Part shown: positions 1-64,000 of the stretch, in pieces
Numbering within the stretch: position 1 is the first letter of the stretch
Layout: the number at the start of each line of letters is the position of its first letter
Notes under the pieces: generated by a model
Told to the model about the DNA's origin: nothing
Database searches by the model: none
Seen by the model: the letters and a program-made list of their open reading frames with translations, nothing else
Translations under genes and position numbers: made by a program
Origin: Anaerolineales bacterium
GTDB lineage: Bacteria > Chloroflexota > Anaerolineae > Aggregatilineales > UBA2796
Reading direction: 5' to 3'
DNA length: 64,000 bases
Assembly: GCA_015075625.1 (NCBI GenBank)
Contig: JABTTZ010000001.1
Coordinates: 62,001-126,000, forward strand

Positions 1-1
1 C

Positions 2-241
2 ATCGTTCTAACGATTATGGGGACAATCTCCGCTATCGACCTCTTCAGCGCTATGCGCAAATTTGCCGAGGCGTGGGATGCGCGAGACCAGCAGTTGCGA
101 ACGGCTCAAACGAAAACGATTTCAACCGTTTCGTTTCAGGGGGTCTTCGGCTTTGACGATCTAACCTCCGACAGCGACTTTTGGGTCAATCGCTGCATGG
201 CAAACTACTATGACCTTGAAACCATTTACGCTGCGCCTTAA
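2..241 (+). CDS. C-terminal end of a membrane protein (partial)
   Basis: The reading frame is already open at the window edge, so this is the tail of a longer gene; an ATG at 17 is probably internal. About 80 residues are visible. The end has the pattern AEAWDARDQQLR followed by a WVNRCMANYYDLETIYA tail. From memory this resembles the soluble C-terminus of multi-spanning, glycosyltransferase-like (DUF6056-type) membrane proteins of Chloroflexi, but no membrane segment lies inside the window to confirm it. It converges on the leftward pyrC group, with 27 bp between the two stops. Function is uncertain. Confidence 0.5.
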   Translation: MVLTIMGTISAIDLFSAMRKFAEAWDARDQQLRTAQTKTISTVSFQGVFGFDDLTSDSDFWVNRCMANYYDLETIYAAP

Positions 242-268
242 ACCCAGTGTCTTATTTTCCTCTCCCCC

Positions 269-1342
269 TCACCCCCGCGCCGCCGGTGCAACGTTCTGCC
301 CACTCCCCGCCGTGACATGAAACACGCCTTGTTCATAGAGCGTCTCCCCGCGCAGCACCGTCCGCACGACGCGCCCGCGCAGCGTCCATCCGGCAAAGGG
401 CGTCCACGCCGCACGGCTGATTGTCCCCTCAAAGGTGGGTGACCAAACCTGATCAGCATCCACCTCGCAATAGGTATTGGGCTGTTCGGGCAGGTTGAAA
501 ATGCGACGGGGGGCATCGTACATGCGCTCGATAACCGCCTCCAACGCCAGCCGCCCCTCATGGACTGCCGTCAGCATCAGCGCCAGCGCTGTCTCTAAAC
601 CCGGGAAACCCGGCGGCGGGATTTCGCTGTCTTTTTCCGTCAGAAGATGGGGGGCGTGGTCGGTAGCGAAGCAGTCAATCACGGGCATATTTTCCCACAG
701 CGCCGCCTGATCCGCTTTCGTCGCCAAGCGCGGACGCACCTCACAGCGCCCGCCGCCGAGGTGCGGACTATCTTCCACCGAGAGGAACAAATGATGCGGG
801 GCAACCTCGCAGGTGACGGCAACCCCACGCATCTTCGCATCCCGAATCAGGGTGATCTCCTCGGCGCGGCTGACATGGCAAATATGGACGCTGCGATTTT
901 CGAGGTAGGCGCACATCAGGACGGCGGGAATTGTTCGCCCTTCGGCATGGCAGACAATGGACGTTTCCTTTGGAAAACGGGCGAAATGCTCTCGAATCGT
1001 CCGCAAGTCCTTGATGTGCAGCGGTCCGTAGGTGGCGTCTAGGTAAAACTTCATCCCCACGACACGGGGGGCAAGCGCCGCCGCCGTCAGGATATTCGTT
1101 TCGCTCGCGCCGAGGTAAATCCCCCAATCGCAGACGGCGCGGGCAGCGGCGGCATGTTCCCCTAACGCCAACGAGTCGGGATCAATCATCGGAGGCTGTG
1201 TGTTGGGCATTGTCAAGACAGTGGTGATTCCCCCCGCCAACGCCGCCTTTGTCCCGCTGAGGAAATCCTCCTTATGCTCTCCGCCGGGTTCGCGCAAATG
1301 AACGTGCGGGTCGATCAGCCCGGGCAAGCGAATGGTCGTCAT
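269..1342 (-). CDS. pyrC: Dihydroorotase
   Basis: Zinc amidohydrolase of 357 aa that interconverts N-carbamoyl-aspartate and dihydroorotate in pyrimidine synthesis (cytosol). Visible metal-site features are H13-V-H15 in DPHVHLREPGG, Lys98 in GMKFYLDATYG (candidate carbamylated lysine), H132, His153 and His156 in the SVHICHVSR segment, and D228 in the ATDHAPH motif. The short form and motif set fit the CAD-like class rather than the E. coli PyrC class. The ATG overlaps the stop of the upstream thioesterase by one base (TGATG), so the two are probably translationally coupled. No other pyr genes are in the window. The family call is firm; a related hydantoinase/allantoinase role is less likely given the DPHVHLREPG signature. 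Confidence 0.9.
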   Translation of the reverse strand: MTTIRLPGLIDPHVHLREPGGEHKEDFLSGTKAALAGGITTVLTMPNTQPPMIDPDSLALGEHAAAARAVCDWGIYLGASETNILTAAALAPRVVGMKFYLDATYGPLHIKDLRTIREHFARFPKETSIVCHAEGRTIPAVLMCAYLENRSVHICHVSRAEEITLIRDAKMRGVAVTCEVAPHHLFLSVEDSPHLGGGRCEVRPRLATKADQAALWENMPVIDCFATDHAPHLLTEKDSEIPPPGFPGLETALALMLTAVHEGRLALEAVIERMYDAPRRIFNLPEQPNTYCEVDADQVWSPTFEGTISRAAWTPFAGWTLRGRVVRTVLRGETLYEQGVFHVTAGSGQNVAPAARG

Positions 1343-1812
1343 CAGCGCTGATTCTTCACACGGCGTTCTTGCCGTTCGCGGGCAGCCTGCATCGCGGCGC
1401 TTTCTTGGGGGGTGGTCGCCACCAATTTCGGGATGGGCGAGGGCTTCCCTGTGCTATCCACCGAGACGTAGACAAGGTAGGCGGTGTTTGTGTGCTTTTT
1501 GGCGCCGGTGATCGGGTTTTCCGCCACGACCTCAGCCCGGACTTCCATGCTCGTCCGTCCGGCGTGGGTCAGTTCCGCCTGCACGGTGACGAACGCCCCC
1601 ACCAAGATCGGCTCTAAGAAGGTCATCGAGTCAATGGCAACGGTGACGACAGGGGCGCGGGCGTGGCGCATCGCGGCGAGAGCGCCCGCTTCATCCACCA
1701 GTTTCATAATCACCCCGCCATGAACGTTCCCCAACACATTCGCTTCTGGCGGACCCATCAGGTGGGTCAGAATCACCCGCGAATCGGCAATGGTACGTGT
1801 TTCGTCAGCCAT
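1342..1812 (-). CDS. Acyl-CoA thioesterase, hotdog fold
   Basis: 156 aa, one hotdog domain with a short charged tail. The segment NVLGNVHGGVIMKLVDEAGALAA holds the usual N/HGG and Asp/Glu active-site region of the YciA/BFIT-type acyl-CoA hydrolases, followed by the strand-rich region VTVAIDSMTFLEPILVGAFV. The predicted reaction is hydrolysis of acyl-CoA to free acid and CoA in the cytosol; chain-length preference cannot be read from sequence. It is the middle gene of a three-gene leftward group and overlaps pyrC by one base. The pairing with pyrC has no obvious pathway meaning and may only reflect co-transcription. Confidence 0.85.
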   Translation of the reverse strand: MADETRTIADSRVILTHLMGPPEANVLGNVHGGVIMKLVDEAGALAAMRHARAPVVTVAIDSMTFLEPILVGAFVTVQAELTHAGRTSMEVRAEVVAENPITGAKKHTNTAYLVYVSVDSTGKPSPIPKLVATTPQESAAMQAARERQERRVKNQR

Positions 1813-1877
1813 AATGCTCCATAGTATTCGTTCTTATTCGCCCCTTCGTGGGGGTGTCCGCCTGACCCGCACACCAA

Positions 1878-2321
1878 TTACGGTTTCTTCGGCGGCGGTG
1901 GTGTCGTCGGTTTGGGCTGTGTGGGGGCGTTTTCGCCAATATCTGCCCGTCGATCTGAGACGCGCTTGAACACCTCTGGGTCTTCTTCAAGAACATCAAG
2001 TGTATCGTAGCCAATTTCGGCGTTCTGTGGGGGCAGCGGGGCGCGGGCGGGCAGTCCGGCTTGTTTGCCTTTCAGCTTGGGCAGCGGCGCAGCGTGAAGG
2101 GGGCGTTTGGCGTTCGCCCGCTTGCGCAGGATGCGCCCATCTTTGGAGATCAGCCCCACCCATTCGCCATCGAAGGTGTAGACGGCTTTGTCCTTCCCTT
2201 CCTCTTGGACAAACCCGATGGACTCGCCGCGTGGGTCAAAAATATACGTCCCTAAGAGCGTGCCGATCCAATCGCCAGCCGTGTTGTAGATGAAAATGGG
2301 TTTCTGCGGTTTGTCGGTCAT
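1878..2321 (-). CDS. Conserved hypothetical protein with Pro-rich tail
   Basis: 147 aa from the ATG at 2321, chosen because AAAGGGAAG lies about 6 bases upstream; the frame could extend to 2453 but the added residues are encoded by repeat-like DNA. The N-terminal 60 residues are short beta-strand units with repeating pattern (IFIYNTAGDWIGTLLGTYIF, then PRGESIGFV, then KAVYTFDGEWVGLISKDGRI), suggesting a small beta-sheet or MORN-like fold. The C-terminus is low-complexity (KPTTPPPPKKP). I do not recognise a function. It lies first in the group with the thioesterase and pyrC, 65 bp upstream of the former. Confidence 0.7.
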   Translation of the reverse strand: MTDKPQKPIFIYNTAGDWIGTLLGTYIFDPRGESIGFVQEEGKDKAVYTFDGEWVGLISKDGRILRKRANAKRPLHAAPLPKLKGKQAGLPARAPLPPQNAEIGYDTLDVLEEDPEVFKRVSDRRADIGENAPTQPKPTTPPPPKKP

Positions 2322-2436
2322 GGGGCTTCCCTTTAGCAAAAACAACCTATCGGAAGTGTACCACGTTCGCTGGGGATTGAGGGGTACTCCCTCACCGCTT
2401 CGCCCGTGTGAGAACGAAAAAGGGCGCGGGAGAGGC

Positions 2437-2570
2437 GCGGGACTAAAGCCCACGCGCTAAGGCTGATCACCCCGTTGGGGCTTAAAACGAAGGCAGGCGT
2501 ATCATTCAGAATTTAGCCCCATAGGGGTGGCTAATATTAGTCCCGTGCTTTAGCGCGGGACGACACGGGC
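2437..2570. repeat. Intergenic palindromic repeat
   Basis: The 2322-2648 gap between divergent genes holds this repeat. It contains two imperfect hairpins of related sequence, one around 2437-2458 (GCGCGGGACTAAAG ... CGCGC) and one at 2539-2561 (CCCGTGCTTTAGCGCGGG), with CCCCGTTGGGGC and AGCCCCATAGGGGTGGCT between them. A degenerate relative with CCCCTTGCTTTAGCAGCAGG lies near 14640. It looks like a MITE- or REP-type dispersed element. It may also act as a transcription barrier. Confidence 0.55.
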
Positions 2571-2648
2571 GACATGGGGGCGACATGAGGTACACTCCGT
2601 ACACGATAGGATGTATATGGCAAGGACGCAAACCCAAAGGAATTCGCT

Positions 2649-3668
2649 GTGACCATTCCTACGACGATGCAGGCTGTTGTGCTGCACCGCTACGATGCAA
2701 ACTACGGCGGCATCACCGTTGAAGAACGCCCCGTCCCCCAACCCAAAGCGGGCGAGGTACTGGTCAAAATGATCGCCAGCCCAATCAACCCTTCCGATCT
2801 TTTGTTCATGCAGGGGCGTTATGGCTTTACTCGCCCCACGCCCACCGTCCCGGGCTTTGAAGGCTGCGGGATTGTTGTTGCCGCCAACGGCGGTATTGGG
2901 CGCTTTTACCTGAATCGGCGCGTGGCGGCCGTCGTCCAGCAAGTGGGCGACGGCGTATGGGCAGACTATGTGACCGTTCCGGCGCGGATGGTACTCCCTA
3001 TGGGGAAGGGCATCAGCGACGAGCAAGCCGCCATGAGCGCCGTGAACCCCATGACGGCGTGGGCGCTGATCGATATAAGCCAGCGGGGAAAACACAAGAC
3101 GATCCTCCACACGGCGGCGGGCAGCGCCTTAGGGAAAATGCTCTGGCGTTTGGGGCAGGCACGCGGCGTAGAAGTTGTAGGCATTGTTCGCCGTCCCGAA
3201 CAAGCCGACGACCTGCGGGCGATGGGCATGAAACACATCCTGTGCAGCACCGCCCTTGATTTTGATGAACAGGTCAAAGCGATCACCCGCGAGATGCGTA
3301 TCCGCCTCTGTTTTGATGCGGTAGGCGGGACAACCGCGTCGCGGATTCTGCGGGCAATGCCCCGCCACAGCACCTTGCGCGTCTATGGGGCGCTCTCTGG
3401 GGAGGTCTCCGCCAGCGCCGATACGCTTGATCTCATCTTTAAGGATAAAACGCTCAGCGGCTTCTGGCTCTCCGATTACATCGGTGAGAAAGGTATCCTC
3501 CGTCTCGCTCTCATCGGACGCCACGTGCAAAAACTGCTAGGGAGCGACTTGAGCAGCGAGGTACGCGCCCGTTATCCCTTTGCCAAAGCACACGAGGCAA
3601 TCCGCGATTACGAATCGGCTATGTCTGCCGGAAAAGTCTTGTTCGTCTCCACAGAAGGAACGCCCTGA
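2649..3668 (+). CDS. Zinc-less medium-chain reductase (quinone oxidoreductase / enoyl reductase-like)
   Basis: 339 aa from a GTG at 2649 with AAAGGA 8 bases upstream. It has the two-part MDR architecture: an N-terminal GroES-like domain (GEVLVKMIASPINPSDLLFMQG) and a Rossmann domain with the nucleotide-binding segment HTAAGSALGKMLWRLGQ near residue 157. The Cys/His ligands of zinc alcohol dehydrogenases are absent, so it belongs to the quinone oxidoreductase / 2-enoyl-thioester reductase side and should use NAD(P)H on a quinone or enoyl substrate. Its stop overlaps the next ATG by one base (TGATG), and it heads the run leading into rsmH. The exact substrate cannot be told. Confidence 0.8.
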   Translation: MTIPTTMQAVVLHRYDANYGGITVEERPVPQPKAGEVLVKMIASPINPSDLLFMQGRYGFTRPTPTVPGFEGCGIVVAANGGIGRFYLNRRVAAVVQQVGDGVWADYVTVPARMVLPMGKGISDEQAAMSAVNPMTAWALIDISQRGKHKTILHTAAGSALGKMLWRLGQARGVEVVGIVRRPEQADDLRAMGMKHILCSTALDFDEQVKAITREMRIRLCFDAVGGTTASRILRAMPRHSTLRVYGALSGEVSASADTLDLIFKDKTLSGFWLSDYIGEKGILRLALIGRHVQKLLGSDLSSEVRARYPFAKAHEAIRDYESAMSAGKVLFVSTEGTP

Positions 3669-4486
3669 TGAGTTTTGCCTTGCTTGATAGTCCCTTGATT
3701 CTTTCCATCGCCTTTCACCCCCGCCCGGCAGACCCCGCCGAGGGAGAGCGGGCGGGAGAGGTGGGTATCCACAGCGGGACAATTCCGCTCAGCGCCACCA
3801 CCCCAGAGGGTGAGGCGGTTCGGCTTGGCTACCGCCTCTATACAGCGCTCCCCGATCAGCCCTTGATCCTCTACTTTCACGGCAATGGCGAGATCGCCCC
3901 CGATTACGACGACATCGCCCGCTTTTACACTGAACGGGCGGGGGCGTCGCTGCTTGTGGTGGATTATCGCGGCTACGGCTGGAGTACAGGTCAGCCAAGT
4001 TTCAACGCGCTGATCGGGGATGTGCCGGACATCCTCGCTGCCCTACCGGGGATCAGAGCGGAGGGGGGTATCAGCCCGACCCCCCCCCTCGTCGTTATGG
4101 GGCGTTCGCTCGGCAGCGCCCCCGCCATCCACCTAGCCCACACCACGCCGGAGGCAGTCAGGGGGCTGATCTTGGAGAGCGCCTTCACCGACATTCTCTC
4201 CCTGATGATCCGCCTCGGAGCGCCGGGGAATGTTATCGGAAATGCCCTTGATCCGCTTGGCAACGGGCGCAAAATGCGCGAGATCACTTTGCCAACGTTG
4301 ATCCTGCACGGGCAGGAGGACACCCTGATCCCCATTGACCATGCCGAACGCCTTTACGAGGCATCCGCCGCCCCGCCGGAGCGTAAGACCTTGCTGCGTA
4401 TTCCAAACGCCGGACATAACGACCTGCTCCGGCATGGCTTATGGGATTACTTTGACGCCATTGCCGCCTTTCTGAAGGGGTTGTGA
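3668..4486 (+). CDS. Alpha/beta hydrolase
   Basis: 272 aa alpha/beta-hydrolase fold of the BAAT/FrsA-like serine hydrolase type. The oxyanion segment LILYFHGNGE comes first, then the nucleophile elbow GRSLGS (Ser near residue 143), the acid region LILHGQEDTLIP and the catalytic His in PNAGHNDLL near the end. It has no signal peptide, so it is probably cytosolic. It overlaps the upstream reductase by one base and the downstream rsmH start by four (GTGA), so all three should be made from one transcript. The substrate is unknown. Confidence 0.85.
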   Translation: MSFALLDSPLILSIAFHPRPADPAEGERAGEVGIHSGTIPLSATTPEGEAVRLGYRLYTALPDQPLILYFHGNGEIAPDYDDIARFYTERAGASLLVVDYRGYGWSTGQPSFNALIGDVPDILAALPGIRAEGGISPTPPLVVMGRSLGSAPAIHLAHTTPEAVRGLILESAFTDILSLMIRLGAPGNVIGNALDPLGNGRKMREITLPTLILHGQEDTLIPIDHAERLYEASAAPPERKTLLRIPNAGHNDLLRHGLWDYFDAIAAFLKGL

Positions 4487-5445
4487 GGGCGATACCGTTG
4501 GATGCACCGCACCAACCCGTGCTGCTTCAGGCGATCCTTGAGGGGCTGAACGTCCGCGCCGCCGCGCCCGGATGGTTCATTGATGGCACGGTGGGCGCCG
4601 GCGGACATGCCCAGGCAATCCTTGAAACTGCCCCGCAAGCGCACTTGTTGGGGATAGACCGCGACCCACGTTCGCTCGCCATTGCCGCCGAGCGGCTTGC
4701 CGGCTACGGGCAGCGGGTTTCCCTTCGGCAGGGCAGTTATACCCAGATGGGGCAGTTCACCGCTTCAGCGGGCTTCCCGCTGGCTGAGGGGGTCGATGGG
4801 ATCGTCCTTGATCTGGGGATCGCCTCCATGCATGTAGACGATGCGGCACGGGGCTTCAGCTTCCGCGCCGATGCCCCCCTCGATATGCGCTTCGATCCTG
4901 ATTCAGACATTCCCACAGCCGCCGAGATGCTGAACACATGTCCCCTTGAGGATTTGGTGAGAATTCTGAGCGACTATGGGGAGGAACGCCACGCTAAACG
5001 GATCGCCCGCGCCATTGCCGATGCCCGCCCACTTCAGACGACACACGATCTCGTTCGGGCGGTAGAGCGCGGGCTGCGGGGCGTCAAATACGATCACCTC
5101 CATCCGGCAACGCGCACCTTTCAGGCGGTGCGGATTGCTGTGAACGACGAATTGGCACATGTGGAGCGTGTCTTGCCGCTGGCGCTCAGTTTGCTGCGGG
5201 CGGGCGGACGCTTAGCGGTGATCAGCTTTCATAGCTTAGAAGACCGCCTCGTAAAGACCTATTTTCACCGTGAGGCGCGGGACTGTCTTTGCCCTCCCCA
5301 GCAGATCATCTGTACCTGTGGGCATAAGACTACCCTGCGCGAGATCACCCGCAAACCGCTGACCCCCGACGCGGCGGAGATGGCGGCAAACCCCCGCAGC
5401 CGCAGCGCCAAATTGCGAATCGTGGAGCGCTTGGCGGTATACTAG
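4483..5445 (+). CDS. rsmH: 16S rRNA (cytosine-1402-N4)-methyltransferase RsmH
   Basis: 320 aa from a GTG start that overlaps the hydrolase stop by four bases. N4-methylates C1402 of 16S rRNA with SAM. Visible signatures are HQPVLLQAILEGL at the N-terminus, the SAM loop DGTVGAGGHA (residues 34-43), GIDRDPRSLA, VDGIVLDLGIASMHVD, RGFSFRADAPLDMRFD, and the C-terminal VISFHSLEDRLVK and NPRSRSAKLRIVER. It opens the division/cell-wall gene run as in most bacteria, although mraZ is not present upstream. Confidence 0.96.
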   Translation: MRAIPLDAPHQPVLLQAILEGLNVRAAAPGWFIDGTVGAGGHAQAILETAPQAHLLGIDRDPRSLAIAAERLAGYGQRVSLRQGSYTQMGQFTASAGFPLAEGVDGIVLDLGIASMHVDDAARGFSFRADAPLDMRFDPDSDIPTAAEMLNTCPLEDLVRILSDYGEERHAKRIARAIADARPLQTTHDLVRAVERGLRGVKYDHLHPATRTFQAVRIAVNDELAHVERVLPLALSLLRAGGRLAVISFHSLEDRLVKTYFHREARDCLCPPQQIICTCGHKTTLREITRKPLTPDAAEMAANPRSRSAKLRIVERLAVY

Positions 5446-5515
5446 GGTGTGTTGAGCGTGTCCCCAATGCGCGTCGGGGTCACACAGGTTACATTAGGAA
5501 CAGACCAAGCTAACC

Positions 5516-5998
5516 ATGTCGGATCGCTCTGAGCGTCTTTCGACGCCGAAAACACAGGTTCTGCCCCAAACAACAGCCCGCCCCCCTGCACAGGCGGCGG
5601 CGGTGATTGGCTTGGCGGTAGTCGTGGCGATCATCATTGGAGCGCTTTACCTTGCCCAAGCTACCGTCACCGCCACAACGGGCAGCAACCTGATCCAATT
5701 GCAGCGGACGCGGGATTTTCTTCAGCGGGCAAACAGCGATAGCGAGGCACAGATCGCCCTCAAAAGCAGCATCTCCACGCTGCGCGGGCGGGCGTTGGAG
5801 CTTGGCTTTCGTCCCGCCGAACCCGCCGATCTGGTCTATCTCATCGTGGAGGGCTACACACCCAACCGCGCCACGCCCACGCCGATGATCACGCCCACAC
5901 CCGCCCGTCTTTACGATGAAACCTTTGCCGGCTGGTTGGAGCAGCAGTGGGCATCGTTGGTGATGCAGTTTGAAGCATGGATGGGGAGAGGGAAGTAA
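5516..5998 (+). CDS. FtsL/DivIC-like single-pass membrane protein
   Basis: 160 aa. A cytoplasmic N-terminus of about 28 residues is followed by one membrane segment (AAVIGLAVVVAIIIGALYLA) and a helical, probably coiled-coil stretch (LIQLQRTRDFLQRANSDSEAQ), then a Thr/Pro-rich tail. Topology, size and position between rsmH and ftsI match the division protein FtsL, which couples the FtsWI complex to the early divisome. Sequence identity in this family is always low, so the call rests on context and layout. It ends six bases before the ftsI start. Confidence 0.75.
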   Translation: MSDRSERLSTPKTQVLPQTTARPPAQAAAVIGLAVVVAIIIGALYLAQATVTATTGSNLIQLQRTRDFLQRANSDSEAQIALKSSISTLRGRALELGFRPAEPADLVYLIVEGYTPNRATPTPMITPTPARLYDETFAGWLEQQWASLVMQFEAWMGRGK

Positions 5999-6003
5999 CG
6001 CCT

Positions 6004-7746
6004 ATGCGTGCCAGTTTGAATCGCCGCTTGTCCATGTTGACTGTAGGGTTGGTTGTCCTCGGTGTGCTGCTTTTGGCGCGGTTGGCGTCCTTCCAATTTC
6101 AATTGGATATGGCGTCTTACTTGCAGACGATTGCCAACCGCAGCTACCGCACGCTGGATGATCGCTTTCCTGACCGGGGGCGCATTTTTGACCGCAACGG
6201 AGAACTTTTTGCTGGCAACACGACGGAATACCGCATCGGCGTTAGTCCTGTCTATGTCTCTAACCCGCAGAAACTTGCCCAAGACCTCGCCGCCATTCTG
6301 AATGACGATCCGCAGCGCCTGCTGGACATTTTCGCCAGTAATGATCCCTACCGCGCACTCACCCGCCTGCCCGTCTCGGTGGAGGTAGCGCAGAAAATCG
6401 CCGCCCTCGAATCGATTGCCGTCCGCATTGACCCCGAACCGAAACGGATTTACCCGCAGAGCAGCCTTGCCGCACAGATCGTCGGCTTTGTGGGGTGGGA
6501 TGGCACGATCCGGCGCGGGTATGTGGGGGTGGAAGGCGGCTACAACGCCGATCTCGCCGGGGAAAGCCGCATCACCGAACGCAGCCGCATCCCCTTTGAA
6601 GTCGTCGCCAATGACGAACCGCCGCCCGGGAAGGATATTTACCTGACGATTGATCGGGATATTCAATTCCTTGCCGAGCGGCAGCTTCTCGATGCGATCA
6701 CAACCTACGGCGCGGTGGGGGGGACGATCTTGATCAGCGACCCGCGCACCGGCGAAATCTTGGCGATGGCGTCCTACCCCACCTTTGACCCCAACAACTA
6801 TTACACGATTGACGCCGACCTGATGAAAAACCCCGCCGTCAGCGATGGCTATGAGCCCGGATCGGTGTTCAAGATCGTCACGGCGGCGGTGGCGCTCCAA
6901 AGCGGGCGCGTCAACGAAAACTCCACCTACTTTGAAGGCTCAAACTCCCGTGAGATCGGCGGGCGACGCGTCTATAACTGGGATCGTGCCGCACACGGCT
7001 CACAAAGTTTTGTCGATATTCTCGTCCGCTCCTGGAACTTAGGGACGACATGGCTTTCTGTAGACATCTTGGGCGCGGATGATTTCTACAAGGGGTTGTT
7101 GGCGTTTGGGGTTGGCGCTCCGACGGGCATTGATCTTGAAGGGGAGGCAAGTGGGCAGCTTCGTACCCCCGGCGCTCTTTATTGGAGCGACTCCGACCTT
7201 GCCACGAACAGCTTTGGGCAGGGCTTGACGGTGACTCCCCTTCAGATGCTTGCCTTCCTGAACACAATTGCCAACGATGGGCAGATGATGCAGCCGCATA
7301 TCCGCCTAAAGACGGTGGATAATGGCGTTGTCATTCCCTCTATCCCAACGGCGATCCGCACTCCCGTTTCGGCAGATGTAGCGCGGCGAATCACGGCGAT
7401 CATGGTCAAGGTGATCAATGAGGGCGAGGGTAGTCCGGGCAAACTCCCCGGCTACACGATTGCTGGAAAGACCGGCACCGCCCAGATTTACTGTGCCACC
7501 TGTCCGGGGCTTTATGACCCCGAACTGCAAATGGCAACCTTCGTCGCCTTCTTGCCCGCTGATGAACCGCGTGTGAGCGTCCTGATCAAGCTTGATAAGG
7601 TCAGCCGCTTTGCCAGCGAAACCGCCGCGCCCGCCTTTGCGACTCTGGCGAAAGAACTGGTTGTGCTGATGAACATCCCCACCGATGAGCAGCGTGCCAT
7701 CCTCCGTGAGCAAGGTGGGGATACCGCCATGATTGTCGGGCGTTAA
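6004..7746 (+). CDS. ftsI: Septal peptidoglycan transpeptidase FtsI / class B PBP
   Basis: 580 aa; ATG 6004 is preferred because GAGAGGGAAG lies just upstream, while an in-frame ATG at 5977 falls in the preceding gene. One N-terminal membrane anchor (MLTVGLVVLGVLLLARLASF) is followed by a dimerisation domain starting at PDRGRIFDRNGELFA and a transpeptidase domain. The three active-site motifs are present: S287-V-F-K290, S343-W-N345 and K489-T-G. It crosslinks septal peptidoglycan outside the membrane. The dispersed promoter-bearing element begins immediately after its TAA stop, separating it from mraY. Confidence 0.93.
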   Translation: MRASLNRRLSMLTVGLVVLGVLLLARLASFQFQLDMASYLQTIANRSYRTLDDRFPDRGRIFDRNGELFAGNTTEYRIGVSPVYVSNPQKLAQDLAAILNDDPQRLLDIFASNDPYRALTRLPVSVEVAQKIAALESIAVRIDPEPKRIYPQSSLAAQIVGFVGWDGTIRRGYVGVEGGYNADLAGESRITERSRIPFEVVANDEPPPGKDIYLTIDRDIQFLAERQLLDAITTYGAVGGTILISDPRTGEILAMASYPTFDPNNYYTIDADLMKNPAVSDGYEPGSVFKIVTAAVALQSGRVNENSTYFEGSNSREIGGRRVYNWDRAAHGSQSFVDILVRSWNLGTTWLSVDILGADDFYKGLLAFGVGAPTGIDLEGEASGQLRTPGALYWSDSDLATNSFGQGLTVTPLQMLAFLNTIANDGQMMQPHIRLKTVDNGVVIPSIPTAIRTPVSADVARRITAIMVKVINEGEGSPGKLPGYTIAGKTGTAQIYCATCPGLYDPELQMATFVAFLPADEPRVSVLIKLDKVSRFASETAAPAFATLAKELVVLMNIPTDEQRAILREQGGDTAMIVGR

Positions 7747-7910
7747 CCTACAGCATTTTTCAAGGAGATTACCCCCTTAGTGGTTGACAGCGCCCCTTTT
7801 CAAGATATACTTGCCGATGGGTTAGTGGGTGGTGATCAAGGAAAACGAACGACGCCCGTCCTTCTTGTAAGAAAACTGGTTGCAGTTCGACCAGTGAGGG
7901 TACTGCAATA
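7747..7910 (+). repeat. Promoter-bearing dispersed element, copy 1
   Basis: One of three copies of an element of about 161-165 bp that starts CCTACAGCATTTTTCAA and ends GGGTACTGCAAT. This copy fills the space between the ftsI stop (7746) and the mraY start (7914) almost exactly. It carries a sigma-70-like promoter and, towards the 3' end, CTGGTTG and CGACCAG arms that still pair through a G-U wobble although the other copies read CAACCAG. Removing it would leave ftsI and mraY four bases apart, a normal operon spacing, so it looks like an insertion. Confidence 0.85.
7784..7811 (+). promoter_or_regulatory. Sigma-70-like promoter driving mraY
   Basis: TTGACA at 7784-7789 and TATACT at 7806-7811 with a 16-base spacer. 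Both hexamers and the spacing are kept in all three copies of the element. It points towards mraY, and GAGGG at 7896-7900, also within the element, is the only visible ribosome-binding candidate, 13 bases before the ATG. Confidence 0.7.
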
Positions 7911-7913
7911 GTT

Positions 7914-8930
7914 ATGATCATCAACCCGCTTCCCTTCGCCCTAACGCTTGGCGCAATCGCCTTCCTCATCACCGTGATCTGGGGCGACCCCTTCATCGAG
8001 GTGCTGCGGCGCTTGAAGATTGGGCAGACCATCCGCGAGGATGGACCTGATTGGCACAGCGAACGCGCCGGAACACCGACGATGGGCGGCATTTTGATCC
8101 TCGTTCCGGTGGTACTGATCACCCTCATGGTCAACGGCGTGAATCTGCTCCGTGCCGCCGAGGGGGGGACGGGTATCAGCATCCTGATTCCGCTCTTTAC
8201 CCTGATCACCTTTGGGGCGCTTGGGGGGGCAGATGATCTGCTGAAGTTGCGGACGAAGGGCGAAGGCTTATCCCCCGCTGCCAAGACGGTTGTCTCGTTA
8301 GTCTTAGCAGGACTGGCGGCAGGGGCGCTTTCGCTGGTGAACGGCGGTTTTCAGTTTGCTAATGAACTTTACATCCCGATTAGCGGGATTCGCCTCGCAA
8401 TCTCCCCGCTGATCTACATCCCCCTTGCCATATTCATCATCATCAGCACCTCGAACGCGGTGAACCTGACTGATGGCTTGGATGGTTTGGCGGGATCGGT
8501 GGTGGCGGCGGCATTCGTCGCCTATGGGTTGATCGCCCTTGTGCAGGGGCAAATTTTCCTTGTCCAGTTCTGTTTTGTCATGGTTGGCGCGTGTTTTGCC
8601 TTCCTGTGGTTCAACGCACGCCCCGCCCAGTTGTTCATGGGCGATACAGGGTCGCTGGCGCTTGGGGCAACACTGGCTACAGTGGCGCTCATGAGCGGAC
8701 AGTGGGTGCTGCTGCCAATCATCGCCGTTGTGCCGGTGACGGAAGTCCTCAGCGTGATTGCACAGGTGATGTATGCCCGCTGGACGGGGGGCATTCGCCT
8801 TTTTCGTCGTGCGCCCATCCATTATCATTTCCAGTTGGGCGGCTGGAGCGAGACCCAGGTTGTCCAGCGCTTTTTTACCATCAGCCTCTTTGCGGCAATC
8901 ATCGGGGTGGCGTTGGCGCTACTGCGCTGA
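7914..8930 (+). CDS. mraY: Phospho-N-acetylmuramoyl-pentapeptide transferase MraY
   Basis: 338 aa polytopic membrane enzyme that transfers phospho-MurNAc-pentapeptide from UDP to undecaprenyl phosphate, making lipid I. Signatures are HSERAGTPTMGGILIL near residue 44, GGADDLLKLR, the catalytic NAVNLTDGLDGLAG (about 181-194), FMGDTGSLALGA (about 240) and RRAPIHYHFQLGGW near the C-terminus. It usually follows murF; here murE, murF and murD are missing and the upstream gene is ftsI, separated only by the promoter-bearing element. It therefore probably has its own promoter in addition to readthrough. Confidence 0.95.
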   Translation: MIINPLPFALTLGAIAFLITVIWGDPFIEVLRRLKIGQTIREDGPDWHSERAGTPTMGGILILVPVVLITLMVNGVNLLRAAEGGTGISILIPLFTLITFGALGGADDLLKLRTKGEGLSPAAKTVVSLVLAGLAAGALSLVNGGFQFANELYIPISGIRLAISPLIYIPLAIFIIISTSNAVNLTDGLDGLAGSVVAAAFVAYGLIALVQGQIFLVQFCFVMVGACFAFLWFNARPAQLFMGDTGSLALGATLATVALMSGQWVLLPIIAVVPVTEVLSVIAQVMYARWTGGIRLFRRAPIHYHFQLGGWSETQVVQRFFTISLFAAIIGVALALLR

Positions 8931-9032
8931 GGGCGGGCGGATGACGACGGCGCGGGTGATCTATACCGAGCGCGTTTCTTTTGGCGGGCAATGACGGTAA
9001 AACAAGCGTAAGACGTTGTAGTGTGAGTGTGC

Positions 9033-10457
9033 ATGACGACGAACGCCGATTTCTCCACCCTTTTGGCTGAGGCGCTCCGTGCGCTGGAGGCGGGGGAGAC
9101 AACCCTTGAAGATGTCCTCGCCCAACATCCCGATCAGCCGGAGTTGGCGGCGTTACTGCGCCTAGCCTATAACCTGCGCGATGTGCCGCGCCCAACCATG
9201 CCCGACGCCCGTCAGAATGCCCTTGAAGCACGCCTATTGCGGGCGTTTGAGGCACAGAGCGCCCACAGCAAAAAAACACCGGCAAAAAGCGCCCCGAACG
9301 CACGGGGCAACCTCTTTTGGGCGCGCCTCCTCAGCGGCGGGATCGCAGCGAGCATCCTTGCTACATTTTTGTTCATCGGTGTGTTGGTCGGAAAACTCTC
9401 CCTAACGAGCTTTCCCGGTCAGCCCTTGTATGGCGTGAAACAGGTGGTGGAGCGTGCCGAACTCGCCTTTGCCGGGGAATCACGTCCGGCGCTGCTGCTG
9501 CGCTTTGCCAACCGCCGCCTTGAGGAATTGGCAGAGAGCGTACAAGCGGGCAGCGCTCCCGACGCCGCGTTCATGGCACGCCTTCAGGACTCCCTCAACG
9601 CCGCCCTCGTTGAGAACCCATCAACGGCGGCTGAACTCTACAGCGCTGCGTCAAAGGCATTGGAAAACGCCGCCCGCGCCTTTCCCGAACAGGCGACGGC
9701 GCTGAACGCCATCCGCGCCGCGCTGCTCAGCGGGACGCCCCCCAACGACCCACGTGGGGCGGTGCTGCCCACGCCAACGCCAACGCCGACCGCTACCGCC
9801 ACTGCCACAGCAACCTTCACCCTGACGCCCACCCCATCATGGACGCCGACACCTCTCCCAACGGCGACGTTCACCGCCAGCGCCACTCCCGTTGTGTTGA
9901 TCATCGATCCGCTGACGCCAACACCGTCCTTCACGCCGAGCATCGCCCCACCGACAGAAACGTCCTCTTTCACGCCGAGCAGCACGCCGAGCGTGCCAGC
10001 CAGCCCGTCCCCGACGCTGACACCGGAGATCGTCCCAAGCGCCACACCCACCCTGACACCGTTTAGTGGGGTTGTGGGAGCGGTTTCGCCAACGCCCATT
10101 ACGCTGCCTTCGCCGCTGCCAACGAACACCGTCACACTGCCCCCAACAGCGACGCTTACGCCGACCTTCACCGCCACCCCGACGGCGACCCTGACCGAAA
10201 CATTAACGGAAACGCCGACGCATACCTACACGCCGAGCGTAACGCCAACGCTGCCCAACTGCGATCCCTTCCAACCAACGCCCGACGATTCGGGGACGAC
10301 GAACGGCGATCAGACGCCGACGCCAACACCCACTGCGACGCCGTGTGCCAGCCTGACGCCCTCCCTGACCCCAACGGCGACGCATACCGTCACACCGCTC
10401 CCCGCCACCCAAACACCGGAGAGCGCCCCCACCCTGACGCCAACGCCCACCGAATAG
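9033..10457 (+). CDS. Membrane-anchored protein with DUF5667-like domain and long Thr/Pro-rich tail
   Basis: 474 aa from ATG 9033 (GTG 9027 is an alternative; no strong ribosome-binding site is seen for either). Residues 1-80 are helical and charged with an anti-sigma-like layout (LAEALRALEAGETTLEDVLAQ). One membrane segment (IAASILATFLFIGVLVGKL) follows, then a helical extracytoplasmic domain starting PGQPLYGVKQVVERAELAF, the DUF5667-like hallmark. Roughly 230 residues of Thr/Pro/Ala-rich repeats finish the protein. DUF5667 proteins often accompany ECF sigma factors, but no sigma gene is adjacent here, so an anti-sigma role is only a guess. Confidence 0.75.
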   Translation: MTTNADFSTLLAEALRALEAGETTLEDVLAQHPDQPELAALLRLAYNLRDVPRPTMPDARQNALEARLLRAFEAQSAHSKKTPAKSAPNARGNLFWARLLSGGIAASILATFLFIGVLVGKLSLTSFPGQPLYGVKQVVERAELAFAGESRPALLLRFANRRLEELAESVQAGSAPDAAFMARLQDSLNAALVENPSTAAELYSAASKALENAARAFPEQATALNAIRAALLSGTPPNDPRGAVLPTPTPTPTATATATATFTLTPTPSWTPTPLPTATFTASATPVVLIIDPLTPTPSFTPSIAPPTETSSFTPSSTPSVPASPSPTLTPEIVPSATPTLTPFSGVVGAVSPTPITLPSPLPTNTVTLPPTATLTPTFTATPTATLTETLTETPTHTYTPSVTPTLPNCDPFQPTPDDSGTTNGDQTPTPTPTATPCASLTPSLTPTATHTVTPLPATQTPESAPTLTPTPTE

Positions 10458-10479
10458 GGATGCATCGGATGCGCCCGCT

Positions 10480-11090
10480 CCCCACGCATTGTAGGGGCGC
10501 CCCTGAAGTTTGGCATATATTGCCGGAGAGAGTCTTTGGCGTTAGGTTCGAGTTGGAAACAAGAACCCGCCCACAAAGACTTGGAGGGGAACGCCTTGTA
10601 CCGTGCGTAGGTGAACTGGTGCTTGGCGATCCAGTAGTCGTAGGGGATCGTCTCTGTCCACTTCGGGTTGTTATCATCTCGGTCTCTCCCCATGAGGAAT
10701 TCCCCCGCCGGGACGCGACACCAATAGTCCGCTCCCCAGTTGAAATCCAACACCCCCGGACGGGGATCCCCTAAGGCGGCAGATCACGCTCGATCTCCGC
10801 CCGTTGGGTGGGGGGGAGGCTCACATCTTGGAGGGCGGCGATGGACGCCTTGCCGGGGACGTTCGCCTCACCGAGAGCGGTCAGTGCCGCCCCCGCTATG
10901 CACAGTGTCAGGTGGCGGATGAAACTGCTTTTGTCACCCCCCAGATCGCCCACCAAGACCATCCACGCTTGGACACTGGCGGCGTCGTGTGCGTCCATCA
11001 GTGGTTTCCACCCCTTGGGTCAGGTCAATGGCGTGCCGTTCCGCCAACGCCTTGTCCAATGCTTTTCAGGTGGGAAAAGGGAGTAAGGTT
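10480..11090 (-). pseudogene. Decayed SUMF/formylglycine-generating-like gene fragment
   Basis: Minus-strand pieces of one ancestral gene are spread over different frames. The clearest piece (about 10753-10560) contains NWGADYWCRVPAGEFLMG and YDYWIAKHQFTYARYKAF, the start of a SUMF1/EgtB-type domain. Just upstream, LGDPRPGV-like residues and a helical stretch (ALTALGEANVPGKASIAALQ) match the linker that precedes this domain in NACHT- or HEAT-linked SUMF proteins. The domain stops early and runs into a GTAG-GGGCGCCCC palindrome at 10491-10503. No start, no complete domain and several frame changes are seen, so I take it as a remnant. Confidence 0.6.
10491..10503 (+). repeat. REP-like palindrome with GTAG foot
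   Basis: GTAG overlapping the perfect palindrome GGGGCGCCCC. The GTAG tetranucleotide at the base of a short palindrome is the hallmark of RAYT-associated REP sequences. It sits at the broken end of the SUMF-like remnant. Confidence 0.4.
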
Positions 11091-11179
11091 GTTTCCGTTG
11101 GGATATCTGCCCACATGCGCCCATACGGATACGATGTGCGCCATAATAATACGTAGGGGCGATTTGGGCGGGGCGCTGC

Positions 11180-13063
11180 TCACGGTACGTTGGGAAGCAC
11201 CCCCACTCGCAGGGTGAACGCCCCCGACATCAGCGCGTAGCCATAGATTTCTACGCGGTACTCCCCGATCCCCCCCTCAAGCGTTGTTTGGAGTGCGGCG
11301 TTGACATCCGCCCCTACATCGTCGGCACGGGCAATGCGCCGCCCATCGGGGGCGTAAAGTTCGATCACCGAGTCGAAGGGCGGCGTGGCGGGGTCGGCGG
11401 GTGGTTCAGCCCGAACAGAAATCGTGATCACATCGCCGGGTTTCCCCTTGAAGGTATAGAGGTGCTTTTCTCCCTGTCGAAGGGTAACGAACGCGCTGTG
11501 ATCGATGGGGGCAAAGGTTGCCGTCGGGACCAAACGGATCAATGCCGTGCTGAGGGTGAACGCGCCGAGGCTTTCGTTGCGAAAGCTCGTCACCCGCAGC
11601 AGGTAGGTGCCCGCTTTTGTCGTTGTCACTGGCGCCGGGATCACCACGCCGCCTTCGCCGCCGCGTAGGGCGACAAGCTGGTTTCCATCGGGATCAACAA
11701 GTTCCAAGACGGCATTCAGGCGCGAATCTTGCGGGGTCAGGTTGACCCCCACTGTCGCATTTTCGGGCAGTTCCACCCGCCATGTAACACGATCTCCACT
11801 GCGGAGTAACGCGCCGCTGTACGCACTGCCCACCGTTTCGATTCCCCCACCCACCTCGCGGAGTGTCCAACCCTCTCCGGCGCCGATAGTGTACGATCCG
11901 GCGGGCGTTCCGCTCACCCCACCGACAAAAAGGACATACGCGCCGGTGACAGGCACTTCGATCCCACTGATCACCGCCTCGCCGGGGTTGAGATAGCCAT
12001 CCGCCCGATTGAGCAGTGTCCCATCGGGGGCGTAGAGATCAAGGGTGGGCAAGAGGGGGCTTCCTTCCTCGGCAAAGACGCCCACCGTGAGGATTGTCCC
12101 CGCCGGAGCAAAGAGGGCGTAACGATCTACTTCCTCCGCCCCGCTGAGCGAATCGCGGATTGTTTGCCCAAACGATAGGACATCGCCGCCTTGCGCCTGT
12201 GCAATGCGCGTTGGTGTTCCGGTAGGGGGCGCGGTGGGCGGCAGGGTGAGGCGCGGCGTTGGCGTGGTGGGGGCGGTGGGCGGGGCAGACATGCCCGCCC
12301 GCACCGCCAAAATATAACCTCCGAAGTACCCCCCCCCAGAGACCTGAAGGGTGTACACGCCCATCAAGGGCAAGACAACGCCATTGATCTGGGCAAGCCG
12401 CGCTCCGCCCGTCACGACGCGATCTGCGCTGTCGTCGCTGATCAGCAGATCACCGTTGGGGTCAAAAAGGCGCAGGGCGGGGATCAGGTCGGATTGAAAG
12501 GGTTCTAACGTAATGGTGATGACTTGCCCGGCAAAGCCATCCAGCGCCCAGACGCCAATTGGGTCCCCGCTGAGCAGATTGCCATTCAGCCGCTCGCCAA
12601 CCTGAATGGCGCGTCCGATAGGTGGGGAGGTGGGCGTTGGCGGGGGAGTGATGGTTGGCGCACTAGCGGGGCGGGTGAGCAGGAGCGAGAGGCTGTATTC
12701 TCCCGGGGTTGGGCTGAGCGCGATGCTGTAACGTCCGCTGCGAGGCAGCACAACACCGGAAAGCGTCCCGTTATCGCTGCGGGCTATCGATTCGCCACGC
12801 GCATTCAAGATCGCCATTGGGGGAAAGCCGATCCCCGTCAATGGGGCTAGGATGACCTCTACCATATCGCCGCCCTCGCCCTCAAATGTCCAGCGGCTTT
12901 CCATCTCGGCAATCTGGGTGCGGATGGTCTCGCCATAGGTGACTGTGCCGGCGAGGATGACCGGACGCGGCACGGGCGGAATCTCCGCTCCGCCGCCGCA
13001 AGCGGCAAGGCTGAGGGCAAAAAACGCCAACAGCCAACCGATAGGCGTGCGGTGTGTGGTCAT
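11180..13063 (-). CDS. Lipoprotein with repeated PPC-type beta domains
   Basis: 627 aa from the ATG at 13063, which overlaps the upstream esterase stop in ATGA; an ATG at 13072 is possible. A lipoprotein signal peptide ends in LSLAAC (Cys22). The rest is four to five copies of a beta-sandwich of the bacterial pre-peptidase C-terminal type, each with a core like LRLFDPNGDLLISDD or IELYAPDGRRIARADD followed by GxYxLxV, joined by Thr/Pro linkers. It is probably displayed outside the membrane. No catalytic domain is visible, so a binding or structural role is likely. Confidence 0.8.
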   Translation of the reverse strand: MTTHRTPIGWLLAFFALSLAACGGGAEIPPVPRPVILAGTVTYGETIRTQIAEMESRWTFEGEGGDMVEVILAPLTGIGFPPMAILNARGESIARSDNGTLSGVVLPRSGRYSIALSPTPGEYSLSLLLTRPASAPTITPPPTPTSPPIGRAIQVGERLNGNLLSGDPIGVWALDGFAGQVITITLEPFQSDLIPALRLFDPNGDLLISDDSADRVVTGGARLAQINGVVLPLMGVYTLQVSGGGYFGGYILAVRAGMSAPPTAPTTPTPRLTLPPTAPPTGTPTRIAQAQGGDVLSFGQTIRDSLSGAEEVDRYALFAPAGTILTVGVFAEEGSPLLPTLDLYAPDGTLLNRADGYLNPGEAVISGIEVPVTGAYVLFVGGVSGTPAGSYTIGAGEGWTLREVGGGIETVGSAYSGALLRSGDRVTWRVELPENATVGVNLTPQDSRLNAVLELVDPDGNQLVALRGGEGGVVIPAPVTTTKAGTYLLRVTSFRNESLGAFTLSTALIRLVPTATFAPIDHSAFVTLRQGEKHLYTFKGKPGDVITISVRAEPPADPATPPFDSVIELYAPDGRRIARADDVGADVNAALQTTLEGGIGEYRVEIYGYALMSGAFTLRVGVLPNVP

Positions 13064-14091
13064 TCCAAACATGAGGGCAAATCATCGGGGGCGAATGTCC
13101 ATGTTGCCCCGTAGAAGGCAAGGTATTCGGTCAGGTGCGCCCGCCAATAGGCTTCTGAGTGTTCGCCATCGGGGTTTGCCGTGTAAGCGAAGGCTATCCC
13201 TCGCCCTTGCAGGGTATCTCGAAATGCCTCCGCCAGCGGCAAGACGGAATCCCGCGTTCCAATATCCAACCAAATGCGGGGCTGTTCGCCCGGAGGGAAC
13301 ACCACCTGTTCTGCCATGAACAGCGGGTTGTAGAGCCGGTTAGCGGGAAAATCAAGGTCAAGGTAGGGGCTGTGTCCGCCCACTGCCAGAAAGAGCGCCG
13401 GATTTTGCAAGGCGATGATGAATGCCCACAACCCCCCCCGCGAAATGCCGCCAATGGCACGTCCTTCACGCTCGTTCCATGTGCAAAAGTTCTTTTCAAT
13501 ATCGGGGAGCAGTTCATTGACGATCAACCCGCTGTAGGAGTTTTGCGGGTTAAAGCGCCCATTTCCGGCGACATCACCCCCGCCGGGCATGATCACGATC
13601 ATTGGCGGCAGGGCGCGGACGGAAATGCCCACATCAAGGGCGCGGATAATTCCCAAATAGTCCACCCACAAGCGCTCGCTCTGATCCGCCCCATGCAGCA
13701 AAACAACAAATGGATAGCGCCGTCCGGTGTCGGCATAACAAGGCGGCAAATAGACAAGGTAAGGGACATCGCGCTTGGCGATCTCGCTAGTCAGATGCAT
13801 TTCAACAAGACGCCCATCCTGTTCTGTGCAGGTGAAGGGGGTGATTGTTGGGCGTGGGGTGAAGGTAGGTGTCAGCGTTGCCGTTGGGCGGGGAGTGGCG
13901 CTTGGCGTGTTTGTGGGCGGCGGTGTGTCGGAAGGAATTGCCGTTGGCGGTGGTGGTGTGGTCAGGACGATCACCACGACGGTGGGCGGCGGCGCTAAGG
14001 GATCACAACCGACCAGTGCAGCGGTCAGAAGGGTGAGGAAAAGAAAGGCAGAGGTCGCGGCATACAGGCGGCGCAGATGAACAGGGGACAT
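13060..14091 (-). CDS. Secreted lipoprotein esterase (esterase D / enterochelin esterase-like)
   Basis: 343 aa from the ATG at 14091; a longer frame to 14238 is rejected because a lipoprotein signal (LLTAALVGC, Cys29) starts properly here. After a Thr/Pro-rich spacer comes an alpha/beta-hydrolase of the putative-esterase family: VPYLVYLPPCY, the oxyanion segment VVLLHGADQ, the nucleophile in GGISRGGLW, the acid in WLDIGTRDSV and the His in GEHSEAYWRAHL. It should hydrolyse an ester outside the cell; the substrate is unknown. It is coupled (ATGA) to the downstream PPC-domain lipoprotein, so the two may act together on the surface. Confidence 0.85.
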   Translation of the reverse strand: MSPVHLRRLYAATSAFLFLTLLTAALVGCDPLAPPPTVVVIVLTTPPPPTAIPSDTPPPTNTPSATPRPTATLTPTFTPRPTITPFTCTEQDGRLVEMHLTSEIAKRDVPYLVYLPPCYADTGRRYPFVVLLHGADQSERLWVDYLGIIRALDVGISVRALPPMIVIMPGGGDVAGNGRFNPQNSYSGLIVNELLPDIEKNFCTWNEREGRAIGGISRGGLWAFIIALQNPALFLAVGGHSPYLDLDFPANRLYNPLFMAEQVVFPPGEQPRIWLDIGTRDSVLPLAEAFRDTLQGRGIAFAYTANPDGEHSEAYWRAHLTEYLAFYGATWTFAPDDLPSCLE

Positions 14092-14128
14092 GATCACGGG
14101 CGGATCAACGGGGTAAATCGAATGCGCC

Positions 14129-14362
14129 CTAATTCCCCCCAAACCAACTGAGCAGCCGCTTGACAATGCTCCGTTTCCGGGCTTGTTCTTGCTGTAGCTC
14201 GCGTTGAAGTTGGTCGGTGAGTTGGCGCAGTTCGTCAACCGTCATTTTTGCCCCATTGACGAGTATCCAATTCCCACCTAGATCGCGCAGTTCGGATGGA
14301 ATCCGCTTATAGAGGGATTTGTAGAGTTCAAGGTAGCGTGCCATCGCACTTTCAACATTCAT
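14129..14362 (-). CDS. Small helical hypothetical protein
   Basis: 77 aa, highly charged and mostly helical, with a probable coiled coil (VDELRQLTDQLQRELQQEQARKR) and an amphipathic C-terminal end (SIVKRLLSWFGGN). No known domain is recognised. It lies 37 bp upstream of the esterase on the same strand and could be co-transcribed. The clean start, regular composition and lack of a better overlapping frame support a real gene. Confidence 0.6.
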   Translation of the reverse strand: MNVESAMARYLELYKSLYKRIPSELRDLGGNWILVNGAKMTVDELRQLTDQLQRELQQEQARKRSIVKRLLSWFGGN

Positions 14363-14519
14363 GCCATACCCTACGCCGCGTTTATCCCAGCCCTCAAGGT
14401 TTGAATCATTCTATCACACTCAGAGGAAAACGATGCAACAAAAGACAAACGAGATTACGCTGTATCTACAGTGGGCTTAACCTATTGGCAATGCACTTCA
14501 TATCCCCCTAGCCGTCCCA

Positions 14520-14750
14520 TCAGGAAGGTAACCACAGAGAGAGACAGCCCTCACCCCCTCGCCGGCAGAATGTCTTCCCTTTCCCTGTGTACGAGGTGGG
14601 GTCAGGATTTTCAAGCTCCGTAGAGGTGGTTAGCCTTAGCCCCTTGCTTTAGCAGCAGGCAACCACACGGGATCGCCCCTACGGAGAGGCGGGTCGTAGG
14701 GGATAGGGGTTCTGAACCCGAAACATCAACACATCTTAGTGACCCTTCTG
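14520..14750. repeat. Mosaic of intergenic repeats
   Basis: The 14363-14763 gap has no gene. It contains a CCCTCACCCCCTCGCCGGCA unit at 14548 that recurs at 54285, a CTTAGCCCCTTGCTTTAGCA unit related to the 2.45 kb repeat, and GTAGGGG-type pieces. A weak hairpin (ACCCT-CAGA-AGGGT on the minus strand, near 14750) just past guaA could end its transcript. Confidence 0.45.
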
Positions 14751-14763
14751 AGGGTTTGTTGCC

Positions 14764-16338
14764 TCACTCCCACTCAATAGTAGCGGGGGGTTTGCTTGTG
14801 ATGTCATAAGCGACGCGATTCACGCCCGGCACCTCGTTGACAATTCGTTCGCTGATGCGTGCCAGAATATCATAGGGTAGCCGCGCCCAATGCGCCGTCA
14901 TGAAATCATCGGTGACCACCGCTCGGAGGATCACCGGTTCTTGGTAGGTACGCCCATCGCCCATGACCCCCACGCTTTTCACGGGGAGCAGCACGGCAAA
15001 TGCCTGCGCTGTCTCGCCGCGCAGCAGCCCCGCCGCGCCAAGCTCTCCGGTCACAATGGCGTCGGCGGCGCGGAGGCGCTCTAACCGTTCCCACGTAATC
15101 TCCCCCAAACAGCGCACCGCCAAGCCAGGACCGGGGAAAGGCTGCCGCCAAATGATCGCCTCTGGCAAGCCAAGCTCCGTCCCCACGCGGCGCACTTCAT
15201 CTTTGAACAGGTAGCGCAGCGGCTCCACGAGTTGAAAGTGCATATCTTCTGGCAAGCCGCCCACATTGTGGTGCGTTTTGATGCGGTGTGCGCCCGGGCG
15301 TTCCTTCGCCGCACTTTCGATCACATCGGGGTAGATTGTCCCTTGTGCAAGGAAGGCGGCATCCCCCAATTTTCGTGCCTCTGCCTCGAACAGGCGAACG
15401 AACAAGCGCCCAATCGTCTTGCGTTTTGTTTCAGGGTCAGTGACCCCTGCCAACGCGCTGAGGAATTCCTCAGTGGCATCGACAGCCACAAGGTGCATCC
15501 CTAAGCCATCTCGAAAGGTAGCGACAACCTGTTCTGGTTCGTTCAGACGCATCAGCCCATTGTTGATGAAGATGGGGGTCAGTTGGTCGCCAATGGCACG
15601 GTGGATCAAGGCTGCTGCTACCGCCGAATCGACGCCGCCGCTTAAGCCCAAAACCACGCGCCCCTCTCCAACCTGATCGCGTATTGCGGTAATGTTCTCG
15701 CTGATGATTGAGGCAGGTGTCCATGTTGCCGGAGCGCGGCAGAGATCGCGGGCGAAATTGCGCAAGATGACGCCCCCAAGCGGCGTATGGGTCACTTCCG
15801 GGTGGAACTGGACACCATAGCGCCCCGTTGTTGGGTCGCCCATCGCCGCATAGGGGGAGTTGCTTGTCTGCGCCAGCGATTCCCACCCCGGAGGAATCGC
15901 TTCAAGCCGATCCCCGTGACTCATAAAAACCTCAAGCTGTGGGGGTAAATCGCAGAATAAGCCGCTGCTTGTCGTCAGCGTGACCACCGCCGCGCCATAT
16001 TCCCGCGCCGCAGCCCCTGCTACGCGCCCACCTAGCGCCTGCGCCAAAAGCTGCATCCCGTAACAGACACCCAAAACGGGAATACCTTGCTCCAAAACAT
16101 AGCGAGGGAGCATCGGAGCGCCCTCATCGTAAACGCTGTTCGGACCGCCAGAGAGGATGAACCCAACGGGCTTTGTAGCAAGGACGCTTTCCGGAGGGGC
16201 ATCCCAGGGGAAGATTTCGGCATACACGTCTTGCTCACGGACGCGACGGGCGATCAACTGGGTGTATTGCGATCCGTAATCAAGGATGGCAATGCCACCG
16301 CTGTGGTGTATCGTGGTGAAGGTGTGTGTGGAGGTCAT
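14764..16338 (-). CDS. guaA: GMP synthase (glutamine-hydrolysing)
   Basis: 524 aa, full length. Converts XMP to GMP using glutamine and ATP. The N-terminal class I amidotransferase domain shows [28 protein letters not shown], the nucleophile in [11 protein letters not shown] and FHPEVTHT. The ATP-pyrophosphatase domain has the PP-loop [12 protein letters not shown], and the C-terminal dimerisation domain ends in the typical KPPATIEWE. It overlaps xpt by four bases (ATGA), forming a purine salvage/GMP synthesis pair. Confidence 0.97.
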
Positions 16339-16907
16339 TCGCTGAAGGTAATCGTTCCGTCGTCCATGGCCGTGATCGTCGCTAGGGAGACAATGGGGAC
16401 GCCATAATGTTCGAGCATCGCCCGTCCGCCCTCAAAGACTTTTTCCACAACGGCAGCAATACCGATCACCTCTGAACGGGCGCTGCGCACGATGCGCACG
16501 AGGCTACGAATTGTCTTTCCAGAGGCGAGGAAATCATCCAAGACGAGGACGCGCTCCCCGGCGGGCATAAACTCGGCGGAAACAAGCAGGTTTGTCTCCA
16601 CACCTTTTGTGTGGGAGGGGGCAGTTTCCAGAAAAACGGGTCCATACATGGTGACTGGTTTCACCTTCCGGGCATAGACAACGGGAATACCGAGAGCATA
16701 GCCAACGGCAAAGCTAGGCGCAATCCCAGAGACTTCCGCTGTCAGGACGCGGGTGGGGTTCGCCGCACGGAATATCTGAGCAATTGCCTCACCGCAGCGC
16801 ATGATCAGATTGCTGTCGATCTGGTGGTTTAGCAGGCTGTCTATCTTCAAAATGCCGCTGCCGAGATTTTGACCCTCGGCAAGGATGCGATCTTTCAATT
16901 CTTGCAT
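16335..16907 (-). CDS. xpt: Xanthine phosphoribosyltransferase
   Basis: 190 aa type I phosphoribosyltransferase that makes XMP from xanthine and PRPP. Family features are the N-terminal [33 protein letters not shown] and VYARKVKP, and the PRPP-binding loop [13 protein letters not shown]. Its product is the substrate of GuaA, whose start overlaps the xpt stop by four bases, so the pair channels xanthine to GMP. There is no room for a guanine riboswitch leader: the upstream gene stops nine bases before the start. Confidence 0.95.
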
Positions 16908-16916
16908 AGTGCGTGA

Positions 16917-17372
16917 CTACCCTTGTGAGGATTCCTTTGCTTGTGATTGGGGTGGTATTGAGATGGGGGCATTCAGGATGGCTTGCCAGTCAATGCCCTG
17001 TGTGACGCCGGGTTTCAGCTTTTCGAGGAAGGCGATTGCTTCGCTAAAGGTGTTGTAGAATTGGTCTGTCCGGCTGAACCGTCGTGCCAGCCGCGCAAAG
17101 ACGCCGACAAACAGACTCGCTGAGAATTGATGGCTAAACGCCGTCCCGCCGCCGAATTGCTCGCTTTTTGTCAGCGCTCCCAAGCGGTGGAGAACATTCA
17201 CATTTTCAATATAGCCCTTCCGCAGATCGGAGATGAAATACAGCTTGTGGGGCGATTCCTCCATTATGTGGCGAAGTTCGTTGACATAGTGAAATCCTTC
17301 TTCCTCGGTGGCGATGCTGTTCCAACGGACAAAGATGAGGTCACTTGTTAAACGGCGAATCTCGTAGCCCAT
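16917..17372 (-). CDS. Hypothetical protein, possible STAS/SpoIIAA-like fold
   Basis: 151 aa from the ATG at 17372, picked because GGGGAGGGG lies six bases upstream; a longer frame to 17450 has no such site. Alternating strands and helices (MGYEIRRLTSDLIFVRWNSI, LYFISDLRKGYIEN, ASLFVGVFARLARRF) give the look of a STAS- or SpoIIAA-like single domain with a disordered Gln/Ser tail. No motif identifies a function. It is the first gene of the run leading to xpt and guaA. Confidence 0.65.
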   Translation of the reverse strand: MGYEIRRLTSDLIFVRWNSIATEEEGFHYVNELRHIMEESPHKLYFISDLRKGYIENVNVLHRLGALTKSEQFGGGTAFSHQFSASLFVGVFARLARRFSRTDQFYNTFSEAIAFLEKLKPGVTQGIDWQAILNAPISIPPQSQAKESSQG

Positions 17373-17580
17373 GATGCCCCTCCCCGATGATTGGGATGGT
17401 GAAGCCAACCTGTGGCGGGTGATCATAACGACGGGAATATTCTTCCGCAATGGTTGACCATAGAATCTACAAATCTACGCAGAAATTACCGCCCCTATCG
17501 ATTCGATGCTACACTCCCCGCCATGCATCGTATGTGCGACTGAAATTTTGCACTCCGAAAGCCGCAAAAGGGGGGCATCC

Positions 17581-19173
17581 ATGCTACATCGTTCGGTGTT
17601 TTACGTTCGTACCGTCCTCATTCTTGCTTTGTTCTTGGGCGGTCTCACGCTGTCGCCAAGAGGGGCGCTGGCACAAGAGACAAATTTGCTCACAAACCCG
17701 GGGTTCGAGGGCGATTATGCTGCCTTTCAGGGCGATGTTAGCCGCCTTGTTGCGCCGGGCTGGTCAGCATGGAACGTCGCCCGCAAGTCTGGAGAGCCAA
17801 GTTGGTCGAACATCACACCCCAATACCTTCCCACAGAGCGTCAGGGGCGGGTGAAGGAAGGCAAACGCGCTCAAGAGCTTTATGAACTCTACGCCATTTA
17901 CACGGCGGGCGTCTTTCAGCAAGTGAACGTTTCGCCCGGCGCAAAACTGAAATTCAGCGCTGAGATCAGCTTTTGGTCAACCGATTTGCTCGACCAGCCC
18001 ACACCAGGGCAGGTGGAGAGCCAGAAACCCGGCGCAGTGAACGCCCAAGTGGGCATTGATCCAATGGGTGGCACGAATGGCGAGAGTACAAGCATTATTT
18101 GGGGCAGCAGCCAAGCCGGATTTTACGACGAGTTTCGCTCCCTAAGCGTTGAAGCGACAGCAGCGGGGGGGACAATCACCGTCTTTGTGCGGGCGATCAC
18201 TCTTGACCCTGTGCGGCGTAACCACACCTATATTGATGCCGCTGTTCTGACGGCAGAAGGTGGGCAAGGGACGCCTGTTGTCAGCCAGCCAACAGCGACG
18301 AACACGCCAACGAATACACCACCGCCAACGACGAGCAGCCCACCCACCGTAACACCCATCCCGCCGACGGTCACGAATACGCCGACCACCGATCCGTTCA
18401 TCCCCACGCGGGAGGGGACGGTACAACCCACCTCGCAAACGCTTATCCCCACCGTGCCGCCTCCCACGGTGCCAGTTTCAACCCCTGGCGGTGGTTTGGA
18501 ATTCCCCGATTTGCCTGGGCGCGTTGAATATACGGTTCAGGCGGGGGATACCGTCAGCGGGATCGCCCAACGCTTCAACACGCGGGGCGACGCAATCATT
18601 GAGTTAAACAACCTTTCCCCAGAGGGCTTGATTCGCGTTGGGCAAAAATTAATCATCCCCATCCCCACGCCGCCCACGCCCACCCGCACGAATACGCCGA
18701 TCCCGCCAACGGCAGCCCCGCCCACCGCCATCCCGCCGACAACAGCGCCGGTTACGCCGGGCGTTGGCGCTGCTCCGGTGGAGGTTGCGACGCTCACCGG
18801 ACCGACGGTGAACGGCATCGGAACGTACATCATGCAGCCCGGCGATACGCTAGAAGCGGTTGCCCGCCGTTACAAGACGACGGTGGCATACCTTGCCGGC
18901 ATCAACGGGATCGTGAATCCGTCACGGTTGGTCATTGGGCAAGTTCTCGCGGTGCCGGGTCCGGGGAATAACCCCCCCGGCGGCACGCCTGCCCCAACGG
19001 TTGTCCCCACCGGACAGCCACAGCCGGGGGCAACGCGCTATACCGTTCAGCCGGGGGATAACTTGTTCCGCATTTCGCTCCGCTTTAACCGGACGATGGA
19101 CGCTATTATGCGGGCAAACGGGATTTTCAACCCGAACCTGATCTACGTTGGGCAGGTGTTGGTCATTCCGTGA
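17581..19173 (+). CDS. Secreted protein with three LysM domains
   Basis: 530 aa from the ATG at 17581, with AAAAGGGGGGC upstream; ATG 17506 is rejected since the true signal peptide (VLILALFLGGLTLSPRGALA) would be buried. Residues 30-230 form a beta-rich, carbohydrate-binding-like domain (TNLLTNPGFEGDY). Thr/Pro linkers then separate three LysM units: YTVQAGDTVSGIAQRF, YIMQPGDTLEAVARRY and YTVQPGDNLFRISLRF, each closing with a VGQxLxIP-like end. LysM binds peptidoglycan or chitin-type glycans, so it is likely wall-attached. It overlaps the DUF192 gene by four bases. Confidence 0.88.
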   Translation: MLHRSVFYVRTVLILALFLGGLTLSPRGALAQETNLLTNPGFEGDYAAFQGDVSRLVAPGWSAWNVARKSGEPSWSNITPQYLPTERQGRVKEGKRAQELYELYAIYTAGVFQQVNVSPGAKLKFSAEISFWSTDLLDQPTPGQVESQKPGAVNAQVGIDPMGGTNGESTSIIWGSSQAGFYDEFRSLSVEATAAGGTITVFVRAITLDPVRRNHTYIDAAVLTAEGGQGTPVVSQPTATNTPTNTPPPTTSSPPTVTPIPPTVTNTPTTDPFIPTREGTVQPTSQTLIPTVPPPTVPVSTPGGGLEFPDLPGRVEYTVQAGDTVSGIAQRFNTRGDAIIELNNLSPEGLIRVGQKLIIPIPTPPTPTRTNTPIPPTAAPPTAIPPTTAPVTPGVGAAPVEVATLTGPTVNGIGTYIMQPGDTLEAVARRYKTTVAYLAGINGIVNPSRLVIGQVLAVPGPGNNPPGGTPAPTVVPTGQPQPGATRYTVQPGDNLFRISLRFNRTMDAIMRANGIFNPNLIYVGQVLVIP

Positions 19174-19538
19174 GCGATACCCGCTACCGCACCGTGCGCC
19201 TCGCCGCCAGCGGCGAGGTGCTGATCGCCCGCGTCGTCTGGGGGACGGATTTCTGGACGAAATTTCGCGGGCTGATGTTTCGCCGTCATCTCCCCATAGA
19301 TGAAGGGGTGATCTTCGTCTATGGGCGGGAGAGTAAGGTTGAAACAAGTATTCACATGTTTTTCATGCGCTTTGAGATTGCCTGTCTGTGGCTGGATAAA
19401 GAAGGGCGTGTGGTTGATATGGTGTTGGCAAAACGCTGGCGTCCGGCTTACGCGCCGCGCACCCCCGCCCAATATGTGTTGGAAGCGCACCCAAGCGTTC
19501 TGGAGCGGGTGAAGGTCGGCGATCTGTTGGCGTGGTGA
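19170..19538 (+). CDS. DUF192 family protein
   Basis: 122 aa from a GTG that overlaps the LysM gene stop (GTGA). Family hallmarks are WTKFRGLMFRRHLP near the N-terminus, an IHMFFMRF(EI) segment where the family has HTFFMRFPID, and the closing VLEAHPSVLERVKVGDLL. DUF192 proteins are usually exported; this one lacks a signal peptide. The molecular role of the family is unknown. Coupling to a LysM protein suggests an envelope connection, but that is inference. Confidence 0.85.
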   Translation: MSDTRYRTVRLAASGEVLIARVVWGTDFWTKFRGLMFRRHLPIDEGVIFVYGRESKVETSIHMFFMRFEIACLWLDKEGRVVDMVLAKRWRPAYAPRTPAQYVLEAHPSVLERVKVGDLLAW

Positions 19539-19571
19539 GCATAGTCAAGAAGCTGAAAAAAGACGAACAAA

Positions 19572-20159
19572 ATGCCGATCCCAACGCTTGACACAGAACG
19601 CCTTCTGATCCGAGAATTCCGCGCTGAAGATGGCGAGGGACGGCGCACCCTGATCGAAGAAGGCTTTGAATCTGCCATTACGCACGAGCAAAACGATACC
19701 TGGCTGCGCTGGATGCTGCTTAACTATCGGGCGTTGGAAAATCTCTACCAGCCGCCCTACGGTGATTACGCAATCACCCTGAAAACGACGGGCGATCTGA
19801 TCGGCGCGGTGGGGCTTGTCCCCTCGGTGATTCCTTGGGGAGTTCTCCCCGCCTTTCGCGTCCCAGAGGAAGCCCCGCATACCCTAATTTCCCCGGAATT
19901 CGGCTTGTTTTGGGTTATTGGCAAGGCGCACCGTCGGCAGGGGTACGCCGCCGAAGCCGCACGGGGGCTGATCACTTACCTGTTTGATGAACTCTCGGTT
20001 CGCCGTGTCATTGCCCAGACTGATCACGCCAACCTTGCCAGCCAAGCTGTGATGCGATCTTTGGGGATGGCAATCTACCATAACCCAGGGGATACCCCCT
20101 TCTGGTTCGAGGTCGTCGGCGTTCTCAACCATCCTAGCCACGCTCATGAGAGGCGCTGA
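19572..20159 (+). CDS. GNAT N-acetyltransferase (RimJ/RimL-like)
   Basis: 195 aa. The opening TLDTERLLIREFRAED and the acetyl-CoA loop GKAHRRQGYAAEAARGLI (near residue 118) followed by AQTDHANLASQAVMRSLGM are typical of RimJ/RimL-type acetyltransferases, which acetylate N-termini or small amines. It begins 33 bp after the DUF192 gene, probably in the same transcript. The substrate is unknown. Confidence 0.85.
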   Translation: MPIPTLDTERLLIREFRAEDGEGRRTLIEEGFESAITHEQNDTWLRWMLLNYRALENLYQPPYGDYAITLKTTGDLIGAVGLVPSVIPWGVLPAFRVPEEAPHTLISPEFGLFWVIGKAHRRQGYAAEAARGLITYLFDELSVRRVIAQTDHANLASQAVMRSLGMAIYHNPGDTPFWFEVVGVLNHPSHAHERR

Positions 20160-20275
20160 CTAAGTAAGGCGTTCCATCACCCCGAATCGGTGACAACCCT
20201 CCCTCTGTTTTTCCGCGTCTTTGGCATAAAATCAAGGTATAGACAATGCACCAACGATCCATGAGGAATTTGCTC

Positions 20276-21592
20276 ATGCCTGATTCAAAACGTCTTTATG
20301 CTGAACGTCTGACAACCCCTGAAACCGCCGTGAGCGTTGTTCAATCGGGGATGCGTGTTTACCACAGCGGAAACTGCTCGGTGCCGCGTGTCCTGAATAA
20401 AGCACTTGCCGCCCGTGCGCCGATGCTAAACAATGTTGAAATCGTCCAAATGCTCAATGTGGGGGGGACGGAATACGCCGCCCCAGAGATGGAAGGGCAT
20501 TTTCGCATCAACGCGCTATTCATCGGCTCAGAGGTGCGCCTTGCCGTGAACGAGTGCCGTGCCGATATGACACCGATCTTCCTCTCTGAAGCCTCGCAGC
20601 TTTTTAGCACAACCTTGCCTATTGATGTGGCGATTATTCAGGTCTCCCCGCCCGATGATCACGGGTATTGTTCTTTTGGGGTAGAGGTTGGTGTCAGCAA
20701 AACAGCGGCGGAACAAGCGCGAATCATCATCGCTGAGATAAATCCGAACATGCCCCGCACGCATGGCGATTCCTTCATCCATGTCAGCAAGTTGACGCAC
20801 ATCGTGGAGGTCTATTACCCAATTCCCGAATTTGAACGTCGCGCCCCAAGCCCTCTTCAGCAGCAAATTGGACAGTACATTGCTGACCTGATCGAAGACG
20901 GAAGCACACTCCAAACCGGCATTGGCGAACTCCCAGATGCGGTGTTGTCATGTCTGGGCGATAAGCAGCATTTGGGTATTCATTCTGAATTGTTCTCTGA
21001 CGGGGTGATCGATTTGATTGAGGCGGGCGTGATCACGAATGAGCGTAAGACGCTCCATCCGGGTAAGCTGATCGCCGGATTCGTCTTGGGATCAAAACGT
21101 CTTTACGATTTCATTCACGATAACCCGATGGTTGAACTGCACCCCACCGAGTATGTGAATGATCCCTTCCGCATTGCCCAAAACCGCCAGATGGTTGCCA
21201 TTAACGCCGCGTTGGAGGTTGATCTGAGTGGGCAGGTATGCGCGGATAGCATCGGACATCGACTCTACAGCGGCGTCGGCGGGCAAGTCGATTTCGTCCG
21301 AGGGGCGGCTCGTTCGGCGGGCGGCAAACCGATTATTGCCATGTCCTCGACAGCAAAAGACGGCACAATCAGCCGTATTGTCCCCATGTTGAAGGCTGGG
21401 GCGGGGGTGGTTACCAGCCGCAACGACGTTCACTATGTCGTTACCGAATATGGTGTGGCATACCTACACGGCAAAACAGTCAAAGATCGCGTCCAAGCGT
21501 TGATCAGCATTGCCCATCCCAATTTCCGTGAAGAATTGGCGGCAAAGGCACGGGAGATGGCATACTTGCCGAAAGCGTATGTAGGCGTCTGA
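20276..21592 (+). CDS. Acetyl-CoA hydrolase/transferase (4-hydroxybutyrate CoA-transferase-like)
   Basis: 438 aa from ATG 20276, with GAGGAA about 8 bases upstream; ATG 20246 is less well placed. It is a class I CoA-transferase of the Cat1/AbfT family. The N-terminal half has VVQSGMRVYHSGNCSVP and SPPDDHGYCSFGVEVG; the second half has LQTGIGELPDAVLS and the catalytic Glu in HSELFSDGVIDL, then SGVGGQVDFVRGA. It exchanges CoA between acetyl-CoA and a carboxylic acid, usual in fermentative or acyl-CoA metabolism. The exact acyl partner cannot be decided from sequence. Confidence 0.88.
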   Translation: MPDSKRLYAERLTTPETAVSVVQSGMRVYHSGNCSVPRVLNKALAARAPMLNNVEIVQMLNVGGTEYAAPEMEGHFRINALFIGSEVRLAVNECRADMTPIFLSEASQLFSTTLPIDVAIIQVSPPDDHGYCSFGVEVGVSKTAAEQARIIIAEINPNMPRTHGDSFIHVSKLTHIVEVYYPIPEFERRAPSPLQQQIGQYIADLIEDGSTLQTGIGELPDAVLSCLGDKQHLGIHSELFSDGVIDLIEAGVITNERKTLHPGKLIAGFVLGSKRLYDFIHDNPMVELHPTEYVNDPFRIAQNRQMVAINAALEVDLSGQVCADSIGHRLYSGVGGQVDFVRGAARSAGGKPIIAMSSTAKDGTISRIVPMLKAGAGVVTSRNDVHYVVTEYGVAYLHGKTVKDRVQALISIAHPNFREELAAKAREMAYLPKAYVGV

Positions 21593-21599
21593 GGTCATT

Positions 21600-23078
21600 T
21601 TGGCGCAGGCACAACAACAACCCAAACCGTTCGTCCGGCGCAACCGCGCCGGACGTGTTGTGATTCTTTTTCTGGTGATATTTGGGGCAGGGATCATCCC
21701 AACGACAGCGCAGACGGACAGCCTCCCCCCGCTCCCTGATGCGGCACTCCTCGCTGATCCCGTTTTTGCCCGCCCTGGATTTGCCGAGGTAGCAATACCC
21801 TACCTCAACCGAACGCGCTATCGCTTGGCGCTTTCCGTCGATCCCGTTCGCGGAAGGATCGCAGGACGAGCAGAGGTTATTTTCGTCAACCACAGCGGTG
21901 TCCCCCTCAGCAATGTCATATTCCGGCTCTACCCCAACCATCCCACACACGGGGCGCGGACGATGACCATTCAGAGCGTCACCCTTGATGGCAGCCCCAC
22001 CAGTGGGCAAACGCTTGACTCCGATCAGACCATCTACGAGATACGCTTGGCTGTTCCTCTTGCAGTGGGGGGGACGGCAATCTTTCTGTTTGACTACACA
22101 ATCACCCTGCCTGGCGCGGGCTTTTTCTATGTTTCTGAGCCGTTTCCGATGGTTGCCGTCTACGATTCGAGCGGCTGGCGCACCGAGGTGGCGACGAATG
22201 GGCTGGATTACGCCTACAGTGAGTCGGCGCTCTATGCGGTGAACCTTCGCGCCCCCACCGATGTGAATACATGGTTTGTAGGGCAGTTGAAAGCATCACA
22301 ACCCTACGAGGATGGCACATCAACCTACACGATTGTGACCGGACCCGTCCGCAACTTCATCCTGATTCAGGCGCGGGGATGGGGATCCTTTGAACTTAGC
22401 GGGGGTCCTGTACCGGTGCGCGTCCTTTATGCCGGAAACCAAGAAACCGCTCAACAGATTGCCACCATTGCGCGGGATGTGTTCACCTTTTTCGAGGCAA
22501 ATTTTGGCGGCTATCCCTACGCTGGGTTTGACGTGGTGATCATGCGCTTTCCAAGCGGCGGCGAGGAATACCCAGGGCTGGTGTTCATCAACAATGAACG
22601 CAATGCCGCCTATTGGCGCTTCATCGCCGCGCACGAGGTTGCCCATCAGTGGTTCTATGGCATTGCGGGCAATGATACCCTTCGCCATGCGTGGCTGGAT
22701 GAAAGCCTTGCCCAGATTGCCGGCTACCTGTTTTACCTAAAAACAGAGTATGCCGGGGCAGGCAGCGCAGCGACCTATTGGCAAAGCATCCTCACGTGGT
22801 ACAACCGGATTGTCACCGTTCGTCCGATTGATACGCCGCTTGACCAGTACCGCGATTTCGCTGACTACATGAGTACCACCTATGGCGGGGGCGCGGTTTT
22901 TCTGCGGGATTTGGCAGAGCATATGGGCGTGGACGCCTTCATCGATGGACTGCGCGACTATGTGCGGGAGGTCAATTTGGGCATCGGCACTCCCTGTCAG
23001 TTTTACGGGGCAATGCAGCGCCAAATAGGGATCGATCTGCGGGAGATGTTCGCCGCACGGGTGGGGATCACCTGTTAA
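21600..23078 (+). CDS. M1 family metallopeptidase, secreted or membrane-anchored
   Basis: 492 aa from a TTG with GAGG six bases upstream. An N-terminal hydrophobic segment (VVILFLVIFGAGIIPTTAQ) is a signal peptide or anchor. A beta-sandwich domain (YRLALSVDPVRGRIAGRAEV) leads to a gluzincin catalytic domain with GGEEYPGLVF in place of GAMEN, the zinc motif HEVAHQWFYG (near residue 345) and the downstream Glu in WLDESLAQ. The large C-terminal helical domain of classic aminopeptidase N is absent, as in short bacterial M1 forms. It should be active outside the cell. Confidence 0.88.
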   Translation: MAQAQQQPKPFVRRNRAGRVVILFLVIFGAGIIPTTAQTDSLPPLPDAALLADPVFARPGFAEVAIPYLNRTRYRLALSVDPVRGRIAGRAEVIFVNHSGVPLSNVIFRLYPNHPTHGARTMTIQSVTLDGSPTSGQTLDSDQTIYEIRLAVPLAVGGTAIFLFDYTITLPGAGFFYVSEPFPMVAVYDSSGWRTEVATNGLDYAYSESALYAVNLRAPTDVNTWFVGQLKASQPYEDGTSTYTIVTGPVRNFILIQARGWGSFELSGGPVPVRVLYAGNQETAQQIATIARDVFTFFEANFGGYPYAGFDVVIMRFPSGGEEYPGLVFINNERNAAYWRFIAAHEVAHQWFYGIAGNDTLRHAWLDESLAQIAGYLFYLKTEYAGAGSAATYWQSILTWYNRIVTVRPIDTPLDQYRDFADYMSTTYGGGAVFLRDLAEHMGVDAFIDGLRDYVREVNLGIGTPCQFYGAMQRQIGIDLREMFAARVGITC

Positions 23079-23083
23079 CCCCC

Positions 23084-24280
23084 ATGTCGGAAACAGACTC
23101 CTTTCAGCGCAACCTGAGCCTTCTCCGTTGGCTGAATTTTCTAAGTGATTTTCGCCTGTATACGCCCGTCGCCATTGTCTATTTTTCAACGGTGGCGGGA
23201 TCGTTCGCCCTCGGCATGAGCATTTTCTCCATGATTATGCTCGCCGGAGCCTTTTTTGAAGTCCCCACAGGCATCCTTTCGGATCGGGTTGGGCGGCGTT
23301 GGACGGCATGTTTTGGGGCGCTTGCCAGCATGGGTGGTGTCCTGTGTTATGCGCTCGGCAGCGCCTACCTGATCCTTCTGGTAGGGGCTGTGTTGGAGGG
23401 GCTGGCGCGGGCGTTTTTCAGCGGCAACAACGACGCCCTGCTTTACGACACCCTCGCTGAAAGCGGGCAAGAAACCACCTTTCAAACATGGCATGGGAAA
23501 GTGAGCGCCATGTATCAGATGGCGTTGGGTGTCTCGGCGCTGATCGGCGGTGTGTTGGCGGGCATTTCCCTTGCAGCGACGTTCTGGCTAACCGTGATTC
23601 CGCAAGCGCTGTGCGTTGTGGTCACCCTTCGTCTTGTTGAGCCAAAGGTAGCGAAACGCCATACCACATCTCCCTTTGCCCATTTGGGGGAGGCAATCGC
23701 CGCGTTTAGGGCAAACCCTCGTCTGCGGGCGGTCAGTTTGGCGTCGATTCTCGGGTTTGCCTTGGGGGAGACGGCACATCAATTCCGCCCGGCGCTCTAT
23801 GCGCGGCTGCTGCCGGAGTGGGCGATTGGCGCAGCGCGGACGACGGCACATGCGGCGGCGGCGAGCAGTTTTTACTTCGCAGGCGGGTTGATTGCCCGTT
23901 TTGGGGCATACCGCATCCTGATCACAGGGATCATTCTGAATGCCGTGATGACGCTCACCGCGCTGCTCTTTCAGGGGACGCTCTCCCCGTTCCTGATCAG
24001 CAGCACCTCCATCTTCTTCGGGGTAAGTATGGTCGCCACAACGGGACTCAAACAGCGTGAATTCACCGATGCGCAGCGGGCGACCATGGGATCGTTGAAT
24101 GCCTTTGCGGGGAGCATCGTCATGGCGCTAGCTGCCTTTGCTGCCGGGGTGGTGGCAGACCGCATCGGGGTGACGGCGACCTTGATCGGGATTGAATTGC
24201 TTGCCATTGGAATCATCGCTCTGTATCGGCGGGCATTTGTTGTTGGGGGTGAACCCCGCCCCCCCGTGATACCCTCTTAG
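23084..24280 (+). CDS. MFS transporter
   Basis: 398 aa with about twelve hydrophobic segments. The loop between helices 2 and 3 carries the MFS signature as EVPTGILSDRVGRRW, and helix 4 follows with VLEGLARAFFSGNNDALLYD. A charged central loop (VEPKVAKRHTTSPFAHLGEA) divides the two halves. It looks like a drug/solute exporter of the type annotated as multidrug MFS, but substrate and direction are unknown. It begins six bases after the M1 peptidase stop and is the last gene before the defence-type locus. Confidence 0.88.
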   Translation: MSETDSFQRNLSLLRWLNFLSDFRLYTPVAIVYFSTVAGSFALGMSIFSMIMLAGAFFEVPTGILSDRVGRRWTACFGALASMGGVLCYALGSAYLILLVGAVLEGLARAFFSGNNDALLYDTLAESGQETTFQTWHGKVSAMYQMALGVSALIGGVLAGISLAATFWLTVIPQALCVVVTLRLVEPKVAKRHTTSPFAHLGEAIAAFRANPRLRAVSLASILGFALGETAHQFRPALYARLLPEWAIGAARTTAHAAAASSFYFAGGLIARFGAYRILITGIILNAVMTLTALLFQGTLSPFLISSTSIFFGVSMVATTGLKQREFTDAQRATMGSLNAFAGSIVMALAAFAAGVVADRIGVTATLIGIELLAIGIIALYRRAFVVGGEPRPPVIPS

Positions 24281-24361
24281 AATGACGTCAACGCTACCCA
24301 ACACGGGGCAACCATGTTGTGGTATAGGGGTCAACAGCCAAAGTAGATTGAAGAGATACCT

Positions 24362-27300
24362 ATGGCTCAACTCGAACAGTTGCAACGCAGTATTCAGGTA
24401 AACGGTATTGTCCCACAACAAACAGTCACTCTGATTGATGTGGAGTGGAGCGGCTTGAATGCCGTGACGGTGGTCTATCGTCGCAGTGATGGCAAAGTGG
24501 GCGATACGCTACTCTATCGGGAAAATGAAGCGGAACTGGAGATTGTCCAAGCCGAACGGCTCTGGGCGTTCGACGTGGATGGGGCGCGGCTGCGTCTGGT
24601 TTCGGAAGCCTATCGCATTCACCTCGCTCATCTGTTTGATCCGATTCTGGCTGTCCATACCTCGTTGATTGAGCCACTACCGCACCAGATCACCGCTGTG
24701 TACGACGAAATGCTCACCCGCCAACCGCTGCGCTTTTTGCTGGCAGATGATCCCGGTGCCGGTAAGACCATCATGGCAGGATTATTGGTGCGTGAGTTGG
24801 TCGTGCGCGGGGACGTGCGGCGCTGCCTGATCTGCACGCCGGGCAGCCTAACCGAACAGTGGCAAGATGAACTCTGGGCGAAATTTCAGCTTGATTTCAC
24901 GATCATGACCCGTGACATGGCGGAAACCTCGCGGAGCGGAAATCCCTTTGCCGATCACGACCTCGTGATTGTCCGGCTCGACCAGTTAAGCCGCAGTGAC
25001 GAATTGCAGGCGAGACTTCAACAAACCGATTGGGATTTGGTGATCTGCGACGAAGCTCATAAGATGTCAGCATCGTTCTTCGGCGGCGATCTGAAGGAGA
25101 CGAAGCGCTACCGGCTGGGAAAGCTGTTGGGCAAAGTGACGCGCCACTTCTTGCTAATGACCGCCACACCGCATAACGGTAAGGAAGAAGATTTCCAGTT
25201 GTTCCTCGCGCTGCTGGATGCAGATCGCTTCGAGGGGCGTTTCCGCGATGGGGTGCATCAGGTGGATGCCTCCGACCTGATGCGGCGCATGGTCAAGGAG
25301 AAGTTGCTGAAGTTCGACGGCAAGCCCTTATTTCCAGAGCGCAAAGCCTACACGGTCAATTACACGCTCTCGCCCGAAGAAGATGTGCTGTATGAGGCGG
25401 TGACAGAATACGTCCGCCAGGAATTCAACCGGGCAGAACAGCTTGAAAACGATGGGCGTAAAGGAACAGTCGGTTTCGCGCTGACCATTCTCCAGCGGCG
25501 GCTGGCATCGTCGCCGGAAGCCATCTACCAATCGCTGAAACGCCGCCGCGAACGTCTGGAAAAGCGCTTGAAAGAAATTCAGCTAACCCGCCAGCAAATT
25601 GTTACGAATGAGTCCGTTTATGATGCTGATTACTGGGACGATTTTGAGGACGCACCGGATGCGGAAATCGAAGCTCTCGAAGCCGAGTTGATAGACAGTG
25701 CCACCGCTGCCCGAACGGTAGAAGAACTCGAAACGGAAATCATCAGCCTTCGCGATCTTGAAACGCAGGCGCTGCGTGTGCGGCGCAGTGGTCATGACCG
25801 CAAGTGGAACGAACTGCTCAAGCTGCTGCAAGACACACCGGAAATGCAGCGCTTACAAGGCGGACAACGCAAGCTGGTGATCTTCACCGAACACCGCGAC
25901 ACCTTGAATTACCTGCTGAATCGGCTGTCTACCCAGATTGGACGCGCCGAAGCGATTGTCACCATTCATGGAGGTATCCGGCGTGAAGACCGCCGTGATG
26001 TGGAAGACCGCTTTCGCAATGATCCTGACGTGTTGATCCTTCTGGCGACGGATGCGGCGGGCGAGGGCATCAACCTGCAACGCGCACACCTAATGGTCAA
26101 CTACGATTTGCCCTGGAATCCGAACCGCCTTGAGCAGCGTTTTGGGCGTATTCACCGCATTGGACAGGCCGAGGTTTGCCATCTGTGGAATCTCGTTGCT
26201 GGCGAAACCCGCGAGGGCGCGGTTTACCAACGTTTGCTCAAGAAGTTGGAGGCTGAACGTCATGCGCTGGATGGGCAGGTCTTTGACGTACTGGGGAAGC
26301 TGTTTCAGGAGACACCGCTGCGAAAATTGCTGGTGGATGCGGTGCGCTATGGCGACGATCCAGCGGTTCGCGCCCGTTTAGAACAGGCGGTAGATAACGC
26401 CACAGACCGTGAACGGGTACGCGATCTGCTGGAACACCAATCGCTGGTGACGAACAGTATGGATGTCAGCCAAGTTATGCGCATCCGCGAAGAGATGGAA
26501 CGGGCAGCAGCTCGCCGCTTGCAGCCGTTCTACATCAAAGCCTATTTCTTACAGGCATTTGAATACTTTGGCGGCACGATCCATGAGCGCGAAAGCGGGC
26601 GTTACACGATTAACAATGTGCCCGCCATCATCCGCAACCATGCGAAGGAACGCGGATTCGGCGCTGTTTTGCCCAAATATGAGCGCATCTGTTTTGAGAA
26701 AGCGTTGATTCATCTGCCGGACAAGCTACCAGCGACCTTTGTCTGTCCCGGGCACCCGCTGCTCGATGCGACGATCAGCCTGATGCTGGTACGCGAACGA
26801 GACACCCTCAAACATGGCGGGATATTGGTCGATGAAACCGACCCCGGTCAGACGCTGCGCATCCTGTTCTACTTGGAGCAGGCAATTCAGGATGCCACGC
26901 CGATGAAGTCCGGTGAACAGCGCACCATCTCCCGCGAAGTCCATTTTGTGGAGATTGACAGCGCGGGTAACGTGCGCGAAGCCGGAGGCGCACCGTATTT
27001 GGACTATCGCCCATCTACGCCTGATGAAATGGCGCAGATTAGGCATCTGCTCGACCACGATTGGTTGAAGGGTGAGAACCTCGAACGCCGTGCGGCAGAT
27101 TATGCTGTCGAACATCTCGTCCCGCCCCATCTGAAACGGGTACAAGCGCGGCGACTTGAACTGATCGACAAAACCGAGGCGGCGGTGCGGGAACGCCTGA
27201 CGAAAGAAATCAACTATTGGGATGCGCGTACTAATGAACTCCGCGCCCAAGAGCAAGCGGGAAAAATGAATGCCAGAGTGAACAGCGCACGCGCTCAGGA

Positions 27301-27856
27301 ACGGGCAGAACGGCTGGCGGAGCGCCTGGAACAGCGTAAGATGCAGCTTGCACAGGAGCGCCAGATTTCCGCCGCGCGGCCCATCGTCGTCGGTGGGGCA
27401 TTGATTATCCCGATTGGCTTGCTGCTGGGTGAGAACACACCGCCGGAAATTCTTGATCGCCGCATCACCGAGCAAATCGCCATGCGTGCCGTGATGGACG
27501 CCGAAGTTGCGCTGGGAAATCATCCCCGTGATGTGAGCGCCCAGAATCTTGGCTATGACATCGAAAGCCGTGACGGGCAGACCGGACGGCTCCGATTCAT
27601 CGAAGTAAAAGGGCGACGCGCCGGTGCAGAGACCGTCACCCTCACGTATAATGAATTGTATCGAGCGTTGAACAGTCCCGAAGCCTTCATACTGGCGCTG
27701 GTGGAGGTTGAATCCGTAGGGGCAACACGTGAGTTGCCCGCAGGCAAACAGCCGCGATATGTGCGAAACTATCCGTTCCGCGAACCCGATCCGCTGGCAT
27801 TCAGCGTCAATTTCAATCTCAGAGAACTGCTGAGTATGAGTGAGGAGCCGAACTGA
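24362..27856 (+). CDS. SNF2-family helicase with C-terminal DUF3883-like domain
   Basis: 1164 aa. Superfamily 2 ATPase: Walker A in DDPGAGKTIMAG (about 127-138), D230-E-A-H, motif III in LLMTATPHNGKEEDF, and a C-terminal lobe ending ATDAAGEGINLQRAHLMVNY and EQRFGRIHRIGQ (about 590). A middle coiled coil (485-560) and a second coiled coil (about 945-1005) surround an uncharacterised region. The end (about 1040-1125: NLGYDIESRDG, RFIEVKGRRA) is a DUF3883-like nuclease-related fold. Such helicases occur next to DUF1156 methylases and DUF499 ATPases in defence islands, as here. Its stop overlaps the next ATG by one base. Confidence 0.92.
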   Translation: MAQLEQLQRSIQVNGIVPQQTVTLIDVEWSGLNAVTVVYRRSDGKVGDTLLYRENEAELEIVQAERLWAFDVDGARLRLVSEAYRIHLAHLFDPILAVHTSLIEPLPHQITAVYDEMLTRQPLRFLLADDPGAGKTIMAGLLVRELVVRGDVRRCLICTPGSLTEQWQDELWAKFQLDFTIMTRDMAETSRSGNPFADHDLVIVRLDQLSRSDELQARLQQTDWDLVICDEAHKMSASFFGGDLKETKRYRLGKLLGKVTRHFLLMTATPHNGKEEDFQLFLALLDADRFEGRFRDGVHQVDASDLMRRMVKEKLLKFDGKPLFPERKAYTVNYTLSPEEDVLYEAVTEYVRQEFNRAEQLENDGRKGTVGFALTILQRRLASSPEAIYQSLKRRRERLEKRLKEIQLTRQQIVTNESVYDADYWDDFEDAPDAEIEALEAELIDSATAARTVEELETEIISLRDLETQALRVRRSGHDRKWNELLKLLQDTPEMQRLQGGQRKLVIFTEHRDTLNYLLNRLSTQIGRAEAIVTIHGGIRREDRRDVEDRFRNDPDVLILLATDAAGEGINLQRAHLMVNYDLPWNPNRLEQRFGRIHRIGQAEVCHLWNLVAGETREGAVYQRLLKKLEAERHALDGQVFDVLGKLFQETPLRKLLVDAVRYGDDPAVRARLEQAVDNATDRERVRDLLEHQSLVTNSMDVSQVMRIREEMERAAARRLQPFYIKAYFLQAFEYFGGTIHERESGRYTINNVPAIIRNHAKERGFGAVLPKYERICFEKALIHLPDKLPATFVCPGHPLLDATISLMLVRERDTLKHGGILVDETDPGQTLRILFYLEQAIQDATPMKSGEQRTISREVHFVEIDSAGNVREAGGAPYLDYRPSTPDEMAQIRHLLDHDWLKGENLERRAADYAVEHLVPPHLKRVQARRLELIDKTEAAVRERLTKEINYWDARTNELRAQEQAGKMNARVNSARAQERAERLAERLEQRKMQLAQERQISAARPIVVGGALIIPIGLLLGENTPPEILDRRITEQIAMRAVMDAEVALGNHPRDVSAQNLGYDIESRDGQTGRLRFIEVKGRRAGAETVTLTYNELYRALNSPEAFILALVEVESVGATRELPAGKQPRYVRNYPFREPDPLAFSVNFNLRELLSMSEEPN

Positions 27857-28104
27857 TGGCAACTATTGCGAACATGACATTCGATGACTTGAAGCAGCTT
27901 ATTCTCGATCTGATGGAGGAGCGTCGCTTAAGCTATTTATTTGGCGATTTCGATATGGACGAAAGTGATCTCGCTATTGAGGATGAGCCGGACAACCGCA
28001 CTCTGGAAGAAGTGTTTGCTTCGGTAGAACAAAACCGCTGGACACCACCAGCCGGATCGCCAACGCCGACGGAAATGCTGCGCCAGAACCGGGATGAACA
28101 CTGA
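27856..28104 (+). CDS. VapB-like antitoxin candidate
   Basis: 82 aa, acidic, starting on the helicase stop (TGATG) and ending on the PIN-protein start (the TGATG at 28102-28106), so it is tightly coupled at both ends. The N-terminus (MTFDDLKQLILDLMEERRLS) is helical and the rest is acidic and probably disordered (EPDNRTLEEVFASVEQNRW), a layout common for antitoxins that fold on their PIN toxin. No DNA-binding domain is obvious. The call rests on size and on being directly upstream of a PIN gene. Confidence 0.65.
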   Translation: MATIANMTFDDLKQLILDLMEERRLSYLFGDFDMDESDLAIEDEPDNRTLEEVFASVEQNRWTPPAGSPTPTEMLRQNRDEH

Positions 28105-28526
28105 TGCTCTATATCGTGGATGCCAGCGTCGTCGCTGAATTTCTCATCACCGGACCGCACACCCCAAACGCCCAGGCGTTTTTCAAAGGCGCGCTGAACG
28201 GCGATCTCTTCACTGTACCTGAACTGGCGCTGAGTGAATGTACCAACGTCATCTGGCAGGCGGTGCGTTTTCGAGGGATGCCGTCCGCGCAGGCGCTTCA
28301 GGCACTACGTGATCTCAAAGCCCTGCCGTTGAAACGCGCGCCGACCAAAGCCGTGTTAGGCACCGCGCTGGCAATTGGATTGAAGCACAACCTGGCGATC
28401 TACGACTCGCTGTACATTGCCCTGGCGCTGCGAAGCAAGAATGCTTTCGTGACCCTCGATGCCAAGCAAATCCGTGCAGCTACAGCCGAAGGTGTGACCG
28501 TAATCCCCATCACGAATTTCAAGTAG
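28104..28526 (+). CDS. PIN-domain RNase, VapC-like toxin
   Basis: 140 aa single PIN domain. The four acidic metal-binding residues expected for the family are present: D6 in YIVDASVV, E45 in LALSECTNV, D101 in AIYDSLYIALA and D119 in FVTLDAKQI. PIN toxins cut tRNA or other RNA when released from their antitoxin. It overlaps the antitoxin candidate by one base and ends nine bases before the methylase, so it is an integral part of the helicase-methylase transcript rather than a separate transcription unit. Confidence 0.85.
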   Translation: MLYIVDASVVAEFLITGPHTPNAQAFFKGALNGDLFTVPELALSECTNVIWQAVRFRGMPSAQALQALRDLKALPLKRAPTKAVLGTALAIGLKHNLAIYDSLYIALALRSKNAFVTLDAKQIRAATAEGVTVIPITNFK

Positions 28527-28535
28527 AGAAAACCT

Positions 28536-31500
28536 ATGACCCCCCGCAAAAAACTGATCGAGGTGGCGCTGCCACTGGAAGCCATCAATATCGCTAGCGC
28601 CCGCGAAAAATCGATCCGGCACGGACACCCCTCCACGCTGCATCTGTGGTGGGCGCGACGACCTTTAGCCGCTGCTCGTGCGGTGATTTTTGCCTCGCTG
28701 GTCGATGATCCTGACGATCCCGGCGCGCTGCCCGCCTTTGTCGATGCCTGCAAAATATTGGACGGCAAAGCGTTCGGCTATGAGAACAAAAATGTCCATG
28801 CCAATGGCGATACGCCGCGTATGCGCCTGTTTGACTTCATGGAGCGCTTAGTCCAGTGGGAAAGCACGACGAACGAGGCGATCCTAAACAAAGCCCGCCA
28901 GTTGATTCAGATTGCCACCGAAGGCAACCCCCCACCGCTGCTTGATCCCTTTGCTGGCGGTGGCAGTATTCCACTGGAAGCGCAGCGACTCGGTCTCGAA
29001 GCACACGCCAGCGACCTGAATCCTGTTGCGGTAATGATTAACAAGGCGCAGATTGAAATCCCCCCACGTTTTGCCAACATGCCGCCGGTGAACCGGCGAG
29101 GTCAGGCTGACCTGTTTGCCCCCACCCCTAGCCCCTCCCCCATTGAGAGGGAGGGGAATGATCGGTGGGAGATTTCGCCGGAATTGGAACGGCGTATGCA
29201 AGCAGTGGCGCGTGAACTTAGGAAGAACCCAACCCGCGCTGAAAAACGACTGTGGGAAGCCATTCGGAAAAATCAGATAGATGGGCGTAAATTCCGGCGG
29301 CAGGTTGCCATCGGCGCATTTGTCATGGATTTTTATTGCTCTTCGGAGCGCCTCGCTGTCGAGGTTGATGGTCCCATTCATGATAACCAGCAGGAAGCGG
29401 ATAGGGTGCGTCAGGAATTGATCGAATCCCTTGGCATTCGTTTTGTGCGCCTGACCAACGACGAGATAGAGCGCAACTTGCAAGCGTCTGTCGCCAAAAT
29501 CCGCGCGGCGTTCTTCCCCCACCCTCAATCCCTCCCCCACCCTCAATCCCTCCCCCAAAATGAGGGAGGGAAGCCTAATCTCCCCTCCCCCCCTGTGGAG
29601 TTTCTCCCCTCCCTCCCTGGGGGGGAGGGGTCGGGGGTGGGGGGGCAAGACACCACCTATCGCGGCGCAGCCGGACTCGCCGCCGATGTGCGTTATTACG
29701 GTGAATGGATGCGCGAAAGGGCATGGGAAAGAATTGGGCATCTGTACCCGACGCATAACGGCGAAACGGTGATCGCGTGGCTGTGGGCGCGGACGGTGAA
29801 ATGTCCAAATCCGGCATGTGGCGCACAAATGCCTTTAGTAAGCACATTCGAACTGAGCAAGAAACCAAAACGAAAAGCATGGATTGAACCCGTCATCGAT
29901 AAAGTTACAAAAACAGTTCAGTTTAATGTTCGGATGGGTGAAGGAAAAGCTCCAGAGGCATCTAAAGTTGGGCGCGGCGCAAAATTTCGATGTCTTGTCT
30001 GTGGTGAAACTGCGCCAGATCAGCATATCAAAGATGAAGGTATGGCAAATCGCACGGGTAGTCAATTGATGGCAGTTGTTACTGAGGGCACAAATGGACG
30101 TAATTATTACAGTCCAACGCCTCAACAAGAGGCAATTGCAAATCAAGCGCAACCCCAAGATTATCCAACGGCAGCATTACCTTACGAGCCGCGTGCAATC
30201 TGGTGCACCCTCTATGGATTAGACACATTTGACAAACTCTTCACCCCGCGCCAACTCGTCGCTTTGACCACCTTCAGCGATCTTGTGCATGAGGCACGCG
30301 CCCAAGTCCACGCCGATGCGCTTGCCGCCGGACTGCCGGACGACGGCATCCCCCTGCGCGACGGTGGGCGCGGCGCGCTGGCATATGCGGAGGCGGTTGG
30401 GGTGTATTTGGCGTTTGCGGTGGATAGAAGCGTAAATTACGGGTCTGCCGTTTGCTCATGGGATAATAGTCCCAAGATGGAAGGGGTACGAAACACTTTT
30501 GCTCGTCAGGCAATTCCAATGATATGGGATTTCGCAGAGGGCAACCCTTTCAGCGCATCCAGTGGAAATTATCTAAATAACGTTAATTGGGTGGCAAATG
30601 CAATAACCTTTCTCTCGTGTGTTATGGGTGGCAGAGTACGGCAGGTAGATGCATCCCATTTGACTTCTGACATTAAAGTTCTTTCCACCGATCCACCCTA
30701 TTATGACAACATCGGTTACGCGGACTTATCCGATTTTTTCTATGTGTGGATGCGTAAAGCCCTGAAAGATACCTATCCCGACCTGTTCAGCACGATGCTT
30801 GTCCCCAAAGCGCCGGAACTGATCGCCAGTCCCTACCGTCACGGCGGGAGCAAAGAGGCGGCAAACGCCCATTTTGAAGGCGGGATGCTCCAGACGTTCT
30901 CCAATATCCGCCGTTTTGCCTCGCCCGCTTATCCGCTGACGGTCTATTACGCCTTCAAACAGCAAAATTCCGAGGCGGCGGACGATGATGATGGTGGGGG
31001 CATGGGTCGTAGGGGCATGATGCATCATGCCCCTACGGATACCGATGGCATCCCCGATGACGAGAACGCCAATGACGCCCCGGCGCAACTACAAAGCTCC
31101 ACCGGCTGGGAGACGATGCTCAGCAGTCTCATTGAGGCGGGCTTTAGCATTGATGGCACATGGCCCATACGAACTGAGTTGAGCAACCGCATGCTTGGTT
31201 CAGGGACAAACGTCCTCGCCTCGTCCATCGTCCTTGTTTGCCGCCCGCGCCCAGAGGATGCACCGACCACCAGCCGCCGCGCCTTCCTCGATGCACTGCG
31301 CCGTGAGCTGCCCGCCGCGCTTAAAGAGATGCAATCGGGCAACATCGCCCCCGTTGACCTCGCACAAGCGAGCATCGGTCCGGGCATGGCAATTTATTCC
31401 CGCTATGCCAAGGTGCTGGAAGCCGATGGTTCACCCATGAGTGTCCGCGCTGCGCTGGGGCTGATTAATCAGGAACTGGATGCCTATCTCGCCGAGCAGG

Positions 31501-32012
31501 ACGGCGAGATTGACGCAGATACACGCTTTGCCGTGTCGTGGTTCGAGCAGTTCGGCTTCAACGAAGGCGAGTTTGGCTTGGCTGATGTGTTGGCGCGGGC
31601 GAAAAATACCAGCGTGGCAGGGGTTGAAACGGCGGGCGTCGTGCAATCTGGGCGCGGGAAGGTCAGGCTTATCCATTGGAAAGAGTACGATCCCGGCGCC
31701 TATGATCCGCAGTCTGACAAACGGGCGACGGTCTGGGAAGCGACCCACCATCTGATTGAACGGCTGAACAGTCACGGCGAAGAAGGGGCGGCGCGGCTCA
31801 TGAACCGGATGAATCGGGACGTTCTGGGCGAGGCGCGTAATCTCGCCTATCGGCTGTACAATATTTGCGAACGGAAAGGGTGGGCAGACCATGCGCGGGA
31901 TTACAACACGTTGGTCATTCAGTGGGTGGGTGTCGCCGAACGTGGGGCGGGGATCCGGCGGGCAGAGGACGCGAATCTCAACACCCACCAAAATACATTA
32001 TTCGATCTGTAG
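28536..32012 (+). CDS. DUF1156 adenine-specific DNA methylase with embedded DUF559 nuclease cassette
   Basis: 1158 aa. The start region (LIEVALPLEAINIASAREKS, LHLWWARRPLAAARAV) is the DUF1156 hallmark. SAM motif I is DPFAGGGSIPLEA (about 138) and the N6-adenine catalytic motif is DPPYYD (about 719). A zinc-ribbon candidate lies at CPNPACGAQMP (about 423) with RCLVCGE downstream. Two segments are foreign: residues about 195-370 hold a complete DUF559 domain between G/C-rich inverted repeats, and about 824-834 (GRRGMMHHAPT) is a translated REP palindrome. Without them the order matches ordinary DUF1156 enzymes of about 950 aa. The frame is intact, so the protein may still work. The stop TAG is contributed by another REP. 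Confidence 0.9.
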   Translation: MTPRKKLIEVALPLEAINIASAREKSIRHGHPSTLHLWWARRPLAAARAVIFASLVDDPDDPGALPAFVDACKILDGKAFGYENKNVHANGDTPRMRLFDFMERLVQWESTTNEAILNKARQLIQIATEGNPPPLLDPFAGGGSIPLEAQRLGLEAHASDLNPVAVMINKAQIEIPPRFANMPPVNRRGQADLFAPTPSPSPIEREGNDRWEISPELERRMQAVARELRKNPTRAEKRLWEAIRKNQIDGRKFRRQVAIGAFVMDFYCSSERLAVEVDGPIHDNQQEADRVRQELIESLGIRFVRLTNDEIERNLQASVAKIRAAFFPHPQSLPHPQSLPQNEGGKPNLPSPPVEFLPSLPGGEGSGVGGQDTTYRGAAGLAADVRYYGEWMRERAWERIGHLYPTHNGETVIAWLWARTVKCPNPACGAQMPLVSTFELSKKPKRKAWIEPVIDKVTKTVQFNVRMGEGKAPEASKVGRGAKFRCLVCGETAPDQHIKDEGMANRTGSQLMAVVTEGTNGRNYYSPTPQQEAIANQAQPQDYPTAALPYEPRAIWCTLYGLDTFDKLFTPRQLVALTTFSDLVHEARAQVHADALAAGLPDDGIPLRDGGRGALAYAEAVGVYLAFAVDRSVNYGSAVCSWDNSPKMEGVRNTFARQAIPMIWDFAEGNPFSASSGNYLNNVNWVANAITFLSCVMGGRVRQVDASHLTSDIKVLSTDPPYYDNIGYADLSDFFYVWMRKALKDTYPDLFSTMLVPKAPELIASPYRHGGSKEAANAHFEGGMLQTFSNIRRFASPAYPLTVYYAFKQQNSEAADDDDGGGMGRRGMMHHAPTDTDGIPDDENANDAPAQLQSSTGWETMLSSLIEAGFSIDGTWPIRTELSNRMLGSGTNVLASSIVLVCRPRPEDAPTTSRRAFLDALRRELPAALKEMQSGNIAPVDLAQASIGPGMAIYSRYAKVLEADGSPMSVRAALGLINQELDAYLAEQDGEIDADTRFAVSWFEQFGFNEGEFGLADVLARAKNTSVAGVETAGVVQSGRGKVRLIHWKEYDPGAYDPQSDKRATVWEATHHLIERLNSHGEEGAARLMNRMNRDVLGEARNLAYRLYNICERKGWADHARDYNTLVIQWVGVAERGAGIRRAEDANLNTHQNTLFDL
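29118..29646 (+). mobile_element. DUF559 (PD-D/ExK) nuclease cassette with terminal inverted repeats, in frame inside the methylase
   Basis: The left end (29118-29156: GCCCCCACCCCTAGCCCC ... GAGGGAGGGG) and the right end (29606-29646, read on the other strand: GCCCCCCCACCCCCGACCCC ... GGGAGGGAGGGG) are imperfect inverted repeats of about 40 bp. Between them is a DUF559 domain: RKNPTRAEKRLWEAIR, KFRRQVAIGAFVMDFYC, LAVEVDGPIHDNQQEADR, IRFVRLTNDEIERNL. The D of MDFYC and E-V-D of AVEVDG fit a Vsr-like endonuclease core. A tandem direct repeat (CACCCTCAATCCCTCCC twice, 29520-29556) lies near the right end. The methylase reading frame runs through the whole insert. Mobility is inferred from structure. 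Confidence 0.75.
31008..31037. repeat. REP palindrome inside the methylase frame
   Basis: A perfect 30-bp palindrome; the half-site is CGTAGGGGCATGATG. It starts with the GTAG tetranucleotide typical of RAYT-linked REPs and is translated in frame as RRGMMHHAPT, in a loop after the PLTVYYAFKQQNSE segment of the methylase. Confidence 0.85.
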
Positions 32013-32036
32013 GGGCATGATGCATCATGCCCCAAC
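32009..32036. repeat. REP palindrome supplying the methylase stop codon
   Basis: Same half-site as the 31008 copy with one mismatch in the right arm (CCCCAAC instead of CCCCTAC). The TAG stop of the methylase (32010-32012) is formed by the GTAG foot of this REP. Confidence 0.8.
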
Positions 32037-32235
32037 GTCGCTGCCGGATCATCCTGCGATAACGGCAATCCACGATGCCCAACCATGTGCATGGGATAAT
32101 CGTCATGGTGGATATGATGGTGGGGGCATGGCATTGGTGTTGGGGCATGGCATGTTGGGGCATGATGCATCATGCCCCTACGTCGTTGCCGGATCATGCC
32201 GCGATAACGGCAATCCGCGATGCCCAATCATATCC
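32033..32235 (+). repeat. Tandem repeat of REP plus RAYT gene fragments
   Basis: Two diverged direct repeats with a period of about 148 bp. Each follows a REP and reads ACGTCG(C/T)TGCCGGATCAT then GCGATAACGGCAATCC and GATGCCCAA(C/T)CAT. After the first, the sequence continues as a RAYT fragment encoding MPNHVHGIIVMVD, nearly identical to 32472-32508 in the intact gene. A third REP spans 32155-32182. This is degenerate debris of the REP/RAYT system, with no intact gene. Confidence 0.7.
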
Positions 32236-32249
32236 AATGGGGTTAATCG

Positions 32250-32813
32250 ATGAATACCAACCATCATCGTCGTTCTATCCGCCTGAAACATTACGATTAT
32301 GCCCAAAACGGGGCGTATTTCGTCACAATCTGTACGCATGAACGGCGGTGTTTCTTTGGAACAATACGTGATGGGGAAATGATGGTCAATGCATGGGGGC
32401 AGATTGTGATCGAGGAATGGGAACAAACGGCGATTTTACGCCCCAATGTGGCATTGGATGCGTTTGTGGTTATGCCCAATCATGTGCATGGGATAATCGT
32501 CATGGTGGATGATGGTAGGGGCATGATGCATCATGCCCCTACGGATCATGCCCCTACACAACCGCCCGATCATGCCCCGCCCAAACGTGAATTTTCCAAG
32601 CCGATTGCACAATCGTTGTCCACGATTATTGGGACATTCAAAGCGGCCGTCACCCGCCGCATCAACCGTCTGCCAAACGCATCCGGTCATTCCATCTGGC
32701 AGCGCAACTATTACGAACACATCATCCGCAATGACGACGACCTGATCCGCATTCGAGAATACATCGAAACGAATCCATCTCGGTGGCAGCAAGACAGCCT
32801 GTTTTCAAACTAA
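32250..32813 (+). CDS. REP-associated tyrosine transposase (RAYT, Y1 HUH family)
   Basis: 187 aa, close to the usual RAYT length. Single-strand DNA nuclease/transposase of the TnpA-REP type. The start RSIRLKHYDYAQNGAYFVTI is typical; the HUH motif is H78-V-H80 in MPNHVHGIIVMVD and the nucleophile is Y154 or Y155 in RNYYEHIIRN. A REP palindrome (32515-32542) lies inside the gene and is translated as GMMHHAPT, directly after the HUH motif, in a region that tolerates length variation. It sits between the methylase and the DUF499 gene, whose frame starts just after the RAYT stop. It is surrounded by its own REP family. Confidence 0.9.
   Translation: MNTNHHRRSIRLKHYDYAQNGAYFVTICTHERRCFFGTIRDGEMMVNAWGQIVIEEWEQTAILRPNVALDAFVVMPNHVHGIIVMVDDGRGMMHHAPTDHAPTQPPDHAPPKREFSKPIAQSLSTIIGTFKAAVTRRINRLPNASGHSIWQRNYYEHIIRNDDDLIRIREYIETNPSRWQQDSLFSN
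32515..32542. repeat. REP palindrome inside the RAYT gene
   Basis: Perfect 28-bp palindrome, half-site GTAGGGGCATGATG, identical to the copy in the methylase. It is read in frame in the RAYT. A partial repeat (GGATCATGCCCCTAC) follows immediately. Confidence 0.85.
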
Positions 32814-32824
32814 GAGGATTTATC

Positions 32825-35800
32825 ATGGCGAAAAGCAATCGTGACCGCATTGGGGACATCATGGACACGCTCAAGGGTGGGCTTGGTCGCTTCGTTGTCG
32901 ATGAATACCGCAGTGTCTACAAAGACGCCTTTGCCCACGAAATCGATGCGGTGTTGACGACGAGTGCCTATGAACTCCCCCGCAGTGCCTTCAACAGCCT
33001 CGACGCGCTGATCGGGCAGCTCGACATTCACAACCTTCTCAAATTAATCTGGCAGCGTTGGAATGATGTTTTTCGCCTAAAACTTGGGCAATCGGAACGT
33101 AATTATGTCAGCGAATTGATGACAGCCCGCAACGACTGGGCGCACCAAAAAGCCTTTGACAACGACACCGCCTACCGCATTGCCGATACAGCCGCTCGGC
33201 TGCTTCAAGGGGTTGGCGCCGTGAGAGAGGCAAACCATACCCGCGAAATTGCTACGGAACTGCTGCGCCTTCGTTTTGATGCGGAGGCAAAACAAGCCGT
33301 AAGAGCAACGGAGGAAGTCCCCGTGATTCGCACCACACCAGCCGGATTGCGTCCCTGGCGGCTGGTGGTCACACCGCATCCTGATGTTGCCAGCGGGCGC
33401 TACATCTTGGCGGATTTCGTTGCCAATATCGCTGATGTGAAAGCAGGAAAGGCCGCCTCTGAATATGGCGATCCGCACGAGTTCTTTCGCCGCACCTACC
33501 TCACCGAAGGGCTGCTATCACTGCTGGTGGCAGCCGTCCGGCGCTTGAGCGGTCAGGGCGGCGATCCAGTCGTGCAGCTTCAAACGGCATTCGGCGGCGG
33601 TAAAACGCACAGCCTGTTAGCGCTCTACCACCTGTTTAGCGGTGCCATTGGGTTTTCCGAAATCCCGGGCGGTGAACACATTCTCAAAGAGGTGGGACAG
33701 ATTGACGACAGAATCACGGCGAATCGCGTTGTCATTGTGGGGACGGCATTCAGTGCGACAGAACCGCGTGTCTATGCGGACGTAACCACCCATACGATGT
33801 GGGGCGATATTGCCTATCAATTGGGCGGCGCAAACGCCTACAAAGTGATTGAAAATGCCGATCTGACCGCCGTTGCCCCTGGCTCCGATACGTTGGTCAC
33901 ACTGCTGGAGGATTACGGACCGGCGCTGATCATGATCGATGAGTTGGTCGCCTTTGCCCGTAATTTACCGCTCACCACAGCAGAGCGCATCGCGGCAGGT
34001 ACATTCGACTCCACGATGACCTTTTTTCAGAATCTCACCGAAGCGGTCAAACGGTCTAGCGATTCGATGCTGCTGGTGTCCATTCCCGAATCTGAAAATG
34101 AGATCGGCGGTGAACTGGGCAAACAGGCGCTGGACACCCTTGCCAAAACGATTGGACGGATGGAGTCTATCTGGAAACCAGTGACGGCAATCGAGAGCTT
34201 TGAGATTGTGCGCCGCCGCCTGTTCACGACTGAGATCGACTATCCGGCACGCGATGCGGTGGTCAATGCCTTCACCGAAATGTATCGCACAAACAAAGGT
34301 GAATTCCCCTCCGGCGCATCTGAAGCTGGCTATGCCATCCGTATGAAGTCTGCCTACCCTATTCACCCAGAGTTGTTTGATCGGTTGTACCAAGATTGGT
34401 CAACCTTGGATCGCTTTCAGCGCACACGCGGCGTGCTGCGCCTTATGGCAACGGTCATTCACAAACTTTGGCAAGACAATGACCAATCGCTGCTGATTAT
34501 GCCAGCGAGCATTCCGCTGTGGGCATCGGGTGTTCGCAACGAAATGCTGCGTTACCTGCCGGAGACGTGGCCCGCCATTGTTGATGCAGACATTGACGGC
34601 GATGATGCCAAACCCTTCCAACTGGACAAGAGCGTGCCTACTATCGGTAAATATATGGCGAGTCGGCGCATGGCACGGAGCATCTTCGTGGGTTCTGCGC
34701 CTTCCGTAGCGGGGCAGACGGTTCGTGGGGTAGAAGAAGTGAGAATTCGTCTGGCAACGGTGCAGCCGGGGGAACCGCTGCCTGTTTTCAATGACGCCCT
34801 TCACCGCATGAGCCAGCAGTTGACCTACCTTTACACTGATGGCAGCCGCTACTGGTATGACACCCGCCCAACCGTCAATCGTATGGCGCAAGATCGGGCG
34901 CAGAACATCAATCCTGATTGGGTCTATCAGGAGGCGATTGACCGTCTGCGTGGGGTGAAATACCGCCGCGAGGATTTTTCTGCCGCACACATCGCCCCTC
35001 AGAGTTCTGGGGATGTGGCTGACGAATGGCGAACACGGGTGGTCGTCCTTGACCCGAACTATAGTCACAAAAAAGGCAATGGTGGCTCGGAAGCGCAGCG
35101 TGCCGCGCAGGAAATCCTTGAAAATCGCGGGAGTTCGCCCCGTCTCTATCGTAATATGCTGGTATTCATTGCCCCTGATGCCAATGACGCTGAGGCATGG
35201 GAGAAGGCGCTGCGCGAATATCTGGCATGGAAGTCTATTAAAGACGAAGCTGAACCGCTCAACCTGGATGCTCAACAGCGTAAGCAGGTCGATGCCAACT
35301 GCAAACGCACCGAGGAAACACTGCTCGTTCGGTTGCAGGAAACCTATAGCTGGCTGATTGTTCCTGTGCAGCCTGAGCCAACGGGACCGATTGACTATCA
35401 GGCACATCGCATTGCAGGGCAAGACAGCTTTTATGATCGGGCTGCTCAGAAACTGCGCCAGAGCGAAATGCTCATCCCGCGCTGGTCGCCGGATAATTTA
35501 CGCATGGAGCTTGACCGTTATCTATGGCGCGACCAGCCGCATCTGGGACTGAAGCAGCTTTGGGAGTATCTTGCTCGCTACTGTTATCTGCCCCGGCTTT
35601 ACAATGAGGAAGTACTGCTGGGAGCCGTAAGGGATGGTGTCGCCCGCCCCGATGCACCGTTCGGCTATGCGACGATGGTGAGCTTAGACGGGGTCTATAA
35701 AGGTCTCGCTTTCGGTCAGCCAACATCGAGTGTTTATTTCGATGAGAACGCCGTACTAGTGCGCCCTGAAATCGCTCAAAAACAGATTGATAGCCAGAAA

Positions 35801-36121
35801 CAGCAAACTATACAGCCGTTAACCACCCCTTCTTCTGAACGTTCCCAAGCACCCAGTGTATCCTCCACACCGCCAAAACCGAGGCTGACAACACGCTTTC
35901 ACGGGACGGTTTCACTTAACCCGCAGCGCATCAACAAAGATATGGGGACAATTGTGGAGGAGATCATCCAACGTCTCACCAGCCTGACGGGTACAGATGT
36001 TGAAATCACCCTTGAAATCAGCGCCGAACGCTCTGCCGGATTCGAGGATGCAACAATCCGAACGATCAACGAGAACAGCCGCACGTTGAAGTTCAAGAGT
36101 CACGGCTTTGAGGGAGAGTAG
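32825..36121 (+). CDS. DUF499 AAA+-type ATPase with N-terminal Swt1-like HEPN domain
   Basis: 1098 aa from ATG 32825, with AGAGGA seven bases upstream; an in-frame ATG at 32783 lies inside the RAYT gene. Residues 1-140 form a Swt1-like HEPN domain with the R-x4-H motif R-N-D-W-A-H (about 102-107). The ATPase core shows Walker A in TAFGGGKTHSLLALYHL (about 254-262) and Walker B in ALIMIDELVAFAR (about 367-379). The C-terminal third contains a linker rich in Gln/Ser/Pro (QKQQTIQPLTTPSSERSQ) before a small alpha/beta end domain. DUF499 ATPases accompany DUF1156 methylases in predicted defence loci. This is the last gene of the island. Confidence 0.9.
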   Translation: MAKSNRDRIGDIMDTLKGGLGRFVVDEYRSVYKDAFAHEIDAVLTTSAYELPRSAFNSLDALIGQLDIHNLLKLIWQRWNDVFRLKLGQSERNYVSELMTARNDWAHQKAFDNDTAYRIADTAARLLQGVGAVREANHTREIATELLRLRFDAEAKQAVRATEEVPVIRTTPAGLRPWRLVVTPHPDVASGRYILADFVANIADVKAGKAASEYGDPHEFFRRTYLTEGLLSLLVAAVRRLSGQGGDPVVQLQTAFGGGKTHSLLALYHLFSGAIGFSEIPGGEHILKEVGQIDDRITANRVVIVGTAFSATEPRVYADVTTHTMWGDIAYQLGGANAYKVIENADLTAVAPGSDTLVTLLEDYGPALIMIDELVAFARNLPLTTAERIAAGTFDSTMTFFQNLTEAVKRSSDSMLLVSIPESENEIGGELGKQALDTLAKTIGRMESIWKPVTAIESFEIVRRRLFTTEIDYPARDAVVNAFTEMYRTNKGEFPSGASEAGYAIRMKSAYPIHPELFDRLYQDWSTLDRFQRTRGVLRLMATVIHKLWQDNDQSLLIMPASIPLWASGVRNEMLRYLPETWPAIVDADIDGDDAKPFQLDKSVPTIGKYMASRRMARSIFVGSAPSVAGQTVRGVEEVRIRLATVQPGEPLPVFNDALHRMSQQLTYLYTDGSRYWYDTRPTVNRMAQDRAQNINPDWVYQEAIDRLRGVKYRREDFSAAHIAPQSSGDVADEWRTRVVVLDPNYSHKKGNGGSEAQRAAQEILENRGSSPRLYRNMLVFIAPDANDAEAWEKALREYLAWKSIKDEAEPLNLDAQQRKQVDANCKRTEETLLVRLQETYSWLIVPVQPEPTGPIDYQAHRIAGQDSFYDRAAQKLRQSEMLIPRWSPDNLRMELDRYLWRDQPHLGLKQLWEYLARYCYLPRLYNEEVLLGAVRDGVARPDAPFGYATMVSLDGVYKGLAFGQPTSSVYFDENAVLVRPEIAQKQIDSQKQQTIQPLTTPSSERSQAPSVSSTPPKPRLTTRFHGTVSLNPQRINKDMGTIVEEIIQRLTSLTGTDVEITLEISAERSAGFEDATIRTINENSRTLKFKSHGFEGE

Positions 36122-36134
36122 AGGGTGAACGCGC

Positions 36135-36161
36135 AGAGGCGGCGCAGCTTACGCCGCCTCT
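36135..36161. terminator. Strong hairpin between DUF499 gene and tRNA-Gln
   Basis: AGAGGCGGCG and CGCCGCCTCT form a perfect 10-bp stem with a seven-base loop. The T-run after it on the plus strand is weak (GTATGTGTT), so it is a plausible but imperfect terminator for the defence locus. It also lies downstream of the leftward tRNA. Confidence 0.5.
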
Positions 36162-36169
36162 GTATGTGT

Positions 36170-36244
36170 TGGCTGGGGGACCAGGACTCGAACCTAGAAC
36201 AACAGGGCCAGAACCTGACGTTTTGCCGATTAAACTATCCCCCA
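36170..36244 (-). tRNA. tRNA-Gln (CUG anticodon), CCA encoded
   Basis: 75 nt on the minus strand from TGGGGGATAG to the encoded CCA. The acceptor stem TGGGGGA pairs with TCCCCCA, the D-loop reads GTTTAATCGGC, the anticodon loop is TTCTGGC with anticodon CTG, and the T-arm is CTAGG-TTCGAGT-CCTGG. tRNA genes are common integration sites and this one borders the defence island, though no att duplication was seen. Confidence 0.92.
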
Positions 36245-36311
36245 AGATACGCTAAGTGTATCATGGGAGCGGCGGCTGAACAAGGGTCGGATGCTGATCC
36301 GACTATTTCCC

Positions 36312-37145
36312 TTACGGAAAGACCACCCGCACAAGCTCATAGGCTTCTGGCTGCGGGTTTTCGGAAAGATGCGCCCACAGCGCGTAGACCTCCCCATCGC
36401 GGTAGGCAACCGTCGTCGCGGGATGTTTTTTCGCCTCGCCCGTCATCGTCGCTGTTGCCCACGCATCATCACTTTCCAAGCGAATTACCCGCCCACTAGA
36501 AACGCCGATCAGCACCCCCTCAGGCGTCAAAATCAGCCCATCAAAGCGTTCAGCTTGCCGAAGGGTTACCTCGGTGACAACGGGCGCTGCCTCCAAAGTA
36601 ATCTTGTAAAGTTTCCCGCCTCCAGCAAGGGCAACTAAGAGATACCCATCAGGGTGAGCAACGATTCCGTTCAACCCCAAAAAGGGATTTTGGAAGCGAG
36701 CATCTTTCACAAACAAAGACGCCTCTCCATTGGGGGTTACCTTGTAAATATGGGGTTGGGTCGAGTCCGTGACGTAGGCGTTTCCCTCCCCATCAACGGC
36801 GACATCGTTGGCAAAGTGGCGCGATTCCCCGCCAATTTTCGTCAGATCAACGAGGTGCAGCCGTTCGCCCGTCTTTAAATCATAGATGCCGAGGGCGATT
36901 TTTGTTTTTGCTAAGGGATTGGTGAACGCCTCCCGTTCCGAACTGCATACCAGCAGGCGTCCCCCTTTGGCGTCAACCTCAATGCCAACGGCGACTTTCA
37001 CTGCATCATCCTCTACCAGTGGAGTGGCTACCCCCTCATCGGTGATGGCATAAACCTTGCCATTTCCCAATGAGCCAACGAGGAACTGTCCGGCGGCGGC
37101 ATCCCATTCAACGCCTTCCGGGTTCAAATCCGGCTGGCGAATCAT
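36312..37145 (-). CDS. SMP-30/gluconolactonase-like beta-propeller, signal peptide split off
   Basis: 277 aa. Repeated propeller blades such as VEWDAAAGQFLVGSLGNGKVY, ANDVAVDGEGNAYVTDSTQP, LNGIVAHPDGYLLVALAGGG and FDGLILTPEGVLIGVSSG are typical of SMP-30-like proteins, calcium-dependent lactonases or sugar-binding propellers. Upstream of the ATG the frame continues as KYPDLI before reaching the dispersed element; beyond that element, in the same frame, is an orphan signal peptide. The gene was most likely secreted originally and is now separated from its export signal, with the element's promoter pointing into it. It may be expressed in the cytosol or be non-functional. Confidence 0.75.
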   Translation of the reverse strand: MIRQPDLNPEGVEWDAAAGQFLVGSLGNGKVYAITDEGVATPLVEDDAVKVAVGIEVDAKGGRLLVCSSEREAFTNPLAKTKIALGIYDLKTGERLHLVDLTKIGGESRHFANDVAVDGEGNAYVTDSTQPHIYKVTPNGEASLFVKDARFQNPFLGLNGIVAHPDGYLLVALAGGGKLYKITLEAAPVVTEVTLRQAERFDGLILTPEGVLIGVSSGRVIRLESDDAWATATMTGEAKKHPATTVAYRDGEVYALWAHLSENPQPEAYELVRVVFP

Positions 37146-37163
37146 AATCAGATCAGGGTATTT

Positions 37164-37328
37164 ATTGCAGTACCCTCACTGGTTGGGCTGCAACCAGCCT
37201 TCTTACAAGAAGGACGGGCATCGTTCGTTTACCCCTTGATCACCACCCCCTAGCCCATCGGCAAGTATATCGTGATAAGCAGGGCTGTCAACCACTAAGG
37301 GAGCAATCCCCTTGAAAAATGCTGTAGG
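37164..37328 (-). repeat. Promoter-bearing dispersed element, copy 2
   Basis: 165 bp on the minus strand, from CCTACAGCATTTTTCAAGG to GGTACTGCAAT. It lies exactly between a signal-peptide fragment and the SMP-30-like domain. Removing these 165 bp joins AAQE to KYPDLIMIRQ in one open frame. It keeps the CCTTCTTGTAAGAAGG inverted repeat and the CTGGTTG/CAACCAG stem. Confidence 0.85.
37264..37291 (-). promoter_or_regulatory. Sigma-70-like promoter in element copy 2
   Basis: On the minus strand TTGACA (37291-37286) and TATACT (37269-37264) are separated by 16 bases, as in the other two copies. It would transcribe the SMP-30-like gene. Confidence 0.65.
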
Positions 37329-37415
37329 CTCTTGTGCGGCGCTTGGGGAAGCCACACATACCATCATCATCAGGCTAACTGTAAGTAGCATCAACAGGCG
37401 TCTAAAAGGGTTCAT
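37329..37415 (-). pseudogene. Orphan signal peptide cut off by the dispersed element
   Basis: 29 codons encode a classic signal peptide: basic start MNPFRRLL, hydrophobic core MLLTVSLMMMVCVA, and cleavage region SPSAAQE. The frame then enters the dispersed element and ends at 37203. The distance between this start and that of the SMP-30-like gene (270 bp) is a multiple of three, and both belong to one frame once the element is removed. It starts 10 bp after the alpha/beta hydrolase stop, so it was probably the second gene of that operon. Confidence 0.7.
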
Positions 37416-37425
37416 CAGGACATCC

Positions 37426-38301
37426 TTATCCGTTTGATCCGTTCAAAAATGCCAAGATCAACTGATTCACCTCGTCGGGGCGCTCTTGCTGAACAAAATG
37501 CCCACCGCCCGGGAGGTAGATCAGATCGCAGCCGGGGGCAAATTTGCGCGATGCCTCCGCCGCACTCCGATCAACAACAGGATCGGGATCGCCCCAGATA
37601 ATGCGCGTTGGCATTTTCAAGATCAAATCACGCTTGGCAACCTTACCGAGTGTGCGAAAGGCAATCCGATACCAATTCAACGAGCCGTTGAGCGCTCCGG
37701 GTTGTTTCCACGCCACCTTAAAATACTCGATTTCTTCCGGGGTGACGGTGCTAACCGACTTTAGGGTATCCACCAACGCCTTGTAATTGCGCATGGCAAG
37801 AAGCGCCTCTGGAAGTGCCGGAAGTTGGAAAAAAAGCATGTACCAACTTTTTAGCAATTGGCGCGGGCTGCTGCGCAGCATCTTCGCCATGACCAACGGG
37901 TGCGGGACATTGCAAATGACCACCTTTTCAACCATCTCTGGGTGGTATGCCCCCATGATCCACGCCACGCCCCCGCCCCAGTCATGCCCAACGACGAAGG
38001 CTTTTTCCTTTCCTAACGCGGTGATCACCCCTGCTGCATCGTTGCTTAGGGTGATCAGGTCGTAGGGTGGTTTCTTCTCGGTCAGGTTATAGCCGCGCTG
38101 GTCGGGCGCTGCCACCCGATAGCCCGCCGCTGCCAGCGCCTTGATCTGGTGACGCCAACTGTACCAAAATTCGGGAAAGCCATGCAGCAGCAAGACGAGT
38201 GGCGCATCGGGATCGCCTTCTAAGGCAACGTTCATTGTCAGGTCGCCAACGCGAATCGTCTCTGTATGGAAATCTGTTGGGGCGAGAATAGAATGTGCCA
38301 T
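37426..38301 (-). CDS. Alpha/beta hydrolase, epoxide hydrolase family
   Basis: 291 aa from the ATG at 38301, with GAGGAGG nine bases upstream; an ATG at 38343 is less likely. Features of soluble epoxide hydrolases: oxyanion loop LLLHGFPEFWYSWRHQI, nucleophile region VVGHDWGGGVAW with Asp as nucleophile, acid region RIIWGDPDPVVDRS and the closing His in LPGGGHFVQQERPDEV. The Asp nucleophile argues for an epoxide hydrolase or haloalkane dehalogenase rather than an esterase. It is probably cytosolic. The downstream gene is the split SMP-30-like gene. Confidence 0.87.
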   Translation of the reverse strand: MAHSILAPTDFHTETIRVGDLTMNVALEGDPDAPLVLLLHGFPEFWYSWRHQIKALAAAGYRVAAPDQRGYNLTEKKPPYDLITLSNDAAGVITALGKEKAFVVGHDWGGGVAWIMGAYHPEMVEKVVICNVPHPLVMAKMLRSSPRQLLKSWYMLFFQLPALPEALLAMRNYKALVDTLKSVSTVTPEEIEYFKVAWKQPGALNGSLNWYRIAFRTLGKVAKRDLILKMPTRIIWGDPDPVVDRSAAEASRKFAPGCDLIYLPGGGHFVQQERPDEVNQLILAFLNGSNG

Positions 38302-38483
38302 TAGGTGCAGCCTCCTCAAGAGGGGGAAGTATATAAACTGCACCGATTATAATGTGTTGGTCAGCACAAGGGGGAAACTATCCTGATATTGGATGAATAG
38401 TTTCTATGCAATGCTTGAAAGGGATGGGGGATCGGTGTACAGTTGCTACCCAATAGGCACGTCATGGATTTTAAGTTCAGGGT

Positions 38484-39947
38484 ATGACTAGGCGACCACC
38501 CCAATACCGACGGCACGTTTACCAGATTGATAACCGCACTGGCTATAGCACCTACAACAGCCGTCTGCGTCCGCGACGCGGGCGTGGTGAGGGTGTTATG
38601 TGGGGTTGTTTGTTCCTCGGTGTGCTGCTGTGCGTCGGGATGTGCGCCCTCACCGTTGTTCTGACGCCAATTGCTTTTCGCCAGCTTTCTCCAGAGTGGC
38701 AAGATCGTGCTGCCCGCTATTTGCCCGTCTTGCGCGTCTTTTTGCCAACGGAAGTTCCCGGCGTTCAGGCGCTGCCCACCCTTGACCCCGCCCGTGCAAC
38801 GGCTGCGGCTGGTTTCACCATTGATCTGGCGGGCGCTCCTATCGCCACCCTTGCCCCCGGCGTGACGCCTTCTGCGGTTCTGGGAGCAACCCCCATTGGG
38901 ATGCCGGGGATCATCACCATGACGCCCGTCACCCGTCCCACGGCAACCACCGCCCCCCTTCCTGCAAATTTTTACGTCCCCAGGGCGAAACGGGTTGCCC
39001 AATTATGGAACAACTGCGGTCCGGCAAATTTAGTGCAGGCAATGTATGTTCTCGGCGTAGACACGCGCCAGGAAGACACTGCCGCCTGGCTGAAGCCAAA
39101 CACCGATGATGCCAACGTCAGCCCCTGGCAAATGGCGCAATATGTCAACGAGCAAACTGGACTCCGCGCCCTTGTGCGCACAAACGGCTCTATCGACCTG
39201 ATGAAGCGCTTGCTTTACGCCGGGGCGGGGGTGATTCTTGAGACAGGGTTAATCCACAAGGATGATGGCAGTTGGTTGGGGCATTACGTGACACTCGTTG
39301 GGTGGGACGATCTCAGTGCCTATTTCTTTGGCTTGGATACCTTTGAGGAAAATGGTTCTGATGGGCGCGGCGTGCGCGAAAATTACGCTGATCTTGACCA
39401 GCGCTGGAAACACTTCAACCGTGTCTATCTCGTCATCTATCCCCCTGAACAAGCGACTCACATTCAAGATATTCTGGGGACGGCATTTGACGAACGCCAA
39501 AACCATGTGGAGGCACTGGAAAAAGCCTTTTTAGAGACACAGTATAACCCCAACGATATGTATGCGTGGTTCAACATTGGGACGAATCTGGTGGCGCTAG
39601 GGCGCTACGAAGAAGCAGCAATCGCCTACGACAAGGCACGCTATCTTGGGGGTGGGCTACCCTGGCGGATGATGTGGTATCAGTTCGGTCCTTTCAAGGC
39701 ATATTACATGGCGGGCGATTACAAAACCGTCCTCGAACTCGCCAACAACGTGATCAACAGTTCTAAACGGATTTTCATTGAAGAAGCCTACTACTATCGC
39801 GGACTGGCATCCGCCGCAGTAGGTATTCGCGCCCAAGCCACCTCCGATTTGGAACGCACGCTACAATTGAACCCAAATTTTGCACCAGCCCAAAGCGCCC
39901 TTGCTGAGTTGCGCAGCGGCGTAATTCCTGTCCCGGAGACGTTGTAA
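38484..39947 (+). CDS. Membrane-anchored C39-like cysteine peptidase with TPR repeats
   Basis: 487 aa. A basic N-terminus (RLRPRRGRGEG) precedes one membrane segment (MWGCLFLGVLLCVGMCALTVV), then a Thr/Pro-rich spacer. The peptidase_C39_2-like domain has its Cys in AQLWNNCGPANLVQAM (about 177) and its His in WLGHYVTLVGWDD (about 266). The C-terminal third holds TPR units (AWFNIGTNLVALGRYEEAAI, AYYYRGLASAAVGIRAQA). It is probably extracytoplasmic. Target unknown; C39-like domains often cut double-glycine leaders, but no bacteriocin or ABC exporter is nearby. Confidence 0.85.
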   Translation: MTRRPPQYRRHVYQIDNRTGYSTYNSRLRPRRGRGEGVMWGCLFLGVLLCVGMCALTVVLTPIAFRQLSPEWQDRAARYLPVLRVFLPTEVPGVQALPTLDPARATAAAGFTIDLAGAPIATLAPGVTPSAVLGATPIGMPGIITMTPVTRPTATTAPLPANFYVPRAKRVAQLWNNCGPANLVQAMYVLGVDTRQEDTAAWLKPNTDDANVSPWQMAQYVNEQTGLRALVRTNGSIDLMKRLLYAGAGVILETGLIHKDDGSWLGHYVTLVGWDDLSAYFFGLDTFEENGSDGRGVRENYADLDQRWKHFNRVYLVIYPPEQATHIQDILGTAFDERQNHVEALEKAFLETQYNPNDMYAWFNIGTNLVALGRYEEAAIAYDKARYLGGGLPWRMMWYQFGPFKAYYMAGDYKTVLELANNVINSSKRIFIEEAYYYRGLASAAVGIRAQATSDLERTLQLNPNFAPAQSALAELRSGVIPVPETL

Positions 39948-39949
39948 TT

Positions 39950-40930
39950 ATGATCTATACCTACCGTTCCTTTGCTGGCGAAAGCGACCTTCCCAAACTT
40001 GCCCAACTGCTGACAGATTGCGAAATCGTTGATCAAATGGGGGTGCGGCGTACTGCCGAGGAACTGCGCGTCCAGTTTTTCGCCCCCACCCTTGATCCTG
40101 AACACGATGTCCGGCTTTGGGAAAACCCAGAGGGCGTCGTCATTGCCTATGGCGTGATCGAAATTGATGTCGCCACCGATGAGATCACGGGTACTCTTCG
40201 CTGGCGGGTGCGCCCCGACCACCGTGAGCATTGGCTGGATGACGATGTAATCCGGTGGGGGGAGGCACGCCTCTGTGAGGTAGGAGTAACAAAAGGACTC
40301 CCCGCCCGCCTTGAATCGATTGCCCGTGACATTGATCGTCCGCGTCAATTTCTGCTGGAATGGCATAAATATGACGTGCGCCATGAACTATGGCAGATGG
40401 ATCGGGATTTACACCAGCCCATTGACACACCAACCCTCTCCGAAGGGTTCACCATTCGCGCCGCCGATCCCGAACGCGATGCTGAGGCATGGATTGCCAT
40501 GTACAACGACTCTTTCATCGATCACTGGAATCACATTGATCTGACCCTTGAGGACTATCGTCACCGCCGCCAGACCGACCCAGGTTACGCCCCCGAACGC
40601 GATTTGATCCTCGTTGCCCCCGATGGAACGTTCGCCGCCTTTTGCTGGTCGTTCATCAACCCGCAGGAAGTTGGGCGCGTGGGGGTGAAACAAGCGCTCT
40701 TGCACCAGATCGGCACGCGGCGGGGCTTTCGCCAGCAAGGGCTAGGGCGGACGCTGATCCTCAAGACACTAGAAATCTTACACGATGCCGGAATGGACTC
40801 GGTGCGTTTGTATGTCTATATGGATAACCAAAACAACGCCTCCCACCTCTACGAATCGGTGGGTTTCCAGAAGGCGTTCAGCCTTGTCACTTACGCCAAG
40901 ACAGTCACCGATACGATAAAGGCGGGCTGA
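39950..40930 (+). CDS. Tandem GNAT acetyltransferase
   Basis: 326 aa with two GNAT-like halves, as in mycothiol-synthase-like proteins. The N-terminal half (YRSFAGESDLPKLAQLLTDC) lacks a clear acetyl-CoA loop; the C-terminal half has GTRRGFRQQGLGRTLILKTL followed by LYVYMDNQNNASHLYESVGF, a canonical acetyl-CoA site. It starts two bases after the C39 gene stop and overlaps the next GNAT start (TGATG), so the three form one unit. Substrate unknown. Confidence 0.85.
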   Translation: MIYTYRSFAGESDLPKLAQLLTDCEIVDQMGVRRTAEELRVQFFAPTLDPEHDVRLWENPEGVVIAYGVIEIDVATDEITGTLRWRVRPDHREHWLDDDVIRWGEARLCEVGVTKGLPARLESIARDIDRPRQFLLEWHKYDVRHELWQMDRDLHQPIDTPTLSEGFTIRAADPERDAEAWIAMYNDSFIDHWNHIDLTLEDYRHRRQTDPGYAPERDLILVAPDGTFAAFCWSFINPQEVGRVGVKQALLHQIGTRRGFRQQGLGRTLILKTLEILHDAGMDSVRLYVYMDNQNNASHLYESVGFQKAFSLVTYAKTVTDTIKAG

Positions 40931-41493
40931 TGCAGCCGCCTCTTTCTGATGCATTTGACGGAATCACCCTTCGCCGGGCGGGGGAGGGTGATCTCTCTGC
41001 CTGCGCCGCCCTTGACCTCACCTACGAGACGGATTACGTTTGGCAAGTCGATCTTCGTGATGAATATGGGGCAATCGCCCTCAGTTTTCGCACCGGACGC
41101 CTTCCCCGCCCCATGCGCGTGACTCACCCCCGCGAGCCGCGCAGTTTGGATCACGCCCTTCAGAAAGGCGATTATGTCGTCGTGGCGCAGGGCGGTGGGC
41201 GTGTGCGCGGCTACCTTCATATGCGCATTGATCCCGGACGGGCGCTAGGCTGGATTGTCGATATGGGGGTTGGGCGTCCCTACCGCCGGGAGCATGTGGG
41301 AAGCGGCTTGTTCAACATGGCCTACCAACACGCCCGTGACGAGGGGTTAGAAAAGATCATCATCGAAACACAAACGAAAAACTACCCCGGTATCTGCTTT
41401 TGCCAAAAGCACGGCTTGGTCTTTTGTGGCTACAATGATCGTCACTACCGCAGCGACGACATCGCCCTTTTTTTTGGGGCGTCGGTGCGTTAA
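40930..41493 (+). CDS. GNAT N-acetyltransferase
   Basis: 187 aa. The start overlaps the upstream GNAT stop by one base. The fold is recognisable from ITLRRAGEGDLSACAALD, the acetyl-CoA loop in VGRPYRREHVGSGLFNMAYQ, and the closing KNYPGICFCQKHGLVFCGYN. Two adjacent GNATs suggest action on a common or related substrate, but there is no direct evidence for which. Confidence 0.8.
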   Translation: MQPPLSDAFDGITLRRAGEGDLSACAALDLTYETDYVWQVDLRDEYGAIALSFRTGRLPRPMRVTHPREPRSLDHALQKGDYVVVAQGGGRVRGYLHMRIDPGRALGWIVDMGVGRPYRREHVGSGLFNMAYQHARDEGLEKIIIETQTKNYPGICFCQKHGLVFCGYNDRHYRSDDIALFFGASVR

Positions 41494-41645
41494 CACCCTT
41501 CATGTTACGGTTTGGGCATTGCTCCTAATTTCGCCGTAAGTCGTCACAAGTGCTAGTACTTTTCCCCTGATCGGTCTACAATGATCATGATCAACCAACC
41601 GTGATCGTGTGTCATCCCGATTTTGCACCGAGGAGTCCGCCCACC

Positions 41646-43343
41646 GTGACCGAAAACGGCAGCACCACCGCCTCTCGCCTGAATGTCACTAGCCGCACCC
41701 TTGTAGAGGGTGTGGATCGCGCCGCCGCCCGCAGCATGTTCAAGGCAATTGGCTTAACCGACGACGACCTGAACAAGCCAATCATCGGCATTGCTAACAC
41801 ATGGACAGAAATTGGTCCGTGCAACTTCCATTTGCGGCGTTTGGCGGCAAAGGTGCGTGAAGGAATCAAAGCAGCGGGCGGAACGCCCCTCGAATTCAAC
41901 ACGATCAGCATCTCCGACGGAATCACGATGGGGACGGAAGGGATGAAGGCATCCCTCATCAGCCGCGAACTGATTGCTGATTCGATTGAACTGGTTGCCC
42001 GCGCCAATTATTTTGACGGTGTGATCGCCCTCTCCTCGTGCGATAAAACAATCCCCGGCACGATTATGGGTTTGATCCGCCTGAATATCCCCTCGGTGAT
42101 GCTCTATGGCGGTTCAATTGCCCCCGGACACCTGAACGGCAAAGATTTGACCGTCCAAGATGTATTTGAAGCCATCGGCGCGTATGCGAAGGGGACGATC
42201 ACCGCCGACCAATTGCGTGCCGTAGAGAACGCCGCCTGCCCCGGATCGGGCGCCTGTGGCGGGCAGTTCACGGCGAACACCATGGCAACCGCTGTCGAAG
42301 TGATGGGTATGTCCCCCATGCGTTCGGCGGGCGTGCCAGCGGAAGACCCGCAGAAAAACGATGTTGCCTATCAGGTTGGGACAATGATCATGGACTTGAT
42401 CGCCCGCGACCTTCGCCCTCGCCAAATCATCACGCGGCAAGCGCTCGAAAACGCCATTCGTTCCGTCGCCGCGACGGGCGGCAGCACCAACGGGGTTTTG
42501 CATATCCTCGCCTTTGCCCGCGAAGCGGGCATCCCTTTCACGATTGACGACATTGAGCAGATCAGCCGCGAGACGCCCCTAATTGCCGATATGAAACCCG
42601 GCGGGAAGTACGTTGCCACCGATATGACACGGGCGGGCGGTATTCCCCTTCTGGTGCGGCGTCTTTTGGAAGGCGGGCTGCTGCATGGGGATGCTCTCAC
42701 TGTGACGGGCAAAACGCTTGCCAAAGAAACAGCCAACGCCGAAGAAACCCCCGGTCAGGAAGTGATCCGCACCCTTGCCAACCCGGTCAAGGCGACGGGC
42801 GGCTTGGTCATTCTGAAGGGGAACTTAGCGCCTGATGGCGGCGTGGTAAAACTGTTTGGTTACGAGCGGCTGTACCATCAAGGACCCGCCCGCATCTTCA
42901 ACACAGAAGAAGATGCCTTTCATGCGGTGAAGAATAATCAGATCGTCGCTGGCGATGTCGTCGTCATTCGCTATGAGGGACCCGTTGGCGGACCCGGAAT
43001 GCGGGAAATGTTGGGCGTCACCGCCGCGCTCAGTGGGCAAGGGTTGGGAAACTCCGTCGCCCTCATCACCGACGGACGTTTTTCCGGCGCAACTCGCGGA
43101 CTGATGGTGGGGCATATCACCCCCGAAGCCGCAGCCGGCGGCGCGATTGGATTGCTCCACGAAGGGGACACAATCACCATTGATATTGAAGCACGGACAA
43201 TCCGCGTGGAACTGAGCGAGGCAGATTTAGCAACACGGCGGGCGACATGGCAGCCACCCACCCCGCGTTACCAAAGCGGCGTCATGGCGAAATATGCTCG
43301 CTTGGTCAAGCCTGCCTCCGAAGGCGCAGTGACGGGGAACTGA
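41646..43343 (+). CDS. ilvD: Dihydroxy-acid dehydratase
   Basis: 565 aa from a GTG at 41646 with GAGGAG upstream; a GTG at 41601 would add 15 atypical residues. It dehydrates 2,3-dihydroxy acids in valine, isoleucine and leucine synthesis. The Fe-S ligand cysteines are visible in [14 protein letters not shown] and [11 protein letters not shown]. Other landmarks are [20 protein letters not shown] and [10 protein letters not shown] near the C-terminus. Full length and uninterrupted. No other ilv/leu gene is adjacent, and the 150-bp leader shows no T-box that I can recognise. Confidence 0.95.
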
Positions 43344-43365
43344 GGCGAATCGATAGGGAGCTATC

Positions 43366-46300
43366 ATGGCGGATTTGACGGGAAAAACACTCGGCAAGTA
43401 TCAGATCATCGAACGGCTTGGACGGGGAGGGATGGCGGAAGTGTACCGCGCCTTCCAACCGACGATGAATCGTTTCGTGGCAATCAAAGTTATGTTGGCG
43501 CACCTCGCTGACGAAGAAGGCTTTACCGAGCGCTTCAAGCGCGAGGCAACGATGGTCGGGGGGTTGCGTCACCCGAACATTGTCCAAGTGATGGACTTTG
43601 ATGTACACGATGAGCAGTTCTACATGGTGATGGAGTACATTCAAGGCGAATCGCTGAAGGATCGACTCCGCAAGCGTGGGGCGCTCTCCCTTGCCGAGAC
43701 ACTCGATGTGGCGATCAAACTTTCCGATGCGCTTGCCTATGCGCACGGCGAGGGGATGCTGCACCGCGATATTAAACCCGCCAACATCCTGTTCACCAAG
43801 ACGGGCGAACCTGTCCTCACCGATTTCGGCGTGGCGAAGATCATGGGGACAACCCAAATGACCGCCAGCGGTGCGATTGTGGGGACACCCGCCTACATGA
43901 GTCCTGAGGCGGGGCGGGGCGAAAAAACAGACGAGCGGACAGACATTTACGGGATGGGCATTGTCCTTTACGAGATGCTCACCGGAAACGTCCCCTTTGA
44001 TGCCGATACCCCATTGGCGATCATCTATAAACACATTGCCGAGCCGATCAAACTCCCTCCCAAGCTTCCTGATTCCGTCCAAGCGATTTTGCTCCACGCT
44101 TTAGCCAAAGACCCTCAGGATCGTTATCGCACGGCGGACGAACTTCGGGATGCGATGATCACCGCGCTGAACACCCTTCCCAACGACATTTCGACAAAAC
44201 CGGGCATGTCAACGCCGCCGCTGCGTGCCTCATCATCAACCTATAACCGCCCCATGACGGGGCAATCGACACCAGCGAAGCCTGATTCCAGTGTCGGGCG
44301 GGCGAATACCATTCAGGGTGGGATGACCGAGGAACAACCTAGCCCCGCTCCACAGCGTGGGAGGATTTCTCCCCTTCTTCTCGTTTTTGTCGCGCTGGTT
44401 GTAGTGGGAGGGGCAGTGTTTGCGCTCACCCGCCCCAAAGACAACACGATTGTCGTTGTTCCGCCCACACTGCCCGCTGGTGATCCATCCCAGGTTGCCC
44501 AAACTGAGACGGCTATCCCTTCGACCCAAAGTGCCGCCCTACCGACCATCTCTCCCACAGGAGAATCCTTTGTCACACTGCCGAGTAGCCTTCCTACCAT
44601 TGTGCCTACTGCCATTCCGACAGAAATTCCCTCGGTAGAACCGACCATCAAGCCGACGGATATACCGCCAACAAACAGTGCTGCTACAAGCATCCCGCCC
44701 ACCTTCCCACCCACCATCGCGCCAACAACTGCCGCAACAACCCCTCCAACACTGGTTGCCATTGCTGTCGTCTTTACCGATCCTGCTTATCAGGAGTTTT
44801 GGGATTGGACCATCGAACGCTTGCGAAACGGGCAGTATGACGAGGCGCTTACCGAAATAGAGGAAAAACTGGCGAGCGATCCCGAAAAGTATGAACTGCT
44901 CATCTTGAAGGCGCTCACCCTTGTCCGCTATCAAGATCAGCCAGCGCGTTTAGAAGAGGCTAAGGGCATTGCCGAACGCGGCATTGAAGCCGAACCGATC
45001 CGTCCAGAAGCATATGTTGCCCTTGCCGAATACAAGCGCGGCGCGCCAAACTACGATGCCGCCGCCGCCTACGATCTCTACACTCAGGCAATCAACTTAG
45101 GCTTGCAAGATGCCGATGTATACCTTCGGCAAGGGACGACAGCCCGCGACGCGAATCGCCCGGATGAGGATGTGCTGAGCGCCTTCACCCACGCCATTGA
45201 GCTTGCCCCCTGGGTTGCCTATTACTATGACGAACGCGCCAATTTTTACATGCGGCGGGAGAACTATCAGGCAGCCATTGACGATTTTCTCAAGGCGGAG
45301 TCGCTGAATCCCAGTGTTTACCGCCATACTGACCTCGCCATTGCCTATTTGTTGTTCAAAGATCAGCAGTCCGCCTTTGATCTATATATGCGCGGGATTG
45401 CCACCCTACGCCCGACCTGCGGCTGTTACTATGGGGATGCGGCAGCGGTTGCCTTTCTTGGCGGGCAACTGGAAAAAGCCCGCGAGTGGGCGGAGACGGC
45501 GCTCAGCCTTGACCCCGATACAAACCGCGCAAGCTATGTCCTTGCTCTTGTTGCCGTCGCTGAGGGCGAGGACGAAAAGGCTTTGGCGCTCTTGGATTCC
45601 TTTGCCAATGGCGAAAACCGCGATTACACAACGGCGTTCCTTCACCCGCGCTTTAATCATGAGGTCAATCTGGATCGCGGGCGCATCCTCGCCCGTTTAG
45701 GGCGTTTTGAGGAAGCCGCAAGCGCTTTTGAACGGACGATTGAGGCATTTGGGAATTGGATACCGCCGCACCTTGAACGGGCGCGGGCGCTTTACCGCGT
45801 CGGACGGACGGACGACGCCCGTGAAGAACTGCGCCACGTGTTGGAGATTAGCCAAAATGACCCTGATCAACGGGAGCGTATTTTGGGGTTGCTTACCCGC
45901 CTGCGGCTTGGGCAAAGCCTTGACGAGGAGGTGACTCCCGTCCCGCAGCCAACGGTAATGATCCGCTATAACACACCCCAACCAACCCCCACCGAGGTGG
46001 TTGTCCTTCCCACGCCCGATGCAACGCGGGTAGCGCTGAATACACCGGATGAACGCTATGTGACTATCCGCGATGAATTTGGGGCAATGATGCATGAGGG
46101 CAACCGTGAGGGGGCGCTGCGTCTGATCGACTCGATCATTACCACCGATGGCGAGCAGTATGACCTTTTGGCGATGCGTGCCTACGTCCTTATGGAGATG
46201 AATCCTGATTCAGCAGCGCTAAACACCATTCAAGGGATACTGAATCGGCTGTTGGGTATGAATACCGAGCGCCCAGAGGCATACCGTCTCTATGGGACGT

Positions 46301-47226
46301 ACTACCAGTGGTTTGACGAAACAAGAGACAGCCAAAAGGCGTGGGACTTCTACACTGCCGCCATCGAACACGGCTCAATCGACCCTGCTACCTACTATGG
46401 GCGCGTCCAATGCTGCAGGGATTTTTATGCCTCCGATGCGCAGAAAGAGGCTGACCTCAGCCGCGCAATCGCGCTTGACCCCAACGAGGCGTATTGGTGG
46501 ATTGGGCGCGGGCGTTTTTACTTTGAGCGGTGGGATATGGCGCGGGCTGCTGCCGATTTCCAAAAGGCATATGATCTTGAGGGGAGTATCTATTATATGA
46601 ATGGGCTTGCTGCCAGCTATATCCTGAGCGATCAAAATGAGGCAGCGTATACTATCTATGTGGATGTCCTTGATGGGGGCAAGACGAATGATCCCCTTCA
46701 TTACGCTGAGGGTGCTTTTGTCGCCTATGATGTTGGGCAGATTGAGACAGCGCAGCGTTGGATAGGCATTACGCTCAGCCTTGATCCTACGCTCATTGAA
46801 GGGCAGTGGGTGGAGGCGCTTTTGCTCTCTCAGGAAGGCAAATACGAGGAATCCTTGACACTGCTCAAGGCGCTCCAAGAAAAACGCCCCAACTACAACA
46901 GCGGACCTTTTTTCACAGGCTATTTCAGCCGCTTTTTGTTGGTGGATCAGGCGCGGGTTCTGACAAAACTGAATCGCTACGAGGAAGCGGTGGCGGCATA
47001 CAACGAATTCCGCAAGGTCTATGGGCGCTATGTGGATATCCAGATCGAACTAGCTGAAGTTCACATAACGATGGGCAATTATCCGGCAGCGCGTGATGCC
47101 CTTTTGGAGGCGCTCTATGCCAATTCGGACTATGACGATCCAACAGAGCGGCAGCACATCCTCGATCTGCTGGCAAAATTGGCGGCACAGACACCCCCAC
47201 CCCTGACCCCAACGCCCGGTCAATAA
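43366..47226 (+). CDS. Receptor-type Ser/Thr protein kinase with long TPR region
   Basis: 1286 aa. A PknB-like kinase domain fills residues 10-270: glycine loop LGRGGMAEVYRAF, VAIK with K41, HRDIKPANIL (about 133-142), DFG in LTDFGVAKIM (about 153) and the activation segment GTPAYMSPE. A single membrane segment (LLLVFVALVVVGGAVFAL, about 336-353) is followed by a Thr/Pro-rich spacer and about 800 residues of TPR-type repeats in two blocks, split by another Thr/Pro linker near 860. The TPRs should lie outside the membrane and act as sensor or scaffold. It begins 22 bp after ilvD. Confidence 0.92.
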   Translation: MADLTGKTLGKYQIIERLGRGGMAEVYRAFQPTMNRFVAIKVMLAHLADEEGFTERFKREATMVGGLRHPNIVQVMDFDVHDEQFYMVMEYIQGESLKDRLRKRGALSLAETLDVAIKLSDALAYAHGEGMLHRDIKPANILFTKTGEPVLTDFGVAKIMGTTQMTASGAIVGTPAYMSPEAGRGEKTDERTDIYGMGIVLYEMLTGNVPFDADTPLAIIYKHIAEPIKLPPKLPDSVQAILLHALAKDPQDRYRTADELRDAMITALNTLPNDISTKPGMSTPPLRASSSTYNRPMTGQSTPAKPDSSVGRANTIQGGMTEEQPSPAPQRGRISPLLLVFVALVVVGGAVFALTRPKDNTIVVVPPTLPAGDPSQVAQTETAIPSTQSAALPTISPTGESFVTLPSSLPTIVPTAIPTEIPSVEPTIKPTDIPPTNSAATSIPPTFPPTIAPTTAATTPPTLVAIAVVFTDPAYQEFWDWTIERLRNGQYDEALTEIEEKLASDPEKYELLILKALTLVRYQDQPARLEEAKGIAERGIEAEPIRPEAYVALAEYKRGAPNYDAAAAYDLYTQAINLGLQDADVYLRQGTTARDANRPDEDVLSAFTHAIELAPWVAYYYDERANFYMRRENYQAAIDDFLKAESLNPSVYRHTDLAIAYLLFKDQQSAFDLYMRGIATLRPTCGCYYGDAAAVAFLGGQLEKAREWAETALSLDPDTNRASYVLALVAVAEGEDEKALALLDSFANGENRDYTTAFLHPRFNHEVNLDRGRILARLGRFEEAASAFERTIEAFGNWIPPHLERARALYRVGRTDDAREELRHVLEISQNDPDQRERILGLLTRLRLGQSLDEEVTPVPQPTVMIRYNTPQPTPTEVVVLPTPDATRVALNTPDERYVTIRDEFGAMMHEGNREGALRLIDSIITTDGEQYDLLAMRAYVLMEMNPDSAALNTIQGILNRLLGMNTERPEAYRLYGTYYQWFDETRDSQKAWDFYTAAIEHGSIDPATYYGRVQCCRDFYASDAQKEADLSRAIALDPNEAYWWIGRGRFYFERWDMARAAADFQKAYDLEGSIYYMNGLAASYILSDQNEAAYTIYVDVLDGGKTNDPLHYAEGAFVAYDVGQIETAQRWIGITLSLDPTLIEGQWVEALLLSQEGKYEESLTLLKALQEKRPNYNSGPFFTGYFSRFLLVDQARVLTKLNRYEEAVAAYNEFRKVYGRYVDIQIELAEVHITMGNYPAARDALLEALYANSDYDDPTERQHILDLLAKLAAQTPPPLTPTPGQ

Positions 47227-47349
47227 ATTGCTTTGCAATCTATTGTCTAGCGAGTGGGTGTCGGTGAGGGGTGATTTTATCCTGTAAAAAGGGGTTGGTA
47301 GGGGTGTTCCGCTGTGGTCACCCCGCACATCACGCATAGGTGAACCAGT

Positions 47350-48051
47350 ATGGGTGACTCAAGACATTGGCGGTGGGTTGTGTTTGTGTTCATGGCGCTT
47401 GTTGTGGGGGCGTGCCGCTCTGCGCCAAGCGCCACCCCCACGCGCCCCCCCGCCGCCACTGAGCCACCCGTTCGCTTTGTGACCGTTGTCGTCACCCGCG
47501 TCCCCACTGCCACCCCGACAATTGTTCCCACCGCTACCTTTCCCTTTGCCATGAATACGATGATTGGCACATGGCGGCTTGACCTGAACCACCAGATCAT
47601 CGGAAACGCCGTCTTTAGCGATGTGCGTTTTTTCGGCTCAGCCACATTGGAGGTTGATTTTGATGCCTCGGTGCGGGGGACCTTGGAATTTTTCCCTAGC
47701 GTCCAGCAGCCGCCTTGTGTTGCTTCCGTCCTTGATTCTGATCCGCTGACGGCGGCGGTGACGGGCACCTTGCGTATGGATGCGGCGTCGGGTGAGGTGA
47801 TCGCCGCGCTGACCATCACCCCGGACAACCCCACCCAAGAGACAGGTCTGAGCCTCTACTGCGTCACCTTCAGTGAGGCGCTCATCATCCGCCAACCCCT
47901 TTTGTGGGAGGCACTGGGGGCATCTGGCGGGCTGAATGTGGCGCTCCCCATGAAAATTGGCTATGTCCGCCGCGCCTCTGCCGACCTTGACGCGCCCACC
48001 TTTGGAGCGCTGCGCGGTGTCCTGCTCAGCGAGATCACGGTGGGGCGTTAA
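47350..48051 (+). CDS. Lipoprotein of unknown function
   Basis: 233 aa. The signal peptide ends in a lipobox ALVVGAC (Cys22), followed by a Thr/Pro/Val linker and a beta-rich globular domain beginning MIGTWRLDLNHQIIGNAVF, which resembles a lipocalin- or META-like small barrel. No catalytic motif is seen. It follows the kinase by 123 bp on the same strand. Confidence 0.75.
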   Translation: MGDSRHWRWVVFVFMALVVGACRSAPSATPTRPPAATEPPVRFVTVVVTRVPTATPTIVPTATFPFAMNTMIGTWRLDLNHQIIGNAVFSDVRFFGSATLEVDFDASVRGTLEFFPSVQQPPCVASVLDSDPLTAAVTGTLRMDAASGEVIAALTITPDNPTQETGLSLYCVTFSEALIIRQPLLWEALGASGGLNVALPMKIGYVRRASADLDAPTFGALRGVLLSEITVGR

Positions 48052-48107
48052 GCGAAAAGGAACGAACGCGCTCAGGACATACCATACAATCTGCCCAGGA
48101 GGAAATC

Positions 48108-49646
48108 ATGATAAGGCGCCGCCTTGCCACGCTTCGCAGTCTCATACTGACCGTCCTCATCAGTGTTACACTTGCCGCACAGCCAACCCATGCGCAAACG
48201 CCGCCGCCCGCCTTCCCCGGTGCGGAAGGTTTTGGCGCGGTTGCCACTGGCGGGCGCGGCGGACAGGTGATCTATGTGACTACCCTAGCAAACGATGGAC
48301 CCGGATCGTTGAGCGAGGCACTGCGTACCCCAGGACGGCGCTACATCCTTTTCACCGTCAGCGGCGTGATCAACACCGCCGCCGAACTTATCTATGGCGA
48401 TGTGACGATTGCCGGACAAACCTCACCGGGAGGGATTACTGTCAGGGGCATTGTCTGTGATGGGCATTATGAGGCGAACGCTTGTGACAATCTAATTATT
48501 CGTCACTTGCGCTCTCGCCCTGCCGCGCACATCCCTCGTGATGGTGCGGGGTATATCTTGGATGATGCCCTTCGCTTAGACGGGGTAGAAAAGGTGATCG
48601 TTGATCATCTTTCCCTTGCCAATGCCAATGATGAAGCCGTGCAGATTTCTATAGCACGCAACATCACCATCCAGAATACCATCATTGCCGAGACGGTGGG
48701 CGAACATCACATCTTTGGGGGGATGCTGATCAACTACTCGCATAGTCAACGCCCGCAAGATAACCTGACCATTCATCACAACCTGTGGCATCGTATCACC
48801 GGACGGCTGCCGGAAATTAGCTGTGAAATGACCCGCAACATCGGCGCTGACGAAAATGCCGAACGCCCCTCGTTTTGCGGCAAGCAGCCCTTGAATCTTG
48901 AATTGACGAATAACTTGTTGTGGGATGCTGGCGGGGTAATCACCTACAACAGCAATGCCCAAGAGGGGAGCGGGCAGCCCGAAGCGGGGTTGTTCCGCTT
49001 ACACCTGAATTGGGTGCGGAATGTCATGTTTGTGCGCCAAGATTATCCCTTCGGGATGATCGGATCGGATGTGACCACTACAGCGCAGAATCGCCTGTTC
49101 TTTGAAGGCAACCGGATGAATCTCTACCCTGATCTGCGTGACGCGCAGCTTGCCTCGTGCTGCAACGATTTCTATCAGGAACACCCCAATACCGATAGCC
49201 CTCTGGCGATAATGCTTGCCGAGCGCCAGCCTTTCCCGCCCGTCACCCTGACAGAGACAACCGATCTTCCGGCATATATGGTCGCCCAGGTTGGGGCATT
49301 CCCGCGTGATCCGATGGATCGGCGCTTGCTGTCGGCAGTGGCAAACTGCACGATTGACCCTGAAAGCCGCGATAAGCCCGTCCGTGACGATGCCTTCCTA
49401 CTCGATTATGATCCGCACACGCCTCCTACTGCGCCATTGGATACCGATTTAGATGGGATGCCTGATGCATGGGAAACGGCGCACGGCTTGAAGCCAACCA
49501 TCCAAGATCACAATGGGAACGACCTATCGGAAAAGAAAACCGGAGTGGCTGGCTACACAAACCTTGAAGTCTATTTGAACGAGTTAGCAGATTCGTTGGC
49601 GGGCAAGGGTGGTACGGTGGTGACAGGGACACCTTGCTCCCCATAA
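48108..49646 (+). CDS. Secreted pectate lyase-like beta-helix protein (PL1-like)
   Basis: 512 aa, start supported by AGGAGG upstream. A signal peptide (LILTVLISVTLAAQPTHAQ) is followed by FPGAEGFGAVATGGRGGQVIYVTTL, the typical opening of PL1-family pectate lyases, and parallel beta-helix rungs (NLIIRHLRSRPAAHI, DHLSLANANDEAVQIS, NLTIHHNLWHRITGRLPEI). The C-terminal DTDLDGMPDAWE is a calcium-binding TSP3/EF-like motif often placed after such lyases. It likely cleaves or binds pectin-type polysaccharide outside the cell. Confidence 0.85.
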   Translation: MIRRRLATLRSLILTVLISVTLAAQPTHAQTPPPAFPGAEGFGAVATGGRGGQVIYVTTLANDGPGSLSEALRTPGRRYILFTVSGVINTAAELIYGDVTIAGQTSPGGITVRGIVCDGHYEANACDNLIIRHLRSRPAAHIPRDGAGYILDDALRLDGVEKVIVDHLSLANANDEAVQISIARNITIQNTIIAETVGEHHIFGGMLINYSHSQRPQDNLTIHHNLWHRITGRLPEISCEMTRNIGADENAERPSFCGKQPLNLELTNNLLWDAGGVITYNSNAQEGSGQPEAGLFRLHLNWVRNVMFVRQDYPFGMIGSDVTTTAQNRLFFEGNRMNLYPDLRDAQLASCCNDFYQEHPNTDSPLAIMLAERQPFPPVTLTETTDLPAYMVAQVGAFPRDPMDRRLLSAVANCTIDPESRDKPVRDDAFLLDYDPHTPPTAPLDTDLDGMPDAWETAHGLKPTIQDHNGNDLSEKKTGVAGYTNLEVYLNELADSLAGKGGTVVTGTPCSP

Positions 49647-49750
49647 GATGAGCAGGGCAGTCAACCAATAAATGTGATAGGTTTGTTTTGTCAGTTCCTC
49701 CCATCCACAGGTATTCTTCTGCTTTTCATAAGTTAGGATAGGAACGAACG

Positions 49751-51679
49751 GTGATTCGAGGACGTTTACCCAGTGTGACGGTACTTCTTTGGGGTGCTCT
49801 CTTGTTCTTAGGAATACACCCCGCACTTCTCGTTTACGCCCAAGCGGTGGAATTCAAAGAAACTTTTGATACGAACAGTTTGGCGTGGCGAACGACGAAT
49901 TCAGGCGGTATTTTTGCTGAGGTCTCCGATGGCAAACTGACCGTCCAGATGGGCAAGGCGGCAAAAGAGGTAGTGTGGTTCACCTACCCTAAATTTGAAA
50001 CTGCGCCGAAAGTAGCCGCCGCCTATGAATACACCTTCAAGGTCAGCGGGGGGGCGTGTGATAAGCCCGGATCGTGTTTCTTGGCGGTTGTCTACAACAT
50101 TGGCAGCACGCCGAAACAGAACATGCTCATGTACTACATTGCCCCAGAGCGCCGGCTTGCCTACAGCGTGAATGATGGCAAACATAATGCCACCCGTGCC
50201 GCTAGCAGCGATCTCCCCGATGTATTCAGCGGTGGGACGTTCATCAGCACGCTGCGCGTCACCCGCGATGAAGTGATTTGGACAATGGGCAACCAGCGGG
50301 TCATTCGCTTTGACGGTCCGAATGATTTCAACGGGACGATTGGCTTTGGGATCGCCCGTTTTTCCAACCAGCCTGTCAACATGAAACTCTCGTTTGACGA
50401 TGTGACGATTCGGGCGATAGGTAGTGATGCTGCCCTCAAAGCCGCCCCCACCGCCGTACCTCTTGCGGCGAGTGCCGGAGATAACCTGAAAAATGGCGCG
50501 GCGCTCTATTGGGAAAAACGGGATGCGCGAGGAGCCCTTCAGTCGTTCAGTGGGGCGATTGCCGCCGACCCCACGCTTGCCGATGCTTACGCTTGGCGTG
50601 CCTATCTAAACCTAGTCACCAGCGACACAAAACTTGAACCGAGTGTGGAAGGGGATATTAAGAAAGCGTTCAGCCTTGACCCTGACAACGCCCTCGCTTA
50701 TGCCGTGCGCAGCCGGCTGAATTACGTTCATAAAAAAGCGGAAAAAGCCGCCTTCGAGGACGCCGAACGTGCGCTTGCGCTTGCCCCAACCTCCCCAGAG
50801 GTCAATTCATGGCTTGCCAGCATCTATTCTCTTGCTAAGGACTATCAGAAAGCGCTTGATGTGCTGGTCGCAATGAAGCCTTTTCCAAGCTATGCGCGGC
50901 TTTACAACCAGCGCGGCATTGTTCACAGCAACCTGAAAAATGATGATGGCGCCTATGCCGATTACACCCAAGCAATTACCCTTGACCCCACATGGGCAGC
51001 CCCCTATTCCAACCGTGCCAATGTCTATCTGCGGCGCGGCGATCTGGCGAAATCGCTCACCGATCTCCTTCAGGCGGGGCGGTTGCAACCGGGCGTTGGC
51101 GTTGGCGTTGCCCGTTCCCTCTTGATCACCCATTTTCTTCCTCAAGAAAAAGACTTCGCTACAACCCGCCCGCCACTAAAGATCGTTCCCCTGCGGGAGG
51201 CAGTCCGTTACGACAAAACGAATGTGCCGTTGTGGGTTGAGGAAATCGATTCGTGTTATGCGGTTGCCCTTGACAAAGGACGTTTCACTGCCGCACAGCG
51301 CTACGCCACCAGTGACACAGCAAAGTTCTATATCCACAGCGCTGGCTTTCTTTTTGATACGGCGGCTGATGCACAAGCCGCGCTCGATAAAATCCGCGCA
51401 AAGGTACGTCAATGCATCCGAGGCACATCGGGAAGAATCATTGAGGGGGGGAACGATGGCGATCAGGCAATGTTCTTCAACGGCATGACCTTCCGCACCA
51501 TCGGGTTTTTCCAAACGTATGCCCAAGTAGTGCGCGTCGATAACAAACTGTTCACCTTCAGCGTGAACAATGAAGACCTGATGGCAAAGGGCGACTGGAT
51601 CACCCAAGACCAGTTGGAATGGTATTTCAAAGTGTTCGTGGAGCGCTTGCAAAGCGGCTTGAAAGCGCTTGCTAAGTAG
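49751..51679 (+). CDS. Secreted TPR protein with N-terminal lectin-like domain
   Basis: 642 aa from a GTG at 49751. A signal peptide (VTVLLWGALLFLGIHPALLVYAQ) precedes a jelly-roll domain (VEFKETFDTNSLAWRTTNSG ... VNMKLSFDDVTIRAIG) resembling concanavalin-like laminin-G folds. A TPR block follows (ALYWEKRDARGALQSFSGAI, DDGAYADYTQAITLDPTWAA) and a C-terminal alpha/beta domain of about 200 residues without a recognisable motif. It may bind wall glycans or protein partners at the surface. Confidence 0.78.
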   Translation: MIRGRLPSVTVLLWGALLFLGIHPALLVYAQAVEFKETFDTNSLAWRTTNSGGIFAEVSDGKLTVQMGKAAKEVVWFTYPKFETAPKVAAAYEYTFKVSGGACDKPGSCFLAVVYNIGSTPKQNMLMYYIAPERRLAYSVNDGKHNATRAASSDLPDVFSGGTFISTLRVTRDEVIWTMGNQRVIRFDGPNDFNGTIGFGIARFSNQPVNMKLSFDDVTIRAIGSDAALKAAPTAVPLAASAGDNLKNGAALYWEKRDARGALQSFSGAIAADPTLADAYAWRAYLNLVTSDTKLEPSVEGDIKKAFSLDPDNALAYAVRSRLNYVHKKAEKAAFEDAERALALAPTSPEVNSWLASIYSLAKDYQKALDVLVAMKPFPSYARLYNQRGIVHSNLKNDDGAYADYTQAITLDPTWAAPYSNRANVYLRRGDLAKSLTDLLQAGRLQPGVGVGVARSLLITHFLPQEKDFATTRPPLKIVPLREAVRYDKTNVPLWVEEIDSCYAVALDKGRFTAAQRYATSDTAKFYIHSAGFLFDTAADAQAALDKIRAKVRQCIRGTSGRIIEGGNDGDQAMFFNGMTFRTIGFFQTYAQVVRVDNKLFTFSVNNEDLMAKGDWITQDQLEWYFKVFVERLQSGLKALAK

Positions 51680-51751
51680 CCGTGTAGTGCTTCAGCGGAG
51701 AGCGGTTCATAAGGGCGCTCCACAAGGGTCGCCCGCATTTCTTAGCATCCC

Positions 51752-51775
51752 GTAGGGACGCCCTCTAGGGCGTCC
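51752..51775 (+). repeat. REP-like palindrome, second sequence family
   Basis: GTAG followed by GGACGCCC-TCTA-GGGCGTCC (8-bp stem, four-base loop). It has the GTAG foot of REPs but a different stem from those at 31-32.5 kb. It lies between convergent genes and could also help terminate transcription. Confidence 0.5.
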
Positions 51776-51799
51776 GTCTCCATCCGAACGGGCTTGTCC

Positions 51800-52771
51800 T
51801 TAGCGTCGCGCTTTGTAATCGCGGTTGACGCCCGTCACCGTATCTAGCAAAGTCATTTCTTCCTCGTTTAGCCGCTCTCCTACCGCGCCTAAGGATTCGT
51901 TCAACTGCTCCACTGTATTCGCCCCCACGATAGGGGCGGTGATAAAGGGGAGCGATAACTGCCACGCCAGCGCCATTTGTGCCACTGTCTTTCCACGACG
52001 GCTGCCAATCTCGCGCAGGGTGTCGATCACCTTAAACCCGTCCTCGTTAAAGTAACGCTGAACACCACCTCGGCTGCCCGTTGTGGGATTCTCTCGGCTG
52101 TATTTTCCGGTGAGAAAGCCGCTTGCCAGTGGGCTGTAGGGAATCATCCCGATTCCTTCCTCAAGGCACAGCAAGGCAGTTTCCGGCTCAATCTCGCGCC
52201 GATTCAAGAGGTGAAAGTGCGGCTGCACACTGTCAAAGCGGGTATATCCGCTACGTTCGGCAATGGCATTCGCTTTCATCAAATACCATGCTTGGAAGTT
52301 GCTGCACCCGATATAACGAACTTTCCCTTGTCGCACCAGATCGTCCAGCGCCCGCATCGTCTCATCCAGCGGGGTATCCCAATCGGGCGAGTGGATTTGA
52401 TACAGGTCAATCACATCCGTCTGAAGGCGACGCAGGCTGCCCTCGACAGCTAACATAATGTGTTGGCGGCTTGCCCCCTCGCCATTTGCGCCCTCCCACA
52501 TGCGCCCCCGACATTTTGTGGCAAGGACAACCTGTTCACGGGGTTTGCCCTTCAGCCATTTGCCAATAATTTCCTCCGACACGCCACCACCAGCACTCGG
52601 CGCCCATGTGGTGTAAATGTCTGCTGTGTCAATAAAAGTGATGCCCGCCTCCCATGCCCGTTCCAAGACACGATAGGATTCCTCCTCCGAACTTGTCCAG
52701 CGAAAGGTCATTGTTCCTAAACAGAACGCACTCACTTTTAATCCAGTACGTCCCAGTTTGCGGTACTCCAT
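51800..52771 (-). CDS. Aldo/keto reductase
   Basis: 323 aa, complete. Landmarks of the family are MEYRKLGRTGLKVSAFCLG, the catalytic Asp/Tyr in FIDTADIYTTW, the Lys in VLATKCRGRMW, the His in DLYQIHSPDWDTPLD, and the NADPH-binding end MALAWQLSLPFITAPIVGAN. It reduces carbonyls with NADPH, cytosolic; substrate unknown. It stands alone on the minus strand, converging with the TPR gene. Confidence 0.92.
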   Translation of the reverse strand: MEYRKLGRTGLKVSAFCLGTMTFRWTSSEEESYRVLERAWEAGITFIDTADIYTTWAPSAGGGVSEEIIGKWLKGKPREQVVLATKCRGRMWEGANGEGASRQHIMLAVEGSLRRLQTDVIDLYQIHSPDWDTPLDETMRALDDLVRQGKVRYIGCSNFQAWYLMKANAIAERSGYTRFDSVQPHFHLLNRREIEPETALLCLEEGIGMIPYSPLASGFLTGKYSRENPTTGSRGGVQRYFNEDGFKVIDTLREIGSRRGKTVAQMALAWQLSLPFITAPIVGANTVEQLNESLGAVGERLNEEEMTLLDTVTGVNRDYKARR

Positions 52772-53089
52772 AAACGATTCTCCTCGATGTACGTGAAGGG
52801 TTAGAAGGGGTTGCCAAGATAAAACATCACATAATTTCTAGCAGTCCTGACGGTCTATCCATGAGGTGATCATAGCAAGGTATTCCCCCTACGCCTACCT
52901 ATGGGGAGCGCTTAACGTCTCCTTTCCTCTAGGTGACTCTGATCCGCCTGCTTATCGGCTTCTCATCGAAAACACTTGACATACCTTGAAAAACCATGCA
53001 ACATTTTACAAATAGATAATATATATTATGCAAATATTAGACAAAATAATAAATATCTGATCCCAACACAAAGGGCGTAAGAGTGGATC
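52772..53089. other. Gene-free divergent region with AT-rich block
   Basis: This gap separates the aldo/keto reductase and the sigma factor, which are transcribed apart. The left half is ordinary. About 52970-53065 is very AT-rich compared with the surroundings (ACAAATAGATAATATATATT) and contains TTGACA at 52976 without a clear partner hexamer. It is the likely promoter/control region of the sigma gene. Confidence 0.5.
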
Positions 53090-54106
53090 ATGGATAAGCG
53101 TCTAACCAATCAAGAGCGTGATACCCCCGATGATTTTCCGCTTGAGGAAGCATTCACTATGACAGAGGATCACACCCAACGTTCAGCAACGATTGACCCT
53201 GACTCAGACTTGGTTCAGTTCTATTTCCGCGACATACGCCCGATCTCCTCGCCGCTAACCGTTGATAAAGAACGCCAATTCGCCCTTGCCGTCCAGCGCG
53301 GGAAGGCGGCGAAAGCATACTTGGCAAACGGAAATCTGCCTAAGGAAGACTATGACGCCTACCAAGAGGCAAGTGATGCGGGGGAATTTGCCCGTGACGA
53401 ATTGATTATGGCAAACACGCGCCTTGTCGTCAGCATAGCCAAAACCTATCAGGGGCGCGGGTTGTCTTTGGCGGATTTGATCCAAGAGGGCAATTTGGGG
53501 CTGATGAAGGCGGTGGATCGCTTTGATCCTGAACGCGGAGTACGCCTGAGCACCTACGCCACATGGTGGATTCGGCAAACGATTGCACGAGCAGCGGGCG
53601 ATGGTGGGCGAACGATCCGCCTTCCAATTAATCAGGGGCAGCGTTGGGGACGGCTGCGTCGTCTGTTTGAGGATTTATCTCAGCAGTTGGGACGCGAACC
53701 TTCCTTTGAAGAACTTGCCGCCAATGCCGAACTTTCTATTGAGCAGGTGCAGTCAACACTCCTTGCCGCTAGGGAACCGTTGCAAATTGATGAATTGGTT
53801 AGCGATGAGGAAGACCGTCCCCGTGAGGACTTGCTGGAGGATACCGAGAGCGAGCTACCCGAACAGGCAACTGCCCGTCAACTTCTGACAGAAACGGTAG
53901 CGCAGCTTTTGGACATGCTGCCCCCTCGTGAAGCCGATATTTTGCGCTTGCGCTATGGCTTCCGCGATGGGGAGAATCACAGTATGGCGCAGATCGGTGA
54001 AATTATGGGCTACAGCCGAGAGCGTATCCGCCAGATTCAGCACGAAGCCCTGAGCAAACTTCGTGTCTTGGATCGGGAGTTCGCTTTAGCGAATTACCTT
54101 GAGTAA
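53090..54106 (+). CDS. Sigma-70 family RNA polymerase sigma factor (RpoD/group 2-like)
   Basis: 338 aa. Region 1.2 is [14 protein letters not shown]; region 2 carries the core-binding and -10 recognition segments [25 protein letters not shown] and [19 protein letters not shown]; region 3 is [22 protein letters not shown]; region 4 is [14 protein letters not shown] and [20 protein letters not shown]. Without the long region 1.1 of a housekeeping RpoD, it fits a group 2 (alternative, stress- or growth-phase-linked) factor. It is followed by a strong terminator, so it is monocistronic. Confidence 0.92.
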
Positions 54107-54135
54107 TAGAGCGTTGTTCTCCTAACCCTCCTGTC

Positions 54136-54170
54136 AAAACGGGGTGATCTAAATCAGATCACCCCGTTTT
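54136..54170 (+). terminator. Strong intrinsic terminator after the sigma factor
   Basis: AAAACGGGGTGATCT and AGATCACCCCGTTTT form a perfect 15-bp stem with a five-base loop; the A- and T-ends make it work in both directions. Confidence 0.9.
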
Positions 54171-54218
54171 GGTGTTGCTCTAGTAGACCGTCAGGCAGGT
54201 AAGCTTAGAATGAGACAG

Positions 54219-54350
54219 TCCTCATCCCCCTAACCCCCTTCTCCCGCAAGGAGAAGGGGGTATCTCGTTTTTGAGAGGGCTTCCCCCTCACCCCCTCGCC
54301 GGCAGAATTTCTCCCCCATTCCCTGTCTACGGGGAAAGGGGGGGGGGGGA
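54219..54350. repeat. Intergenic repeats related to the DUF559 cassette ends
   Basis: The 54171-54656 gap has no gene. It holds a leader CCCTCATCCCCCTAA followed by an 11-bp stem (CCCCCTTCTCC-CGCAA-GGAGAAGGGGG, 54234-54260), of the same layout as the ends of the DUF559 cassette. A second unit at 54285 (CCCTCACCCCCTCGCCGGCA) is shared with 14548. Further right, CCACCCCTTCGGGGCTTAAA is another short palindromic repeat. Confidence 0.5.
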
Positions 54351-54656
54351 TAGGGGTTCTTTAGAAATTTTCTTGACGAACTACTAAGTACCACCACATT
54401 GAAAAGGCGAGCTGAAAACAGCCACCCCTTCGGGGCTTAAAAGGCATATCCGTATGGGCTTTTCCGTCGTCCCCACCCCAAAGGGCTTTTTTGTTTGTAC
54501 TTAGTGAAAGGCTACACAGTTGTCCTCATTCCCCTCGCCCCTAGAAGAGGAGGGTTGAGATTTTGTAAGGGGGAAGCCCCGCAAACACGCCCTTTGGAGT
54601 GCGGCGGAAAACGCCCCCATAGAGCAATGTGGTTGTACTTAGCAGCCTACATAGAA

Positions 54657-55547
54657 TTATTTCTTCTCGCCGCCAAGCAGCTCTGTCAATGAAATATCGG
54701 TTTCGTCTGCCTCGCCAACCATTTCGGCAAGTCTGGAGTCAACCTCACCATCCGCCCCCAAACGGCGGCGAGCAATTTCCTCAGTGGTGAAGGTCAGGTC
54801 AACACGCTGAAGGGAGATTGGCACATCGTTGAGGGTGGCGACAACATGCCACCGCCCGCCCCGCGCCGGAGGATCAAGTTTCTTAAGCGCCAGATTTTGG
54901 TTCGCCCGAATCCGATTTTTCCCTTCCTTTAGGGTCGTCGTCCCTCCGGCTTTCATCCGCACATGATTTTCCGAGTCATACACAAGGAAAACGACTTCTT
55001 GATCAACGAGTGTGGCGGGGGACACAATCCCAATGAAGGGGCGAAAAGAATCTATATCGGGCGGGAGTTCGCGGGTGCGGACAATATCGCCCCAGAGGAT
55101 GATTCCCACATCAAAGACGGAAGGGTCGCCCTCATTGGGTGTGTAGTTTGCCCGCTCCATCGTTCGTTCAGCGGCACGTTGTGCTTGTGCTTCGGTTTGT
55201 GCTTCTTGGCGTTTTTGTGCTTCCTCGCCAACGGCTTTGAACGGTGCGGTGAAAATCATGCGCATATCGCGGAGCGTTTGCCGGAGTCCTACCGTCTGTA
55301 TGCCATACAAGAAAAACCCAACGATCACTCCAACAATGCCACACAGCAAAAGGGTAGCTATCTGGTTGAGCGAATCAATCCCGGTGGCATTCCTAATGGC
55401 AAAATTGGACATTGCCCCGTAGACGAGATACATCACCCCAAACGACACTAGCAGAGAGGATAAGGTGATGCGCCACGCCTGTTTTTTTTCTTTCGATAGA
55501 TTCTCTGGTCGCCCCGTGAAGCGTCGATTATCGTAGTTTGGGTGCAT
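54657..55547 (-). CDS. Hypothetical membrane protein with two membrane segments
   Basis: 296 aa from the ATG at 55547, eight bases after the mazG stop. A basic N-terminus leads to two membrane segments (LSSLLVSFGVMYLVYGAM and IATLLLCGIVGVIVGFFLYG), a charged coiled-coil stretch (GEEAQKRQEAQTEAQAQRAA) and a C-terminal beta domain (VVFLVYDSENHVRM, RWHVVATLNDVPISLQ). No family is recognised. The order suggests co-transcription with mazG. Confidence 0.72.
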   Translation of the reverse strand: MHPNYDNRRFTGRPENLSKEKKQAWRITLSSLLVSFGVMYLVYGAMSNFAIRNATGIDSLNQIATLLLCGIVGVIVGFFLYGIQTVGLRQTLRDMRMIFTAPFKAVGEEAQKRQEAQTEAQAQRAAERTMERANYTPNEGDPSVFDVGIILWGDIVRTRELPPDIDSFRPFIGIVSPATLVDQEVVFLVYDSENHVRMKAGGTTTLKEGKNRIRANQNLALKKLDPPARGGRWHVVATLNDVPISLQRVDLTFTTEEIARRRLGADGEVDSRLAEMVGEADETDISLTELLGGEKK

Positions 55548-55554
55548 GAGGATT

Positions 55555-57009
55555 CTAATCCTTTGCGCTGTTTTTTTCCCGCCGCTTGACCTCATTCCAC
55601 AAATCATCCAGCGCGGCGAGAGTCATTCCCTCTAGTGGGCGATCTCCTGCCAAAGCCTCTACACCCCGAAACCGGCGTGAAAATTTCTGGTTATTCTCAC
55701 GCATCACCGATTCGGGATCAAGCCCCCACCAGCGGGCAAGATTGACCAAAACACTGAAGACATCGCCCAGTTCTTCGGCGCGGTGGTCAGCATCGGCGCT
55801 GAGAACTTCCGCCACTTCTTCATGGAGCTTGGCGATCACCTGCTCCACCGTTTCCCACTCAAAGCCTAAACGGGCGGCACGGTCATGCATTGTCGCGGCG
55901 TAGGCAAGGGCGGGCAGTGTCTCTGGGATACCCTCTAGCGCCGATTTTGGCTGGTCGCCACTGGCGAGGCGTTCTTTCCGTTTGTTCTCTTGCCAATTAT
56001 CCACCACATGATCAGCATCGCGTACCTTTACATCCCCCCAAACATGAGGGTGACGGCGGATCATTTTCTGCGAGATGTGCGCCAAAACATCGCCCATTTG
56101 AAATTCGCCTGCTTCCGTCGCAATCTGCGTATGGAGAACAATCTGGAGCAGCAGATCGCCTAATTCTTTGGCAAGTTCCGTTGTGTTCTCGTGATCAAGC
56201 GCTTCTAAGACCTCATAGGTTTCTTCTAGAAGGTAGGGGCGTAACGACTCGTGAGTTTGCTTTTGATCCCAGGGGCAGCCTTCTGGGGCGCGAAGGTGAG
56301 CGACGATCTCTTGAAAGTATTCAAAACTGCCCTTCGCCATCAATGGGGGAACATAGAGTGACGTAAGATGATTAATCTGTTCACTGTGATCGATTTCATG
56401 AAGGGGGAGGCGTTCCAGCGATGCACCCGCCGTCCCCGCCCCATGCACCAAGACGACCTCATGATCATCGGGGTACTGATTCGCCAACGTCAGCTTGACA
56501 TTCGAGGCGACAGTGTGGCTGTACACTTGGGCAAGCAGCGCCGGAACATCGGGGTTTAGGGGCGGGTGGTGCATCCGCGCAATATCTACCGCATCGTGTA
56601 GTTGGAGTCCATCTAAGGCGTCGATGCCAAGTACGGCGAGTGTCGGCTCGATAAAGCCCAACCCATCGACAAGAATCACCGGAATATCAGCCGCCTTCGC
56701 CCGTTCCAAAATGAGGGTGACGGTATGTTCCCCCACCAGCGGATGCCCTGGCACAGCGTAAACGACGCTGTTCCCCCCCCCTCCCAAACGGATAATTTCC
56801 TCGGCAATACGGCTGTAAAGCGCGTCAAAATCCGCCGCTTCTTCATACCACGCATCAAAACTTTTTAGGTGGCGGATTGGGAGCGCCTCTACACCTGGGT
56901 GCTGCGCTGTGCGGAGATACACTTCAGAGGCGGGTTCGAGGGTTTGCCAAGCGCGGCGGGTCAGCAAATCTGGGTGTCCGGGTCCCAACCCAACAATGGT
57001 GATTGTCAT
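55555..57009 (-). CDS. mazG: MazG nucleoside triphosphate pyrophosphohydrolase fused to a tetrapyrrole-methylase-like domain (YabN type)
   Basis: 484 aa from the ATG at 57009; a longer frame to 57096 runs into the dispersed element and is rejected. Residues 1-220 look like a tetrapyrrole/SAM methylase (MTITIVGLGPGHPDLLTRRA, YAVPGHPLVGEHTV). The rest carries two MazG units: CPWDQKQTHESLRPYLLEET with ELAKELGDLLLQIVL, and LHEEVAEVLSA with EELGDVFSVLVNLARW. MazG removes pyrophosphate from NTPs, cleaning the nucleotide pool. The same fusion is known from B. subtilis YabN. Confidence 0.93.
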   Translation of the reverse strand: MTITIVGLGPGHPDLLTRRAWQTLEPASEVYLRTAQHPGVEALPIRHLKSFDAWYEEAADFDALYSRIAEEIIRLGGGGNSVVYAVPGHPLVGEHTVTLILERAKAADIPVILVDGLGFIEPTLAVLGIDALDGLQLHDAVDIARMHHPPLNPDVPALLAQVYSHTVASNVKLTLANQYPDDHEVVLVHGAGTAGASLERLPLHEIDHSEQINHLTSLYVPPLMAKGSFEYFQEIVAHLRAPEGCPWDQKQTHESLRPYLLEETYEVLEALDHENTTELAKELGDLLLQIVLHTQIATEAGEFQMGDVLAHISQKMIRRHPHVWGDVKVRDADHVVDNWQENKRKERLASGDQPKSALEGIPETLPALAYAATMHDRAARLGFEWETVEQVIAKLHEEVAEVLSADADHRAEELGDVFSVLVNLARWWGLDPESVMRENNQKFSRRFRGVEALAGDRPLEGMTLAALDDLWNEVKRREKNSAKD

Positions 57010-57079
57010 GGGGATGTCTATCCTCAACAAGAAACGAGGGGCGGTGTTGCCACTCCCTAGTGTACCAAATCGCACAACC

Positions 57080-57240
57080 CCTACAGCATTTTTCAACGAG
57101 ATTGACCCTCAGTGGTTGACAGCCCCGCTTATCACGATATACTTGGTGATGGGCAGGCGGTGGCGATCAAGGGAAACGAACGACGCCCGTCCTTCTTGTA
57201 AGAAGGCTGGTTGCAGTCCAACCAGTGAGGGTACTGCAAT
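57080..57240 (+). repeat. Promoter-bearing dispersed element, copy 3
   Basis: 161 bp, plus strand, from CCTACAGCATTTTTCAACG to GGTACTGCAAT. It lies divergently upstream of mazG and transcribes away from it. Within it are the inverted repeat CCTTCTTGTAAGAAGG (57191-57206), the stem CTGGTTG-CAGTC-CAACCAG (57207-57225) and ACTGCAA (57233-57239), which could alternatively pair with TTGCAGT (57211-57217). Downstream there is only a short open tail (ILPQIVERLNR then stop). Confidence 0.85.
57116..57143 (+). promoter_or_regulatory. Sigma-70-like promoter in element copy 3
   Basis: TTGACA at 57116-57121 and TATACT at 57138-57143 with a 16-base spacer, as in copies 1 and 2. No intact gene lies directly downstream, so a short non-coding transcript is possible. 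Confidence 0.6.
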
Positions 57241-57402
57241 AAATACCAACAAGCCAAGCCAACACCAGAAATCCTACCGCAGATTGTAGAACGATTGAAC
57301 CGTTAATCTAAGGTGGACTTTACACATGCGCCAATAAAGGGTAAAGAGGGAAAACAGGGGTGGGCGCAGCAGATGCGCCCTACACAATGACCTCGCCGGA
57401 CG

Positions 57403-57804
57403 CTACCCGCCCGTTGAAAGCGGCTGGTTGATCTCGATCAGCGTCCCTTCGGGGTCACAAAATGCGCGGTGCGCAATGCCCACACGGGCGATCTGTTGGT
57501 GGTGCGATCATTGCCACACCCTTGCCTTCCAACTCGCGCACGGTCTCATCGACATTATTCACCTCAAAGAGAGCAGCAGGCGATCCTTTCCGGCGCTCAT
57601 CTCCGGTTCGTCTCCCTTCCCAACAGCCTCCGCCATCATCCGCCGATCATACAAAGCAATGAAGGTATCCCCTGCGGAAAGTTCAACGTACACGCTGCCC
57701 TCCTCATCAAAACGGGCGCCAAAGCCCAAAATATCCCGATAAAAGCGGGTACAAGCACTTACATCGTTCACCAAAAGGCGGGTACTATGCAGCTTTAAAC
57801 GCAC
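57403..57804 (-). pseudogene. VOC/glyoxalase-family protein, frameshifted
   Basis: The first part is intact (MRLKLHSTRLLVNDVSACTR, FYRDILGFGARFDEEGSVYV) and is a vicinal-oxygen-chelate fold. The frame breaks near 57565, continues as FEVNNVDETVRELEGKGVAM, breaks again near 57490 where CCCGTG should read CCCCGTG, and a third time near 57465 (TTTTGTGAC for TTTTCGTGAC), before ending DPEGTLIEINQPL. Each break is explained by about one missing base. The gene is therefore probably intact in the organism. Confidence 0.75.
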
Positions 57805-57975
57805 TCACCAACCTCCCTATCGTGTGCCGATTACAGAACAATTGTATCACGGAAAGGCGCGGCGAGTCAAGGAATCTTGCGATAAATAGAAGGAAATCGC
57901 ACCAAAATAATCCCCAAAAGCGCCTCTCAAAATTCGCACAGATGATCAGACAAGACGATCCGTTGAGAGGCTGAA

Positions 57976-59724
57976 TCAGGGCGCTTGCGTCGCCAAAATT
58001 TGCCCGGTGGGGAAGGGTGGCGGCGTCACCGATGGCGGCGGCGTGGCGGTGGCAGTCGGCGTGAAGGTTGCGGTGGCAGTGGGCGTGAAGGTTGCCGTTG
58101 GATTTGGGGTAAGGCTCATCGTGGCGGTGGCTGTTGGCGTTAGCTGGCGGTGGTCGCTGCCGTTTGAGACGGTGTGTAGCTTAGACTGGGCGTGAAGGTG
58201 GGGCTAGGCGTTGCCGTCTGGCTGACGGTGAAGGTTGCTGTTGGGGTCAGTGTTTGGGATGCTGTCGCCGTTTGAGAAGGCGTTGCCGTTGCTGTGCGGG
58301 TGGGGGAAAGGTGCAGGTATGGGTGGGGTGAAGGTTGCTGTGGTCACCGTCGCTGTGGGCAGGGCGACGAACGTTTGGGTTAGTCCGCATACGCTGCGTC
58401 GCTTGCACATCAAGCGGCAGAGTCAGGGTTGGCGCTTCGCTGCTGATGCCCGCCTCATTCCCCACACGAAAGAGGACGAACACCGCCCCAATCAAGATGA
58501 GCGCCATGAGCAGCAGCGGGGCGATCAAGCGGCGTGGTTCGGGGCGATCCGCAGGGAGTGTGGTGGGCGGCGCCCCGCTGACCCCGCTGTAAACCAGATA
58601 TGATAGAGTCCGGCAACGAAGGTGTAATGCCCCGCTTTGGCGTGCGGACGATGTTTCCATATTCTAAGGCACGAAGGGTGGCGGCAATCTCGGCGTCATC
58701 GGGAGGGGTATCCATTTGGGCAAAGAGCCACCCGCGAATCGCCTCTAGGGTGACGGGCAGCCCGCCATTCGCTTGGATCAGCGTGCTGAGCGTGTGCAAG
58801 GCGAGTGAGCCATAGGGAATTGCCGTTGTCAATGTCTCGCGCAGAAAATCATCCGCAACAAAAATGGCATGAGGGAGAATTGTTTCTACATCGGCAAGGG
58901 TTATATCAGCGCTGTGGTTGCGCGCAAAAGAATGATCCCAAAGCTGATCACCTATGACCGTCAGCAGATAGGGTGTCCCCATACTCAAGATCCCTCTAGA
59001 GCGTCGTCCGTCACTGTATAGAGAGAGCAACAGGCTCGCTGATCAGGCGTTTTGCCGCCGCATCGGAGAGCGGCGCTAAGCGCAGGCGCAGCAGTGGATC
59101 TCGCGGCAGGGGAAATCCATCAGCGCTGGCTCAGCGTCGGAATCAACGGCGAACACAAAAGCCAATCGCTCATCCTCTCCAGCGCCTTCAGAGAGCGCCG
59201 CCATCCATGCTGAGGGCAGCGGGTGGCGCGCCCTCACGCTGATCGAGGCGATCTATTAGAAAGACAATCCGCCGCAGCCGTCGATCCACCGTCACAAGGG
59301 GGCGAAATAGGTCTCAACGAACCATGCCGCCCATTGGTGGGGGTCGGTGGGGAACACCGAAGGCAGGGGCGGCGGACGAAACACCCTGTTCGCGGCTCGC
59401 TCACAGCCTCTGCTCCAACATAAGTCAGCCGTTCATGGAGTGCCTGTACCAGAGCTTCTTCATCGCTCACCTCAAACCACACCTCCGCCATATCGCCCAG
59501 ATCAAGGTAAGCGGGAGGTAGCGCCGCTCAATGTGGGCGGGGGTGTTCAGCAGGATGGACGTTTTGCCAATTTTTCGGCTGCCTATGAGCAGCGGCACAC
59601 AGGGGACTGCCCCCGCCAGATAGCCGCGAATCAGAGCGAAAGCGTCGTCCTGACCAACAAACACCTCTGGCGACGCCGCGCGTGTGGTTATAAACGTTGA
59701 AAGGCGTGGGAAGGTTTTCGCCAA
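57976..59724 (-). pseudogene. AAA ATPase with winged-helix, membrane segment and Thr/Pro tail, frameshifted
   Basis: Minus-strand pieces in order are: an ATPase start (PEVFVGQDDAFALIRGYLAG, Walker A in LLIGSRKIGKTSILL); MAEVWFEVSDEEALVQALHE; a central part with MGTPYLLTVIGDQLWDHSFA and a winged-helix-like unit LEAIRGWLFAQMDTPPDDAE; one membrane segment (LIAPLLLMALILIGAVFVLF); and a Thr/Pro-rich end. The order fits Orc1/Cdc6-like or NTPase regulators with an extracytoplasmic tail. At least five frame changes break it. These look like sequence errors shared with its neighbours, but real decay cannot be excluded. Confidence 0.6.
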
Positions 59725-59802
59725 ACATCGTCACCCATTGTACCGCAAACCGTCTACACCAAACCTTCATGAGTTCTTCACGGCTCTATGCTACACTTTG
59801 GT

Positions 59803-60531
59803 ATGCCAAAGACTCGTGTACTGATCATTGAAGATCAACCTAAAATAGCCGGATGGCTTGCCCGCTTTCTTGAAGATGCTGGCTTCGAGGCGCTGCGGGC
59901 GGATGACGGACGGACAGGCTTGCAGACCGTCTGGAGCGAAAAGCCAGAGGTCATTGTCCCTCGATTTGATGCTCCCGATATGGATGGTTTGGATGTCTGT
60001 CGTTTCATCCGCCAGCGCTCCGATGCCTTCATCCTTATGCTGACTGCCCGTGCCGAGGAAACAGACCGTCTCATCGGGTTGGAAATTGGCGCAGATGATT
60101 ACATCACGAAGCCGTTCAGCCCGCGCGAGGTGGTCGCCCGCATCCGGTCTCTGCTGCGCCGTGCCAGTGGCGATCTGGTCCGCCAAGATCGCCCGATCAG
60201 CCATGAGGGGCTGCTGCTCGACCCGCCGCGCCGCGCTGTCACCGCGATGGGGTGGTGATCAACCTGACCCCGACAGAATTTGACATGCTCTACACAATGA
60301 TGCGTCAGCTGGGCGTCCCTTTCAGCCGCGAACGCCTGATCAATGAGGCGCTTGGCTACGATTACGCTGGTTATGAACGGACGGTGGATGTTCACATTCG
60401 CAACCTGCGGCGGAAAATTGAACGGATACGGCAAACCCCGTTATATTCAGACGGTCTTTGGCGCTGGCTACCGGTTTGGTGGTCTTGGGGATGAATCCTC
60501 GCCGGAGGAAGCGCCCACCTCGAATCCCTAA
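59803..60531 (+). pseudogene. OmpR-type response regulator, frameshifted
   Basis: Receiver domain from MPKTRVLIIEDQPKIAGWLA to the KPFSPREVVARI switch region, then a winged-helix effector (NLTPTEFDMLYTMMRQ, DVHIRNLRRKIE, FGAGYRF in another frame). Frame breaks lie near 60248 (GGGG where GGGGG is needed) and near 60428. A compensating pair near 59960-59978 hides the phospho-acceptor: the plain frame reads PRFDAP where the shifted bases encode LDLMLPD. With these corrected it is a normal 240-aa regulator, paired with the histidine kinase downstream. Confidence 0.8.
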
Positions 60532-60589
60532 CTATGGCGGATCGTCCGTGTTCCCGATGCCGCTGCGTCGGGCTTAGGCTAAAGTGTGC

Positions 60590-62285
60590 GGTATGAAACT
60601 TCCCTTGGAGCGCAGATTGGGCGGGCATTACGAAGCCTTCGCGCGCAGGTGATCCTGAGCTACCTTCCACTGGTGATTGTTCCCGTTGTCGTGATAGGAA
60701 GCGTAGCGCAAGGGTGGCAGCGCGGGGCTTTGATGTTCTTGTGCGGGCGGATGCTCGCCAATACATGGATAACGTCATGCCCTGTCTCAGCGCCTATTAC
60801 GAAACCTTTGGGGCATGGACGGGACTGAATGGCATTTTGCCGGAGAGGAACAAGCGTCGTCGTCGTCAGCGAACGCCGCCTCCGTCCTGAAACTGGAGGG
60901 CAGCCCCTGTTGGACATACCCTGAAGGAATCCCTCGCCCTAATCATCACTTCCGGCTTGCCGCAATGCATTGTTGTCATCGAGAGCGGTATTAGGACTGC
61001 CCCACCAAGCCAGAACCCTTTGGCGAAGGGGTGGAAATCCACCGTATGGGGGCAACACCTTCCAGGCGGAGAGGGCGTCGCCCTGCCGGTGAACCCACCG
61101 ATGAATCCCTTCCGGTATGGGCGAAATGGGCGGCGGCGGGCAGCCTCCCCTATCGACGCGGCGGGGATAGGGCAGCCCTTTGCGCTCTCGCCTGATGCCC
61201 TCTGATCTTAGACACAGCAGGGACGATCATCGCCACGACACCGAACGCCGCTCCCTACATTGGACGCCCATTGAAGACCCCAATTTCCTCGGCGCGGGCA
61301 TTTATGTTCGTGGACAGCTTGTTGGGCGGGTGGCGGTGGGGATGGCGCTTGGGGCAATGAGCGAGGCGCAGCGCGAGACATTGGGGCAATCAGCAGCGGG
61401 TGCTGGCGGCAGCCCTGATCAGCGGACTTTGGCGCTTGGGTTTGGGGTGATTCTCTCGTGGCGGATCAGCACCCCGCCCGTCACCTCATGGCAGGCGTCC
61501 GGCGGTTGGCGGCGGGTGAATGGAATACGCCTATCGAGCGCGGGGCAAGAGGCGAATTTGGCGATCTGACGGACGCCTTCAACGGCATGGCAGGGGATCA
61601 CCGCCAGCAAAAGTTAAACAGGCAGATGGTTGGGGATATTGCCCACGATTTGCGCACGCCCCTTTCGGTGATGATGTTAGAAATTGAGGCGATTGAAGCC
61701 GGCTACCAAACGCCCACCGAAGCCGCCGCCGCTCCCGCGAGGAAGTCGGTTGGTTGAGCCGTATGGTGGACGATCTCCGTTTGCTCTCCCTGATGGATGC
61801 CGACCAAATCACGCCCAACGGGAGAATGTCCCCTGGGTGACTTTCTCCGTTCGATTCACGATTTTGGGCAACAGCGGCGGAATCGGAAGGGCGCACGATG
61901 CGTCTAGACCTTCCCAACGCCTTCCGACGGTGGATGTCGACCCTCCCGCTTGCGGCAGATCATTAGCAACCTGATCGATAACGCCTTGCGCCACACCCGC
62001 CCGGGGCGATGCGATCACCCTTTCTGGGCGCGTGGGCGAGGGCGCTATGATTGTGGCAGTCAGCGACGAGGGCGAAGGCATTGCCCCGACGCGCTCCCCC
62101 ATATTTTGATCGCTTCTACCGCGCAGATCGCTCGCGGCAGCACCACCCCGATGGCTGGAAACGCGATGGGGCGGGCTAGGCTTGAGCATCACCAAACGGC
62201 TGGTCGAACTTCATCAAGGTGCGATTCACGTCCAAAGCACCCTGGGGCGGGGACAATCTTCACCGTCCACTTCCTGTTAACCTGA
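60590..62285 (+). pseudogene. Sensor histidine kinase, frameshifted
   Basis: Fragments in several frames align in order to one membrane kinase: a first membrane segment (VILSYLPLVIVPVVVIGSVA), an extracytoplasmic domain, a second membrane segment around 61430, HAMP (MAGVRRLAAGEWNTPIERGA across frames), the H-box DIAHDLRTPLSVMMLEIEA, the N-box NLIDNALRHTRPG, and GLSITKRLVELHQGAIHVQS near the end. At least eight breaks are present, many being single lost bases (for example ATATTTTGAT near 62102). It is the cognate partner of the response regulator just upstream. Confidence 0.75.
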
Positions 62286-62346
62286 GCGGTGTGCTACGAT
62301 CTCTCGTAAACAGCATCACAAGTTGCACGAAAGATCACCAACCGTC

Positions 62347-62912
62347 ATGAATCCTGCTATGATGAAACGCGCCGGACTGCTCATTGGCGTCCTTGTTTGT
62401 GGTGTACTTGCCTTTGAACTGACGATGACCTTCCTGCGCCAGCGCACCGTTTCCATCACCATCCGCACCACCGGATCAGCGGTGACGGCCCCCACCCTGT
62501 TCCCCCTGACGGGCGATGCCACCCCCCGACGCCCATCCCTGAAGATGCTCGGCAGATTGGGAAAGCAATGCTGGCAGCACGATCTTCATTGCCCGTGATG
62601 GTGTTGTGCTGCTTGATGTGACATGGGATTACCGCATTGGTCCCGCGTTTTCCGCCGACACTGATCCGCGCTGATGTGACTGATGGTCAAGGGGATTGTT
62701 GCCGCCCACAGCCACACGATCACCTGTGATCAGGTGAACGCGCTCGCCTGTTCGGGGTGGCGACGATCCTGCCCACCTTCAATGAACAGGATGGCGTTGG
62801 CGAGGGCGGGCTTTGGCAAACGGGGCGCTATATGCTCAACATCACCCGCGCCTATGCCGGGCTGCGTCCAGAGATCATTCTCCGCCGTGAAGTGACGGTG
62901 ATCAACGAGTGA
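62347..62912 (+). pseudogene. Secreted hypothetical protein, frameshifted
   Basis: Begins MNPAMMKRAGLLIGVLVCGV, a signal peptide or anchor, then TVSITIRTTGSAVTAPTLFP. Downstream fragments FIARDGVVLLDVTWDYRIGP, RADVTDGQG and TGRYMLNITRAYAGLRPEII in other frames continue one beta-rich protein to REVTVINE and a stop at 62910-62912. Not a recognised family. Broken by several indels like its neighbours. Confidence 0.55.
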
Positions 62913-62996
62913 ATCAGGCGAAAGCCCAATTCGCCCGCACCCGGTAGGGCGGCTATGCCCTCTCTCAGTTGCTGAAAGGAGCTAAAAGGGCGGGCG

Positions 62997-63951
62997 TCAG
63001 GGGCGCTCACCCCTGCCTGGCTGCCCCACGCTTTGCCGCACCCTCTGCCCCACCGAGGCTTTCGGCGCCAGTTTGATCGGCTTGTTCGGCAAGGCGGTCT
63101 GAGCGGCTGCGCGAATCGGCGGGAAGGTTGCTGATGCCATACCCGTGTGCGAATACACATCGTCCATGGCGGCGATCATGTCTTCCAGCGAGGCAACCTC
63201 GTTGCGAATTTGATCCTGCAAGCGCCGCGCCCCAGAGCTATCGAGTTCCTTCACATCCATCAACTGCATTTTGGCGTGGACGGCGCTCAGTTGGGCAATG
63301 GTCGAATCCATCTTGATTTCAATGCGCTTGACGAGGGCGGCAACCTGATTCAAGTCCCCGCCAGTGATTCCTTAATCTCCAACGCCCGCTGCAATTCTGC
63401 CTTTACGGTGGGTCTTCCTCAAGGCTCAAGCGGCGCTTCAACGCCTGAATTTCCGTTGGCACTTGGCGGCGATCCCGCTCAATGATCGGATTCGACCCAA
63501 GGTATCGATGCTCTTGGCAAGGCGGTAGATGCTCTCGATCCAGTCGTTGATTTGGCTGGCAGTGTCATCAAGGCAACGCGCATGGCGCTGCTCTGCTTGC
63601 CAACGAACTCATCAATGATGCGCTTGTATTCAAGCGCCTTCACCAACTGTTGGCGGGCATAGAGATCCTGAATATCGCCGGGGTCGAACTGCTCTTTGAG
63701 GATGCGCAAGTTCGCCTGTTCGCGTGCTTTCGGATCGGTCAGCGTCGCCACAAGGTAGATCACCTCTGATCACCCCCAATTGCCAACCACAACCAGTTTG
63801 CCATCCCCGAAAAAGCTGAATACCGGAAAAAGCAATGATCGTCAAGCCAATGGTGATTGCACTCGGTGCGGTGAAAAGCATCGCTCAGCATCGCCCGAAA
63901 AGTATTCATCCGTATGTCGTCAATTGGGCTGCGCTTGTCATCTCTTGCCAT
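62997..63951 (-). pseudogene. Membrane and coiled-coil hypothetical protein, frameshifted
   Basis: Start MARDDKRSPIDDIRMNTFRA, then a hydrophobic region near 63870-63780, MIYLVATLTDPKAREQANLR, LKEQFDPGDIQDLYARQQLV, and later MNQVAALVKRIEIKMDSTIA and SSGARRLQDQIRNEVASLED. This is a short membrane hairpin followed by a long alpha-helical cytoplasmic domain. The parts are in at least four frames. No function is recognised. Confidence 0.6.
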
Positions 63952-64000
63952 AATAGGGGACGTCCTTTTCGCTGTTCGTCAGGGTTTATTAGGGTTTATG

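What the first reader, a model, noticed from the sequence alone, without database searches (positions are those of the whole stretch)
37157..37415. Element copy 2 separates a signal peptide from its SMP-30-like mature protein
An orphan signal peptide (start 37415) and the propeller domain (start 37145) are in the same frame. Deleting exactly 165 bp of the element joins AAQE to KYPDLIMIRQ with no stop. This is direct evidence for clean insertion into a gene, and would change a secreted protein into a cytosolic one driven by the element's promoter.
Basis: seen in the sequence. Interest (0 to 1): 0.65.

Follow-up and report, generated by a model that had tools for sequence, protein, structure and literature searches.

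The report
Short mobile element splitting a gene
A 162-base mobile DNA piece, present about 97 times in this genome and found in no other genome searched, has landed between the export signal and the body of a secreted enzyme-like protein, and the way it chooses its landing sites does not fully match any known family tested here.

Summary
A repeat at 37324-37163 (minus strand) splits a gene for a secreted SMP-30-like propeller protein just after its signal peptide. Deleting 162 bp (better supported than 165) joins SAAQE-PKYPDLI in frame, matching nine uninterrupted relatives. The repeat has about 97 copies here. None was found in 153 other genomes of the order, nor by exact match in 84,980 species genomes. 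It has no terminal inverted repeats and no target duplication beyond a possible TA. It lies just 3' of a pre-existing YCTA, shown by empty sites. Its right flank is strongly C-rich and G-poor 10-45 nt away (C minus G 6.3, against 0.24 at control YCTA sites). A near-consensus promoter points right, and 61 of 87 scorable copies face a downstream gene. Most likely mechanism: single-strand (HUH-type) transposition in trans, not proven. The secreted-to-cytosolic switch is unsupported: the ATG at 37145 is an internal codon without an obvious ribosome-binding site, so the gene is probably broken.

The parts
37163..37324 (-). Mobile element A, copy 2 (162 bp, CAGCATTTTTC...GGTACTGCAATA); 94.6% to the family consensus
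   Evidence: boundary
37325..37328 (-). Target tetranucleotide CCTA (YCTA) kept on the left side of the element
   Evidence: 79 of 83 copies begin CCTAC/CTTAC/TCTAC/GCTAC; YCTA present in empty homologous sites
37264..37291 (-). Promoter-like sequence TTGACA-N16-TATACT pointing to the right end of the element
   Evidence: 11 of 12 consensus matches; the -35 region is among the better conserved parts in diverged copies; recognisable in relics L190 and L192
37297..37313 (-). Left subterminal hairpin AAGGGGATTGCTCCCTT (weakly kept in the second subfamily)
37198..37213 (-). Hairpin 1 CCTTCTTGTAAGAAGG
37179..37197 (-). Hairpin 2 CTGGTTG-CAGCC-CAACCAG, 16 nt from the right end
   Evidence: compensated as CTGATTG..CAATCAG in relic L192
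37203..37415 (-). Orphan signal-peptide ORF (70 aa) that runs into the element and stops there
36312..37145 (-). SMP-30/gluconolactonase-like propeller ORF (277 aa), the body of the interrupted gene
37426..38343 (-). Alpha/beta-hydrolase gene just upstream (10 bp gap), probably the same transcription unit
7747..7910 (+). Element A copy 1 (first 4 nt CCTA = target), between a penicillin-binding-protein-like ORF and an mraY-like ORF
57080..57241 (+). Element A copy 3 (first 4 nt CCTA = target)

Best explanation
Element A is a small non-autonomous mobile element. Shown: about 97 dispersed copies; a sharp left end next to a pre-existing YCTA; a less exact right end; no terminal inverted repeats; no duplication of target beyond a possible TA. 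Inferred: it moves as a single strand under an HUH-type endonuclease acting in trans, either IS200/IS605- or REP-transposase-like (Y1) or rolling-circle (IS91/Helitron-like, Y2). The enzyme would cut after YCTA at the left, and the hairpin near the right end would mark a loosely defined stop. At 37324-37163 it inserted after the codons for Glu-Pro in a secreted SMP-30-like protein gene, separated the signal peptide from the mature protein and most likely inactivated the gene. Its promoter points into the remaining ORF, so residual transcription of that ORF is possible.
For: Uninterrupted relatives. Repeats B and C read ..CAACACAA|CCTA.. or ..GTAAGT|CCTA.. when empty and hold A exactly after YCTA in eight copies. 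The left flank is otherwise random, and direct or inverted flank matches do not exceed shuffled pairs. The right end varies as CTGC-A, -AA, -AAT, -AATA, with 4-nt duplications and a 16-nt tandem piece in L075. Both ends and the right hairpins are the best conserved parts in diverged copies. Y1 transposases are in the genome, one (L063) lying among REP-like B repeats. Against an RNA-copy route: counts of left ends (91), cores (97) and right ends (96) are about equal, and the two reverse transcriptases found resemble retron and defence RTs.
Against: No autonomous partner with matching ends was found; the IS605 copies present have different ends. A guide tetranucleotide that would pair with YCTA at the left hairpin foot could not be recognised. 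The loose right end is unlike IS200/IS605. Y2 enzymes were not searched. TA on both sides in over half of the copies also fits a 2-bp duplication. The strong C-rich right flank follows from no HUH rule that I know.
Confidence: 0.5

Rival explanations
1. A conventional cut-and-paste MITE with a TA target duplication: element CAGC...CTGCAA flanked by TA on both sides, moved by a DDE transposase.
For: The junctions read TA..TA in about half of the copies; L087, L075 and L017 are compatible. Many bacterial MITEs have terminal TA (PMC2229807).
Against: No terminal inverted repeats; the left YYTA is kept in about 95% but the right TA is missing in roughly 40%, also in young copies.
Confidence: 0.2
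2. A retroposon (SINE-like): an RNA copied into DNA at a nick, primed from the right flank.
For: Right-end slippage in 4-nt steps, tandem right-end fragments, and a right flank with strong composition bias.
Against: No excess of 5'-truncated copies; the promoter is internal, so its RNA would lack the left 70 nt; the two RTs resemble retron and defence types.
Confidence: 0.08
3. The element encodes a guide RNA like the omega RNA of TnpB: RNA from the internal promoter ends in the right flank, which serves as guide, and YCTA is the adjacent motif. This would add to, not replace, the transposition mechanism.
For: The layout (promoter, conserved hairpins abutting the right flank, YCTA on the left) matches IS605/TnpB logic; promoter and hairpins persist in old copies.
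Against: Only one full TnpB and one remnant in the genome, with other ends; the loop-tail pseudoknot does not covary; folding is no better than shuffles; no Rfam match.
Confidence: 0.1
4. A spreading promoter/leader under selection: copies are kept where they drive the next gene, and the SMP-30 remnant is now expressed without its signal peptide.
For: 61 right neighbours in the same direction against 26 opposite (p 0.0002); 24 copies end within 45 nt of a start codon; L189 keeps only the promoter half before an ORF.
Against: This explains retention, not movement; the C-rich bias is equal in young and old copies and in copies without an ORF start; for copy 2 the ATG has no clear ribosome-binding site.
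Confidence: 0.2

Closest known systems
IS200/IS605-derived ends-only elements (PATEs)
   Same: No terminal inverted repeats, no target duplication, insertion 3' to a short fixed sequence, subterminal hairpins, movement in trans (features from PMC7290912 and PMC6006769)
   Different: Right end not exact, no recognisable guide sequences, left hairpin weak, no matching transposase or ends in the genome, C-rich right flank
Helitron / IS91-type rolling-circle elements
   Same: Sharp start next to a short target, hairpin close to the other end, imprecise stop, no inverted repeats (from my own knowledge of the families)
   Different: Only 162 bp, different terminal sequences, no Y2 enzyme identified (not searched)
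REP/REPIN sequences with RAYT transposases
   Same: High copy number, intergenic, Y1 enzymes present; element A uses the ends of REP-like repeats B and C as landing sites
   Different: REPs are 21-65 nt hairpins with a GTAG/GTGG foot (PMC6006769); A is 162 bp with a promoter and unrelated sequence
Bacterial MITEs such as Correia/NEMIS, ERIC, RUP
   Same: About 100-200 bp, non-coding, promoter-like and hairpin motifs, mostly between genes (PMC2229807)
   Different: Those have terminal inverted repeats and usually TA at the ends with a duplication; A lacks inverted repeats and was found in one species only

Membership tests
IS200/IS605 family non-autonomous element | No terminal inverted repeats and no target duplication | tested here: met
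   (a 2-bp TA cannot be excluded)
IS200/IS605 family non-autonomous element | Inserted 3' to a fixed tetra- or pentanucleotide | tested here: met
   YYTA before the element in 79 of 83 copies, YCTA in empty sites
IS200/IS605 family non-autonomous element | Hairpin at each end with a tetranucleotide guide at its 5' foot | tested here: inconclusive
   Right hairpins clear, left one weak, no guide recognised by eye
IS200/IS605 family non-autonomous element | Exact right end set by a terminal tetranucleotide | tested here: not met
   About 40% of copies deviate from ..CAATA
IS200/IS605 family non-autonomous element | Autonomous relative with the same ends | tested here: not met
   Y1 and TnpB loci of the genome have other ends
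TA-duplicating MITE (Correia/ERIC/RUP kind) | Terminal inverted repeats | tested here: not met
   Ends CAGCATTTTTC and GGTACTGCAA(TA) are not inverted copies
TA-duplicating MITE (Correia/ERIC/RUP kind) | TA on both sides | tested here: inconclusive
   Left about 95%, right about 60%
REP/REPIN | GTAG/GTGG-tagged short palindrome | tested here: not met
   No such tag at the hairpin feet of the consensus
Helitron/IS91 | Y2/RepHel enzyme with matching ends | not tested
TnpB omega-RNA element | TnpB with a matching scaffold RNA beside it | tested here: not met
   no A-like sequence beside TnpB
SINE-like retroposon | 5' truncations and target duplications | tested here: not met
SMP-30/gluconolactonase-like secreted propeller (host gene) | SGL domain preceded by a signal peptide in one ORF | tested here: met
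   PF08450 over its cut-off; uninterrupted in relatives L032-L039 and L053

The most novel reading that the evidence does not exclude
A new kind of small bacterial mobile element that needs YCTA on one side and an unstructured C-rich, G-poor stretch of about 35 nt on the other, and that makes its own short RNA which takes part in choosing or recovering its site.
Probability: 0.15. Interest if true: 0.75.

Novelty: new variant of a known kind. Interest (0 to 1): 0.45.

Why it matters
A family of about 97 copies with nested insertions and empty sites inside one genome allows the target rule to be read directly. The one-sided C-rich preference is large, the same in young and old copies, and unexplained; it could reveal how such an element picks its target. 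The promoter-bearing copies next to gene starts are a natural set for testing how a mobile promoter reshapes expression.

Tried and rejected
Rfam at gathering and relaxed thresholds: nothing relevant. Element DNA in 60 relatives and the RNA model in 154 genomes of the order: only the window's own genome. Exact core pattern in genome and viral collections: 0 (the own genome may be left out there). Target duplications or inverted flank matches: none. Reverse-transcription route: set low after about equal left and right end counts and after the RTs proved retron/DRT-like. Loop-tail pseudoknot: no consistent covariation. Autonomous parent between unpaired left and right ends: only decayed copies in those inspected. 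IS110 bridge RNA: set aside by reasoning, since no long shared target exists; its recombinase was not searched. The C-rich flank is not a by-product of YCTA or of start codons.

Full report
Observation. On the minus strand a 70-aa ORF with a clear signal peptide (37415-37203) is followed in the same frame by a 277-aa ORF (37145-36312) that matches SMP-30/gluconolactonase (PF08450) over its curated cut-off. Between them lies a repeat whose other window copies are at 7747-7910 and 57080-57241. The same genome holds 97 places with the 23-nt core at up to three mismatches, none with the reversed control; 95 copies were aligned.

The interrupted gene. Relatives in the same family and order (41-46% identity for the nine best) run uninterrupted. 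Their N-terminus is signal-like (by eye) and joins the propeller directly, for example VSAQEDELPDLI in L036. Several cuts of 162 or 165 bp restore the frame in the window. With CCTA counted as target, the 162-bp cut (37324-37163) gives SAAQEPKYPDLI, which has the commonest relative length at the junction; the 165-bp cut is one residue short. So the insertion reading is right and the length is slightly revised.

Boundaries and target. Left ends are sharp: CCTAC 61, CTTAC 12, TCTAC 5, GCTAC 1 of 83; bases further upstream are random. The genome also carries REP-like repeats, called B and C here. Empty B reads ..TCAACACAACCTA-GTTCCCGGACAAGCC; L087 reads ..CAACAGCCCCTA-[element]-GTTACCGGACATGCC. 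Empty C reads ..GCGTAAGT-CCTA or -TCTA; L124 holds the element after its CCTA. L071 has TCTA, as some B copies do. YCTA was therefore there before insertion. Eight of 95 copies sit at such repeat ends against 23 of 2106 control YCTA sites, with motifs chosen after the fact. Flank pairs show no duplication or inversion above shuffled pairs. Right ends vary (46 of 83 CAATA; others stop after CTGCA, CTGCAA or CTGCAAT, or show TGCA, GCAA or CAAT repeated), also in young copies.

One-sided composition bias. Downstream of the right end, on the element strand, bases 20-30 are C 0.41 and G 0.15, fading by about 80 nt; the left side shows nothing comparable. C minus G over +10 to +45 averages 6.3, against 0.24 at 2008 control YCTA sites; 9% against 52% are zero or below; values are similar for young, middle and old copies. 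The bias is present with and without a nearby ORF start. I have no established mechanism for it; unstructured single-stranded target DNA is one guess.

Contents. TTGACA-N16-TATACT (11 of 12 matches) points to the right end. Two hairpins and the tail GAGGGTACTGCA lie near it. In the 30 most diverged copies the left end, the -35 region, the right hairpins and the tail are the best kept parts. Old relics L190 and L192 keep the promoter and hairpins, with one compensated stem in L192. Neither folding energy nor covariation proves an RNA function.

Context. By a simple codon-model gene call, 6 of 94 copies are inside genes; 61 right neighbours point the same way and 26 the other (p 0.0002), and 24 copies end within 45 nt of a start codon, against 9 divergent starts at the left end. 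Selection or insertion preference could both give this.

Mechanism. A left target tetranucleotide, no inverted repeats, no clear duplication and a subterminal hairpin point to an HUH-type single-strand route, Y1 or rolling-circle. The loose right end leans to rolling-circle, while the Y1 enzymes actually found lean to Y1. No matching autonomous element was found. I put the HUH reading as a whole at about 0.5. It is not filed as an IS200/IS605 member, because the exact right end and the matching autonomous element were tested and not met.

Function at this locus. The first ORF stops in the element. The ATG at 37145 is internal to the ancestral protein and lacks a visible ribosome-binding site; the nearest GAGGG is some 26 nt upstream. 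A cytosolic version is possible but unsupported; inactivation is the simpler reading.

Limits. Gene calls and the YCTA controls come from the fetched flanks, not from the whole genome. Public scans may leave out the window's own species.

Noticed in passing
window 28536-36121: HmaB-like adenine methylase (28536-32012) and HmaC-like ATPase (32783-36121) of a candidate defence system, with a Y1 transposase ORF (32250-32813) between them.
   Followed up: partly
window 30994-32558: Palindromic repeats GTAGGGGCATGATGCATCATGCCCCTAC around and upstream of that Y1 ORF, REP-like with a GTAG foot; the one at 30994 lies inside the HmaB reading frame.
   Followed up: no
window 7747-7914: Element copy 1 lies exactly between the stop of a penicillin-binding-protein-like gene (7746) and the start of an mraY-like gene (7914).
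   Followed up: partly
L063:1001-2350: A 134-aa Y1 (RAYT-like) transposase set in an array of REP-like repeats; the related B repeat has over 300 candidate places in the genome.
   Followed up: partly
L189:6555-6660: Left half of the element, with its promoter, directly before a 387-aa ORF; the right half is gone. Possible adopted promoter.
   Followed up: no
L199, L200: A retron type XIII-like reverse transcriptase and a DRT (UG35-like) reverse transcriptase in the same genome.
   Followed up: partly
L097 and window 57242-57841: Same right flank (98.5% over 600 bp) beside two element copies, so the region was probably duplicated after insertion.
   Followed up: no
L075, L085: Short right-end pieces of the element (16 and 14 nt) directly after a longer copy, as tandem remnants.
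   Followed up: partly
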